Of a DNA stretch of 47,908 bases, positions 1 to 47,908 are shown piece by piece. The notes under the pieces are model-generated. The model saw nothing but the letters and a program-made list of their open reading frames with translations, was not told where the DNA came from and made no database searches. Positions within the stretch are counted from its first letter, which is position 1. The number at the start of each line of letters is the position of its first letter. The stretch comes from Burkholderiales bacterium (GTDB lineage Bacteria > Pseudomonadota > Gammaproteobacteria > Burkholderiales > Burkholderiaceae_F): the NCBI GenBank assembly GCA_900290335.1, contig OKRD01000113.1, positions 32,974 through 80,881 of the forward strand, in the 5' to 3' direction. The position numbers were made by a program, and so were the translations under genes.

Positions 1-485
1 GGCTGGCCACCCGCCTGCTGCAGCTGGCGCGGATCGAGTCGGGCGCCACCTTGAGCCGCGAGCCGGTCGATCTGGCGGTCGTGGCGCGCCTGGTGGTCGC
101 GGAGTTCAGCCAGGCGCTGACGAGCAACCGCCTGCGCCTGGAGGTGGCGGCGCAGCCCACGGGAGTGGTCGGCGACGTCGATGCGATCGCCATCGCCCTG
201 CGCAACCTGATCGACAACGCGCTCAAGCACGGCGGCCCGCAGGCCTGGGTGACGGTCCTGGTGGAGACCCTGGCGATCTACGTGATCGACGACGGCCCGG
301 GCGTGCCGCCCGAGACGCTGGAGAAACTCGTGCGGCCCTTCGAGCGGGGCATGACGGCGGCCGAGGGCTCGGGCCTGGGGCTGTCGATCACCAACGCCAT
401 CGTCCGCCAGGCCGGGGGCTCGCTGGAGCTGCGCTCGCCGCTGCTCGGGGACCGCGGCTTTGCCGCGATTCTGCGCTTCGACTGA
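1..485 (+). CDS. Sensor histidine kinase, C-terminal fragment (cut by window start)
   Basis: This is the 3' end of a two-component sensor kinase, with the reading frame open from the first bases of the window. It covers the end of the dimerisation helix (LLQLARIES) and the whole HATPase domain. The ATP-binding boxes are visible: an N box (NLIDNALKHG), a G1 box (DDGPGVP) and a G2 box (GSGLGLSI). Known kinases of this shape (the EnvZ/QseC type) autophosphorylate a histidine that here lies upstream of the window. The sensor part and the partner regulator are not visible, so the signal is unknown. It converges on the decarboxylase gene with only 19 bases between the two stop codons. Confidence 0.9.
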   Translation, partial: LATRLLQLARIESGATLSREPVDLAVVARLVVAEFSQALTSNRLRLEVAAQPTGVVGDVDAIAIALRNLIDNALKHGGPQAWVTVLVETLAIYVIDDGPGVPPETLEKLVRPFERGMTAAEGSGLGLSITNAIVRQAGGSLELRSPLLGDRGFAAILRFD

Positions 486-504
486 CGCGCCGGCGCCCAC
501 GGCG

Positions 505-2760
505 CTACTCGCGAACGCAGTCCAGGCAGTACTCCACCTGCCCGTTGCGCTCGCGCTTGACCAGGCCGTGGATGTCGGTCTCGAACCCCGGGAAGAGTGC
601 GTTGAACTCGCGCACGAACTTCAGATAGTTGACGATCTGCGCGTTTACCCGCTCGCCCGGGATGAGCAGGGGGATCCCCGGCGGGTAGGGAGTCAGCAGC
701 ACGCCGCAGACGCGCCCCTCGATGTCGTCCACCGGCACCCGATCGACATCGTTGTGGGCCATGCGCGCATACGCCTTGGCCGGGATCATCACCGGTTCCA
801 TTTCTGAGGTGTACATGTCGGTCGTCAGCCGGGCGATGTCGCTGGCGCGGTAGATCGCGTGGATCGCCTGGCACAGGTCGCGCAGCCCCAGGCTCTCGTA
901 GCGCGGCTGCGCGCGCAGGAACTCGGGCATCACCCGCCACAGCGGCTGGTTGCTGTCGTAGTCGTCCTTAAACTGCTGCAGCTCGGTGACCAGCGTGTTC
1001 CAGCGGCCCTTGGTGATGCCGATCGTGAACATGATGAAGAACGAGTACAGGCCGGTCTTCTCGACCACGATGCCATGCTCGGTCAGATACTTGGTCAGGA
1101 CCGCCGCCGGTATGCCGGTCGCGTCGAAGGAGCCGTCGACGTCCAAGCCCGGCGTGATGATGGTCGCCTTGATCGGGTCGAGCAGGTTGAAATCGGGCGC
1201 CAGGTCGCCAAAGCCGTGCCAGCGCTCGCCGGCGCGCAGCATCCAGTACTCGCGCTGCGCCGGGCCCTCGGGCAGCGCGGCCTCGGGCCCCCACACCTGG
1301 AACCACCACGAGTCGCCGTACTCGGCGTCGATCTTGCGCATCGCGCGCCGGAAATCGAGCGCCTCGATCAGCGACTCCTCCACCAGCGCCGGGCCGCCCG
1401 GCGGCTCCATCATCGCCGCGGCCACGTCGCACGAGGCGATGATCGCGTACTGCGGGGAGGTCGAGGTATGCATCATGTAGGCCTCGTTGAACATCCAGCG
1501 GTCCAGGCTCTCGGTCTGCGAGTTCTGGATCAGGATCTGCGACGCCTGCGACAGCCCGGCCAGCAGCTTGTGCACCGACTGCGTGGCAAAGACCATGGTG
1601 TTGCGCGCCCGCGAGCGCGGCGAGGTGACGCCGCCGATGGCGTGCATGTTGCGGTAAAAGCCGTTGAAGGCCGCGTGCGGCAGCCAGGCCTCGTCAAAGA
1701 GCAGCGAGTCGACCTTGCCGTCGAGCTGTGCCTTGATGGTCTCGACGTTGTAGACGATGCCGTCGTAGGTGCTTTGGGTGAGCGTCAGAATACGCGGCTT
1801 GCCCTCGTTGCCCTGCACCAGCGGGTGCTCGCGAATGCGCGCCTCGATCGTCTCCCAGCGGAATTCGTCCAGGGGAATGGGCCCGATGATGCCGTAGTGA
1901 TTGCGCGTGGGCCTGAGGAACACGGGTATCGCACCGGTCATGGTGATCGCGTGCAGCACCGACTTGTGGCAATTGCGGTCGACGACCACGACATCGCCGG
2001 GCGCGACGATGTAGTTCCAGACGATCTTGTTGGACGTGGACGTGCCGTTGGTGACGAAGAACAGGTGATCGGCACCGAAGATGCGCGCGGCGTTGCGCTC
2101 GGCCGCGGCCACCGGGCCGGTGTGATCGAGCAGCTGTCCGAGCTCGTCGACGGCATTGCACACGTCTGCACGCAGCAGGTTCTCGCCGAAGAACTGGTGG
2201 AACATGCGGCCCACCGGGCTCTTGAGAAACGCCACGCCGCCGGAGTGGCCGGGGCAGTGCCAGGAATACGAGCTGTCCTGGGCGTACTGCACCAGCGCGC
2301 GGAAAAACGGCGGCGCCAGGCCATCGAGGTACGAGCGCGCCTCGCGCGCGATGTAGCGCGCGACGAACTCCGGCGTGTCCTCGTGCATGTGGATGAAGCC
2401 GTGCAGCTCGCGCAGCACGTCGTTGGGCAGGTGGCGCGAGGTGCGCGTTTCGCCGTACAGGAAGATCGGTATGTCGGCGTTGCGAAACCGGATCTCCTGG
2501 AGAAAGGCGCGCAGATCGGCCACGATCGGACTGCCCTCGGTCGCCGGCAGCTCCTCGTCGTCGACCGACAGGATGAACGCCGAGGCGCGGCTGTGCTGCT
2601 GCGCGAAGCCGCTCACGTCGCTAAAGCTCGTCGAACCGATGATCTCCACCCCCTCCTCCTCGAGCGCCCGCGTCAGGGCACGGATGCCCATGCCGCTGGC
2701 ATTCTCCGAGCGGAAGTCCTCGTCGATCACGACGATGGGAAAGTGAAAGCGCATGGTCAT
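505..2760 (-). CDS. Orn/Lys/Arg decarboxylase, PLP-dependent (fold type I)
   Basis: A 751-residue enzyme matching the large inducible-type amino acid decarboxylases that turn lysine, ornithine or arginine into cadaverine, putrescine or agmatine with CO2 release. The N-terminal 130 residues look like the receiver-like 'wing' domain. The PLP domain follows, with PGHSGG, a VTNGTS phosphate-binding segment, the DEAW aspartate and the SVHK motif whose lysine (about residue 398) should form the Schiff base. The C-terminal domain is complete. Length agrees with the family (710-760 residues). The exact substrate cannot be read from the sequence. No antiporter gene is adjacent, so a classic acid-resistance pair is not evident. 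The start has a second in-frame ATG two codons downstream (2754), and neither has a strong ribosome site. Confidence 0.9.
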   Translation of the reverse strand: MTMRFHFPIVVIDEDFRSENASGMGIRALTRALEEEGVEIIGSTSFSDVSGFAQQHSRASAFILSVDDEELPATEGSPIVADLRAFLQEIRFRNADIPIFLYGETRTSRHLPNDVLRELHGFIHMHEDTPEFVARYIAREARSYLDGLAPPFFRALVQYAQDSSYSWHCPGHSGGVAFLKSPVGRMFHQFFGENLLRADVCNAVDELGQLLDHTGPVAAAERNAARIFGADHLFFVTNGTSTSNKIVWNYIVAPGDVVVVDRNCHKSVLHAITMTGAIPVFLRPTRNHYGIIGPIPLDEFRWETIEARIREHPLVQGNEGKPRILTLTQSTYDGIVYNVETIKAQLDGKVDSLLFDEAWLPHAAFNGFYRNMHAIGGVTSPRSRARNTMVFATQSVHKLLAGLSQASQILIQNSQTESLDRWMFNEAYMMHTSTSPQYAIIASCDVAAAMMEPPGGPALVEESLIEALDFRRAMRKIDAEYGDSWWFQVWGPEAALPEGPAQREYWMLRAGERWHGFGDLAPDFNLLDPIKATIITPGLDVDGSFDATGIPAAVLTKYLTEHGIVVEKTGLYSFFIMFTIGITKGRWNTLVTELQQFKDDYDSNQPLWRVMPEFLRAQPRYESLGLRDLCQAIHAIYRASDIARLTTDMYTSEMEPVMIPAKAYARMAHNDVDRVPVDDIEGRVCGVLLTPYPPGIPLLIPGERVNAQIVNYLKFVREFNALFPGFETDIHGLVKRERNGQVEYCLDCVRE

Positions 2761-2889
2761 GGCAGCTCTGGGTCGCTAGTGACAGGGCGTGCAAGCCGCT
2801 GCCGGGATGGAAAGATCGAGGAGCGGGACTGTAAACGATTGGGGGCGGGCCTGGGCCCCTCCTTTGGGCGTGCGCCGGGCAAGCCGCCG

Positions 2890-3903
2890 CTAGGACGGAT
2901 AACCGGTCGGGTTGGCCAGCTGCCAGCTCCACGTGTCGCGACACATCTGCTCGATCGAGCGCTGCGCGCGCCAGCCCAACTCGCGCTCGGCGCGCGCCGG
3001 ATCGGCCCAGCAGCTCGCCACGTCGCCGGCGCGCCGGGGCGCCACCACGTAGGGCACGCGCCGGCCCGAGGCCGCCTCGAAGGCCCGCAGCACTTCCAGG
3101 ACGCTGTGGCCGCGCCCGGTGCCCAGGTTGAAGACGCGCACGCCCGCCCGGCCGCAGCGATGGCGCAAGGCCGCAACGTGCCCGTCGGCGAGGTCAAGGA
3201 CGTGGATGTAGTCGCGCACGCCGGTGCCATCGGGCGTGGGGTAGTCGTCGCCGAAGATGGTAAGGCGCTCGCGCCGGCCCACGGCGACCTGCGCAATGTA
3301 GGGCATCAGGTTGTTCGGGATGCCCTGCGGATCCTCGCCGAGCAATCCGCTGGGATGGCCGCCGACGGGATTGAAGTAGCGCAGCAGCGTCACCGACCAG
3401 TCGGGCTCGGCGGCCGCCAAGTCCTCGAGCATCTGCTCGACCATGAGCTTGGTGCGGCCGTAGGGATTGGTCGCCTGGGTCGGAGCCTGCTCCGAGATCG
3501 GCATGGTCTTGGCATCGCCGTAGACCGTAGCCGAGGAACTGAACACGATGGTGCGCACCCCCGCCGCGTGCAGGGCGCTGGCCAGGACCTGCGCCCCGTG
3601 CACATTGTTGTCGTAGTAGGGCAAGGGCAAGCGCACCGACTCGCCCACCGCCTTGAGGCCAGCAAAGTGAATCGCGGCGTCGATGCGATGGCGGGCCAGC
3701 AGCTCATCGAGGCAGGCCCGGTCGCGCACGTCCCCCTCGACGAACGCCGGGCGCACGCCGGTGACCGCGGCGATGCGCTCGAGCACCGCGGGCTTGCTGT
3801 TGCCCAGGTTGTCGAGAATGACCGGATGCTCGCCGGCCTCGATCAGCCCAACGCAGGTCAGACTGCCGATGTAGCCGGTGCCCCCGGTGAGCAGGATGTT
3901 CAT
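2890..3903 (-). CDS. galE: UDP-glucose 4-epimerase
   Basis: A 337-residue short-chain dehydrogenase-type epimerase that interconverts UDP-glucose and UDP-galactose using bound NAD. The N-terminal Rossmann motif TGGTGYIGS, the SSATVYG serine segment and the YGRTK catalytic Tyr/Lys pair are all present. The length is normal (E. coli GalE has 338 residues). I chose the ATG at 3903 because translation from it begins with the classic MNILLTGG opening. The frame stays open upstream to about 4086, but that extension has no family resemblance. The gene diverges from the cellulose genes across a 279-base gap. It acts on UDP-glucose, the substrate of cellulose synthase, so a shared precursor pool is plausible, but co-regulation is inference. 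Confidence 0.93.
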   Translation of the reverse strand: MNILLTGGTGYIGSLTCVGLIEAGEHPVILDNLGNSKPAVLERIAAVTGVRPAFVEGDVRDRACLDELLARHRIDAAIHFAGLKAVGESVRLPLPYYDNNVHGAQVLASALHAAGVRTIVFSSSATVYGDAKTMPISEQAPTQATNPYGRTKLMVEQMLEDLAAAEPDWSVTLLRYFNPVGGHPSGLLGEDPQGIPNNLMPYIAQVAVGRRERLTIFGDDYPTPDGTGVRDYIHVLDLADGHVAALRHRCGRAGVRVFNLGTGRGHSVLEVLRAFEAASGRRVPYVVAPRRAGDVASCWADPARAERELGWRAQRSIEQMCRDTWSWQLANPTGYPS

Positions 3904-4182
3904 GATGGCGTGGTTTCCCGTCACGCGAATGGCCGCGCGCGGCAGGCATTTTGCACGCAAACGCCGGCGCGCCCGGACAAGGATCCGGCGGCGGCGCCTG
4001 CCGCGCGAGCAAGATCGGCGGATTTGCCCCTGGTAAGGATTGCATCCCGATTGCCCGAGTGCTTTGCCCTTGCCAATTCCCGGCACAAAAAAAGATCCGT
4101 TTCATCCTCAAGTTCGGGGGTTTGACGCCGTTGAAGTACTGAACCCCAGAGGCCAATCCCTCCACCGTCGGATGTCTGCGCC
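3904..4182. other. Divergent intergenic region galE / cellulose operon
   Basis: This 279-base gap must hold the promoters of both galE (minus) and the bcs unit (plus). It includes short A-rich runs near 4087-4093, unusual against the GC-rich background. No convincing -35/-10 pair or sigma-54 site could be assigned, and no ORF with family resemblance was seen. Confidence 0.4.
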
Positions 4183-4461
4183 ATGCCCGATTCGCCGCTC
4201 TCGCCTCCCGCTCAGCGCGCCTGGAATCGAAGCTCATCCTGGCAGGGGACAAAGGATAAAAAGAAAGTAAACGCTTACACTGAGAGCGCCGACGGTGCCT
4301 GCCTGGCGGCGCCCCCGCGCGATGTCGGGCGCATGCTCGAGCGCTACGGCGCGGCCCTGCCGCGCTACCTCGATGTGCACCGGCTGCGCGATATCGAGGC
4401 CTCGCACCAGCGCTGGCCGCTGCTGCGGCCGGTGCGCCCGCAAGACGAGGGCGGCGGCTGA
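4183..4461 (+). CDS. bcsR: BcsR-like cellulose biosynthesis protein
   Basis: A 92-residue protein whose C-terminal half resembles BcsR, the small partner of BcsQ: an amphipathic helix (MLERYGAALPRY) followed by the RWPLL signature. It is the first gene of the cellulose unit, and its stop overlaps the bcsE start (TGATG), which indicates translational coupling. The first 45 residues look unlike any BcsR I know and contain a lysine-rich stretch (KDKKK). A downstream ATG at 4333 would give a 42-residue product consisting mainly of the recognisable part. A LacI-type operator-like palindrome (4266-4279) lies between the two candidate starts, which argues that the shorter start may be real. BcsR in E. 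coli is needed for BcsQ stability and polar localisation. Confidence 0.6.
   Translation: MPDSPLSPPAQRAWNRSSSWQGTKDKKKVNAYTESADGACLAAPPRDVGRMLERYGAALPRYLDVHRLRDIEASHQRWPLLRPVRPQDEGGG
4266..4279. promoter_or_regulatory. LacI/GalR-type operator-like palindrome
   Basis: AGTAAACGCTTACA is an imperfect palindrome centred on CG. It matches 13 of 14 positions of the LacI/GalR-family operator pattern TGWAARCGYTWNCW. It sits in the most AT-rich part of the region, upstream of the recognisable BcsR sequence. No LacI-family regulator gene is in the window, so the regulator is unknown. Confidence 0.35.
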
Positions 4462-6191
4462 TGAACGCCCGGGCCCTTGCGGGCGAGCCGGTCGCCGGGC
4501 CAACGTTGGCGTCCATGTCCGCGCTGCTGAGCCGCTGGCTGGAGCGGACCGCACTGCGCGAGACCCGTGTCGGCAGCCTACCGATTGCCGGCTTGCCCGA
4601 AGGCATCGGTGAATTGCCACCGCGCGAGCTGTCGCTGCTGCTGTGCGCCGACCACGCCAGCCGCGAGCGGCTGCTGCGCTCCTTGCTGACGACCGACGTG
4701 CCGCGGCGCCGCGTGAGCTGGATCTGCGCCGCGGGCCAGGCCCGGTACGAGGCCGGGCCCGAGCTGCGCTCGGCGACGCAGCGCAAGCAGCTGCTGGCCC
4801 TGACCTGGACGGGCGATGCGGCCAGCCAGCTGCGCCAGCTCGGGCCCCAGCACCTGCTGCGCGAGCTGGCAACGAGCGGCATGGGGCCGCACGACCTGCT
4901 GGTGCTCGATGGCCTCGATCCCTGGCTGGCGGAAACCCCGGAGGACGCCGCCCTGGAGGCAAGCATCGCCGAGGCCGCGCAGGCCCTGCTGCGCCTGGCC
5001 AAGGCGCACCGCGGGCCGGTGCTCGCACTCGCGCCCGCGCAGGTGCGCGGCCAGCCGCTGCTGCCGCTGCTCGCACACAGCAACCTTTCCCGGCTGGGCG
5101 CACTCCAGCTCGACGGCGCATCCTCGCACCTGCAGGTCGTGCGCTGGAGCCCGGCGCAGCGCGCGCGGCCGCGCCAGCTCGCGGCAAGGTGCCTGCTCGA
5201 GCTCGGCGCCGACGGCCGCTGGCATTGCCGCGGCAGCACGGACCTCGATCCGGCCCCGCTGCTCACCGCCGCCGACGCGCAAACGACGCACGCCATGCGC
5301 GGCGCCCTGCACGATGCCAGCGCCACGCCGGCGCACTGGCGCGTGCACGCCAACCTGGAGGCATTGATCGCGGCGGCACGCGATGCCGTGTCGGCAACGA
5401 TCGTCCTGGCGCACCATAACCCGGACGACGTCGTGTTCCTGGCCGACGCCGTGTACCGGCTGCGGCGCGAGCACCCGCGCCTGCTCAAGATCATCGTGCG
5501 CGAGACCGAGTCCACACTGCGCCGCAACGGAGAGCTGGCCCTGCTGCGGCTCGGCGCCAATGCCGTGGTCGGTCGCGAGCTGGGCTTCTCCCACCTGGTG
5601 CAGCTCGTCGGCGAGCTGGGCGACCAGCCGTATGCGAAAGTGCCCGCGCTGGAGCCGGCGCGCGCGCTGCAGGCGCTCGCGCCCGATCCGATCCAAGGCT
5701 ACCTTCCGCTGCCGGCGTTTTGCAGCACGGTCGAGCGCATGCTCGAGCGCACGGCCGAGACCGCGCTCGAGCACTCCCTGGTGCAAGTTCCGCTCATGCC
5801 GCACGTCGCGCACCTCGATGCACTGCTGGCCTGCCAGTGCCGCCGTGACGGCGACGTCGTCACCGCCGATGCGCACGGGCTGGTCATCTTCTTGTTCGGC
5901 TGCCCGCACGACGACGCCATGGCCGCCCTCGAATCGATCTTCGCCATCCCCTGCTCGGAACTGGCGCGGCTGGTCCAGATCGAGCCCGACGGCAATTCCC
6001 AGCGCCAGGCGCTGGCCCGCCTGCGGCGCGCCGCCGACCAGTCGCCGCTGGATTTCTCCGCGGTCCTGCGCGGCATTTCGCCGGGCCGGCGGCCCGCCCC
6101 GGTGCAGGCCGCGGTCCTGCCGACCCGCAGCGTGGAGGCGGCCCGCTGCGTCCACGCCCACGTGCTGCCGCTGCGGACCGCCGCTGCGTAG
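4461..6191 (+). CDS. bcsE: Cellulose biosynthesis protein BcsE (c-di-GMP sensor)
   Basis: A 576-residue BcsE homologue. BcsE is a cytosolic/peripheral subunit that binds c-di-GMP through a GIL domain (GGDEF I-site like) and stimulates cellulose export and BcsG action. The N-terminal part resembles a degenerate P-loop ATPase. The middle part carries the REC-like segment with KIIVRE and LRLGANAVV, as in E. coli BcsE. The C-terminal GIL domain shows RDGD at residues 462-465, matching the RxGD ligand motif. The start overlaps the bcsR stop. The next gene, a bcsF-like ORF, begins 9 bases after its stop. All features needed for c-di-GMP binding are present. Confidence 0.88.
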   Translation: MNARALAGEPVAGPTLASMSALLSRWLERTALRETRVGSLPIAGLPEGIGELPPRELSLLLCADHASRERLLRSLLTTDVPRRRVSWICAAGQARYEAGPELRSATQRKQLLALTWTGDAASQLRQLGPQHLLRELATSGMGPHDLLVLDGLDPWLAETPEDAALEASIAEAAQALLRLAKAHRGPVLALAPAQVRGQPLLPLLAHSNLSRLGALQLDGASSHLQVVRWSPAQRARPRQLAARCLLELGADGRWHCRGSTDLDPAPLLTAADAQTTHAMRGALHDASATPAHWRVHANLEALIAAARDAVSATIVLAHHNPDDVVFLADAVYRLRREHPRLLKIIVRETESTLRRNGELALLRLGANAVVGRELGFSHLVQLVGELGDQPYAKVPALEPARALQALAPDPIQGYLPLPAFCSTVERMLERTAETALEHSLVQVPLMPHVAHLDALLACQCRRDGDVVTADAHGLVIFLFGCPHDDAMAALESIFAIPCSELARLVQIEPDGNSQRQALARLRRAADQSPLDFSAVLRGISPGRRPAPVQAAVLPTRSVEAARCVHAHVLPLRTAAA

Positions 6192-6200
6192 GGATCAGTC

Positions 6201-6365
6201 ATGCTCCAGCTCTTCCTGCAATCCCTGCTGATCGGGGCGCTGCTGGCCGCGGCGGTGGCAACGGTCGGCGCACTGTTGCGGCGCGCTGCCGCCCGCAAGC
6301 AGCAAGGCCTGCTCGCCGGCCAGGCGCTGCGCTGCGTGCGGCCGCTTGACCTGAGCGAGCACTGA
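6201..6365 (+). CDS. bcsF: BcsF-like small membrane protein
   Basis: A 54-residue ORF with an AGGG ribosome site (6190-6193) just upstream of its ATG. It consists of one hydrophobic segment (LFLQSLLIGALLAAAVATVG), an arginine-rich turn and a short cytosolic tail ending RPLDLSEH. In E. coli BcsF is a 63-residue single-span protein that anchors BcsE at the membrane and links it to BcsG. Position (bcsE - this ORF - bcsQ), size and topology fit that role, but direct sequence identity is weak, so the name rests mainly on context. The next gene begins one base after its stop codon, so it is part of the operon. Confidence 0.65.
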   Translation: MLQLFLQSLLIGALLAAAVATVGALLRRAAARKQQGLLAGQALRCVRPLDLSEH

Positions 6366-6366
6366 A

Positions 6367-7134
6367 ATGCCCTGCATCGCCATCGTGTCGCCGTGCGGTG
6401 GGTGCGGCCGCAGCACGCTGACCGCGTCCCTGGCAACGCTGACCGCGCGCAGCGGCGTCTGGGGCTTGGCCGTCGAATGCGATCCGCAGAACCTGCTCGC
6501 CCTGCACTTTGGTGCCGAGCAAGCGCCCGCCGAGGGCATGGCGAGCCGCGCGGCCCACGGCCAAGTCTGGAACACCGCCGCGTTAGCTGCCAGCGACGGC
6601 ACCCTGATCCTGCCGTTTGGCGCGATGGATGCACCCGCGCTGGTCGACTGGGAGCGGCGGCTGATCGTCGAACCCGACTGGCTGGGCACCCGGCTCGATA
6701 CGCTCGCCCGTCCGGCCGAAAGCTGGACCTTCATCGATACGCCACGGGCGCCGTCCGTGCTCACGCGCCAGGCGGTGCGGGCAGCCAACGCGGTACTGTT
6801 GGTGCTGCGGGCCGACGGCGCCTCGATGACCCTGCTCGAACCGGCGCTGCAAATGTTCGACGACAAGCCGGTGTTGGCCGTGGTCAACGCCTTCGAACCA
6901 GGCCGCGCGCTGCAAAACGACGTCCTGGCAGTGTTCTACGAGCGACTGGGCGAGCGCCTCTCGCCCTACCCGGTGCATCGCGACGAGGCCCTGCCCGAAG
7001 CCTTTGCCCGGCGCATGTCGCCTGAGGATCACGCGGCCCATGCGCAGGTCATCCACGACCTGCATGGGCTTCTGCGCTGGATTCAGCGACAATGCCGGCT
7101 TATGACGGAACCGCGTACCGGTAATGTTGTCTGA
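6367..7134 (+). CDS. bcsQ: Cellulose biosynthesis ATPase BcsQ (ParA/MinD-like)
   Basis: A 255-residue SIMIBI-class ATPase of the BcsQ (YhjQ) family, which acts at the inner face of the cell pole and is required for cellulose secretion. The N-terminal deviant P-loop reads CGGCGRST, lacking the signature lysines of MinD. E. coli BcsQ also departs here (GGVGTTT), so this is family-typical. A Walker B-like FIDTPRA stretch and the NAFEPGRALQND and PVHRDEALPEAFA segments match BcsQ in order. The gene follows bcsF by one base, and its end overlaps the bcsA start by 11 bases. ATPase activity cannot be assured from the altered P-loop. Confidence 0.85.
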   Translation: MPCIAIVSPCGGCGRSTLTASLATLTARSGVWGLAVECDPQNLLALHFGAEQAPAEGMASRAAHGQVWNTAALAASDGTLILPFGAMDAPALVDWERRLIVEPDWLGTRLDTLARPAESWTFIDTPRAPSVLTRQAVRAANAVLLVLRADGASMTLLEPALQMFDDKPVLAVVNAFEPGRALQNDVLAVFYERLGERLSPYPVHRDEALPEAFARRMSPEDHAAHAQVIHDLHGLLRWIQRQCRLMTEPRTGNVV

Positions 7135-9616
7135 CTTGCTGGCCGCCGGCGCCCGCGCGCTGGAGGTCGAGCAGCCCAGGCGCCTGCGCGCCTGGGTGTG
7201 GCGCCTGCTTATCCGGCCGGCCCCCGCCGCGCCCGATCGCGCGGCGCGCATCTTCGACGCCGCCCTGGCCTGGCTGGCGCGTACCCTGGAAGTGGACCAG
7301 CCGCAGCGCCCCAGCGCCTGGGGCACGCGACTGTTCGCGCCCGCGGCCGCCGATGCGTTGCCACCGCGGCTGCGCTGGGTGCCGCGGCTCGTGCGCACGC
7401 TCACGCTGGGCGCCAGGCTCGCGATTGCGCGCGTGCCGCAGATCGACCACGACCGCTTGGGAAAGTGGCTCGAAGGGGCGGCCGATGCCCCCTGGCTGAC
7501 GCGCACGCCCGTGAAGGTCGCTGGCATGGTCGTGTGCGCGATGGCGTTCTGGCTGGCGGTGACCACGCCCTTTAACTGGGTCTCGCAGCTCGTGTTCGGC
7601 CTGGCCCTGTGCCTGCTGGCGATCCAGATCCGCAACACGCCGGGCACGGTGCCCACGCTCATCCTGATGACGCTGGCGCTGGTGGCCTCGTGCCGCTATG
7701 GCTGGTGGCGCATCACCCAGTCGATGGACCTGGAGCCGGGCTGGGAAATGGTGCTGGGCTCCTGCCTGCTCGCGGCCGAGATCTACGCCTGGCTCATCAT
7801 GCTGCTGGGTTTCCTGCAGTGCGCCTGGCCGCTCAAGCGGCCCCCGGCGCCGCTGCCCGAGAGCCTCGCGCAATGGCCCTTCGTCGACATCTTCATCCCC
7901 ACGTACAACGAGCCGCTGTCGGTGCTGCGGCCGACCGTGCTGGCCGCCAAGGGGATCGACTGGCCGCCGGAGAAGCTGCGCATCTACCTGCTCGACGACG
8001 GCCGGCGCGAGCCGGTGCGTCAGTTCGCCCAGGAGGCCGGGGTGCAATACCTCACCCGCCCCAACAACACGTATGCCAAGGCCGGCAACCTCAACCATGC
8101 GCTGGCCCTGACGCAGGGCGAGTTCATCGCGATTTTCGATTGCGACCACCTGCCGGTACGCTCGTTCCTGCAAACGACCATGGGCTGGATGCTGCGCGAC
8201 CCGCGCTGCGCCATGATCCAGACGCCGCACCACTTCTTCTCGCCCGACCCCTTCGAACGCAACCTCGAGACGTTTCGCCGCATTCCCAACGAAGGCTCGC
8301 TGTTCTATGGGCTGGTCCAGGACGGCAACGACTTCTGGAACGCCACCTTCTTTTGCGGCTCCTGTGCGGTACTGCGGCGCGCTCCGCTGCTCGAGGTCGG
8401 CGGCATCGCGGTCGAGACCGTGACCGAGGATGCACACACCGCCCTGAAGCTGCATCGGCACGGCTACACGACCGCCTATATAAACATGACGCAGGCCGCC
8501 GGCCTGGCCACGGAGAGCCTCGCGGCGCACGTCGGCCAGCGCATCCGCTGGGCGCGCGGCATGGCGCAGATCTTCCGCGTCGACAATCCGCTGCTGGGCC
8601 GCGGCCTGAGTTGGATGCAGCGGCTGTGCTACAGCAACTCCATGCTGCACTTCTTTTACGGCATTCCACGCCTGGTGTTTCTCACCGCGCCGCTGGCCTA
8701 CCTGTATTTCGAGCTGCACATCATCCGCTCCTCGGCCGCGATCTTTGCCCTGTATCTGCTGCCCCACCTCGTGCTGCCGCACATCACGACGGCCCGCATG
8801 CAGGGCGCCTACCGCCACTCGTTCTGGGCCGAGGTCTACGAGACCGTGCTCGCCTGGTACATCACCTTGCCCACGACCATCGCGTTCTTCAACCCGCACA
8901 AGGGGCGCTTCAACGTCACGGCCAAGGGCGGGTTGGTCGAGCGCACGCACTTTGACTGGCGCATCTCGCGCCCCTACTTCGGCCTGGTGCTGCTCAACGG
9001 CGTGGGCCTGGCCATCGGCCTGGTCCGGCTCGTTTCGTGGAACCGCTTCGAGGCCGGCACGGTCGTGCTCAACTTGCTGTGGACAACCTTCAACCTGCTC
9101 ATGCTGGGCGCGGCCATCGGCGTGGCGCACGAGCGCCGCCAGGTGCGGGTGTTCCACCGCGTCGCTGCGCGCCTGCCGGTGATCCTGCTGCTGCCCAACG
9201 GCCACACGCAGCGCTGCTACACCGACGACTATTCGCTCAACGGCCTGGGCCTGGAGCTGGCCGAGGCCGTTCCGCTGGCGCCCGGAACGAACCTGCAGGT
9301 CACGCTCGAGTCGGGCAACGTCGAGCACGCCTTCTCGGCGCGCGTGACCGCCCAGCGGGGCAACTACGTCGGCGTGCAGTTCACCAACATGACGATGCGC
9401 CAGCAGGAACAGCTGATCCAGTGCACCTTCGGACGCGCCGACGCCTGGTCGCGCTGGCAGGAGCAGTACGCCTCGGACCTGCCGCTGCGCGGACTCTGGG
9501 AGATCGCCTCGCTGGGCGTGCGCGGCTACTCGGGTCTGGCGCAGTGGGCGCTGCTCGAAGCGCGCCGCAAGGTGGCCGGCTGGGGCCGGCGCCGCCTGGC
9601 CGCGGCCGAACCCTGA
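7124..9616 (+). CDS. bcsA: Cellulose synthase catalytic subunit BcsA
   Basis: An 830-residue inner-membrane GT2 enzyme that polymerises glucose from UDP-glucose and threads the chain through its own channel. Hydrophobic segments flank the glycosyltransferase domain. The catalytic residues are visible: DDG (D291-D292), DCD (D339/D341), TED (434-436) and QRIRW (472-476). The C-terminal PilZ domain has the RxxxR (R671, R675) and DxSxxG (D702, S704, G707) c-di-GMP-binding motifs, so activation by c-di-GMP is expected. About 240 residues precede the catalytic core, including a roughly 120-residue hydrophilic extension rich in Arg and Ala. Unusually, bcsB is not downstream. The next gene is bcsG, and bcsB lies about 10 kb away on the other strand. 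Confidence 0.96.
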   Translation: MLSDLLAAGARALEVEQPRRLRAWVWRLLIRPAPAAPDRAARIFDAALAWLARTLEVDQPQRPSAWGTRLFAPAAADALPPRLRWVPRLVRTLTLGARLAIARVPQIDHDRLGKWLEGAADAPWLTRTPVKVAGMVVCAMAFWLAVTTPFNWVSQLVFGLALCLLAIQIRNTPGTVPTLILMTLALVASCRYGWWRITQSMDLEPGWEMVLGSCLLAAEIYAWLIMLLGFLQCAWPLKRPPAPLPESLAQWPFVDIFIPTYNEPLSVLRPTVLAAKGIDWPPEKLRIYLLDDGRREPVRQFAQEAGVQYLTRPNNTYAKAGNLNHALALTQGEFIAIFDCDHLPVRSFLQTTMGWMLRDPRCAMIQTPHHFFSPDPFERNLETFRRIPNEGSLFYGLVQDGNDFWNATFFCGSCAVLRRAPLLEVGGIAVETVTEDAHTALKLHRHGYTTAYINMTQAAGLATESLAAHVGQRIRWARGMAQIFRVDNPLLGRGLSWMQRLCYSNSMLHFFYGIPRLVFLTAPLAYLYFELHIIRSSAAIFALYLLPHLVLPHITTARMQGAYRHSFWAEVYETVLAWYITLPTTIAFFNPHKGRFNVTAKGGLVERTHFDWRISRPYFGLVLLNGVGLAIGLVRLVSWNRFEAGTVVLNLLWTTFNLLMLGAAIGVAHERRQVRVFHRVAARLPVILLLPNGHTQRCYTDDYSLNGLGLELAEAVPLAPGTNLQVTLESGNVEHAFSARVTAQRGNYVGVQFTNMTMRQQEQLIQCTFGRADAWSRWQEQYASDLPLRGLWEIASLGVRGYSGLAQWALLEARRKVAGWGRRRLAAAEP

Positions 9617-9719
9617 AGCCGATCCCGAGTAGCATCGCCGCCCGGGCCGATCCCCTGCACCGCGACTGCCCCCGCAACGCTTTACCGCAGCAACCAATTC
9701 GCCGCAGCACGAATCGACG

Positions 9720-11294
9720 ATGGGCGCCTGGAGCCTCTATTTTCTAGCCAAGCTGGGCCTGTACTACCACCGCGTCATGGGCCTGCACTGGCTTGCCAAT
9801 GTTCTGCTGGCGCTGGCGCTCGCGTGGCCGCTGGCCTCGGCACGGGCGCGGCTGCTGCGCGGCGCGCTCGCCATCCCGGCCGCGCTGGCCCTGCTGGTTT
9901 ACGACTCGTACCTGCCGCCCTGGACGCAGCTCATCGACGATGCCGGGGCGCTGGGCAATTTCCGTGCAGGCTACCTGCTCGAACTGGCGCGGCGCATCTT
10001 GCCCTTGCGCGCGCTGCTGGCCCTTGCCGTCCTGGTGCTCGCCTACGCGCTGCTGCGCCACCGCGTGCGTTTTGCCACGCTCGCCTTCCTGGGCCTGGGG
10101 CTGGCCGCCGTCGTGCCGGTACCCGGGGTCGCACCGCCGCCGCCCGACAGCAGCATCTACGTGCGCGCCGGCGAGGCGCCGGGACCCGAGTCCGGGCCCG
10201 AGCCGTCGGCCCCGCAGCTCGATACCGCGCTCGACGCCTTCTACGGCAGCGAGCGCGGCAAGACCGTCTCCTTCGCGCGCGCCGGCCCGGCGCGCTTTGA
10301 CCTGGTGCTGCTCAGCGTCTGCTCGCTGTCCAACGACGATCTGGACTACACGCACCTGCGCGACGCGCCCTTGCTCGCGCGCTTTGACATCGTGTTCCGG
10401 CAATTCAACTCCGCCGCCACCTACAGCGGGCCCGCGGTGCTGCGCCTGCTGCACGGCACCTGCGGCCAGACGCCGCAAGGCGAGCTCTACGGCGGGACGG
10501 CCCCCGACGCGTGCTACCTGTTCCGCAGCCTCGCCGCTTCGGGCTATCGCCCGGCGCTGCTGCTCAACCACGACGGGCACTTCGATCACTTCGCCGACCA
10601 GTTGCGCCTGCAAGGCGGCGTGGGCGTTGACCCGCAGGACAACCGCGGCGCGCCGGTGGCCATGACGTCCTTTGACGGCTCGCCGCTGCGCGCCGACTTC
10701 GACCTGCTGTCGCAATGGTGGGCGCGGCACGAAGCCGATGAGGCCCACAACGTGCTGCTCTACAACACGATCAGCTTGCACGATGGCAACCGCCTGCCCG
10801 GCGTCAAGGGCAGCAGCCTGGAAACCTATGCCCCCCGCCTGCAGCGGCTGTTTTCCGACCTGGGGCGCTTTCTTGACCTGATCGAGGCGAGCGGCCGGCC
10901 GACGGTCATCGTGCTGATGCCCGAGCACGGCGCGGCGCTGCGCGGCGACGCGGTGCAGGTCGCGGGCCTGCGCGAGCTGCCGACGCCGGCCATCACCAGC
11001 GTTCCGGTCGCGGTCAAGCTGGTCGGCTTCCCGTCGCTGGCGGGCCCCAGCAAGGCCCCGCTCCTCATCGACCGGCCGGCGAGTTACCTGGCGCTGACCG
11101 CGCTCCTGGCCGGGCTGACCCAGCTCGGGCCGGCGCAGGCCTCGAGCGCATCGCTGCAGACGCTGGTTCGCGCGCTGCCACCGACCGAGTGGGTGGCGCA
11201 GAACGAGGCAACGGTGGTCTACCGCCGGGCCGGACGCAACTACTTGCGCGCGCCCGACGGCCAGTGGACCGACTTTGCTGGCAATGCCCCCTGA
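9720..11294 (+). CDS. bcsG: Cellulose phosphoethanolamine transferase BcsG
   Basis: A 524-residue BcsG homologue with several N-terminal membrane segments (through about residue 140) and a periplasmic alkaline-phosphatase-fold domain. In E. coli, BcsG moves phosphoethanolamine from phosphatidylethanolamine onto glucose residues of cellulose. The counterparts of its key residues are all here: metal-ligand Cys201 (SVCSLS), nucleophile Ser236 (TYSGP) and metal ligands Glu402-His403 (MPEHG). The protein should therefore be active, and the product should be pEtN-cellulose. It lies 103 bases after bcsA. No strong terminator was found after it. A T-run at 11316-11321 lacks a convincing stem. Confidence 0.93.
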   Translation: MGAWSLYFLAKLGLYYHRVMGLHWLANVLLALALAWPLASARARLLRGALAIPAALALLVYDSYLPPWTQLIDDAGALGNFRAGYLLELARRILPLRALLALAVLVLAYALLRHRVRFATLAFLGLGLAAVVPVPGVAPPPPDSSIYVRAGEAPGPESGPEPSAPQLDTALDAFYGSERGKTVSFARAGPARFDLVLLSVCSLSNDDLDYTHLRDAPLLARFDIVFRQFNSAATYSGPAVLRLLHGTCGQTPQGELYGGTAPDACYLFRSLAASGYRPALLLNHDGHFDHFADQLRLQGGVGVDPQDNRGAPVAMTSFDGSPLRADFDLLSQWWARHEADEAHNVLLYNTISLHDGNRLPGVKGSSLETYAPRLQRLFSDLGRFLDLIEASGRPTVIVLMPEHGAALRGDAVQVAGLRELPTPAITSVPVAVKLVGFPSLAGPSKAPLLIDRPASYLALTALLAGLTQLGPAQASSASLQTLVRALPPTEWVAQNEATVVYRRAGRNYLRAPDGQWTDFAGNAP

Positions 11295-11420
11295 GGCGGC
11301 GCCCGTGCCGGTTGATTTTTTCCCGCTGGCGTGACAGATTGCGTCCGGCATCGCCGCGGGCGCGGTCCGCGCATGCGGCGCCGCACACATCGACCCGCTC
11401 CTTGACCTCCTGGTAGCCCC

Positions 11421-12347
11421 ATGCCCACTTCCGCAGCACGACTCAACGACCGATACTCCCTGGCGCGCGAATTGCAATTTCGCGAAGGGCCCGATGGCCT
11501 GATCTTCGCCGAGGTGCAAAACGAACAGGCAAGCGCAACCGTATGCCTGCAGGGTGCGCACCTGACCACCTGGCGGCCGCGCTCGCAGGCCACGCCCGTC
11601 ATCTGGATTTCGGCAGCGGCGCAGTACGCAGCGCGCAAATCCATCCGCGGCGGGATTCCGCTGTGCTGGCCCTGGTTCGGGCCCCATGCCTCGGACAGCG
11701 GCCTGCCCGCCCACGGCTTCGTGCGCACGATGCCCTGGGAGGTGCGCAACAGCCGCCGCACCGAGGACGGGCACACGCAGCTGTCGCTGGAGATCTCCGA
11801 CGGCGAGCAGACCCGCGCGCTGTGGCCGCACCATTTCCACCTCGAACTGCAACTCACCGTCGGCGCAGCGCTCAACGTCGAGCTCATCACCACCAACACC
11901 GGGATCGCCGAGTTCCCCCTGGGCGAGGCGCTGCACACCTATTTCCAGGTCGGGGACATCGAATCGATTCGCGTGCTGGGCCTGGACGGGACCGAATTCG
12001 TCGACAAGGTCGGCGGCGGGCGAAGAGTTCGCCAGGAGGGTGCCGTGCGGTTCCACCAGGAAGTGGACCGGGTATACGTCAACAACGCCGCCGAATGCGC
12101 GATCGAGGATTCGCTACTGCGCCGGCGCATTCACCTCTCCAAGACCGACAGCCGCTCGACCGTGATCTGGACGCCGTGGGCGGAAAAGGCGCAGAAGATG
12201 GGCGACCTGGGCCCGGGCACGAAGAATCAGGGCGGGTGGCGGGAGATGGTCTGCGTGGAGAGCGGCAACGCGCTCGAAAATGCGCTGACCGTGGCCCCCG
12301 GCGCCATCCACCGTCTCACGGCGCGGTACCGCGTGGAAACCTTCTGA
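11421..12347 (+). CDS. D-hexose-6-phosphate mutarotase (YeaD family)
   Basis: A 308-residue aldose-1-epimerase-like beta-sandwich enzyme of the YeaD type, which interconverts alpha and beta anomers of glucose-6-phosphate or similar hexose phosphates in the cytosol. The typical RGGIPLCWPWFG loop, PAHGFVR histidine, EALHTYF histidine and a C-terminal ESGNAL glutamate segment are visible in the right order, and the length is normal. The gene follows bcsG by 126 bases in the same direction. A link to cellulose would be supply of glucose-6-phosphate towards glucose-1-phosphate and UDP-glucose. That link is inference from location only, since the family is also found alone in many genomes. Confidence 0.88.
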   Translation: MPTSAARLNDRYSLARELQFREGPDGLIFAEVQNEQASATVCLQGAHLTTWRPRSQATPVIWISAAAQYAARKSIRGGIPLCWPWFGPHASDSGLPAHGFVRTMPWEVRNSRRTEDGHTQLSLEISDGEQTRALWPHHFHLELQLTVGAALNVELITTNTGIAEFPLGEALHTYFQVGDIESIRVLGLDGTEFVDKVGGGRRVRQEGAVRFHQEVDRVYVNNAAECAIEDSLLRRRIHLSKTDSRSTVIWTPWAEKAQKMGDLGPGTKNQGGWREMVCVESGNALENALTVAPGAIHRLTARYRVETF

Positions 12348-12371
12348 AGCCACCGGCAAAGGTCGCCCAGG

Positions 12372-12761
12372 GTGGTGTCACCGTCGGCCCTCCTCAAGCA
12401 GATCCACGTGGGCGCGGTGGTGCTGTCGCTGGCGGGCTTTTTTGCCCGCGGCCTGGGCTCGTTTGCCCACGGCGCCTGGATCAGCTCGCGCGCCGCGCGC
12501 CGCTACCGGGACAGCGTGGACACGGTGCTGCTGGTCTCGGCCATCGCCCTGGCCTACGTCCTTGGCGTCTCGCCCCTTGCCCACCCGTGGCTGGCGGCCA
12601 AGATTGTTGGCCTGCTGGCCTACATCGTCCTGGGGGTGGTCGCGCTGCGCGCCGACCTGCCGCTGCCCGCGCGCCTGGCGGCCTGGCTCGCGGCGCTGGG
12701 CGTCTTCGGGTACATCGTCTCGGTGGCATTGACCAAGGACCCGCTGGGGTTTCTGCGCTAG
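12372..12761 (+). CDS. SirB2-family membrane protein
   Basis: A 129-residue, four-span membrane protein of the SirB2/SirB family. The family pattern is visible: an N-terminal histidine in the first helix (LLKQIHVG), HPWLAAKIVGLLAYIVLG in the third, and a C-terminal GYIVSVALTKDPLG. The biochemical role of the family is not established, despite its naming as a Salmonella 'invasion regulator'. The start used is a GTG at 12372, with another GTG directly following. It lies 24 bases after the mutarotase gene and may be co-transcribed with it. Confidence 0.78.
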   Translation: MVSPSALLKQIHVGAVVLSLAGFFARGLGSFAHGAWISSRAARRYRDSVDTVLLVSAIALAYVLGVSPLAHPWLAAKIVGLLAYIVLGVVALRADLPLPARLAAWLAALGVFGYIVSVALTKDPLGFLR

Positions 12762-12918
12762 CGCGACCGGCGCCGTGGCTGGCGCGGCATTGCGGCAGAT
12801 TGGCGGTATTTACCGCGCTTTTCCGCGGGACGACAGGCGCGCCGGTTGACCAAACTTGTGGTTGCCGCGCATGCAGCGCCGGAGCCTCCGGCGCTGGCAA
12901 CCACCCGAGAAGGCGCCC

Positions 12919-14250
12919 ATGAATTCTCTGATCCGCACCGCCGAAGCCCCGAGCCACCGCGCCTTCCCGTCCGGGCCGCAGGACGTTGCCCATGCGCTGC
13001 TGGCAAGCGACCTGGTCGCCTTCGTCCTGGTCGACTCGGGAAACATCATCGCCGCCTCGCCGGCGCTGCGCGAGATGCTGGGCGGAACGCCGCCCTACCA
13101 CCATGTCGACGGCCGCACCCTGCTGTCCATCGTCGCCGAGGTCGACGGCGCCGGCGTCGCCGCATTTTGCGACGGCGCGCTGCAGGGCAACGGCCGCGCC
13201 GAACATCGCTGCCACCTGATGCGCGCCGACGGCGCGCCCTTGCCCGTGCTGCTCTCGGCCGCGCCGGTGCCGGTCGAAGGCGCGCGCCAGCTCCTCATCG
13301 TGGTGACCGACCTGTCCACGTGGGTCGGCGCTGCCGCCGAGGCTGATGCGGTCCTGTCCTTCACCGCCTTCGATCGGGCCACCGGCTTTCCCACGCGTGC
13401 CCTGCTGCTCGACCGGGCGCGAATTGCCCTCGCGGCGGCGCGGCGCTACCGCCGCCGTGCCGCGCTGCTGCGCATCGATATGGATCGGCTCAAGGCCCTG
13501 CTGCAGTCGCTCTCGCCCGAGGGCGCCGACGAGGTGCAGTCGACCGTCGCCGAGACCCTGCGCAACTGCGTGCGCGACTGCGACACGACCGCGCGCCTGG
13601 GCCCGGGCGAATTCGCCATCTTGCTGCCCGAAATCGGCCAGCGCGAGGATGCCGGAATCACCGCGGCGCGCGTGGTGCAGGCGATCGAGGCGCTGTTCGA
13701 GCGCAACGAAGCGCGCTACCGCGTCAGCGCGCATATCGGTGTGGCCGTCTATCCGACCGACGGCACCAATCCCGAACGCTTGCTCAACGGTGCCGAGCTG
13801 GCCGTCCACAGCGCCAAGAGCTCCAAGGGCGGCGGCTTTGCACTGGCCGAAGCCACCAGCGCGGAACTCACCGCCATCAAACCACTCGAATTCCTCGACC
13901 GCTACCGCGTCGGGATTCCGGAGATCGATAGCGAGCACCGCAATCTGGTCGATCGCATGAACGCACTGGCGCACGACCTGAAGTCGGGCGCCGATCCGAC
14001 GACGCTCGAATACGACGTGCGGGCCATGGTCGAACTGCTGCGCGGCCACTTCGCCAGCGAGGCCAGCCTGCTGGCGCCCTCGCCCTACGACGGGACCGCC
14101 GACGTCAAGACGCGCAACCTGCGCTTTCTCGAGGAACTGCACTGCATCTTGCTGCATGTGAATTCGCAGAGCATCGCCTTGGCGATCCGCCACCTCTACG
14201 ACTTTCTGATCCCGCACCTAGTCCATCTCGACCAGCGCAGGGTCTCCTAG
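12919..14250 (+). CDS. PAS - degenerate GGDEF - hemerythrin-like signalling protein
   Basis: A 443-residue cytosolic protein with three parts: a PAS-like domain (about residues 10-130), a GGDEF-fold domain (about 150-320) and a C-terminal hemerythrin-like four-helix bundle (about 330-430). The cyclase signature is degenerate: GPGEF at residues 228-232 instead of GG[DE]EF, which predicts loss of diguanylate cyclase activity. The hemerythrin part starts with IDSEHRNL and keeps HFxxE and a late HxxxxD. The central histidine pair, however, is spaced H-x4-H (LHCILLH), where the family usually has H-x3-H. The start was set by a GAGAAGG ribosome site at 12907-12913. It may sense oxygen or redox and act through protein contacts rather than c-di-GMP synthesis. 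It sits between the two halves of the cellulose locus. Confidence 0.82.
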   Translation: MNSLIRTAEAPSHRAFPSGPQDVAHALLASDLVAFVLVDSGNIIAASPALREMLGGTPPYHHVDGRTLLSIVAEVDGAGVAAFCDGALQGNGRAEHRCHLMRADGAPLPVLLSAAPVPVEGARQLLIVVTDLSTWVGAAAEADAVLSFTAFDRATGFPTRALLLDRARIALAAARRYRRRAALLRIDMDRLKALLQSLSPEGADEVQSTVAETLRNCVRDCDTTARLGPGEFAILLPEIGQREDAGITAARVVQAIEALFERNEARYRVSAHIGVAVYPTDGTNPERLLNGAELAVHSAKSSKGGGFALAEATSAELTAIKPLEFLDRYRVGIPEIDSEHRNLVDRMNALAHDLKSGADPTTLEYDVRAMVELLRGHFASEASLLAPSPYDGTADVKTRNLRFLEELHCILLHVNSQSIALAIRHLYDFLIPHLVHLDQRRVS

Positions 14251-14254
14251 GGCC

Positions 14255-14283
14255 GGCGCGGCGCCGCTGCCCCGCCCTTTTTT
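14255..14283 (+). terminator. Probable intrinsic terminator at end of cellulose plus-strand unit
   Basis: GGCGCGG (14255-14261) can pair with CCCCGCC (14270-14276) with one mismatch, followed by a run of six T at 14278-14283. It lies in the 37-base convergent gap between the PAS/GGDEF/hemerythrin gene and bcsC. Confidence 0.5.
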
Positions 14284-14287
14284 CCGC

Positions 14288-17200
14288 TCAGTACAGCGAA
14301 ACCGGAACCACCGGATGCGGCGGGAAGGCCACGGCGCCCTGCTGCGGGGCGATCCAGTAGCGCAGATAAAACATCACGCGTGTCGGCTGGTAATACGCCG
14401 AGCGGTCGATATCGAGCCAGGCGCCGACGCTCCAGTGGGCCCCAGAGCGGTACTCAACGTCCGCGCGCAGGCTGCCGGCCGGGCCGCCGCCCGCGCCGGC
14501 CGTATGCACCGGGTTGCCGGCCAGGGCCTGCAAGCCGGCATCGGTCGGGTAATAGGGGACGTTCTGCTCGTAGGTCCAGGAGCGCGAGGCCGTGGCGCGC
14601 ACATCGTACGAGAGCAGGCCGCGGCGGCCTTGCACCTCGACGGGCAGGCCGATCGCGACGTAGCGCTGCGGGCTGTAGTAGCCGCCCTGACCGAAGGTGT
14701 AGAAGCTCTCGTTGTGCTGGTAATGCCAGATGCTGAGCACGCCCCCGGCGCTCAGGTGAAAGTCCGGCCGGTGGATCCATTCGCGATCGAGCGCCGTGCG
14801 CCACTGCACGGTCGAATTCGATTGCACGTCGCGCCCGGTGAGCACCCCGAGCGAAAGGCTGGTCGAGCCGCTCCAGCGGTGCGCAAAGTCGCGACCGGCC
14901 CGCAGGCTCAGCGCCGTGTCGGTCACGCCGCCCCACACCGCCCCGGTGACCGGGTCGGCGGCCCCCGCGTAGGACAGCAGGCTGGCGTTGACGATGCGCC
15001 GCGAGAGCTCGGCGCTCACGTCGGTCTGGCGCCAGCCGCCGCCCTCGCGCCAGCCGCCGACCACGTTGGGCACCTTGAACCCGGCGCCGACCACGCCCAG
15101 GTCAAAGCGCCGATCCTCGCCGCGCCATCCGGCCGCCGCCGATAGGCCTTGCGCCTGCTGGTACACCGCCTGGCCAAGACCGCCGGGGGCTAAGGCCTGG
15201 ACTTTGCCGAACTGCGCGGAGTCGGCTATGGGCGCGGGCAGCGTCCCGGCGTCCAGGCGCACCGTATCGAGCTGGGCGAACCAGTGCCCGTCGTAGCCGC
15301 CCGGCCACACCGCCAGCACCGGGATCTCCGTGCCGCGCAGCGTCGAGACCCCGTCGGTCGCGCTGCGCCAGTAGTGCAGCCAGGCGGCGTCGACGTGCGG
15401 CTGGCGACGCGCCTCGATCGCCGCGAGTTGCTCGCGAGCGCGCTCCTGCACGCTGGGTTCGGCCGGGGCCGCGGGGACCAGGGCCGGGGCCGCGCTCGTC
15501 GGCGGCGCGAGCAGGGGAATAGCGGCGGCGCCGGCACCCGCGCCGGCCGGCGGCGCGCTTGCGACCTGCTGCAGATAGCCGATCGCCACGGGGAACTGCC
15601 GGTCGCGCTCGGCCTGGCGCGCCGCCTCGAGCAGCACCTGCGGATCCTGCGGGTGGCGCCGGAGCAGCTCGGCCATCCACTCATGCGCGGTGGCCCGATC
15701 GGCATCCATCAGTTGCAGCGCCTCGATGTGCCGCTCGACGTCCTCGGCCGGCAGCAGGGCGCGCAGCTGCTCCCAGTCGGCGCGCAGCGCGAGCGCATCG
15801 TGATCGGCGCGGTGGGCCCGAGCGCGCAGCAGTGCCAGCTGCGCCTGCGTCTGCGGCTCGGTCGGCTGCGCCGCGGCCAGCTGATCGATCTGCGCCAGCG
15901 CTTCGCGGGGCTGCCCGGCATCGATCAGCGTCGCAGCCAGGTCGGCCCGCTGCTCGGGGGACAGTGCCCTGTCCGACCGCGCAATGAGGTCGATCAGGGG
16001 CCGCGCCGCGGCCGCGTCGTCGGCCGAAAGGTCGGCGCGCGCCACGCGCAGCAAACGCGCCGTGTCGTCCCCGGCCTGCTCTAGCGCCTCCCGGCGCCAG
16101 CGCTCGTCCTGCTCGGGCTCGCCGGCCGCACGTGCCGCGCGCGCCAGGCGCAAGGCGCGCTCAAAGCGCAGCCGCTGGGCCAGCGCGCGCATGCCCGTCG
16201 ATTGCTGCGCGGCGGGAATCGACTCGACGCTGGCCAGGGCCGCGTCTTCGCGATCGCTGGCCGCATCGACCAGCGCCGCGGCGTAGCGCATCTCGACGTC
16301 CTGCGGCGCCGGGCGCTGCCCTTCCTGCATCACCTGCTGCCCGAGCACGGGAAGGTTCAGCCGCAGGTACAGCCGCGCCAAGTCGTAGCGCAGCCAGGGA
16401 TCGCCGGGCAGCAGCGCGACGCTGCGCTCGAGCAGGCGCAGCGCCGCATCCGGGTGCTGCGCCGCCGTTCGCGCGATGGCGTCGCGCAGTGCGCCGGCCT
16501 CGAGCGCCTCGGCCGGCGCGACGTTGGCCGTGAGCGGCAGCGCCTGCGCCTGATCGAGCGCTTCTTCCACGCGCCCTTGCCCCAGCCACAAGGACAGCAG
16601 GCCGCGCCACGCGCGCCGGTCGCCGCTGTCGCGCCGTAGCAGTTCGCGGTACAGCCGCTCGGCATCGGCAGGGCGCTTTTGCGCCACCCGCAACGACGCG
16701 AGCAGATGGGCGGCCTCGGTCTGGTCGGGCTGCGTGTCCTGCACCGATTCGACCAGCCGCACGGCCGCATCCAGCTCACCGGCATCGCGCAGCGTGCGCA
16801 CGCGCTGCAGGGCGCTCCAGTAGCGCGCGGTCGCGGCCAAGTCCTGCCAGCGCGCGCGCAAGGCCGGCTGCGCGCGCTCGCGCTCGCTCGCCTGCTCGAA
16901 CTGCGCCAGGGCCTCCTGCGGGCGGCCCTGGCGCAGCCGCAGCAGCCCCAGCGTGCCGATGGTCTCGCCGTCGTCGGGCCGCAGCTCCAGGCTGCGCTGC
17001 AGCTGCGCCTCGGCGTCGGCCAGCGCGCCGGCCTCGAGCGAGCGCTCGGCCTGCAGGCGCAGCTGTATGCCTGGGTCATCGGCCAGCTGCGTGGCCGCGA
17101 GCTGCGCGGCCTGCGCCCGCGCCACCTCCGCGCGCACGTCGGCGTCGGCCGGGTACCGCGCCAGGAAGCGGCGCCGCTCCACCAGGCCCTGCTCATCATC

Positions 17201-17893
17201 GGCCAGCGCCAGCAAGGCGTGGCGCCACGCGCTGGCCACGCGCTGCGGGTCGACATCATGGCCACGCGAGAGCTCGGCAAAGCCGCGCAATGCCTCCTCG
17301 CGCGTGTCGGCGCGCTGCGCCAGCAGCTCGTAGAGCGTCAGGCGGTCGCGCGGATTGGGATCGGCGGCGATGCGCTCGGCGAGCAGCGCCCGCATCGTCT
17401 CCCAGCCTCCGGGCGTGCTGGCCAGCACCGGCGCAAACTCGTTGGCCAGGTCCCCCGGTGGGCGGCCGTCGGGAAACAGCGCGCGCGCCAGGACCAGGGC
17501 ACGGGCCCGGTTGCCGCCGCGGATGGCCAGGCGCAGCTGCGCCAGGCGCGTCTTCTCCTGCGTGTAGATGCGCACCATTTCCCGCAGCTCGCGCTCGCGG
17601 CCGCCCCCGCCCGGGCTGCGGCCCAGCAAAGCCAGCGTGTGGCGGGCCTGCGCGAGGTTGCCGCTGCGCAGCTCCAGCTCGCCGAGCAGGAACAAGGCGC
17701 GCGGCTCGTCGGCCTGCACCGCCAGCAGCTTGCGCAACACCTGGCGCTCGGCGTCGGGGTGCTCCAGCGCCTGCCACAGCCGCGCACTGCGCAGCAGCTC
17801 CTCGATGGCCGCATCGTCGGGCGCGCGCGCGCTGGCCAGCACCGCCCCCGCGCACAGCGCGGCCCAGATCAGGGCCAGCGCGTGCCGCCACAT
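14288..17893 (-). CDS. bcsC: Cellulose export outer-membrane protein BcsC
   Basis: About 1200 residues: a signal peptide, a long run of tetratricopeptide repeats in the periplasm (to about residue 800) and a C-terminal BcsC porin domain (PVLAVWPGGYDG onward) ending VPVSLY. BcsC guides the cellulose chain across the periplasm and through the outer membrane. The ATG at 17893 gives a good Sec signal (MWRHALALIWAALCAG). An upstream in-frame ATG at 17944 would overlap bcsZ by 37 bases and bury the signal behind 17 extra residues, so I prefer the shorter form. A Pro/Ala-rich linker (near 15470-15550) separates the repeats from the barrel. It is the last gene of the bcsB-bcsZ-bcsC unit. Confidence 0.9.
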   Translation of the reverse strand: MWRHALALIWAALCAGAVLASARAPDDAAIEELLRSARLWQALEHPDAERQVLRKLLAVQADEPRALFLLGELELRSGNLAQARHTLALLGRSPGGGGRERELREMVRIYTQEKTRLAQLRLAIRGGNRARALVLARALFPDGRPPGDLANEFAPVLASTPGGWETMRALLAERIAADPNPRDRLTLYELLAQRADTREEALRGFAELSRGHDVDPQRVASAWRHALLALADDEQGLVERRRFLARYPADADVRAEVARAQAAQLAATQLADDPGIQLRLQAERSLEAGALADAEAQLQRSLELRPDDGETIGTLGLLRLRQGRPQEALAQFEQASERERAQPALRARWQDLAATARYWSALQRVRTLRDAGELDAAVRLVESVQDTQPDQTEAAHLLASLRVAQKRPADAERLYRELLRRDSGDRRAWRGLLSLWLGQGRVEEALDQAQALPLTANVAPAEALEAGALRDAIARTAAQHPDAALRLLERSVALLPGDPWLRYDLARLYLRLNLPVLGQQVMQEGQRPAPQDVEMRYAAALVDAASDREDAALASVESIPAAQQSTGMRALAQRLRFERALRLARAARAAGEPEQDERWRREALEQAGDDTARLLRVARADLSADDAAAARPLIDLIARSDRALSPEQRADLAATLIDAGQPREALAQIDQLAAAQPTEPQTQAQLALLRARAHRADHDALALRADWEQLRALLPAEDVERHIEALQLMDADRATAHEWMAELLRRHPQDPQVLLEAARQAERDRQFPVAIGYLQQVASAPPAGAGAGAAAIPLLAPPTSAAPALVPAAPAEPSVQERAREQLAAIEARRQPHVDAAWLHYWRSATDGVSTLRGTEIPVLAVWPGGYDGHWFAQLDTVRLDAGTLPAPIADSAQFGKVQALAPGGLGQAVYQQAQGLSAAAGWRGEDRRFDLGVVGAGFKVPNVVGGWREGGGWRQTDVSAELSRRIVNASLLSYAGAADPVTGAVWGGVTDTALSLRAGRDFAHRWSGSTSLSLGVLTGRDVQSNSTVQWRTALDREWIHRPDFHLSAGGVLSIWHYQHNESFYTFGQGGYYSPQRYVAIGLPVEVQGRRGLLSYDVRATASRSWTYEQNVPYYPTDAGLQALAGNPVHTAGAGGGPAGSLRADVEYRSGAHWSVGAWLDIDRSAYYQPTRVMFYLRYWIAPQQGAVAFPPHPVVPVSLY

Positions 17894-17907
17894 GCCGCGG
17901 CCGGGAC

Positions 17908-19149
17908 TCAGCGCGTGGCCGGCGGCGCGGAGCATTCCTGCCATGCGGGAACCAGGCTGCCATCGGCTGCAAGGGCGTAGCGCTGCTCGCGCCAGCCGGT
18001 GGCAAATAGCTGTAGGGCCTGCTCGTAATAGGCATCGGGGGGCACCGGGTGCGCCTGCAGGCGCAGCTCCTGCGCGCGCAATGCGCTAAGGCGATCGAGC
18101 GCGACCAGAAACGGCAGCAGCGCCGCCGAGAAACCCGCCGGGCCGACACCCTGGAAGCTGCCGTCGACGGCATCGATCGAGGCCGGCGGAGCGCCGTCGT
18201 GCTCGGTGCGGTCGGCCATCGGTGCAAGGTGGCGCAGCAGTTGCTCGCGCGCCGGGTCGCCCGGCGCCGTCAGACCCACCCACAGGTAAACGCGAATGGC
18301 GTCGTAGCTGCCCGCGCGATCGCTGGCCGGCAGCGCCTCGCCCTCGAAATTCCCCGACTCCGCGGCAGGCTCGGCGCCGGCGCTGCCGGCGCTGCTTGCG
18401 CGATAAAACGCCCAGTCCGGCGCAAAGCCGCGCGGCGCCGACTCGAGCAGCAGGCGCCGCGAGGACGCCAGCAACTCCTCCCAGCGAGCATCGCGGCTGC
18501 GCGTGGCAAACCAGCGCATCAGGAAGGGCGGCGCATAGCTCGGGTTGAGCCGCCAGCGACCGGCCGCCAGGGCAAAACCATGCGCGCCGGGCAGCAGAGT
18601 CCGGCCAAGGCCCGGGAGCAATGCCGACTCCTCGCGCAAGATGCGCTCGGCCAGCAGCGAGGAGAGCGCCAGGTAGCGCCGCTCCCCCCAGAGCCGCCCC
18701 GCCTCGCCGATCGTGTATGCCAGCCACAGGTCGGCATCGGCGGCGGAGTTCTCGTCGATCACCCCGTAGCTGCCGTCGTCGCGCCGGCCCCACAGCCATG
18801 CCGGCAGGCGCAGCGACAGGTCGCCGCCGGCCAGATTGTCCTGGGTCCAGCGCAGCACCTGCTCGAAGCGCGCGCGATCGTTGGCCACCAGCGCGAAGAA
18901 CAGCGCGTAGGCCTGCGCCTCGGAGACCGAGTGGGCGCGCGCCGACGACGGATCGATCACCCGTGCGCCCTCGCGCAGGAACTGCTCGCGGAACGCCAGC
19001 CACGCCGGCCAGGGCGCGCAGCGACCCGGCGCATCCATCGAAGGGGCGGCGTGCGCGGGCAGCAGAGTCGCGTGAGCCGCCAGCACGCAGGCGCCGGCAC
19101 CGGCTTGCAGCAGCCGGCGCCGCGCCGCGCCGTCCCGCACCGGCCTCAC
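17908..19149 (-). CDS. bcsZ: Periplasmic endo-1,4-beta-glucanase BcsZ (GH8)
   Basis: A 413-residue glycoside hydrolase family 8 cellulase. Known BcsZ enzymes trim or edit nascent cellulose in the periplasm. The likely catalytic acid is Glu77 (VSEAQAYALF) and the likely base is Asp283 (SYDAIRVYLW), matching the E55 and D243 positions of E. coli BcsZ. The start is a GTG that overlaps the bcsB stop (GTGA at 19149-19146), so the two are translationally coupled. The N-terminus reads ARRRLLQAGAGAC before a hydrophobic stretch, resembling a twin-arginine export signal more than a plain Sec signal. An insertion of small residues around position 245 (YRASSAGSAGAEPAAE) is not needed for the fold. Confidence 0.9.
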   Translation of the reverse strand: MRPVRDGAARRRLLQAGAGACVLAAHATLLPAHAAPSMDAPGRCAPWPAWLAFREQFLREGARVIDPSSARAHSVSEAQAYALFFALVANDRARFEQVLRWTQDNLAGGDLSLRLPAWLWGRRDDGSYGVIDENSAADADLWLAYTIGEAGRLWGERRYLALSSLLAERILREESALLPGLGRTLLPGAHGFALAAGRWRLNPSYAPPFLMRWFATRSRDARWEELLASSRRLLLESAPRGFAPDWAFYRASSAGSAGAEPAAESGNFEGEALPASDRAGSYDAIRVYLWVGLTAPGDPAREQLLRHLAPMADRTEHDGAPPASIDAVDGSFQGVGPAGFSAALLPFLVALDRLSALRAQELRLQAHPVPPDAYYEQALQLFATGWREQRYALAADGSLVPAWQECSAPPATR

Positions 19150-21473
19150 GAACCCGCGGCCAGGCGCCGCGCCGCCATCCGTCGCATAGCGCCAAAGACC
19201 ACCAGCGCCAGAAACACGCCCAGCAGCAGACCCAGCAAGACGAGCAGCAAGGGATGGCTGTGGAGCTGGAACCAGATCCAGCGCCACCAGCTCAGGTGCC
19301 CGACGTAGTACGTATCGCCGACGCGGAAGGACTGGACCGCATCATCGCGCAGCAGGGCCAGATCGCCGCGCAGGTCCCGCACCCTGGACGGGTCGATGAG
19401 GGCGGCGGCCGTGCGCGGCAGCGTTGCCTCGTCGGTGGCATTGAGCACGATGACGGAGCGGCCGCTCTGCAGCGGCGACTCGAATCCCAGGATCGCAGCC
19501 AGCGGTCCCTTGGCGGAGATCTCGGCCCACCCGTCGTGCGGGACCATGCGGGGCAGCGCGCCGCTGAACCATTCCGCCCCGGCGTCGGCAATCTTGCCCA
19601 GCGTCGAGCTGGCCCGCTGCCCGGCATCGATGCGCGCCGGCAGCGTGTCCTTCCAAGCCTCCAGCAGCGGCGCGGCCACGCCACTGGCGATGACCAGCAG
19701 ATCGCGGTCGTCCGCCTGCTGCGCATGGCTGGCGTCGAGCAGCTCGAAGCGGGTCGCGGCCATGCCGGTCGCCGCACCGAACTGGCCCAGTACGGTCAGG
19801 GCCGTCTCCACCTCGCCGGGCTTGGGCGCATCGGGCACGATGACAACTGTCTGGCCAAGGTCGGCGTACTTGGTGAAGGGGAAACCGCTGTTGGCAAAGA
19901 ACGCCAGGTTGGGCATCGCGGCGTAGTGCTCGATGTGGGTGAGGTCGAGTGTCGAGTCCGGATCGATCGCCGCCTGCGCCCCGCCCAGCGTGGTGCGACA
20001 GCGGCCTTCATCCTGGGGCGGGATGTCGAAGACGAACTGCAGCTGGTTGTTGGCGCCCAGCTGGAACGCCGGAACGGTCAGCCCCTGGGTAACGAGCGTG
20101 CCGGTGTCCTCGAGAAAGGGCAGATCCAGGTGCTCGGAAGTACCCACCTGCCCGGCGCCGCGCAGGGCAAAGGACTGGACGAACTCCTCGTTGATGCGCA
20201 CCACCAGGTTGGCCTGCCCGTTCTCGCGCGGCGGCGTGTAGCGAAAGTGCAGGTCGACCGGCATGCCCCGCGCCTCCCACGTGAAGATGTCGGCGGGCAG
20301 GCGCAGATTCACGCGGATCGCATCGAGCACCTGGCCGCTCACCTGCAGGTCGCTGGCATGCTCGACGAGCTCGCCGATGCGCACGCGCTCCCCGGTCTTG
20401 ACCATGTTGGGAGCCCGGTACGCGACCGCGGCCTGCGGCAGGCGCACCGAGCGCACCTCGACGCGCTCGCCGCTCAGTGCCGCCTGGCCCAGGACCAGGG
20501 CCTCGGCCGCGGTGCGCAGCTGCTCGGCGTCGCGCCCGAGCACGAGCAGCAGCTTCACCGCCGGGTCGTCGGGATGGGTCATGACGGCCAGGGTCGGCAC
20601 CTGCACCAGGGGCAGGGCGGGCCTGGCGGGGCGCTCGTCGTTGGTCGCCAGCAGCACGGCGTGGCGCGCCGGCAGGGCGTCGAACAGCGCCGGGAAGTGC
20701 GCCCCGCGATAGCTCGACTGCGCGCCGAACCAGGACGCGAGCACGCCCGCGGTGCGCAGGCTCGCCAGCGAGGGCTGGCGCGCAAACACGAAGGGCAGCT
20801 CCAGCCGGCGGTTGTCGCGCACGTCGAAGAACGGCGCCGGCATCATCGCTAAGTCGTTGCGCTGCTCCAGGCGCCGCGTCACCAGCTCCAGCGTGCTCTC
20901 GTTGCTGACGCTCGCCCACAGGCTGGTGTGGAACGGATATTCGCAGTCGGTCGTGTAGTGCCCGATGAACTCGAAGTGGAGTTTGGCAAACTCGACGAAG
21001 TAGCGCGGATCCAGATCGATATCGACATGCTGCGGCGTGCCCAGGCGCTCCTTGGACACGTGCACGCTTGCCAGCGGCTCGTCGTCGATCATCACCTTGA
21101 GCTGCGAGAGCTCCGGCAGCAGGGACGGCGAGAACGTGAAATTCAGATGCAGCCGCGCGCTCACCACCGACTCGTCAAAGCGCACGGTCAGCGGCAGGTA
21201 GGCGCTGCGATCGACGCCGCGCAGCTCGATGGGCCGGTACGCGCCCAGCTCGCGCAGGGTGATGGTCTGGGTGCGCAGTCCCGCTGCCAGCGCGGCGTGC
21301 ACGGCCGCGCGCTTGGCCGGGGGCAGCGTCGCGGTGGCATCGGCGGCCATGGCCGGCGCGGCCAAGGCGCTGAGCAGCGCAGCCAGCAGCGCCAGCGCGC
21401 CACGGCACGCGTGCTGCCAGCGGCTTGGGCCGGTGCGCCGCGGCAGCACTCGGGCGGGACGGACGATGCGCAT
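19146..21473 (-). CDS. bcsB: Cellulose synthase regulatory/periplasmic subunit BcsB
   Basis: A 775-residue BcsB. It has an N-terminal signal ([18 protein letters not shown]), alternating carbohydrate-binding and flavodoxin-like domains in the periplasm, and one C-terminal transmembrane helix ([21 protein letters not shown]) that packs against BcsA. The [17 protein letters not shown] segment and [17 protein letters not shown] are typical of the family. The start at 21473 (MRIVRP) was chosen because upstream codons give no export signal. It heads the minus-strand bcsB-bcsZ-bcsC unit and is divergent from serC. BcsB is essential for BcsA activity, so this unit must be expressed together with the bcsA unit although they have separate promoters. 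Confidence 0.95.
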
Positions 21474-21685
21474 GGCGAGCTTCGATGTGCCGATCCGCCT
21501 GCGGCAGGGCACTGCGGGCCGGGCGGTTTGCGGAATGGACAAAGTTCGAATTATTAAGGAGAAATCACTTCGGCGGGCGGATTTCCCGCGCAAAGGGACA
21601 ACAGTTGACGTCCCGGCAGGTAAACAGGTACCCTGCACGCGGGCCGCGGCTCCCCACCGAGTCGTTTTGTACAGGAAGTACCCGC
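21474..21685. promoter_or_regulatory. Divergent promoter region bcsB / serC
   Basis: This 212-base gap separates two divergent operons. It contains an AT-rich block at about 21541-21568, including AATTATTAA, which stands out in this genome and likely marks a core promoter. I could not assign -35/-10 boxes to either direction with confidence. The serC ribosome site AGGAAG lies at 21673-21678. Confidence 0.45.
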
Positions 21686-22894
21686 ATGTCTGCTGCCAAA
21701 GCGACCAAACCGTCGCATCGTCCCCGCTCCCCCAATTTTTCCTCCGGCCCCTGTGCCAAGCACCCCGGCTGGACCGTGGACGTGCTCAAGGCGGCGCCGC
21801 TGGGTCGCTCGCACCGCGCCAAGGTCGGCAAGGCGCGCCTGCTGCAAGTCATCGAGGAGACCAAGTCCCTGCTCGGCCTGCCCAAGGACTACCTCGTGGG
21901 GATCGTGCCCGCCTCCGATACCGGCGCCGTCGAGGCCGCGCTGTGGTCGCTGCTGGGGCCGCGGCCGGTGGACGTGTTTGCCTGGGAGAGCTTCGGCAAG
22001 GAGTGGGTGACCGACTGCCTGCAGCAGCTCAAGCCGCTGCAGACGCGCACCTTCGTGGCCGAGTTCGGCAGGCTGCCCAACCTGCGGCAGGCCAACTTCG
22101 AGCACGACATCGTCTTTACCTGGAATGGCACCACGGCCGGCGTGATCGTCCCCGACGGCGAGTGGATCCCCGATGACCGGTACGGCCTGACCATCTGCGA
22201 CGCGACCTCGTCGGCGTGCGCGGTGCCGATGCCCTGGCACAAGCTCGACGTCGTCACCTTCAGCTGGCAGAAGGTACTGGGCGGCGAGGCCCAGCACGGC
22301 ATGCTCATCGTCTCGCCGCGCGCGGTGCAGCGCCTGGAGACGCACACGCCGTCCTGGCCCGTGCCCAAGATCTTTCGCCTGACCAAGGGCAACAAGCTCA
22401 TCCACGGGATCTTCGAGGGGGAAACGATCAACACGCCCTCGATGCTGTGCGTGGAGGATGCCCTCGATGCCATGGCCTGGGCACGCTCGGTCGGCGGGGC
22501 CGCGGCGCTGGAGCGGCGCACCCTGGACAACGCCCGCGCGCTGCAGCGCTGGGTCGACCGCACGCCCTGGATCGATTACCTGGCCGTGGACCCGGCGACG
22601 CGCTCGCCGACCTCGGTGTGCCTGCGCCTGGCGCCGCCGGCGGCGGCCGGCCTGACAGCCGAGCAGCAGTCGGCCTGGCTCAAGAAGATCATCGCCGCGC
22701 TGGAGACCGAAGGCGTCGCCTACGACATCGGCTCGTACCGCGACGCGCCGCCGGGGCTGCGCATCTGGTGCGGCGCTACCGTGGAAGCCGACGACATCGT
22801 CGCCCTCACCGAGTGGCTCGACTGGGCCTACGCGGTGCACGGGGATAACCTGGGGGCAAGCACAGCCGACAGCGCCGCGGTGCACCGGGCATGA
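21686..22894 (+). CDS. serC: Phosphoserine aminotransferase
   Basis: A 402-residue PLP enzyme of fold type I that converts 3-phosphohydroxypyruvate and glutamate to phosphoserine, the second step of serine synthesis. The opening [14 protein letters not shown], the [10 protein letters not shown] segment and SWQKVLGG with the probable PLP lysine Lys196 identify the SerC branch common in alphaproteobacteria and archaea rather than the shorter E. coli type. The start was chosen at 21686 because of the AGGAAG site and the family-typical N-terminus. The frame stays open farther upstream without resemblance. Its stop overlaps the serA start (ATGA), so the two genes are coupled. Confidence 0.92.
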
Positions 22895-24480
22895 GTATCC
22901 GCGTTCTCATCAGCGATGCGCTCTCGCCGCGCGCCGTCGAAATCTTCCAGGAGCGCGGCATCGAGGTCGAGCAGCGCGTGGGCCTCAAGCCCGAGGAGCT
23001 GCGCGCGCTCATCGGCGGCTTCGACGGCCTGGCGATCCGCTCGGCCACCAAGGTCACCTCCTCGATCCTGAGCGCCGCCACCCGGCTGCGGGTCATCGGC
23101 CGTGCTGGCATCGGGGTTGACAACGTCGACGTCGCGGGCGCGACCGCGCGCGGGGTCGTCGTCATGAACACGCCGTTCGGCAACTCGATCACCACGGCCG
23201 AGCACGCGATCGCGATGATGTTCGCGCTGGCGCGCGAGATCCCCGCGGCCAACGACTCGACCCACGCAGGCAAGTGGGAGAAGTCGCGCTTCATGGGCGT
23301 GGAACTCACCGGCAAGACGCTGGGCGTTATCGGCTGCGGCAACATCGGCTCGATCGTGGTCGACCGCGCGCTGGGCCTGAAGATGAAGGTGATCGCCAGC
23401 GACCCCTTCCTCACCCCAGAGCGCGCGCAGGCGCTGGGCGTGGAGAAGCTCGAGCTCGACGCGCTGCTGGCGCGCGCCGACTTCATCAGCCTGCACACGC
23501 CCCTCACCAGCCAGACGCGCAATATCCTGGACGCGCGCGCGCTCGGGCGCTGCAAGCGCGGCGTGCGCATCATCAACTGCGCCCGCGGCGGCCTGGTCGA
23601 CGAGGGCGCGCTGCTGGCTGCGCTCAAGTCGGGCCAGGTGGCCGGCGCCGGCCTGGACGTCTTCGCCGAGGAGCCGGCGCAGCAAAATCCGCTGTTCGCG
23701 CTCGAGAACGTGGTGTGCACGCCGCACCTGGGCGCGGCCACCGCCGAGGCCCAGGAAAACGTGGCGCTGCAGATCGCCGAGCAGATGAGCGACTTCCTGC
23801 TCACGGGGGCGATCAGTAACGCGCTCAACATGCCCTCGGTCTCGGCCGAGGATGCCCCGCGGCTGCGGCCGTACATGAAGCTCGCCGAGCAGCTCGGCAG
23901 CCTGGTCGGCCAGGTGACGCCGGGCGGCATCCAGTCGGTCGAGATCTCCTACGAGGGCCACGCGGCCTCGGTGAACACGCGCCCGCTGTCCAACATCGTG
24001 CTCATGGGCCTGCTGCGGCCGTCGTCGGACTTCGTCAACATGGTCAATGCCCCGGTCATCGCCAAGGACCGCGGCATTCGTACCGCCGAGACGCGCCTGG
24101 AGATCGAGAGCGAATACCACACCCTGATCCGCGTCCATGTCACCACCGAGCACGGCGGCCTGGGCTTGGCCGGAACACTCTTTAGCGGCAAGCCGCGGCT
24201 GATCGGGATCGACGGCGTCGCGCTCGAATCCGAACTGACGCCGCGCATGCTGTTCGTGCGCAACAAGGACACGCCCGGATTCATCGGCAGCCTAGGCACC
24301 GCCCTGGGGCGCGCCGGTGTCAACATCGCCAACTTCAATCTGGGACGCGCCAAGCCGGGCGCCGATGCGGTCTGCCTGGTCTCGGTCGACGAGGAGATCC
24401 CCGCCGCGGTATTGCAGCAGATCCAGGCCCTGCCCGGCGTGGTTGGCGTCTACAGCCTGCGCTTCGAGGCGTTCGCTTAG
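22891..24480 (+). CDS. serA: D-3-phosphoglycerate dehydrogenase (long form)
   Basis: A 529-residue dehydrogenase that oxidises 3-phosphoglycerate with NAD, the first and usually feedback-controlled step of serine synthesis. The Rossmann motif GCGNIGS, catalytic Arg232 (NCARGG) and His279 (PHLGAAT) are present. The C-terminal 200 residues hold the intervening (ASB) and ACT domains of the long type I enzyme, where serine may bind. It starts inside the serC stop codon. This serC-serA order gives a two-gene serine unit. The phosphatase serB is not in the window. Confidence 0.95.
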
Positions 24481-24614
24481 CAAAGCGGGCACGGCCGGCT
24501 GCCGCCGGTCCCCAACGGGAGTATTCTGGTCTTCACTGCGGCGCTCGATCGACCGCGCAAGCGAGGGCCGTCGACGGCCCGCAGGCGAGGGTGAACCCAA
24601 CTCAGGAGGGGACC
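24481..24614. other. Short intergenic region after serA
   Basis: A 134-base gap between serA and the alpha/beta hydrolase, long enough for its own promoter. The strong ribosome site AGGAGGG (24604-24610) precedes the hydrolase start. No terminator or ORF was recognised. Confidence 0.35.
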
Positions 24615-25421
24615 ATGCCTATCGTTCAGGCCGGCAGCATCAAGATGAATTACGACCAACAAGGTAGCGGGGAGCCGCTGGTGCTCATCCCCTACCTAGC
24701 GGCCGACTATGCGTGCTATGCATATCAGGTCGCCGACTACGCCAAGCACTTCACCTGCATTTCGGTCGATCTGCGCGGCACCGGAGCCTCGGACAAGCCG
24801 GGCGGCGCCTGGTCGACCGAGACGTTCGCCGACGACGTGGCCGCGCTCCTGCAGGCGCTGAACATACCGAAGGCGCACATCTACGGCCTGTCGCTGGGGG
24901 CGGCCACGGGCATCTGGCTGGCGGCAAAGTACCCCGACCGCGTCAAGTCCCTCTCGCTGCACAGCGCCTGGCACAAGAGCGATCCCTACCTCAAGGCCGT
25001 CGCCAACGGCTGGCAGGTCATGGCCAAGCAGCTCAACAACATGCCCGAGCTCATCATCCAGGGGATCTTCCCGTGGTGCTTCACGCCGGAGCTCTATGCG
25101 CAGAAGCAGGACTTGATCCAAGGCCTCTCCGACTTCGTGCGCGGCCGTCCCAAGCAGTCGCTCGAGGCATTCCTCCAGCAGTCCGACGCGGTGATCAACC
25201 ACGACGCCGCCGCGCAGCTCGCCAAGGTCCGCGCGCCGACGCAGATCACCTTCGGGCGCCACGACATGGTTACCTCGACCCGGTTCGCGGACCCGCTAAA
25301 GAGCGGCATCAAGAATTCCGAGCTGCACATCTTCGAGGACTGCGCGCACGCGGGGCTCTACGAGAACATACCGGCATTCAACGAGACGACGCTCGCGTTC
25401 CTAAGAAGGCAGGCGCGCTGA
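24615..25421 (+). CDS. Alpha/beta hydrolase (possible detached catalytic half of AcoC)
   Basis: A 268-residue alpha/beta-hydrolase-fold protein with a complete triad: nucleophile Ser93 (GLSLGAA), Asp217 (GRHDMV) and His245 (CAHAGLYE). By itself it resembles 3-oxoadipate enol-lactonase-like hydrolases. Known AcoC proteins, the E2 of acetoin dehydrogenase, consist of an N-terminal lipoyl domain fused to just such a hydrolase domain. The cluster downstream has a free lipoyl protein but no E2, so this gene may supply the acyl-transfer half. Against co-transcription, a hairpin follows it, and the sigma-54 promoter lies downstream of it. The start is fixed by the AGGAGGG site. Whether it acts as an E2 or as an unrelated esterase is unresolved. 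Confidence 0.8.
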   Translation: MPIVQAGSIKMNYDQQGSGEPLVLIPYLAADYACYAYQVADYAKHFTCISVDLRGTGASDKPGGAWSTETFADDVAALLQALNIPKAHIYGLSLGAATGIWLAAKYPDRVKSLSLHSAWHKSDPYLKAVANGWQVMAKQLNNMPELIIQGIFPWCFTPELYAQKQDLIQGLSDFVRGRPKQSLEAFLQQSDAVINHDAAAQLAKVRAPTQITFGRHDMVTSTRFADPLKSGIKNSELHIFEDCAHAGLYENIPAFNETTLAFLRRQAR

Positions 25422-25442
25422 AGCGGCGCACCGCTTGCGTAG

Positions 25443-25474
25443 CGACCGCTGCCGGCCTGCAAGGGCAGCGGTCG
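25443..25474 (+). terminator. Perfect 11-bp hairpin after the hydrolase gene
   Basis: CGACCGCTGCC (25443-25453) pairs perfectly with GGCAGCGGTCG (25464-25474) around a 10-base loop, 22 bases after the stop codon. There is no T-run, so it could be a rho-linked terminator or 3'-end stabiliser rather than a classic intrinsic terminator. Confidence 0.45.
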
Positions 25475-25683
25475 GTGGTCGCCGGGCCCTAGAGCTCGGG
25501 GGTGCTGGCACGCTCCGGCACCGTGCCCCGGCAAAGAGCGCCGCGGGGTAGCGCTGCTTCGCGCGCCAATCGATGCCCCGATCTCTGACGGGTCCCGCCG
25601 GCGTTGGGGCTAATCGCATTGGGCCCTGACATCGGCCAGGCCTCGTCGCCACGCAGGGGCGAAATGCGCCGCGGCGATACAAC

Positions 25684-25724
25684 TGTCGCAGCGCTTTGAT
25701 ACGGTCGCGAACGTTTCTGCGACA
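25684..25724. promoter_or_regulatory. Candidate enhancer site for the AcoR-type activator
   Basis: TGTCGCAG (25684-25691) and CTGCGACA (25717-25724) are perfect inverted repeats with a 25-base spacer. They lie about 160-200 bases upstream of the expected transcription start, a usual distance for sigma-54 activator sites. A further related GCGACGCAG sequence lies at about 25742-25750. Confidence 0.4.
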
Positions 25725-25858
25725 CCTGCTGCGCCATAGTGCGACGCAGCGTCTTTTGATTGCGCAGGCTCTCCGCCGGGGGCACACCTATCGGGAGCAA
25801 CAAAGTGCGCGGTACGCCGACGGCGCGCGGGTGCGCAGTCTGACCCGGCGCGGGCCAA

Positions 25859-25874
25859 TGGCACGGGATTTGCC
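25859..25874 (+). promoter_or_regulatory. Sigma-54 (-24/-12) promoter of the E1 operon
   Basis: TGGCACG (25859-25865), four bases, then TTGC (25870-25873) match the RpoN consensus TGGCACG-N4-TTGCW except for the last base (C instead of A/T). GG and GC fall exactly at -24 and -12, giving an expected start near 25885, about 84 bases before the acoA-like ATG. Confidence 0.8.
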
Positions 25875-25968
25875 CCTGGGTCCCTATCGATTCGACCGAA
25901 AGCTCGGTTCACGCCACGCGCACACGCCGGTGCTGCGCGGTCCCAGGACGCCCAGTGGAGACAAGACA

Positions 25969-26976
25969 ATGAACACAAACGATCAACAGCTGCTCTGGAT
26001 GTACGAGAAGATGCTCGAAATCCGCGAGTACGAGGAGACCATGGCCAAGGTCTATCTCGAAGGCAAGCTGCCGCCGCAGATCCAGAAGGGACTTGCGTTC
26101 GACATCGGCAGCGGGCCGGTTCCGGGCGAGATGCACCTGGCGGCAGGCCAGGAGCCGGTGGCGGTGGGCGTATGCGCGCACTTGCGCACCAAGGACACCG
26201 TTGTGGGAACGCATCGCCCCCATCACTTCGCAATTGCCAAGGGCGTCCCGCTCAAAGCGATGACTGCCGAAATGTTCGGCAAGGACACGGGACTAGGGCG
26301 CGGCAAGGGCGGCCACATGCACCTTTTCGACCCGGCGCACAAGTTCAGCTGCAGCGGCATCATCGGCGCGAGTCTGCCCCCGGCCTGCGGCGCCGCGCTC
26401 GCCGCCAAGAAGCGCGGCGAGGACAACGTCGCGGTGGCCTTCTTCGGCGAGGGGGCGGCCAACCAAGGCTCGTTCCATGAGTCCTTGAATCTCGCAGCGC
26501 TATGGAAGCTGCCGGTGCTGTTCGTCTGCGAAGACAACAAGTACGCGATCTCGGTCGAGAAGTCCGATTCGACCTCGGTCGCGTGGAACGCCGACCGCGC
26601 GTCGGCGTACGGCATGCCCGGAGCGCGGGTCGAACAAAACGATGCCATTGCGGTCTACGAGGCGGCCGGCGCGGCAATCGAGCGGGCGCGCCGCGGCGAA
26701 GGCCCGACGCTTCTGGAGGTAAAGACCGACCGCTATCTGGGCCACTTCCAGGGCGATCCGGAAACCTATCGCCCCAAAGGAGAGGTCGACGAGCTGCGCA
26801 AGCACGATCCGATCCCCCGGCTCGGCGCGCAGTTGCGTCGCCGCGGCCTGCTGAGCGACGCCGCCGATGCGACGCTGCGAGCCAGTGTGAGCGAGCGGGT
26901 CGCGGCGGCCTACGAATATGGCCGCACCAGCCCTTACCCCAAGCCCGAGGATGCGCTAAAGCACCTTTTCGTCTGA
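25969..26976 (+). CDS. acoA: Thiamine-diphosphate dehydrogenase E1, alpha subunit (AcoA-like)
   Basis: A 335-residue E1 alpha subunit of the pyruvate/acetoin dehydrogenase type. The TPP-binding region is visible as GEGAANQGS followed by the NKYAIS asparagine end, and GRGKGGHMHLF and the RYLGHFQGD loop are family-typical. With the beta subunit it should cleave acetoin or a 2-oxo acid and pass the acyl unit to a lipoyl group. The N-terminus carries a slightly longer insert (about residues 30-45, QIQKGLAFDIGSGP) than common AcoA proteins. The start at 25969 was chosen for its GTGGAG site and because the long upstream open frame crosses the sigma-54 promoter. Acetoin is the best guess of substrate because AcoX- and AcoR-like genes lie nearby, but another substrate is possible. 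Confidence 0.85.
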   Translation: MNTNDQQLLWMYEKMLEIREYEETMAKVYLEGKLPPQIQKGLAFDIGSGPVPGEMHLAAGQEPVAVGVCAHLRTKDTVVGTHRPHHFAIAKGVPLKAMTAEMFGKDTGLGRGKGGHMHLFDPAHKFSCSGIIGASLPPACGAALAAKKRGEDNVAVAFFGEGAANQGSFHESLNLAALWKLPVLFVCEDNKYAISVEKSDSTSVAWNADRASAYGMPGARVEQNDAIAVYEAAGAAIERARRGEGPTLLEVKTDRYLGHFQGDPETYRPKGEVDELRKHDPIPRLGAQLRRRGLLSDAADATLRASVSERVAAAYEYGRTSPYPKPEDALKHLFV

Positions 26977-27010
26977 GCCCGCAATTCGGATGCCAACGGA
27001 GACCAACACC

Positions 27011-28069
27011 ATGAACACCCAGACCAACCGCAAGCTGACCATGGCGGCGGCGATCGCCGAGGCAATCGGCCAGGAGATCGAACGCGATCCCGCCGTTTTC
27101 GTGATGGGCGAGGACATCGGAAAGTACGGCGGCATCTTCGGCGCCACCGGCGGCCTGCTCGCCAAATACGGCAAAGACCGAATCATGGATACGCCGATCT
27201 CGGAGACTGCGTTCATCGGCTGCGCGATCGGCGCCGCGATCGGCGCCGCGGCAGACGGCATGCGCCCGATCGCCGAGCTGATGTTCGTCGATTTCTTCGG
27301 CGTGTGCATGGACATGATCTACAACCACATGGCGAAGAACACCTACATGGCCGGCGGCAACATCCGCCTGCCCATGGTGCTGATGACCGCCATCGGCGGC
27401 GGCTACAACGACGCTGCGCAGCACTCCCAGTGCTTGTACGGGATCTTTGCCCACGTGCCGGGCATCAAGGTCGTGGTGCCGTCCAATGCCTACGACGCCA
27501 AGGGCCTGATGACCCAGGCCATCCGCGATGACAACCCGGTGATGTTCATGTACCACAAGGGGATCATGGGTCTGCCTTGGATGGCCTACTACGAAGGCAG
27601 CACGACACAGGTGCCGGAGGAGCCATACACCATCGCCTTTGGCCAGGCGCGTGTGGTTCGCGAAGGCAGCGATCTGACCATCGTCACGCTCAGCCAGATG
27701 GTCCACAAGGCCGAGATCGCCGCCCAGCAACTGGCGCAGGGCGGTATCAATGCAGAGGTGATCGACCTGCGCACGCTCGTCCCGCTCGATCGCGCGGCCG
27801 TGCTGCGGTCCGTGCGCAAGACGGGCCGGCTGCTCGTTGCCGACGAGGATTACCTGAGCTTTGGCGTCTCCGGGGAGATTGCCGCCCTCGTGGCCGAGAA
27901 CCTGGACAGCGTGCGCCTGCGCGCGCCGGTGCAGCGGCTGGCGCTGCCGGATGTGCCGATCCCCTACAGCCGACCGCTGGAACAGTTCGTCATACCGCAG
28001 GTGGACTCGATCGTCGCCGCCGCCCGCAAGCTCGTGGCTGCGCGCGCTCCGCAAGGCGCGCCGGCATGA
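27011..28069 (+). CDS. acoB: Thiamine-diphosphate dehydrogenase E1, beta subunit (AcoB-like)
   Basis: A 352-residue E1 beta subunit (transketolase-like pyrimidine-binding and C-terminal domains). The segments VMGEDIGKYGGIFGAT, DTPISETAFIGCAIGAA and the later EVIDLRTLVPLD are standard for this family, and VADEDYLSFGVSGEIAAL matches the AcoB/PDH beta end. It lies 34 bases after acoA, and its stop overlaps the next start (ATGA). I chose the start at 27011 (MNTQTN) over 26990 because GGAG lies just upstream. Together with acoA it forms the heterotetrameric E1. Confidence 0.9.
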   Translation: MNTQTNRKLTMAAAIAEAIGQEIERDPAVFVMGEDIGKYGGIFGATGGLLAKYGKDRIMDTPISETAFIGCAIGAAIGAAADGMRPIAELMFVDFFGVCMDMIYNHMAKNTYMAGGNIRLPMVLMTAIGGGYNDAAQHSQCLYGIFAHVPGIKVVVPSNAYDAKGLMTQAIRDDNPVMFMYHKGIMGLPWMAYYEGSTTQVPEEPYTIAFGQARVVREGSDLTIVTLSQMVHKAEIAAQQLAQGGINAEVIDLRTLVPLDRAAVLRSVRKTGRLLVADEDYLSFGVSGEIAALVAENLDSVRLRAPVQRLALPDVPIPYSRPLEQFVIPQVDSIVAAARKLVAARAPQGAPA

Positions 28070-28317
28070 TGGATGTGGCCGTGCCGGCCGACGTTTGGCA
28101 GGACGTCGAGCCCGGCACGGAGGCGCTCGTCGAAGCCTGGCTCGTGAAGGAGGGCGACCGCGTCAAGGCTGGCCAGGTACTGGCCAAGGTGGTGATCATC
28201 AAGGCCAACGTCGAGTTGACCGCGCCGGCTGCCGGCGTGGTTGACCGGATCCTGGTGGCTGCCGAGGAGACCTTCAAGGCCGGGCAGCCGCTGGTGCGTC
28301 TGCGCCCGACCGGATGA
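28066..28317 (+). CDS. Free-standing lipoyl-domain protein
   Basis: An 83-residue protein consisting only of a biotinyl/lipoyl hammerhead domain. It shows the flanking EGDRVKAGQVLAKV strand-turn pattern and VELTAPAAGVV after the attachment site. Lys46 in VVIIKANVE occupies the position of the lipoyl lysine. The normal DKA motif is IKA here, so the preceding acidic residue is lost. There is no peripheral-subunit-binding domain and no acyltransferase domain, so this is a carrier only. It starts inside the acoB stop codon and ends inside the ligase start codon (ATGA at both ends), so translation of the four genes is tightly coupled. In known Aco systems this domain is the N-terminus of AcoC. Confidence 0.88.
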   Translation: MMDVAVPADVWQDVEPGTEALVEAWLVKEGDRVKAGQVLAKVVIIKANVELTAPAAGVVDRILVAAEETFKAGQPLVRLRPTG

Positions 28318-29033
28318 TCGCCGGGGCAGGAGTGCGGGCAAAGACGGGCGCCGCGGTCGAGCAGGACTGGAACGAACGGCAGCTGGCGCAGCAAGTGCGC
28401 GCGGCGGTCTGGCAGGTATGGACCTACCTCGAGCCGTCCATCGTCTTGGGATGCTCGCAACGAACGATGCTCCCGGCCGCCGGCGCGCACCGTGGCAGGG
28501 AAGTCCTGCTGCGCCGCTCGGGCGGGGGCGCTGTGCTGGCGGGTCCCTGGATGCTGGGTTTGTCCGTCGCTCTGCCAGTCGGTCATGGGCTGTGGAGCCC
28601 GGACGTGATCGCCAGCTACCGCTGGCTGGGCGAGCTGCTGGCGGCGGTCCTGCGCGAAGGCGGTGTGCTGGCAAGTGCGCTGCCGCCACCGCAGGCACGC
28701 GCCATGGCGCCCACCGACGGACTTCAATGGGCCTGCTTCGGGGGGCTCTCGCCCTGGGAGGTCGTCGCGGGCGGCCGCAAGATCGCGGGCCTGGCCCAGG
28801 TGCGCAGCCGCAACGGCGTGCTGCTCTCGGCCGGCGTGTTGCTCTCGGCACCGGACTGGGCGCTACTGTGCACAGTCTTGGGCCGCCCGCCGGCACAGAT
28901 TGCCTCGCTGGCGAGCGTGACCACTTCGTGGGCCGAGCAAAACGGCGACACCGCGATGGCTGCTGCGCTGCCGCAGCACCTGGACGCCGGGCTGCGTGCC
29001 GCACTCCGAGCCGGCGAAATTTCCGGCGGCTGA
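28314..29033 (+). CDS. Lipoate-protein ligase family protein (BPL_LplA_LipB fold)
   Basis: A 239-residue member of the lipoate/biotin ligase superfamily. The lipoyl-AMP-binding loop RRSGGGAVL and the GGRKIAGLAQ motif with the probable catalytic Lys156 are clear, and a late VLLSAPDW stretch matches the family. It overlaps the lipoyl-domain gene by 4 bases and is very likely the enzyme that loads its Lys46. The unusual attachment site of that carrier (IKA) may explain why a private ligase is kept. The sequence cannot show whether it uses free lipoate or transfers octanoyl/lipoyl groups from another protein. The C-terminal accessory domain of E. coli LplA is mostly absent. Confidence 0.85.
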   Translation: MIAGAGVRAKTGAAVEQDWNERQLAQQVRAAVWQVWTYLEPSIVLGCSQRTMLPAAGAHRGREVLLRRSGGGAVLAGPWMLGLSVALPVGHGLWSPDVIASYRWLGELLAAVLREGGVLASALPPPQARAMAPTDGLQWACFGGLSPWEVVAGGRKIAGLAQVRSRNGVLLSAGVLLSAPDWALLCTVLGRPPAQIASLASVTTSWAEQNGDTAMAAALPQHLDAGLRAALRAGEISGG

Positions 29034-29044
29034 CAGCCCGACCC

Positions 29045-29119
29045 GGTCGCCGACCGTCGCATGAAGCCGGCATCGCGGTTTCGCGTATGTCCCCATTGCA
29101 GCCGCAGCGGTCGGCGATC
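29045..29119. repeat. 12-bp inverted repeat between convergent genes
   Basis: GGTCGCCGACCG (29045-29056) pairs with CGGTCGGCGATC (29108-29119) with one G-T wobble, across a 51-base loop. It fills the gap between the ligase stop and the acoX stop and may act as a bidirectional 3'-end structure. Confidence 0.4.
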
Positions 29120-29124
29120 CCGGA

Positions 29125-30159
29125 TCAGGCGCAGCCGGCCGGATTCGGCAAGTCAAAGAGCAAGCCCTGGCGTGCCGCGTATTCGAGCGTGCGCGCGACC
29201 GCGACCGTGCGTGGCCCCAGCAAGTCGAGTTCGACCCGCAGACGCTCCTGGCCGTCGAGCTCGATTTCGCGCTCGCCGTCGATGGCTATCGTCCCGGCGG
29301 CCGGCGTCAGCCAGAGCGGTTCATTGGGCGAGAACCGACGCGCAGAGGCAATCGAAACCTGCTGCATGGTGCCGGGCAACAGCGGCGCCATCAGCGTGCG
29401 GCCGGGCCCGAAGCGCACATGCGCGCCGAAGGGGTCGTCGCGCGAGACGGGGCACGCCAGAGCGGCGATCGCCGACAGGCCGATTGCGTTGGGTTCGCCA
29501 AAGCTCGTGCAGACCTCGACCAGGTCCTCGCCGCGCCATACCGCGCGCGCGCCGGTGGCCAGCTGCCGCGACAGGCACACGTCGACCAGCGCGAATTCGT
29601 CGACCCGCGCGCCGGTGATCCGCAAGCGCTTGTTCGCCCGCAGACCAATTGCCTCATCCACCTTGCCGGTGGCGATGAGCGCGGCGGCCATGCCCGCGGT
29701 CGTGGCTTCGCGCATCTCCGGAAACGCGTTGTTCGTGCCGGTCGACAGCGCGAGCAAGGGCACGCGGGCGCAGGTCGAAGCCACGGCGCGGTGCGTGCCG
29801 TCGCCGCCGAGCACGGCGATCAGCCCAACGCCCTGGCGCACCATCTGCGCAGCGGCTTCGGCACTGTCTTGCGCGCAATCACGAACGCGCATATCGAGCA
29901 GCCGCACCCGCGGCAGCGCCAGATTGCGCTGCGCGCGCCCGATGGCCGCCGTATCGCGAACGCGCGCGGCAATTCCTGCCGAGTCCGGCAGCATCCAGAC
30001 CTCGCTCACACCTAGGCTGCCCATCGCGCTGATCAGGCGCAGAACGACATTCACCTTCTCGCCGGTCGGAAACACGGAAGCCCAGCTGAGCAGCCGGCGC
30101 AGGTCGCGTCCCGACGACGGGTTGGCGATGACGCCGACCGATACGGCGCGTTGGCTCAT
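29125..30159 (-). CDS. acoX: ATP-NAD kinase-like protein (AcoX family)
   Basis: A 344-residue protein of the NAD kinase/diacylglycerol kinase fold, closest in layout to AcoX of acetoin gene clusters. It opens with VGVIANPSSGRD and carries the nucleotide-binding GGDGTHRAV and the STGTNNAFP segment. AcoX is found with acetoin dehydrogenase genes in several bacteria, but its biochemical role is not firmly known. The start at 30159 (MSQRAV) gives the usual N-terminus, and a longer open frame upstream is not supported. A sigma-54-type promoter lies 60-75 bases upstream, so it is probably induced together with the E1 operon although it is on the opposite strand. Confidence 0.85.
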   Translation of the reverse strand: MSQRAVSVGVIANPSSGRDLRRLLSWASVFPTGEKVNVVLRLISAMGSLGVSEVWMLPDSAGIAARVRDTAAIGRAQRNLALPRVRLLDMRVRDCAQDSAEAAAQMVRQGVGLIAVLGGDGTHRAVASTCARVPLLALSTGTNNAFPEMREATTAGMAAALIATGKVDEAIGLRANKRLRITGARVDEFALVDVCLSRQLATGARAVWRGEDLVEVCTSFGEPNAIGLSAIAALACPVSRDDPFGAHVRFGPGRTLMAPLLPGTMQQVSIASARRFSPNEPLWLTPAAGTIAIDGEREIELDGQERLRVELDLLGPRTVAVARTLEYAARQGLLFDLPNPAGCA

Positions 30160-30218
30160 CGGTTCTATGACACCGCTCCCGTGACAAAAGTCGCACAGCA
30201 AGACACGAACGCTGGACG

Positions 30219-30234
30219 AGCAATATCCGTGCCT
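30219..30234 (-). promoter_or_regulatory. Sigma-54 (-24/-12) promoter of acoX
   Basis: Read on the minus strand, AGGCACG-GATA-TTGCT matches TGGCACG-N4-TTGCW in all but the first base. The GG and GC pairs are correctly spaced. The expected start is near 30208, about 49 bases before the acoX ATG. Confidence 0.7.
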
Positions 30235-30401
30235 TCCACCCGCCCGCGGTGTGGAGGTTCGCACGGGACGCTTTGCCGCACTACCCCCCAGACGTATCAT
30301 CAAAATACGCTGGAATGGCGCAATGGCCTCGGGGGCGTGGCACGATGCTTCGCTGCTCCGCACAAGAAGCGGCGGCACAGCCGAGAGGAGGAAAGCAAAC
30401 G

Positions 30402-32360
30402 ATGGGCGGCAACCGTGTTTCGTTTCACGCGGCGGGCGTGTCGCCGGCGCGCGGCGCGGCCGATGCGCTGATCGCCCGTTCCTGGCAGCGCTCGATTGCG
30501 GTTCACCGCCTCGATCCCGACGGCGCGGCCCGGCCGCGCGTGCTGCCGGCCAGCGCAGTGCGCGAGCACCGCGAGCCGATGCAGCCGGTGCTCGAGGTGG
30601 CACGCAGCGGCATGGAAAGCCTGTTCGGGCAAATCCGCGACGCCGGCTACATCGTGCTGCTGACCGACGCACAGGGCGTGGCCGTGGACTTCATCAACAA
30701 CCCGGTGATCGACCGCGAACTGCGCCGCGCTGGCCTGTACGTGGGGGGCTGCTGGTCGGAGGACGAGGAGGGAACCTGTGCCGTCGGGATGTGCGCGGTC
30801 GACCGGCTTCCCATCACCGTGCATCACGGCGAACACTTCCTTGCGAACAACCGCACGCTCACCTGCAGCGCGGCGCCGATCATGTCGCCCGAGGGTCAAT
30901 TGCTGGGCATACTCGATGCTTCGGCGCTGCACTCCCCCGACGACAAGCGCAGCCAGCACCTGGTCCTGCAAATGGTCGACGCCACCGCACGCATGATCGA
31001 GAACGCCTGCTTCCTGCGCCGCTTCGAACGCCAATGGGTTCTGCGCATCAGCACGCGGCGCGAGTTTCTGGAGGTGGCCACCGAAGGGCTGATGGCCCTC
31101 GACGGCAGCGGCCGCATCCTCGCCGCCAATCAGCGCCTGCTGCATGACCTCGGCCAATCCGCAGGCGACGTGACGGGCCGGCCCGTCGAGGAAGTCTTCG
31201 GCATCGGCTTCGAAGAGCTGGCCAGCGCGGCCCGCGTGCCCGACGCCCCAGCGCTTACCTTGCCGGTGCTGCCCTCGGGAAGCCGCTGCTTTGGCCTACC
31301 GCGCGCGCCGCGCGCTGCGTCCGTCGCGCCTGCGGCAAAGCCAGCCGTTGCAGCCTCGCCACGGCCCGCCGGGCCACTGGAGGCACTGGCCGGCAGCGAT
31401 CCGTGCATGGGCGCGAATGTGCTGCAGGCGCTGCGCGTCCTGGACAAGAATATTGCCGTGCTCCTGCTTGGCGAAACCGGTACCGGCAAGGACGCGTTCG
31501 CCAGAGCCCTGCACGAGGCAAGCGCGCGCGCTGGCGCGCCGTACGTGGCCATCAACTGCGCCGCCATCCCCGAAGCGCTCATCGAGAGCGAGTTGTTCGG
31601 CTACCGCGAGGGCGCATTCACCGGCGCCCGGTCCAAGGGAGCGCGCGGCAAGATCGCGCAGGCGCACGGAGGTTCGCTGTTTCTCGATGAGATCGGCGAC
31701 ATGCCCCTGGCGTTGCAGGCGCGCTTGCTACGGGTGTTGGCCGAGCGGGAGATCACCCCCCTGGGATCCGAGACCACGGTCCCGATCGATGTGCAGGTCA
31801 TCTGCGCCACCCATCGCGACCTGCAGGATCTGGTCGACACCGGAGCGTTCCGGCTCGACCTCTACTACCGCCTTGCGGGCGTCACCTTGCGCCTGCCACC
31901 TCTGCGCGAGCGCAGCGACAAGCACGAACTGATCGAAGCGGTGCTGCGCAGCGAGGCCAAGGCGCTCCAGCGCGAAGTGCCGCGGCTGGACGCAACCGCC
32001 AGCGCGCTCTTGATGGGTCACGACTGGCCCGGCAACATCCGCGAACTCAAGAATGTCCTGCGTGCCGCCCTGGCCACCTACGAGAGCCCAGTCCTCGGCG
32101 TGGAGCACTTGCCCGCCAAGCTGCTGGGGCCGGCGCGAGGCGCGCTGCCTCCGCCGCGCCTGTCGTCGATCGGCTTGAACGAGTACCCGGCCGGCGACGC
32201 CGACCACAACTCGCCGACCGAGCCCGAGGCGCTGCTGGCCGCATTGCGCCAGCACCACTGGAACATCGCGCGCGTCGCGCGCTCGCTCAACACCTGCCGT
32301 TCCACGGTGTACCGGCGCATGGCCCGCTACGGCATCGTCGAGCCGAACCGGCGCAACTAG
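30402..32360 (+). CDS. acoR: Sigma-54-dependent transcriptional activator (AcoR type)
   Basis: A 652-residue enhancer-binding protein. The N-terminal 300 residues contain a GAF sensor region as in AcoR (WSEDEEGTCAVGMC, LTCSAAPI, LLGILDAS) and a PAS-like segment (LMALDGSGRILAANQ). A low-complexity Ala/Pro linker precedes the AAA+ domain. This has Walker A GETGTGKD (357-364), the sigma-54 contact loop GAFTGA (404-409) and SLFLDEIGD. The C-terminus is a Fis-type helix-turn-helix (NIARVARSLNTCRSTVYRRM). The start at 30402 follows GAGAGGAGG. It is the obvious activator for the two -24/-12 promoters nearby. The inducer is probably acetoin or a related diketone, by family analogy. Confidence 0.92.
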   Translation: MGGNRVSFHAAGVSPARGAADALIARSWQRSIAVHRLDPDGAARPRVLPASAVREHREPMQPVLEVARSGMESLFGQIRDAGYIVLLTDAQGVAVDFINNPVIDRELRRAGLYVGGCWSEDEEGTCAVGMCAVDRLPITVHHGEHFLANNRTLTCSAAPIMSPEGQLLGILDASALHSPDDKRSQHLVLQMVDATARMIENACFLRRFERQWVLRISTRREFLEVATEGLMALDGSGRILAANQRLLHDLGQSAGDVTGRPVEEVFGIGFEELASAARVPDAPALTLPVLPSGSRCFGLPRAPRAASVAPAAKPAVAASPRPAGPLEALAGSDPCMGANVLQALRVLDKNIAVLLLGETGTGKDAFARALHEASARAGAPYVAINCAAIPEALIESELFGYREGAFTGARSKGARGKIAQAHGGSLFLDEIGDMPLALQARLLRVLAEREITPLGSETTVPIDVQVICATHRDLQDLVDTGAFRLDLYYRLAGVTLRLPPLRERSDKHELIEAVLRSEAKALQREVPRLDATASALLMGHDWPGNIRELKNVLRAALATYESPVLGVEHLPAKLLGPARGALPPPRLSSIGLNEYPAGDADHNSPTEPEALLAALRQHHWNIARVARSLNTCRSTVYRRMARYGIVEPNRRN

Positions 32361-32640
32361 ACAAGTTCGACGCCCCGGGCAGCAGCCACGGGCACAGGCA
32401 ATTGCGCGTCGATGTACGTCGGCGCTCCTTTGCCGGTTCGGTCCGCTGAAATGGTCCTTGCGACGCGGCGATGCCGCAACATCGTGCGTTGACAGGCGGG
32501 GTTGACGACCGCTGCAGCGCGATGGACACAGTTTGGGCCAACTTTGGCTTGTGCACGATCAGCCGCCCCGGCCGGCGTGCCGCGCGGGTGCCGGACAGTC
32601 CTTCGCACTTGGCCCGATGCCTCATTCGCGCGCACCCCTT
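32361..32640. other. Convergent intergenic region acoR / permease
   Basis: A 280-base gap between the stop codons of acoR (plus) and the permease (minus). I see no gene with family resemblance and no strong terminator hairpin. A GTTGAC repeat occurs twice at about 32483-32502 without an evident role. Confidence 0.35.
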
Positions 32641-34011
32641 TTACTTGCGATCGAGCAGCAGCAAGAAGCCGCCCAGGGCGAGTACACCGACGCCCACCAG
32701 GGCGCCGACCCGCACGTAATCCAGGCTGGCGTAGAGCATGTAGAGGCTGCTCAGAAAAAACAGGATCGGCGTTGCCGGGTAGCCTGGCACACGAAACGGA
32801 CGCGGGGCGTCGGGCAAGCGCAGCCGCAGCACGATCACCGCCAGCGCGCTCAGCGAAAGAAAGAACCAGTACACCGGGGCCAGGTAGTCGACCATGGTCG
32901 CAAAACCGCCGCGCGTGATGGTGCCAAAGCCGATCAGCAGGATCGCCACCACGCCCATCGCCACCATGGCATGGGAAGGCGTGCCGCGCAGCACGTCCCA
33001 CTTGGCCAGGCGGGGCAGGCCGGAGAGATCGCTGGCCGCGGCGAAGGTGGTGCGCGCGCCGACGATGAGCAGCGCATTCATGATGGAGATGGCCGCCGTG
33101 GCCACCGTGAAGACGATCAGGATCTCGCCCGGCTGGCCGAAGGCGATGCGCATCACCTCCGCGGCCGGGGCCTGGCTCTGCGCCAGGCCGTCCAGGCCCA
33201 GCACGCGCACGTAGCCCCAATTGACCGCCAGGTAGAGTGCGGCGACGATGGTCATGCCGCCCACCAGCGCCAGGACGATGCCGCGGCGCTCGTCGCGCAT
33301 TTCCGCCGAGAGCGTGGCCGCGTCGCTCCAGCCGCCGTAGGCGAGCAGCACGAAGATCATCGCGGTGCCAAAACTCGTGCGGTCGCCCGCGGCCGTGGAG
33401 ACGCTCACCGAGGTCAGCGGCGGGGCGCCCTGCAGCACCTCCCAGATGCTGCCCAGCACCACGCAGCCCAGGCCAAACAGCACCAGCAGCATCAGGCCCA
33501 GCTGCGTGCCCACGCCGACGTGGATGCCGCGTAGGTTGACGGCGACCAGCACGATGACCACCACCACGCCGAAGACCGGGCTGCTCCACGGTCCGAAGTT
33601 GACGAGCTGCGCCAGGTAATCGCCGAACACGAATGCCAGCAAGGCCATCGAGCCCGTGTGGATGACCGAGAAACGCGACCAGGCAAAAAACAGCGCAAGG
33701 CGCTTGCCGTAGGCCCGCGCGAGAAACGCATAGTCGCCGCCGGCGTGCGGGAAGGCCGAGGCCATCTCGGCAAAGCACAGCGCGCCCAGCAGCGAGAGCA
33801 CGCCCCCCAGGGCCCAGGCCGCGAGCAGCGGGCCGGTGCTCATGACGTTGGCCGCGACGTTGGGCGCAGCGCGGAAAATCCCCGCGCCAATGACCATGCC
33901 AACGCACACCGCCATCGCGTGGCGCACGCCCAGGTTGCGCCGCGGCGCGGCGTGCGGCGGCGACGGCTGGGCCGAATCTAGTGGCACGCCGGCGCGCGGC
34001 GCCTCACTCAT
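32641..34011 (-). CDS. APC-family amino acid permease
   Basis: A 456-residue inner-membrane transporter with about 12 hydrophobic segments. The APC-superfamily signature VGMVIGAGIF opens the first helix, and EMASAFPHAGGDYAFLARAYG matches the helix 2-3 region of LAT/SteT-like and related amino acid permeases. The substrate cannot be read from the sequence. It sits at the end of a minus-strand run of leucine-degradation genes, so a branched-chain amino acid is an attractive guess but only that. The start is either ATG 34011 or GTG 34017, both within 12 bases of the receptor stop codon. Co-translation with the receptor is likely. Confidence 0.85.
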   Translation of the reverse strand: MSEAPRAGVPLDSAQPSPPHAAPRRNLGVRHAMAVCVGMVIGAGIFRAAPNVAANVMSTGPLLAAWALGGVLSLLGALCFAEMASAFPHAGGDYAFLARAYGKRLALFFAWSRFSVIHTGSMALLAFVFGDYLAQLVNFGPWSSPVFGVVVVIVLVAVNLRGIHVGVGTQLGLMLLVLFGLGCVVLGSIWEVLQGAPPLTSVSVSTAAGDRTSFGTAMIFVLLAYGGWSDAATLSAEMRDERRGIVLALVGGMTIVAALYLAVNWGYVRVLGLDGLAQSQAPAAEVMRIAFGQPGEILIVFTVATAAISIMNALLIVGARTTFAAASDLSGLPRLAKWDVLRGTPSHAMVAMGVVAILLIGFGTITRGGFATMVDYLAPVYWFFLSLSALAVIVLRLRLPDAPRPFRVPGYPATPILFFLSSLYMLYASLDYVRVGALVGVGVLALGGFLLLLDRK

Positions 34012-34020
34012 GCGCACCCA

Positions 34021-36396
34021 TCAGTGCAGCTCATAGCGCAGGCGCAGGTAGAGGTAGCGGCCGTTGAAGCCGATGGGTGGCAGAAAGTCGTAGGGCAGGT
34101 TGCCCCCGTAGGCAATGGCCGGGCTCGACATCGTCGGATAGCGATCGGTGAGGTTGATCGCGCCCAGGGCCAGCGCCAAGTCGCGGGTTGCGCGATACTC
34201 GGCCTCCAGATCGAGCTGCACGGTCGGGCCATAGTTCTGGGTGGGAACATCGCCGCCGCCGAAGTCGAACACCCGCGCCACTTCACCGGTGTGGGTGAGG
34301 CGGGCCAGCAGATTCCAGCTGTGCGCCAAGCTGGCGCCCGACCAGTTTGCCGTAACGACGTCGCGGCGCTTGGGCACTGCCGAGGTGATGGCATTTTGCG
34401 CCTGCAGCCCGAAGAGCTGCCCGCCCGCTGCGGTAACCTGCGGCGGCTGGGCGTGGATGTCGCGGATCTGGTTGTCCGCCCACATCGAGGCATCGGATAG
34501 GCGCAGGCTCCCGCCCAGGACCCTGCCCGACCAGCTGGCAACGAGCTCGGCGCCCTGCGTGGTCGTGTCGACGGCGTTGGTGAAGAACTCGAAGTACCCG
34601 CTGGGGGTGAATATCGGCTGCGACAGCGCGATGCGATCGTTGATTTCGATGCGGAACCAGTCGGCCGAGAACTGCAGCTGCGGCATCGGCTGCGCGGTCA
34701 ATCCCAGGCCGTAGTTCTTGGAGCGCTCCGGCGTGAGCTGCTGCGCGCCCAGGGCCTGGGCATTGGGATCCCAGTAGGGAACGATGTGGATCGTCGCGAG
34801 CCCGCCACCCAAGCCGTAGGCGGTGGGACTGTAGGCCGAGGCAATCTGCGCCAGGGCCGGGGCGCGAAAATTGTTCGATATCGCCCCGCGCAGGGCCCAG
34901 TTGGGCACGAACTCCCAGCGCGCGCTGAGCTTGCCGGTCGCGGCCGAGCCCACGCCGGTGTAGTGATCAAAGCGCACGCCGGCATCGGCGAACACGCTGC
35001 GAACGATCTTGCCGGACAGGTCCGCGTAGACGCCGGCGACGTTGCGCGAGGTCTGCGATACCTCCGAGGGGGTCAAGCCTCCGTCGCCCTGCGATCCGCC
35101 GACACCTGCTGGATTTTGCGTGCCGGTTTCGTACGAGGCCGGGTCGCCGGCGGTCGTGCCGTAGGCCTCGCGCCGCAACTCGGCGCCGAAGGCCGCGGTC
35201 GAGGGCGTTGCCAAGTGCAGCCAGTCGACGTCGCCCGTGACGTCGTAGTTGGCGGTGAGCTGGGTGAAGCGAAATCCCCCCAGGTCGAAGTTCGTCGGAC
35301 TCGCCGTGCCCAGGGACGCGTTGAGGCTGTCCTTGAGCCCGTAGGCGAAGCGGTTTAGTCCGTAGGTCAGGCTGCCGTCGTAACTCCAGTCGCCGCCCAG
35401 GCTGCCGCGCATGCCGCCACTGATATGCCAGTCCTCGTTGACCCCGGTGCTCTGCGGCAAGAAACCGTCGGGGTAGACCGCCGGGACGTTGTTCACCGGG
35501 TCGTTGGGCTCGCGGAAAAACGCGTCGCCGTAGGAGTTGCGGCGGTTGAACAGCAATACGCTGTAGCCCGTCGTGCCGCCCGAGAGCGGGATCGCGCTGT
35601 TGGCCCACAGGTTGAGGTTCTCGATCTTTGCGTCGCCCACCTGGAACGTTACGAGGTTCTGCGCCGGGTAGCTGGGGTTGAACTGGTCGAAGCCGGCGCG
35701 GTTGGTGGGCTCGTGGTGCGTGGCATCCAGGCCAAAGCGCACAAAGCCGTTGTCGCCCAGCGCCACGCCGTAGTTGCCCTGCAGGTTGACCGTCTGGCCG
35801 TCGTTGATCGTGCTCCGGGTCGGCGCGAAGTTCGTGTGGTAGAGCCCGGTATTGAGCTCCAGCGCACCGCCCGTCGGGGCATCGTCGAGGATCACGTTTA
35901 CCACCCCGGCAATGGCGTCGGAGCCGTACTGCGCCCCCGCGCCGTCGCGCAGAACCTCGATGCGCTTGATCGCATTGACCGGGATCGAAGCAAAATCCAC
36001 GGCCACGGCGCCCAGACCGACGGTCGATTCGACGTTGACGATCGAGGTCGGGTGCACGCGCTTGCCGTTGATCAGCACCAGGATCTGGTCGGGGTTGAGG
36101 CCGCGCAGTTGCCCGGCCCGCACGTGGTCGGCACTGCCCGAATTAGACTGGTCCAGATAGTTGAAGGAGGGCAGCAGCGCCTGCAGGGCCTGGCCGAGGT
36201 TGGCCTCGGCCCCGACCGCCGAGCGCAGATCCTCGGCCGTAAGGATGTCCACCGGGGCGGTCGAGCTGAGCTCGGTGCGGTCCTTGACGTGGGTTCCGGT
36301 GACGATGACCGGCTCGAGCGGCGCCTGGTATTGGGCCTGCTGCGCCAGCGCGGGGGCCAGCAGCGTGGCCGCGGCAATCGACCAAGGTGCCTTCAT
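34021..36396 (-). CDS. TonB-dependent outer-membrane receptor
   Basis: A 791-residue receptor: a short signal (WSIAAATLLAPALA), a TonB-box-like EPVIVTGTHV, a plug domain (about 35-170, with LRGLNPDQILVLINGKRV and IEVLRDGAGAQYGSDAIAGVVN) and a 22-strand-type barrel. The last residue is His after YLRLRYEL rather than the usual terminal Phe, so the final barrel signal is atypical. The start is well set by GGAAGGAGGG upstream of 36396. It follows the HMG-CoA lyase gene by 85 bases on the same strand and precedes the permease. The ligand is unknown. Being in line with leucine/isovalerate catabolic genes and a permease suggests an organic substrate rather than a siderophore, which is inference. Confidence 0.9.
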   Translation of the reverse strand: MKAPWSIAAATLLAPALAQQAQYQAPLEPVIVTGTHVKDRTELSSTAPVDILTAEDLRSAVGAEANLGQALQALLPSFNYLDQSNSGSADHVRAGQLRGLNPDQILVLINGKRVHPTSIVNVESTVGLGAVAVDFASIPVNAIKRIEVLRDGAGAQYGSDAIAGVVNVILDDAPTGGALELNTGLYHTNFAPTRSTINDGQTVNLQGNYGVALGDNGFVRFGLDATHHEPTNRAGFDQFNPSYPAQNLVTFQVGDAKIENLNLWANSAIPLSGGTTGYSVLLFNRRNSYGDAFFREPNDPVNNVPAVYPDGFLPQSTGVNEDWHISGGMRGSLGGDWSYDGSLTYGLNRFAYGLKDSLNASLGTASPTNFDLGGFRFTQLTANYDVTGDVDWLHLATPSTAAFGAELRREAYGTTAGDPASYETGTQNPAGVGGSQGDGGLTPSEVSQTSRNVAGVYADLSGKIVRSVFADAGVRFDHYTGVGSAATGKLSARWEFVPNWALRGAISNNFRAPALAQIASAYSPTAYGLGGGLATIHIVPYWDPNAQALGAQQLTPERSKNYGLGLTAQPMPQLQFSADWFRIEINDRIALSQPIFTPSGYFEFFTNAVDTTTQGAELVASWSGRVLGGSLRLSDASMWADNQIRDIHAQPPQVTAAGGQLFGLQAQNAITSAVPKRRDVVTANWSGASLAHSWNLLARLTHTGEVARVFDFGGGDVPTQNYGPTVQLDLEAEYRATRDLALALGAINLTDRYPTMSSPAIAYGGNLPYDFLPPIGFNGRYLYLRLRYELH

Positions 36397-36481
36397 GAAC
36401 GCCCTCCTTCCCCGGTTCGCGGCAAACGGGGGAGGATACGCGAGGCCGGGCGCATCACCGAACCCGGCGTTGCGAATTTGC

Positions 36482-37432
36482 TTATGCGGCCGCGTCGCCC
36501 GCGCGGCGGGCGATGCGCGATGCCGCGACGCGCGAGCTGCTCGGTCGGCCGAGCTGCGCGCAAACCCAGCTGCCGCATTCGACGAGGGCATCCAGGTCCA
36601 CCCCGGTCGATGCGCCGAGCCCCTCGAATAGGTAGACGAGGTCCTCGGTCGCGACGTTGCCGCTGGCCCCGGGCGCGTAGGGACAGCCGCCCAGCCCGGC
36701 GACGGATGCGTCGAAGGTGCGCACGCCGAACTCGTAGGCGGCGTAGCAGTTGGTCACCGCCATGCCGTAGGTGTCGTGGAAATGCCCGCCGAGCTGCTTG
36801 AGCGGCACGAGGCGCGCAACCGCCTCGAGCATTGGCAGCACGGTCCCGGGCGTGCCCACGCCGATCGTGTCACCCAGCGAGATCTCGCTGCAGCCCATGT
36901 TCATGAGCTCGGCAGCGAGCGCTGCCACGGTCGCGGGCGCGATCGCGCCCTCGTAGGGGCAGGCGACGACGCACGAGAGGTAACCGCGCACCCGAATGCG
37001 GGCGGCGCGCGCCGCGGCCAGCACGGGCTCGAAGCGGCGCAGCGATTCGTCGATGGAACAGTTGATGTTTTTCTGCGAAAACGTTTCCGAGGCGGCCGCG
37101 AACACCGCCACGTGGTCCGCGCCCGCCTCGACGGCGGCCGTGTAGCCCTGCAGGTTGGGCGTGAGCACGGGCAGGCGCACGCCGGCCAGGCGCTCGGGCT
37201 CGGAGCGCAGCAATCGCAGCAGCGGGCCCGAATCGGCCATCTGCGGAATGTGCTTGGGCGAGACGAAAGCACCGGCCTCGATCTCCCGCAGTCCCGCCCG
37301 AGCAAGGCGCTCGATCAGCTCGCGCTTGGCATCGAGGGGCAGGTTCGCGGGCTCGTTCTGCAGACCATCGCGCGGCCCGACCTCGACGATGCGCACCGCC
37401 GTGCGTGCGACGGTTGGCTTGCTGGTATTCAT
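36482..37432 (-). CDS. Hydroxymethylglutaryl-CoA lyase
   Basis: A 316-residue TIM-barrel lyase that splits HMG-CoA into acetyl-CoA and acetoacetate, the last step of leucine degradation. Signatures include EVGPRDGLQNE with the catalytic Arg/Asp, the metal-binding HFHDTYG and the GGCPYAPGASGN loop with the active-site cysteine near residue 250. It lies just downstream of mccA. In-frame starts at 37444 (ATG) and 37456 (GTG, overlapping the mccA stop as GTGA) are alternatives. I used 37432 because the family N-terminus is short. It belongs to the mccB-mccA unit, but no 3-methylglutaconyl-CoA hydratase or isovaleryl-CoA dehydrogenase gene is visible here. Confidence 0.92.
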   Translation of the reverse strand: MNTSKPTVARTAVRIVEVGPRDGLQNEPANLPLDAKRELIERLARAGLREIEAGAFVSPKHIPQMADSGPLLRLLRSEPERLAGVRLPVLTPNLQGYTAAVEAGADHVAVFAAASETFSQKNINCSIDESLRRFEPVLAAARAARIRVRGYLSCVVACPYEGAIAPATVAALAAELMNMGCSEISLGDTIGVGTPGTVLPMLEAVARLVPLKQLGGHFHDTYGMAVTNCYAAYEFGVRTFDASVAGLGGCPYAPGASGNVATEDLVYLFEGLGASTGVDLDALVECGSWVCAQLGRPSSSRVAASRIARRAGDAAA

Positions 37433-37452
37433 CGCTGCACCCATCGCTTTCT

Positions 37453-39513
37453 TCACGGCTCGTCGGCCGGCGGGTCGGCCTCGAAGTCCATCAATTGCTC
37501 GGCCATCACCACCTGGTCGCCGACGCGCACGCGAAAGGAGCGCAGCGACCCGGCCGCGGGGGCGCGCACGGTGTGCTCCATCTTCATGGCCTCGACGATG
37601 AGCAGCGGCGCGTGGCGCTCGACGTGGCTGCCGGGCTCGACGAGCAGCGCGATCACCTTGCCCGGCATCGGCGCGAGCACCGTGGCGCCATGCTCGTCGG
37701 TCGCGCCAGCGTGACCGTGCGCCGCGGCCAGCAGATCGCGGCATTCGAAGGTTTCGTGCTGCGCGCCGACGAACACGTGCCAGCGCCTGGCGTGCAAGAC
37801 CGCCGTGGCATCGAGCGCCGCCTCGTCGAGGTACGCCTGCAGGCGCGCTCCCTGGTCGCCGGCAGCGCGCGCCCGGCAGACCGACGCGCGGCCCTCGAGC
37901 GTGAGCTGCACCGTATCGGCGCCGAGCGCTTGCGCAACGGTCACCGCGCGCGCCTCGTGGCGCCCATGGCCGTGCCACACCAGCTGCAGGATGCGCGTGC
38001 CGCGCCGGTTGGCGCGCCAGCTGTCGCGCACCCCCCAGGGGCTGGCCGCGCGGCCCGCGCGCGTGTCCTCTTCGGCCTCCCGCTGCAGCTGCGCCAGCGC
38101 TGCCAGCAGCCAGAACTCGCGTGCGGGCGGCTGCTGGGGCGGCGCCAGGAACGGGGCATCGCGCTCGATGAGGTCGGTGTCGAGCACCGCCCCCGCAAAC
38201 GACGGGGCATCGACCAGGCGGGCGAGAAAGGCGACATTGGTGATGCAGCCGACGATGCGCGTGCGGGCCAGGGCATCGCGCAGGCGCGCGCGCGCGGCGT
38301 CGCGGTCCAAGTCCCAGGCGATCAGCTTGGCGACCATCGGATCGTAATGCTCGGTGATGGCATCACCCTGTTCCACGCCCGCGTCCAGGCGCACGTTGGC
38401 CGAGGCCGGCGGCCACCGCAGGTACTCGAGCGGGCCGACCGCGGGCGTGAACCCGTGGTCGGCGTCCTCGGCGTAGATGCGCGCCTCGATCGCATGACCG
38501 CGGATCGCCAGCTGCTGCTGGGTGCAGGGCAGCGACTCGCCCGCGGCCACGCGCAGCTGCCACTCCACCAGGTCCAGGCCGGTGATCATCTCCGTGACCG
38601 GGTGCTCCACCTGCAAGCGGGTGTTCATTTCCATGAAAAAGAAGACCTCGGCCGCGTCCGCGCCGTGCGCCGCGCGCGGCGCGATGAATTCCACCGTGCC
38701 CGCACCGACGTAGCCCACGGCACGCGCCACCTGGACCGCGGCGCGCCCCATCGCCGCGCGCCGCCCCGGCGTCAACCCCGGCGCCGGCGCTTCCTCGAGC
38801 ACCTTCTGGTGCCGGCGCTGCACCGAGCAATCGCGCTCGAACAGGTGCACCACGTTGCCGTGGGTGTCGGCGAAGATCTGCACCTCGATGTGGCGCGGCT
38901 CGACGAGGTATTTCTCGAGCAGCACGTGGTCGGAGCCGAAGGCGCCGAGCGCTTCGCGCTGGCAGGCGGCCAGCGCGCCGGCAAAGTCCTCGGCGTGGTC
39001 GACGCGGCGCATCCCCTTGCCGCCGCCGCCCGCGCTGGCCTTGATGAGCACCGGAAAGCCGATCCGCCCGGCCTCGGTGGCCAGGAAGCTCGGGTCCTGG
39101 TTGGCGCCGTGGTAGCCGGGCGTGAGCGGCACGCCGGCGGTCTGCAGCAGCGACTTGGCCACCGATTTCGAACCCATGGCCCGGATGGCGTCGGCCGGGG
39201 GGCCGACGAAGACAATCCCCGCCTGCTCGCAGGCCTGGGCAAAGTGCGCCGACTCGGACAAAAAGCCGTAGCCCGGGTGAATGGCCTGGGCCCCATGGCC
39301 GCGGGCGGCAGCGATGATCCGGTCCACCCGCAGGTAACTCTCGCGCGCATTGGCCGGGCCGATGCAAACCGCCTCGTCGGCCTGGCGCACGTGCAGCGCG
39401 CCCTCGTCGGCGCTCGAGTACACCGCGATCGTGCGCATGCCCAGGCGGCGCGCGGTGCGCAGCACGCGGCAGGCGATCTCCCCACGGTTGGCGATGAGCA
39501 GCGAGGAAAACAT
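37453..39513 (-). CDS. mccA: Methylcrotonyl-CoA carboxylase, biotin-carrying alpha subunit
   Basis: A 686-residue acyl-CoA carboxylase alpha subunit. The order is a biotin carboxylase N-domain (LLIANRGEIACRV), ATP-grasp (KASAGGGGKGM, MEMNTRLQVEHPVTE), a BT linker region and a C-terminal biotinyl domain with EAMKMEH, where the lysine carries biotin. Methylcrotonyl specificity is inferred from the neighbouring mccB-type beta subunit and HMG-CoA lyase. Geranyl- or propionyl-CoA carboxylase alpha subunits look similar. It is 18 bases downstream of a small membrane-protein gene and runs into the lyase gene. Two small genes separate it from mccB. Confidence 0.93.
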   Translation of the reverse strand: MFSSLLIANRGEIACRVLRTARRLGMRTIAVYSSADEGALHVRQADEAVCIGPANARESYLRVDRIIAAARGHGAQAIHPGYGFLSESAHFAQACEQAGIVFVGPPADAIRAMGSKSVAKSLLQTAGVPLTPGYHGANQDPSFLATEAGRIGFPVLIKASAGGGGKGMRRVDHAEDFAGALAACQREALGAFGSDHVLLEKYLVEPRHIEVQIFADTHGNVVHLFERDCSVQRRHQKVLEEAPAPGLTPGRRAAMGRAAVQVARAVGYVGAGTVEFIAPRAAHGADAAEVFFFMEMNTRLQVEHPVTEMITGLDLVEWQLRVAAGESLPCTQQQLAIRGHAIEARIYAEDADHGFTPAVGPLEYLRWPPASANVRLDAGVEQGDAITEHYDPMVAKLIAWDLDRDAARARLRDALARTRIVGCITNVAFLARLVDAPSFAGAVLDTDLIERDAPFLAPPQQPPAREFWLLAALAQLQREAEEDTRAGRAASPWGVRDSWRANRRGTRILQLVWHGHGRHEARAVTVAQALGADTVQLTLEGRASVCRARAAGDQGARLQAYLDEAALDATAVLHARRWHVFVGAQHETFECRDLLAAAHGHAGATDEHGATVLAPMPGKVIALLVEPGSHVERHAPLLIVEAMKMEHTVRAPAAGSLRSFRVRVGDQVVMAEQLMDFEADPPADEP

Positions 39514-39531
39514 CGGGGGTGCTGCGCCAGG

Positions 39532-39834
39532 CTAGGCCGCCGGGCGATCCTCCTGCGGCAGCGCCTGGTAGCGCCGCTGGCCCGTGCTCGGGTTGTACCA
39601 GACCTGCATCGGCTGGCCCGACTCCGGGTCGACGAAGCGCTCGCTGGTCGGCTGCCAGGCGTCCTTGGACGTTGCGCTCGCGCCCGAATAGCGCCAGCGC
39701 TCGAACAGCACCGCAGCAGTGAGCAGCGCGCCCCAGAGCACCATGGGCCAGGCGCCCCGGGCACCCCCCAGCCAGGACCCGAGGCCCAGCGCAAGGAGCG
39801 CCAGGGCAAAGGTCAGCAGGGCTTTGCGCAGCAT
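39532..39834 (-). CDS. Small membrane protein of unknown function
   Basis: A 100-residue protein with two adjacent hydrophobic segments (LLTFALALLALGLGSWLG and WPMVLWGALLTAAVLFE) followed by a soluble tail. The tail has the pattern RFVDPESGQPMQVWYNPSTGQRRY, a short Gly/Pro/Tyr-rich stretch sometimes seen at the C-terminus of small membrane proteins. I do not recognise a named family. It lies between ybjQ (13 bases) and mccA (18 bases), so it is almost certainly co-transcribed with the carboxylase genes. The start at 39834 begins right before the first hydrophobic segment. Confidence 0.7.
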   Translation of the reverse strand: MLRKALLTFALALLALGLGSWLGGARGAWPMVLWGALLTAAVLFERWRYSGASATSKDAWQPTSERFVDPESGQPMQVWYNPSTGQRRYQALPQEDRPAA

Positions 39835-39847
39835 CGCCGGGGCCGGC

Positions 39848-40174
39848 CTAGGGAGCGATCTTCTCGACGACCACGGCGGTGCCGTAGGCCACGATTTCAC
39901 TCATGGTCTGGCCCATCTCGGCCGAGTCAAAACGCATCATCACGACCGCATTGGCGCGCATCAAGTGCGCGTTGCTCACCATGCGGTCGACCGCGTGGCG
40001 GCGCGCCTCCTCGAGCAACTCGGTGTACTCGGTGATCTCGCCGCCGACGATGGAGCGCAACCCCGCCATGATGTTGCCGGCCAGGCCGCGGCTGCGCACC
40101 ACCACGCCAAAAACCTGGCCCTTGACCTCGACCACGCGGTGGCCGGTGATGTTCTCGGTGGTGACGACCAGCAT
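39848..40174 (-). CDS. YbjQ-family protein (UPF0145)
   Basis: A 108-residue homologue of YbjQ, which forms a pentameric ring in solved structures and is annotated as a putative heavy-metal-binding domain without proven function. The family segments TTENITGHRVVEVKGQVFG, RSIVGGEITEYTELLEEAR and the AVVMMRFDSAEMG stretch are clear. The start at 40174 follows GAGGAG. It is inserted between mccB (65 bases upstream) and mccA, which is unusual for a leucine-degradation operon. Confidence 0.9.
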   Translation of the reverse strand: MLVVTTENITGHRVVEVKGQVFGVVVRSRGLAGNIMAGLRSIVGGEITEYTELLEEARRHAVDRMVSNAHLMRANAVVMMRFDSAEMGQTMSEIVAYGTAVVVEKIAP

Positions 40175-40239
40175 CTGCAAACTCCTCGGCAATTATCCAT
40201 GCCCGGGCCAGCGCACTGCGCGGCGCCCCGGGGGCAACG

Positions 40240-41859
40240 CTACATGCGGAACAGGCCAAAGCGCGTCGGGGCGGCCGGCGCGTTGCGGGTCACCGCCAGC
40301 GACAGACCCAGGACGCGCCTAGTCTGCGCCGGGTCGATGACGCCATCGTCCCACAGGCGGGCGGTAGCATAGTAGGGATTGCCCTGGTGCTCGTACTGCT
40401 CGAGGATGGGCGCCTTGAAGGCTTCCTCCTCCGGAGCGCTCATCATCCCGCCGCGCGCCTCGATGCCCTCGCGGCGCACGGTCGCCAGCACCCCGGCGGC
40501 CTGCTCGCCCCCCATCACCGAGATCCGGCTGTTGGGCCAGGTCCAGAGAAGGCGCGGCGAGTAGGCCCGGCCGCACATGCCGTAGTTGCCCGCGCCGAAC
40601 GAGCCGCCGATGATCACGGTGATCTTGGGGACCTGGGCGGTGGCCACGGCCGTGACCATCTTGGCCCCGTCCTTGGCGATGCCGCTGTTCTCCGCCCGGC
40701 GGCCGACCATGAAGCCGGTGATGTTCTGCAGGAACACCAGCGGGATCTCGCGCTGGGCGCACAGCTCGATGAAGTGCGCTCCCTTCTGCGCCGACTCGCC
40801 AAAGAGGATGCCGTTGTTGGCCACGATGCCCACGAGTTGGCCGTAGAGCCGCGCAAATCCGGTAACCAGCGTGGTGCCGTAGCGCACCTTGAACTCGTCC
40901 AGGCGCGAGCCGTCGACGACCCGGGCAATCACCTCGCGCACGTCGTAGGGCGTGCGCTTGTCGCTCGGCACGATGCCGTAGATCTCGGCGGGGTCGTAGA
41001 GCGGCTCCTCGCTGGCCGGGGCATCGCGCGCGGTTGCCCCGGGGACGCAGGCCGCGCGGTTGCAGTTGGCCACGATGCGCCGGGCGATGCCCAGCGCGTG
41101 GTGGTCGTCCTGCGCCAGGTGGTCGGCGACCCCCGAGATGCGCGTGTGCACGTCGGCGCCCCCCAGCTCCTCGGCCGTGACGATCTCGCCGGTGGCCGCC
41201 CGCACCAGGGGCGGGCCGCCCAGAAAGATCGTTCCCTGCTCGCGCACGATGACGGCCTCGTCGCTCATCGCCGGCACATAGGCCCCGCCCGCGGTGCACG
41301 ATCCCATCACCACGGCGATCTGGGCGATGCCCTGCGCCGACATGTTGGCCTGGTTGTAAAAGATCCGCCCGAAGTGGTCGCGGTCCGGGAACACTTCGTC
41401 CTGTCGGGGCAGGTGCGCGCCTCCCGAGTCGACCAGGTAGATGCACGGCAGCCGGTTCTGTTGCGCGATCTCCTGCGCGCGCAGGTGCTTCTTGACGGTC
41501 ATCGGGTAGTAGCTCCCGCCCTTGACCGTGGCATCGTTGGCCACGATCATGCAATGCACCCCCTGGACCGTGCCGATCCCGGCCACCAGGCCCGCGGCCG
41601 GCGCATCGCCGTCGTACATCCCGTAGGCCGCGAGCTGGCCGATTTCCAGGAACGGCGTGCCCGGATCGATCAGCTGGTCGACGCGGTCGCGCACCAGCAG
41701 CTTGCCGCGGGCGACGTGCTTCTCGCAGGCCGCGGGGCCGCCGCCCAGGGCCACCTCCTCGGCACGCGAGCGCAGCTCGTCCACGAGCGAGCGCATCGCG
41801 CTAGCATTTGCCTGGAACTCTCCAGAGCGCGGATCGATATCGGTCGAAAGTACACTCAT
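40240..41859 (-). CDS. mccB: Methylcrotonyl-CoA carboxylase, carboxyltransferase beta subunit
   Basis: A 539-residue carboxyltransferase with two crotonase-like halves. The N-terminal part has [23 protein letters not shown] and [27 protein letters not shown]. The latter, with the HFGRIFYNQ stretch, is characteristic of methylcrotonyl-CoA carboxylases. The C-terminal half has [17 protein letters not shown] and [15 protein letters not shown]. Length fits MccB (about 535). The start at 41859 (MSVLST) was chosen because the upstream open frame lacks resemblance. It is the first gene of a minus-strand run that continues to the permease at 32641. Confidence 0.93.
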
Positions 41860-41993
41860 CGGGTCGATGGACGCGCGGGCGGCAAGAGGGTCGGGAGCGG
41901 TGCGGGGTTCGGATCCGGACAAGGGCAGCATATCCTGCCGGGTGCCGATGCACCATGGGCGGGGTCCTCGGCAACGCGGGGAGGCAAAAGATC

Positions 41994-42260
41994 ATGTCAG
42001 CAAAATCGAACCAGGCAAGAACTGCGACGCCGGCCGATCGCGCCCGCGAGGAGCGCGCCCGGCGCCGGCGACGACGCTGGGCGATCGGCGCGATGCTCTT
42101 TCCGCTGCTCTTTGCGACGGTGATCGCCATCGGGCTGGCGGCGATGTTCTACCGGCGCATGGAGATCTTTCGCCCGGGGCATTCATCCGCGGGCACCCCG
42201 CCGTGCTGCGCCATGCTGAACCAAGTTGGGGCAGGGCAGCGCGAATCTGCACAACGCTGA
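41994..42260 (+). CDS. Small single-span membrane protein, unknown
   Basis: An 88-residue ORF preceded by a strong GGGGAGG site 9 bases from its ATG. An arginine-rich cytosolic start (RAREERARRRRRRW) is followed by one hydrophobic helix (AIGAMLFPLLFATVIAIGLAAMFY), then a polar tail with CC. The positive-inside pattern supports a real membrane protein. It diverges from mccB. No family is recognised. Confidence 0.5.
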   Translation: MSAKSNQARTATPADRAREERARRRRRRWAIGAMLFPLLFATVIAIGLAAMFYRRMEIFRPGHSSAGTPPCCAMLNQVGAGQRESAQR

Positions 42261-42320
42261 CGCGCGTCTTCACCCTTGCCTCGTGCCTGTGGTCGGCGCC
42301 GGCGCGTCCGCCGTCGCCGG

Positions 42321-42366
42321 GAAAACATTCTAACATACTGTTTTTTATGAATAAATATATCGTGTA
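42321..42366. other. AT-rich island
   Basis: About 10 of these 46 bases are G or C, against roughly 70 percent in the surroundings. It includes a run of six T and ATAAATATAT. It could be a promoter, a nucleoid-protein site or a trace of inserted DNA. No clear -35/-10 arrangement was assigned. Confidence 0.5.
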
Positions 42367-42490
42367 GCGGGCGAAATCCAGTGGTGGGCACGCAAATTGC
42401 TTCCCATTTCGGGCAAAGGCGTGTCGCGCGATCGCTCCTGCACTAGCCAAGGCATGGCAGGCGCGTCCGACAGAAGCGGCACCCAACGGT

Positions 42491-42567
42491 CCTGCGGGGC
42501 CAGCCTCATCTGACGATAGCCCGCCGATGCGGGCAACAGCCCATCGTCAGATGAGGCTGGCCGCAGG
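42491..42567. repeat. Long nested palindrome (19-20 bp arms with inner hairpin)
   Basis: The arms 42499-42517 and 42543-42561 (GCCAGCCTCATCTGACGAT and its exact complement) form a perfect 19-bp stem, with one further pair (42498/42562). After a two-base bulge, CCTGC (42491-42495) pairs with GCAGG (42563-42567). The loop holds a second hairpin, GCCCGC (42519-42524) / GCGGGC (42529-42534), with a four-base loop. This could extrude as a cruciform, or fold in RNA from either strand. Confidence 0.85.
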
Positions 42568-42603
42568 GCCAAGGGGTCATGGTGGCGGGGAAAGGGTTGC
42601 AGC

Positions 42604-42822
42604 ATGCGATTGCCAAGCTATTGGCATGAGCGAGCCTCTGCACGCATGCCCGAGCGCGCGGCTTTGGCTTTACCTGCCACCGCGCGGCGCAAGACGACGC
42701 CACCGGCAAATGTGTCCGCGAATGCGTCCTACGGCCCAATGGGCTGGCTCGCCTGCTGGCTGGTCGGCTGGGTCGCCTGCTGGACGGCCTACCTGCTGCT
42801 CGACTGGGTGCTCTACCGCTAG
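42604..42822 (+). CDS. Possible small membrane protein
   Basis: A 72-residue ORF with GGGGAAAGGG upstream of its ATG. The first half is hydrophilic, and the C-terminal 28 residues form one tryptophan-rich helix (MGWLACWLVGWVACWTAYLL). It ends 59 bases before regB on the same strand. No homology is recognised. It could instead start at the internal ATG shortly before this helix, or be non-coding. Confidence 0.35.
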   Translation: MRLPSYWHERASARMPERAALALPATARRKTTPPANVSANASYGPMGWLACWLVGWVACWTAYLLLDWVLYR

Positions 42823-42881
42823 CGCTGCGTAAGCATCGTGCGTGCCGGGGGCTCCCGTATGATGCCCGCCGGGAAGCCACG

Positions 42882-44195
42882 ATGAGCTCCTTCGCCCCTT
42901 CGCCGTCCGATCCCTCGAATCGCCTGCGGCGCCTGGTGGCGCTGCGCTGGGTCGCCGTGGTCGCCGAGCTGGGGCTGGTGCTGCTTACGCGCCAGTGGCT
43001 GGGGACGGGAGCAGCGCTCGAGCCGGTCCTGGCGGTGTGCACCGCGCAGCTGGGACTGAACCTGGCGTCGATCGCCTACGGCAGAGCAAGCGCGCCGGCC
43101 AGCGACGGCCAGCTGTTTGCCCAGCTGCTCTTCGACACCGGCGCGCTGACGGCAATTGCGTACCTGGCCGGCGGCTCGACTAACCCGCTCATCGGTCTGT
43201 ACCTGCTGTGGATCGCGGTGGGCGCGGCGATGCTCGAGGCGCGCCTGGCCACGGCGCTGGCCGCGGTCTCGATTGCCTGCTACTCGCTGGTCAACTTCGT
43301 GCACGCCGACGTGCACATCCACGACCACGAGAAGGCGCTCGAGACCCACCTGGTCGGCATGTGGCTGATCTTCGTCTTCTCCGCGATCACCATCTGCTGG
43401 TCCGTGGTGCGCCTGACGGCGGCGGTGCGCCGGCGCGACGCCGAACTGGCGGCGGCGCGCGAGGCGGCGCTGCGCAACGAGCGCGTCGTGGCGCTGGGCA
43501 ACCTGGCCGCCGGGGCGGCCCACGAACTGGGCACGCCGCTGGCCACGATGGCCGTGCTGGCCGGGGAGTTGCTGCGCGACTCGGGCCTGGCGCCGGCGCT
43601 GCGGGCCGACGTCGAGCTGATGCAGGCGCAGGTCAGGGACTGCAAGCGCATCATCACCGAGCTCGCGGCCCAGGCCGGAACCTCGCGCGCCGAGGCCCTG
43701 GGCACGATGGCGCTCGATGCCTGGATCGAGCAGTTGCTTGGGCGCTGGCGAGTGCAACGCCCGGTGATCGAGCCCCAGGTGCGCCTGCAGGGGCCGCGAC
43801 CGGGCCCCCGCCTGGCGATCGACGCGACCCTGGGCCAGGCGCTCGTCAACTTGTTCAACAACGCAGCCGACGCCAGCCCGGAAAAGGTCGAGATTCAGGC
43901 GCGCTGGAGCGAGCGCGAGCTCGAGCTCTTGGTCATGGATCGCGGCAGTGGCATTGCTGCGGACCTGCAGCAACGCCTGGGCCACGATCTGGTGAGCACG
44001 CGCGGCGAGGGCCACGGCATGGGCCTGGTGCTGGCCTTTGCGGCGATCGAGCGCAGCGGCGGGCAGCTGGAGTTTGCCGCACGCGAGGGCGGCGGCACGG
44101 TCGCGCGGCTGCGCCTGCCGCTGCAGAGCCTGCTGGCGCCCGTGGCCGGCGGCCTGACGTCATGGGTCACCGACGTCACGACACCTACGCCATGA
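42882..44195 (+). CDS. regB: Redox sensor histidine kinase RegB/PrrB type
   Basis: A 437-residue membrane kinase of the RegB/PrrB family, which in known cases reads the quinone pool and redox state and phosphorylates RegA. Six hydrophobic segments occupy residues 15-185, with the quinone-site motif GGxxNP at 97-102 (GGSTNP). The H box is AAHELGTPLA with phospho-acceptor His214. Cys254 (QVRDCKRI) lies where RegB proteins carry their redox-active cysteine, though this positional match is an inference. The ATP domain shows NLFNNAADAS and HGMGLVLA. Its stop overlaps the regA start (ATGA). Confidence 0.92.
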   Translation: MSSFAPSPSDPSNRLRRLVALRWVAVVAELGLVLLTRQWLGTGAALEPVLAVCTAQLGLNLASIAYGRASAPASDGQLFAQLLFDTGALTAIAYLAGGSTNPLIGLYLLWIAVGAAMLEARLATALAAVSIACYSLVNFVHADVHIHDHEKALETHLVGMWLIFVFSAITICWSVVRLTAAVRRRDAELAAAREAALRNERVVALGNLAAGAAHELGTPLATMAVLAGELLRDSGLAPALRADVELMQAQVRDCKRIITELAAQAGTSRAEALGTMALDAWIEQLLGRWRVQRPVIEPQVRLQGPRPGPRLAIDATLGQALVNLFNNAADASPEKVEIQARWSERELELLVMDRGSGIAADLQQRLGHDLVSTRGEGHGMGLVLAFAAIERSGGQLEFAAREGGGTVARLRLPLQSLLAPVAGGLTSWVTDVTTPTP

Positions 44196-44749
44196 CCGCG
44201 CCAGAGCGTCCGCAGCACCACGGTAACTTGCTGCTGGTCGATGACGACGCGGTCTTGACGAGGGTGCTCGCCCGCGCGCTGGCCGCACGCGGCTTTGCCG
44301 TGCAAAGCGCCGATTCGGCGCCCTCGTGCGCGGCGCTGCTCGCCCAGGGCTACCTGCCCGACTTCGCCGTGCTCGACCTCAACCTTGCCGGCACCTCCGG
44401 CCTGCAGCTGATCGAGGCCCTCAAGCGGGTCAATGCCCAGTGCGACATCGTCGTTCTCACCGGTTACGCCAGCATCTCGACCGCGGTCGACGCGATCAAG
44501 CTGGGCGCGCGGCAGTACCTCGCCAAGCCCGTCGAGGTCGAGGCCATCGTCAAGGCATTGCTGCAGGACCAGGAGCCCGATGCGCACGCTGCGCCCGAGC
44601 AGACCCTGTCCGTGCCGCGCCTGGAGTGGGAGCACATCCAGCGCGTGCTGGCCGACAACGACGGCAACGTCTCGGCCACGGCGCGCGCGCTCAAGATGCA
44701 CCGGCGCACGCTGCAGCGCAAGCTGGCCAAGCGGCCGGCCCGGCAATAG
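44192..44749 (+). CDS. regA: Response regulator RegA/PrrA type
   Basis: A 185-residue two-domain regulator. The receiver domain has the DDD acidic pocket, phospho-acceptor Asp62 (AVLDLNL), a TGYAS threonine and the KPVE lysine. A short proline-containing linker leads to a Fis-like helix-turn-helix (GNVSATARALKMHRRTLQRKL), the near-invariant DNA-binding part of RegA/PrrA/ActR. Members control energy metabolism genes in response to oxygen. It is coupled to regB by a 4-base overlap, and the pair forms a two-gene operon here. Confidence 0.94.
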   Translation: MTAPERPQHHGNLLLVDDDAVLTRVLARALAARGFAVQSADSAPSCAALLAQGYLPDFAVLDLNLAGTSGLQLIEALKRVNAQCDIVVLTGYASISTAVDAIKLGARQYLAKPVEVEAIVKALLQDQEPDAHAAPEQTLSVPRLEWEHIQRVLADNDGNVSATARALKMHRRTLQRKLAKRPARQ

Positions 44750-44757
44750 CCGGGCCG
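44736..44757 (+). terminator. GC-rich hairpin overlapping the regA stop
   Basis: CGGCCCGGC (44736-44744) and GCCGGGCCG (44749-44757) form a perfect 9-bp stem with an AATA loop that includes part of the TAG stop codon. No T-run follows, so its role as terminator or mRNA 3'-end stabiliser is open. Confidence 0.45.
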
Positions 44758-44827
44758 ACCCTCCCAATTCTGCGCACCGGGCACCGGAGCGAGATCGGCC
44801 GCGACCAGGCGCACGCGTGGTGCGCAC

Positions 44828-45952
44828 TCAGCGCACCAGCGCTTTGAGCGTGTTGTCCCCGTCGTCGACGAAATACAGACCTCTACCGCGCGGCGCGAGG
44901 GTCAGCCCGAACAAGCTGCCGGCGCCCGTGGCAAAGTCGACGGTTTTCACGGCGGCCTGGGCGCCGCCGGGCGTAGTCTCGACCAGATTGCCATCTCCCG
45001 CATTGGCCGTCAGGATGTTGCCGTTAGGGGTAATGGCCAGCCCGAGCGGCCCGTTCAATGACCCGCCATGCGCCACGGTCAATCCGGTCGGCAGCGCGGT
45101 CTGGCGCGTCAGGGCATCGGGGATCGCGGCAATCCGATTGTTGAGCGTATCGGCCACGTAGAGCGTCCCGTCCCAGGACAGCCCCAGCCCGGTGGGACCT
45201 ATGACGAGGGCGACCGGGTCCGCGGTCTCGGAGAATCCGGATCCAATTACCGTCGTCGCCACCAGACGCGGCCGCCCTTGCCCCTGTTCCGGAACCTCCA
45301 GGACGATTCGGAGCACCGTCCCCTCGTTGACGACGTGAGGACTGCCGCTTGTCACGTTGCCGTTGAGCACGTTGCTGACGAACAAGATCGCATCATCTCC
45401 CTCGTCCAGGGCCGTCATGTCCCAGGGGCCGTCGATGCCGGCGCCGCGGAAGGTCTCGACGACCGTGCCGTGCGCGTCCAAAACGAGGAGGCAACCCGCA
45501 CCGGCATTGACCGCCTGTCCCGTGGAGCTGGGCAGGCTGCCCACGATCACCCAGCCGCGCTCGAGCACGACCAAGGCGGTCGTCAGGCCGACGCCTCCCG
45601 GGCATTGGCCATCGAGCTTGGCCGGATTGATCTGCGCAAATACGCCGATGCGGCCCTCGGGATCGATCTGCACGATCGTCGTCCCGGTTCCCTGCAGGTT
45701 GGCCGCGTCATTGAAATTGCTGATCAGCACGTTGCCGCGATGCAGGGCTCCCATGGTCCGCGTCACCGTGGCAATGCCGTAGGGATTGAGGTCGCCGTTG
45801 GGCGGGATCGTCGAGGCGATCGTCACGATCCTCGGGAACCGCTGCAGCAATGCCTCGTCGTCGGCGCGCACCGGCGTCGTCAAGACAAGGAAGGCGATCG
45901 CCGCTGCGGCGATGCGCAGGCAAGGCGTGACGAATCGGCATAGCTCCAACAT
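44828..45952 (-). CDS. Secreted NHL-repeat/beta-propeller protein
   Basis: A 374-residue exported protein with a Sec signal (CLRIAAAAIAFLVLTTPVRA) and about six repeating blades. The repeat pattern resembles NHL or SMP-30-like propellers, for example LSWDGTLYVADTLNNRIAAI, LAITPNGNILTANAGDGNLVE and GLTLAPRGRGLYFVDDGDNTL. No catalytic residues can be assigned. The start at 45952 follows GAGGAGAAG. It is divergent from the ECF sigma operon across 171 bases, so it may be a target of that sigma factor, which is a guess. Possible roles are binding of a ligand or partner protein in the periplasm. Confidence 0.8.
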   Translation of the reverse strand: MLELCRFVTPCLRIAAAAIAFLVLTTPVRADDEALLQRFPRIVTIASTIPPNGDLNPYGIATVTRTMGALHRGNVLISNFNDAANLQGTGTTIVQIDPEGRIGVFAQINPAKLDGQCPGGVGLTTALVVLERGWVIVGSLPSSTGQAVNAGAGCLLVLDAHGTVVETFRGAGIDGPWDMTALDEGDDAILFVSNVLNGNVTSGSPHVVNEGTVLRIVLEVPEQGQGRPRLVATTVIGSGFSETADPVALVIGPTGLGLSWDGTLYVADTLNNRIAAIPDALTRQTALPTGLTVAHGGSLNGPLGLAITPNGNILTANAGDGNLVETTPGGAQAAVKTVDFATGAGSLFGLTLAPRGRGLYFVDDGDNTLKALVR

Positions 45953-46018
45953 GGTCTTCTCCTCGTTTGGTGGCGATAGGATGGGCCGCGGTGAATGCCC
46001 GCCCCGGCGTAAGAGGTT

Positions 46019-46041
46019 TCCCGCACCGCGTCTGTGCGGGA
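46019..46041. repeat. 8-bp inverted repeat upstream of the NHL and ECF genes
   Basis: TCCCGCAC (46019-46026) and GTGCGGGA (46034-46041) are perfect complements around a 7-base loop, in the middle of the divergent gap. It may be an operator or a transcript hairpin. Confidence 0.45.
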
Positions 46042-46068
46042 TCCTCGGCACGGAGTAGCGTCCCGGTG

Positions 46069-46096
46069 TGAACCTTTTCGCCGGACGAGGGAATTA
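46069..46096 (+). promoter_or_regulatory. Possible ECF-type promoter
   Basis: TGAACCTTTT begins at 46069, about 55 bases before the sigma factor start. It resembles the GAAC-type -35 box of ECF promoters, with a GAATTA sequence about 16 bases after the AACC core (from 46091). Autoregulation by the sigma factor is usual in such operons. The -10 assignment is weak. Confidence 0.35.
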
Positions 46097-46123
46097 ACGC
46101 AAATTCCCGAGGAGCAGCGCGCC

Positions 46124-46723
46124 ATGCTGCAGCGTCGCACGACCAGCCTGAGCGGCGGCGTCAGCGGAGCCGATGCCGCTGGCGCGAGCGAGTTCGCCCT
46201 GCTGCAGCGGATCGCCGCCGGCGACCGCGCCGCCTTTGAGTCGCTCTACCGCTGTTACTTTCCGCGGCTGACGCGCTTTCTGGAGCGCGTGCTGCGCCGC
46301 CCGCATGCCGTCGAGGAGGTGCTCAACGACGCAATGCTCGTCGTCTGGCGCAAGGCGGCAAGCTTCAATGGCCAGTCGAAGGTCTCCACCTGGATCTTTG
46401 CCATCGCCTACCGCCGGGCACTCAAGGCCATGCAGCGATTCGACGATCCGGTCGAATTCGACGCGGAACAGGCCGTGTCAACGCTTCCAGGTCCCGACCG
46501 CGCGCTGATGCAGCGCGAGCTCGCCGCGGCGCTCGACCGGGCCATGGCGTGCATGTCGGCCGAGCACCGGGCCGTGGTCGAGCTCACGTACTACCAGGGC
46601 CACCCCTACCGCGAAATTGCCCAGATCATGGGCTGTCCCGTCGATACCGTGAAGACCCGCATGTTCCACGCGCGCAAGCGCTTGCGCCAGCTGCTGCCCG
46701 ACCGGATGGAGGACTTGCCATGA
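46124..46723 (+). CDS. ECF-family RNA polymerase sigma factor
   Basis: A 199-residue sigma-70 family ECF factor with only regions 2 and 4. Region 2 runs from FESLYRCYFPRLTRFL through VEEVLNDAMLVVWRKA to STWIFAIAYRRALK. Region 4 contains VVELTYYQGHPYREIAQIMGCPVDTVKTRMFHARKRL with the helix-turn-helix. It starts at 46124 after GAGGAG, and its stop overlaps the anti-sigma start (ATGA). It should direct transcription of its own operon and other targets when released from the anti-sigma factor. Confidence 0.94.
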   Translation: MLQRRTTSLSGGVSGADAAGASEFALLQRIAAGDRAAFESLYRCYFPRLTRFLERVLRRPHAVEEVLNDAMLVVWRKAASFNGQSKVSTWIFAIAYRRALKAMQRFDDPVEFDAEQAVSTLPGPDRALMQRELAAALDRAMACMSAEHRAVVELTYYQGHPYREIAQIMGCPVDTVKTRMFHARKRLRQLLPDRMEDLP

Positions 46724-47385
46724 CCGGAGACGTGCTTCCCTTTGCAAAATCCCAGCACCAGCGCGCGCGCGAGGCGCTTCCCTGGTTCTTGATGGGAACG
46801 CTCGAGCCCGACGAAGAGCAGATGGTCAAGAGCCACCTGCAAGGCTGTGTCGACTGCCGCGCGCAACTAGCTACGGAGCGCCAACTCCAGGAGGCCTACG
46901 CGGGCAGCGACAGCGAGCGCGACCCGGAGGCAGCGCTGTCCCGGTTGCGCCCGCGCCTGCTGGCCACGCGCGAGGGTCAGACGGCGTGGCCGGCGCGCCT
47001 GCTCGATCGTCTGCGGCGTGCGCGGCGTGCGCTGCCCGCGTGGGCCACACTGGCGCTGGCCACGCAGCTGGGGATCATCCTGGCGCTCGGATGGGCGCTC
47101 GCGGGCACCGACGTGGCGAACGACTCGTATCACGCGCTCTCCTCCCCCGCGCCGGCGATCCAGGCTCAGGGCAAGCTGGTCATCGTCTTTGATCCGGGCG
47201 CGCCACAGCAAACCGTGCAAGCCCTGCTGCGCAGCTCGGGCGCGCGGATCGTCGACGGGCCGCTGGCCTCGGGCGCATACGTGCTGGACGTGCCGGCGGG
47301 CGGCATGCGCTCGGCGCTCGAGCGGCTGCGTGCCGAGCACGCCGTCACCCTGGTCGAACTGCTGCAATCGCGCGACACGCCATGA
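46720..47385 (+). CDS. Anti-sigma factor with zinc-finger domain and ferredoxin-like periplasmic tail
   Basis: A 221-residue membrane protein. The N-terminal zf-HC2/ZAS domain shows HLQGCVDC (HxxxCxxC), which binds and holds the sigma factor in the cytosol. One transmembrane helix (ATLALATQLGIILALGWAL) follows near residues 106-127. The periplasmic tail from residue 152 appears to form strand 153-157 (LVIVF), helix 163-173, strand 175-179 (ARIVD), strand 186-192 (AYVLDVP), helix 196-205 and strand 209-213. This is a beta-alpha-beta-beta-alpha-beta order. Its second half aligns by eye with the N-terminal region of the next gene's protease. It is coupled to the genes on both sides by ATGA overlaps. 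Confidence 0.87.
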   Translation: MTGDVLPFAKSQHQRAREALPWFLMGTLEPDEEQMVKSHLQGCVDCRAQLATERQLQEAYAGSDSERDPEAALSRLRPRLLATREGQTAWPARLLDRLRRARRALPAWATLALATQLGIILALGWALAGTDVANDSYHALSSPAPAIQAQGKLVIVFDPGAPQQTVQALLRSSGARIVDGPLASGAYVLDVPAGGMRSALERLRAEHAVTLVELLQSRDTP

Positions 47386-47908
47386 TCGGCCGCGCCCGCC
47401 GCTGGCTCGCGTTGCTGCCGGTTTTGGGCCTGGCCGCGTGCGCGGCCGGTGGCCCCGATCCAGTGGTCGGGACGACAGCACGCGATGCCGCGACGGGCGA
47501 GCAGATACTCGTGATGCTGCCGATCGCCCCGGCTCATTTTCGGCCCGGCGCCGATTACGCCGGCGGCTACGACGAGCAGGCCGGCCGCGACGCGCGGCGC
47601 CGGATCGCCGCAGAGCTGGCGAGCACGCACGAGCTTGAGCTCGTTTCCGACTGGCCCATGAGCTCGCTTGGGGTCGACTGCTTCTTGATGAGGCTGCCCG
47701 GTGGCCGGCCTGCCGGCCCTGTGCTCGATGCGCTCGCCCGCGATCCGCGCATCGCCTGGGCGCAGGCATCCAATACCTTTCGTATGCAGGGGCACGGTGA
47801 CCCGCTGGTTGCGTTGCAACCCAGCGCCAAAGCCTGGCACCTCACCCAGATTCACCGGCTCGCGACCGGTCGCAATGTTGTCGTTGCGCAACTCGACAGT
47901 GGCGTCGA
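47382..47908 (+). CDS. Subtilase (S8) family lipoprotein protease, N-terminal part (cut by window end)
   Basis: The first 175 residues of a serine protease. It begins with a lipoprotein signal (WLALLPVLGLAAC, lipobox Cys20), so it should be anchored in a membrane facing the periplasm. Residues 41-133 look like a protease prodomain: strand 42-46, helix about 70-82, strand 86-90, strand 99-105 (DCFLMRL), helix 113-120 and strand 124-129. The window ends in VVVAQLDSGV, which matches the catalytic-Asp motif of subtilisins (Asp172). The Ser and His regions are outside the window. It overlaps the anti-sigma gene (ATGA), and the three genes form one operon. Confidence 0.85.
   Translation, partial: MIGRARRWLALLPVLGLAACAAGGPDPVVGTTARDAATGEQILVMLPIAPAHFRPGADYAGGYDEQAGRDARRRIAAELASTHELELVSDWPMSSLGVDCFLMRLPGGRPAGPVLDALARDPRIAWAQASNTFRMQGHGDPLVALQPSAKAWHLTQIHRLATGRNVVVAQLDSGV

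Follow-up and report, generated by a model that had tools for sequence, protein, structure and literature searches.

The window, the whole stretch of 47,908 nucleotides that was analysed, closes with genes for an ECF sigma factor, an anti-sigma factor, and an exported S8 subtilase (Table 1). The anti-sigma gene overlaps the sigma gene by 4 bases (46720–46723), and its product belongs to ZAS (zf-HC2) class I, as judged by PF13490 above its cut-off, the adjoining ECF gene, and a membrane helix. This helix is placed at residues 107–129 by structure prediction, and its membrane character is read from the sequence. The linker between the membrane helix and the C-terminal tail is probably disordered, its blocks having a pLDDT of 47 and 56 in the AlphaFold2 model. 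The subtilase carries, by reading, a lipobox-like LAAC at residues 17–20 and, owing to the contig end, breaks off just past the Asp motif.

Table 1. Features of the sigma/anti-sigma/subtilase block in window coordinates
Feature	Position	Strand	Basis
ECF-type promoter TGAACC-TTTT-N-ATTAACG upstream of the sigma gene	46069..46099	+	Alignment by eye in relatives and regular expression
ECF sigma factor, 199 aa	46124..46723	+	Pfam Sigma70_r2 and Sigma70_r4_2; NCBIfam sigma70-ECF above cut-off
Anti-sigma factor, 221 aa	46720..47385	+	zf-HC2 PF13490 at 15–47 (Pfam); order zf-HC2, membrane helix, linker, tail (structure prediction)
Linker motif Y137-H-A-L140, candidate site-1 cleavage site	47128..47139	+	Class-wide motif; low-pLDDT linker
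Prodomain-like tail, anti-sigma residues 149–215	47164..47364	+	PF22148; AlphaFold2; VIA structure comparison
Exported S8 subtilase, truncated to its 5′ part (175 aa)	47382..47906	+	S8 membership of the complete relatives
N-terminal prodomain of the subtilase, residues ~41–133	47502..47780	+	Aligned region of relative L021 is β-α-β-β-α-β
Predicted autoprocessing motif F133-R-M-Q136 of the subtilase	47778..47789	+	Class-1 profile aligned to pro-subtilisin E 3whi

In the AlphaFold2 model, the tail features the elements E149–157, H163–172, E176–179, E186–192, H196–205, and E209–215, in the order β-α-β-β-α-β, with a pLDDT of 91–97 for residues 151–210 and 81 for residues 211–220. The same order is predicted for the N-domain of the complete S8 relative L021 (E36–42, H58–77, E81–88, E93–99, H106–114, and E119–124), and the common fold plan that the preliminary description had read into both regions is borne out by these two models. 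The Pfam family PF22148 (Fervidolysin_NPro-like) matches anti-sigma residues 149–213 with 24.4 bits in the whole protein and the 73-residue tail alone with 27.4 bits (E 4.4e-6), the cut-off being 21; the tail is the sole PF22148 match in the source genome, which is 83.5% complete. The tail is C-terminal in an anti-sigma factor and does not lie in cis ahead of a subtilase catalytic domain. Given this C-terminal position, a subtilase encoded by the following gene, and the N-domain that L021 has of its own, the tail is termed prodomain-like and not a prodomain.

The fold alone is unspecific for a prodomain, since the ferredoxin-like fold is common, the Z scores are tied, and Foldseek returns no match of the tail model reaching E ≤ 0.001. 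The structure comparison (VIA list) gives Z 8.8 to POIA1 and Z 8.5 to the prosegment of subtilisin, in a tie with NikR, DAHP synthase, and a mitochondrial ribosomal protein. Foldseek also lists the ASP/ORF2 complex 3wqb_B, at E 0.015. A resemblance by common fold only, with neither prodomain descent nor prodomain function, would fit these ties, a profile search of the PDB with the tails that did not find prodomains, and a PF22148 match at E < 0.01 in only 9 of 39 relatives' tails, the window tail among them. It would also fit the pairwise alignment of window tail and window prodomain, the score of which is reached by 299 of 2000 shuffles and lies within chance. Still, we regard this reading as very unlikely in view of the match above cut-off in the window, a best PF22148 E value of 9.5e-10 among the 39 tails, and the ranking of S8 proteins by the tail profile.

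This profile was built from 39 of 46 tails, the structure alignment A4 from 36 of 46, and L089, which contains a masked stretch, was excluded from both. Searched against 5,280 other (non-anti-sigma) ORFs, it ranks S8 proteins in all of the top 10 and 17 of the top 20 places, and the rank controls are clean—1 of 20 for the reversed profile and 0–2 of 20 for 20 column shuffles. The single S8 matches are all insignificant (best 12.2 bits, E 0.064); shuffled profiles reach up to 18.5 bits on unrelated ORFs, their best S8 score being 6.0. The signal comes mostly from the second half of the domain, where tail and prodomain had been lined up residue by residue in the preliminary description. This emphasis on the second half is upheld, but the window pair itself aligns within chance, and the alignment drawn by the reader differs from the best local one. 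Profile–profile comparison of tails and S8 prodomains by hhalign aligns 30 columns, all within the second halves, with a probability of 22.9%, and the S8 N-domains match PF22148 with best E values of 0.027 among 6 proteins, 0.031 among 13, and 0.039 among 21. Judged by sequence, the resemblance of the tail to subtilase prodomains is real at the level of the family and weak at the level of residues, and the shared fold first noted for this DNA holds within the same bounds. A recent copy of the neighbouring prodomain is rejected on the hhalign and shuffling results. The better fit of the tail than of the S8 N-domains to PF22148, together with the weak profile–profile similarity, places the tail among the long-diverged relatives of the prodomain class.

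The pairing of tail and protease was searched for in other bacteria. The order-wide search yields 51 matches, 41 with and 10 without a tail, a tally that, like that of the S8 relatives below, combines several outputs by manual reading. Next to the 41 anti-sigma factors with a tail lies an S8 gene in 31 cases, a C14 gene in three, a divergent C14 gene in one, and a contig end in one; the remaining five have no protease within the stretch fetched. In the same search, none of nine tail-less anti-sigma factors has an S8 or C14 neighbour. The tenth, L061 (G259:C26), is counted apart, since one alignment omits its tail, whereas the local profile and the search behind the hold-out set include it; a C14 protein is encoded next to it. 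Conversely, an anti-sigma gene adjoins 45 of the best 80 of 513 S8 relatives (43 by script plus L116 and L111, the latter divergent), and 44 of the 45 have a tail-profile match, L130 being the one without. A hold-out set of 30 loci was retrieved, from which four were excluded because their genomes had already been used; the 26 kept span 14 genera, two of them with seven loci each, and rows without a locus were left unclassified. An S8 gene is present in 26 of 26. The tail profile matches 24 of these anti-sigma factors, and L180 and L183 match the whole anti-sigma profile only. The block occurs across several classes of proteobacteria as well as in MAGs of acidobacteria and Desulfobulbaceae. 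ECF sigma factor, anti-sigma factor, and exported S8 subtilase thus form one widespread conserved block. In some systems, a C14 caspase-like protein replaces S8, and in some relatives, a Gcw_chp barrel-type protein is in the operon. These C14 pairings show that the tail is not S8-specific.

An ECF-type promoter precedes the block in the window and in many relatives. A regular expression of the type in Table 1 matches 18 of 50 class-1 upstream regions (0.035 on average after shuffling; 32 of 50 without a match) and 1 of 10 alpha upstream regions; this second expression was set post hoc, after reading the aligned sequences. The exact pattern occurs at one site per genome in three of three genomes, always ahead of this block's sigma gene. 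With up to two mismatches and fixed spacing, the sites number 2, 1, and 4 in G000, G007, and G022, against 1, 0, and 1 for the reversed control; G022's own promoter site has a different spacing. The first expression, GAAC[CT]-N14-18-CG[AT], was discarded, as its 14 of 61 matches compare with a shuffle mean of 4.7 and a maximum of 14.

With S8 inside the sigma factor's own gene block and behind this promoter, the protease gene could simply be a target of the sigma factor, with the tail sensing something else and the linkage reflecting shared regulation. Tails that are paired with C14 proteins, and the few tails for which the stretch fetched contains no protease, would suit this view. The tail-specific association, with none of the nine tail-less controls beside a protease, argues against it, as do the co-divergence of tail and prodomain and a class-specific linker motif, and we consider it improbable. 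Tail and S8 prodomain co-diverge: their partial correlation is 0.43 with sigma factor and anti-sigma domain held constant, and that of anti-sigma domain and S8 prodomain is 0.03 with sigma factor and tail held (48 systems each). With the catalytic domain also held, tail and prodomain correlate at 0.25 among 36 Asp-type systems; the loose expression that defined this subset also dropped L041, L044, and L090, although their sequences read as Asp-type. In some tests the anti-sigma domain, too, correlates with S8: at 0.16 (p 0.001) with the catalytic domain and, in rank and quadratic versions over the 48 systems, at 0.17 (prodomain) and 0.24 (catalytic domain). The 48 systems remain from 75 found, after removal of 22 in which the Asp-motif expression failed and five near duplicates.

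The linker of window-type (class-1) anti-sigma factors features the motif [FY]x[TAVSG]L, which was chosen post hoc and is present in 51 of 51 class-1 linkers versus 0 of 36 others (91 rows, 87 after dereplication). Class 1 denotes in this count the S8 systems outside class 2 and outside 10 alpha AAGN loci, in six of which AAGN-like letters were parsed. The hold-out set gives 4 of 5 class-1 linkers versus 0 of 21 others, the fifth reading YRTF; six of the 26 linkers were read by eye. On the protease side, the class-1 S8 consensus f-r-v-l falls ungapped on A-H-E-Y, the last four propeptide residues of pro-subtilisin E 3whi, and a junction motif is found in 40 of 43 S8 proteins, with L (18), Q (9), M (8), R (3), or E (2) at position 4 under an expression restricted to [LMQAER]. 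By its letters, the linker motif appears like P4–P1 of the protease's own predicted processing site. A single cleavage rule cannot serve all systems, because those of the alpha AAGN type, of class 2, and with C14 have other linkers, such as IRALRA and LRATKA in C14 systems. PLSG/PLAG, common to three class-2 linkers and their S8 junctions (L070, L082, and L083), would lie on the primed side, is absent in other class-2 pairs, and was set aside. Window-type tails end 5–11 residues past the last strand (median 8, one 18), near the expected P1; class-2 tails end 1–7 and C14-type tails 6–10 residues past it (L061: 2). It is possible that the free C-terminus of the tail acts as a product-like inhibitor, despite a distance that varies from 1 to 18 residues overall and final residues unlike the FxxL end of a processed prodomain.

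A functional pairing of tail and S8 is strongly supported by the conserved neighbourhood, the tail-specific association, the co-divergence, and the linker motif resembling a processing site. The preliminary description had proposed that a prodomain copy on the anti-sigma factor could bind the protease or be cleaved by it; the functional pairing survives from this proposal, and the copy falls with the weak profile–profile similarity.

The catalytic Asp, His, and Ser are kept, by reading, in 20 of 20 complete class-1 S8 relatives, and PF00082 matches 20 of 21 members of the class-1 alignment, the miss being taken as the truncated window copy. The position of the oxyanion Asn (AAGN) is Asp in 19 and Ala in one of the 20, in a loop one residue shorter and hence of uncertain register. 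The hold-out class-1 protein L191 reads AAYN, with the Asn kept, and the class-2 partners keep Gly-Asn in 12 of 12. Since the oxyanion Asn is mostly absent, the activity of class-1 S8 may be low. A bound, poorly active S8 would suit a tail that, in the manner of POIA1 or the Aeromonas ORF2 chaperone, is a trans-acting inhibitor or folding helper, the binding of which alone alters the anti-sigma factor, with the first cut made by signal peptidase or a DegS-like enzyme. By analogy, this reading could appeal to POIA1 as the top, albeit tied, structural match, to the Foldseek hit on the ASP/ORF2 complex, and to RsiV, an enzyme-binding anti-sigma factor cut by signal peptidase in the available part of PMC4183432. 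It leaves unexplained why the linker motif resembles the S8 processing site and varies with the S8 class, and we hold it to be rather unlikely, if less so than the alternatives above.

The arrangement suggests that the prodomain-like outer domain of the anti-sigma factor lets the cell sense the protease that it exports. We give about an even chance to a self-contained envelope circuit in which a dedicated site-1 S8 protease would be docked by the anti-sigma pseudo-prodomain. The S8's own prodomain would hold the protease latent and be removed after the [FY]xx[L/M/Q] motif. The tail would compete for, or dock at, the prodomain-binding face of mature S8 and so present the linker, which S8 would cut after its Leu (in the window, L140). 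Proteolysis within the membrane and in the cytoplasm would then free the sigma factor, which would raise expression of its own operon, S8 included; where relatives encode the Gcw_chp barrel-type protein, this would be raised as well. This would amount to positive feedback that fires once mature S8 is present in the periplasm. The exact promoter pattern, at one site per genome in three of three genomes, fits such self-dedication. The circuit is weakened by the mostly absent oxyanion Asn, the post hoc choice of the linker motif, the YRTF linker in the hold-out set, the differing linkers of the other system types, the ending of the tail unlike FxxL, the correlations of the anti-sigma domain with S8, the use of the tail with C14 proteins, the five tail-bearing anti-sigma factors with no protease in the stretch fetched, and the 32 class-1 upstream regions that the promoter expression misses.

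POIA1 and ASP-ORF2 act in trans on subtilases. Like the tail, POIA1 (1v5i) and ASP-ORF2 (3wqb) are prodomain-fold domains made apart from the protease; they are free proteins, whereas the tail forms the outer part of a regulator of transcription. ECF systems under regulated intramembrane proteolysis, among them RseA/DegS/RseP, share the membrane anti-sigma factor with its cytoplasmic sigma-binding domain and periplasmic part, and a periplasmic first cut is expected in such systems according to the available sections of PMC8103513 and PMC4183432. Here, unlike in those systems, a subtilase encoded in the block itself is the candidate for the first cut, and the anti-sigma factor's periplasmic part resembles a subtilase prodomain. 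In Bacillus RsiV, as presented in the accessible text of PMC4183432, the outer domain of the anti-sigma factor likewise binds an enzyme and thereby controls its own first cleavage; there, however, lysozyme is foreign and signal peptidase cuts, whereas here the enzyme is the cell's own, comes from the adjacent gene, and may itself cleave the anti-sigma factor. Mammalian site-1 protease is also an S8 enzyme with an inhibitory prodomain, which its partner SPRING displaces to license it (PMC11231238, in part); that system is eukaryotic and SPRING is separate, whereas the prodomain-like partner would here be fused to the substrate. ECF54 has subtilase, carboxypeptidase, and CHAT proteins near the sigma gene and, in the available portion of PMC8999054, is described without an anti-sigma factor; here one is present and bears the tail.

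No published description of the sigma/prodomain-tail anti-sigma/S8 arrangement was found in the open-access literature searched; the 2021 ECF reclassification lies outside this scope and may list S8 neighbours. Extra anti-sigma domains were mapped with Pfam 31.0 in PMC7406223, as far as its accessible text goes, and the mentions in the accessible text of PMC8929069 are unrelated to this arrangement. The way in which an envelope protease reports to a sigma factor is known for few enzymes, of which the available text of PMC4183432 discusses DegS, PrsW, and signal peptidase.

Tentatively, and with somewhat less confidence than in the circuit itself, the systems may constitute a bacterial class of subtilase site-1 signalling. 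In such a class, a pseudo-prodomain would capture a dedicated protease, the linker would copy the autoprocessing site, and S8 maturation would switch on its own operon; the module would also have been transferred to caspase-like proteases, with another linker motif. If true, this would add a subtilase class to the known envelope proteases and a bacterial counterpart of the logic of mammalian site-1 protease. It would predict which enzyme cuts which anti-sigma factor and after which residue, and would suggest a role for many of the secreted subtilases and caspase-like proteins encoded beside ECF sigma factors.

The genes for the sigma factor, the anti-sigma factor and the protease form the last 1.8 kb of the window. 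The anti-sigma factor features a zf-HC2 domain at residues 15–47 and, behind its membrane helix and a linker, a C-terminal domain (the tail, residues 149–215) in which Pfam places PF22148, the "Fervidolysin N-terminal prodomain", at residues 149–213 (24.4 bits, cut-off 21). PF22148 matches nowhere else in the source genome, which is 83.5% complete. The partial window protease alone has no Pfam match; its complete relatives are S8 subtilases. Divergent from the sigma operon lies a gene for an exported-looking protein (44828–46051, minus strand), the intergenic region being common to both, and further upstream sensor kinase and response regulator genes (42882–44749, plus strand) read like a RegB/RegA-type pair.

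Features of the sigma operon and of related loci
Feature	Location	Remark
ECF sigma factor	window 46124-46723	
Anti-sigma factor	window 46720-47385	4-base overlap with the ECF sigma gene
Secreted protein	window 47382-47906	5' part only, as the contig ends
C14 protein	L023 3239-4126 (-)	paired with the same anti-sigma tail
C14 protein	L025 4600-5463 (+)	paired with the same anti-sigma tail
Gcw_chp (PF09694)	L021 5783-6469; L027 6131-6832; L111 3942-4688	operon member or neighbour

The pairing of tail and protease, which the preliminary description proposed to look for in other Burkholderiales, recurs across the order. A search of 399 genomes yielded 45 with an anti-sigma profile match and 51 matches, 41 of them including the tail. 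An S8 gene directly adjoins 31 of these 41, window included; a C14 caspase-like gene adjoins three and lies divergently beside one, one is at a contig end, and five have neither S8 nor C14 in the stretch fetched. Among tail-less matches, S8 or C14 occurs in 0 of 9 fetched stretches; in the tenth (L061), the tail is ambiguous and C14 adjoins. Tail-bearing anti-sigma-like proteins with no protease in the stretch fetched occur in L077, L074, L078, L080 and L081, with two in L077 (445–858, minus strand; 1567–2271, plus strand). In the reverse direction, the anti-sigma gene lies beside 45 of the best 80 of 513 S8 relatives (44 with a tail-profile match)—by rank, 45 of the first 53 and none of the last 27, which are largely from Streptomyces, other actinobacteria and bacilli. 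Among the carriers are Duganella, Janthinobacterium, Massilia, Undibacterium, Nitrosomonas, sphingomonads, Phenylobacterium, Gluconacetobacter and Bradyrhizobium as well as gammaproteobacterial, acidobacterial and Desulfobulbaceae MAGs. A hold-out search across 398 genomes from the phylum added 26 usable loci, spread over 14 genera. ECF and S8 genes are present in every one of the 26 and a tail-profile match in 24; S8 is directly downstream in 23, upstream in two and divergent in one. In the Acidobacteriota MAG locus L111, sigma and anti-sigma are divergent from the Gcw_chp and S8 genes rather than in one operon.

The β-α-β-β-α-β plan claimed for both regions is correct in the predicted structures. 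The AlphaFold2 model of the tail, built with 36 sequences, is strand–helix–strand–strand–helix–strand (block pLDDT 91–97 for 151–210 and 81 for 211–220), and the N-domain (residues 36–124) of a complete relative, the 422-residue L021 S8 protein, has the identical order of elements. Pro-Tk-subtilisin superposes on the whole L021 model (Z 39 over 34–404), and fervidolysin ranks third in its Foldseek search. The best structural match of the tail is the subtilisin inhibitor POIA1 (Z 8.8, 2.3 Å, 66 residues); the subtilisin BPN' prosegment reaches Z 8.5. The predicted fold is too widespread to establish kinship with prodomains, since DAHP synthase, a mitochondrial ribosomal protein and NikR score within 1 Z of the best matches and Foldseek returns nothing for the tail at E ≤ 0.001.

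At the sequence level, the window pair for which a residue-by-residue alignment was claimed does not align better than chance when taken alone (299 of 2000 shuffles reach the score), and profile–profile comparison of tail and S8 finds 30 aligned columns, in the second half, with a probability of 22.9%. In the decisive test, all other mechanically listed ORFs from the loci fetched were ranked by a profile of 39 tails (114 S8 among 5,383 ORFs; 103 anti-sigma matches set aside). S8 proteins, which are mutually related and hence not independent matches, make up 10 of the top 10 and 17 of the top 20 ORFs, the aligned parts being mainly the tail's second half and the S8 prodomain; with the reversed profile 1 of the top 20 is an S8, and with each of 20 column-shuffled profiles between 0 and 2 are. 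The best single match (E 0.064, 12.2 bits) is individually not significant, and unrelated ORFs reach higher scores with some of the shuffled profiles (up to 18.5 bits). The matches also include S8 proteins that lie outside the system (L161, L133, L166, L146). Taken with the PF22148 match, the ranking supports the tail as an old relative of the prodomain class; a recent copy from the neighboring S8 is not supported.

Tail and S8 prodomain distances remain correlated across 48 systems once the distances of the sigma factor and the anti-sigma domain are removed (partial r 0.43, permutation p 0.001), the domains being short and partial Mantel tests lenient. Anti-sigma domain and prodomain are not correlated with sigma and tail removed (0.03, p 0.18; 48 systems), though the anti-sigma domain correlates weakly with the S8 catalytic domain (0.16, p 0.001). 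With ranks and quadratic terms, the correlation with the prodomain is 0.24 for the tail versus 0.17 for the anti-sigma domain in all systems (both p 0.002) and 0.36 (p 0.002) versus 0.10 (p 0.11) in the Asp-type subset of 36; additional removal of the catalytic domain leaves 0.20 and 0.25, respectively, for tail and prodomain.

The linker that joins the tail to the membrane helix is modeled at low confidence (AlphaFold2 pLDDT blocks 47 and 56). Its motif [FY]x[TAVSG]L, picked after the sequences were seen, occurs in 51 of 51 dereplicated systems of the window's class (class 1) and in 0 of 36 others; the window linker reads SYHALSS, with the motif at Y137–L140. Composition shuffles reach 2.9 of 51 on average and 10 at most, and 1 of 9 tail-less anti-sigmas has the motif. 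In the hold-out set, 4 of 5 class-1 loci carry it (YRTF stands in the remaining one), against 0 of 21 others. In class 2, another S8 group, 10 of 13 linkers carry PL[SGN]. The S8 junction behind the prodomain is [FY]xx[LMQRE] in 40 of 43, and in the alignment of the class-1 S8 profile with unprocessed pro-subtilisin E (3whi), the f-r-v-l consensus falls ungapped on A-H-E-Y, the four residues that precede the cut, which naturally follows this Tyr. On the basis of this junction motif and alignment, the anti-sigma linker appears to bear the P4–P1 signature of the protease itself.

The catalytic Asp, His and Ser are kept in 20 of 20 complete class-1 sequences, as read from the alignment. In place of the oxyanion-hole Asn of AAGN, these subtilases with intact D/H/S have, on the same reading, Asp in 19 of 20 and Ala in one; a later member, L191, has Asn. 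Class-2 proteins, several with long Pro-rich N termini, have Gly-Asn in 12 of 12, and Bradyrhizobium-type partners wherever parsed (6 of 10). The third gene encodes a C14 protein in L023, L025, L087 and L088 (Pfam E 1e-38 to 2e-39 for L023, L025 and L088; L087 assigned by a local profile); the L023 and L025 proteins read as having twin-arginine signals. Further pairings of tail and C14 are seen in L061 (Pfam E 2e-10) and L076 (2e-8). Linkers of C14-paired anti-sigmas, e.g. IRALRA and LRATKA, might suit Arg/Lys-specific cleavage. In L121 (Sulfitobacter algicola), the gene after S8 reads as a caspase-like p20, and both protease types may occur in this one system.

Upstream of the sigma gene lies a conserved TGAACC-TTTT-N-ATTAACG (window 46069–46099), whose regular expression matches upstream of 18 of 50 class-1 systems (shuffle mean 0.035), 1 of 10 Bradyrhizobium-type (alpha) systems and none of the 19 remaining systems with a tail. 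The exact pattern has one site per genome in three genomes, always at the sigma operon; two mismatches at fixed spacing add 1, 0 and 4 sites. From these counts, the sigma factor seems to act chiefly on its own operon, S8 being both its product and, likely, its informant. A Gcw_chp protein is encoded by the fourth gene in L021 and L027 and directly before S8 in L111.

A model in which S8 would be the site-1 protease acting on an anti-sigma factor with a prodomain-like tail jointly explains the tail, the conserved pairing, the linker motif and the co-divergence, with contact, inhibition and cleavage putative. Its main difficulties are that the oxyanion Asn is usually absent and that the same tail is used with caspase-like proteins. 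Analogues are S1P–SPRING, which involves the mammalian site-1 protease (PMC11231238), and RsiV (PMC4183432), and ECF54 is described as having subtilase and CHAT neighbors and no anti-sigma (PMC8999054). No description of a prodomain-like anti-sigma was found among the open-access papers searched. The arrangement would belong to ECF control of the regulated intramembrane proteolysis type.
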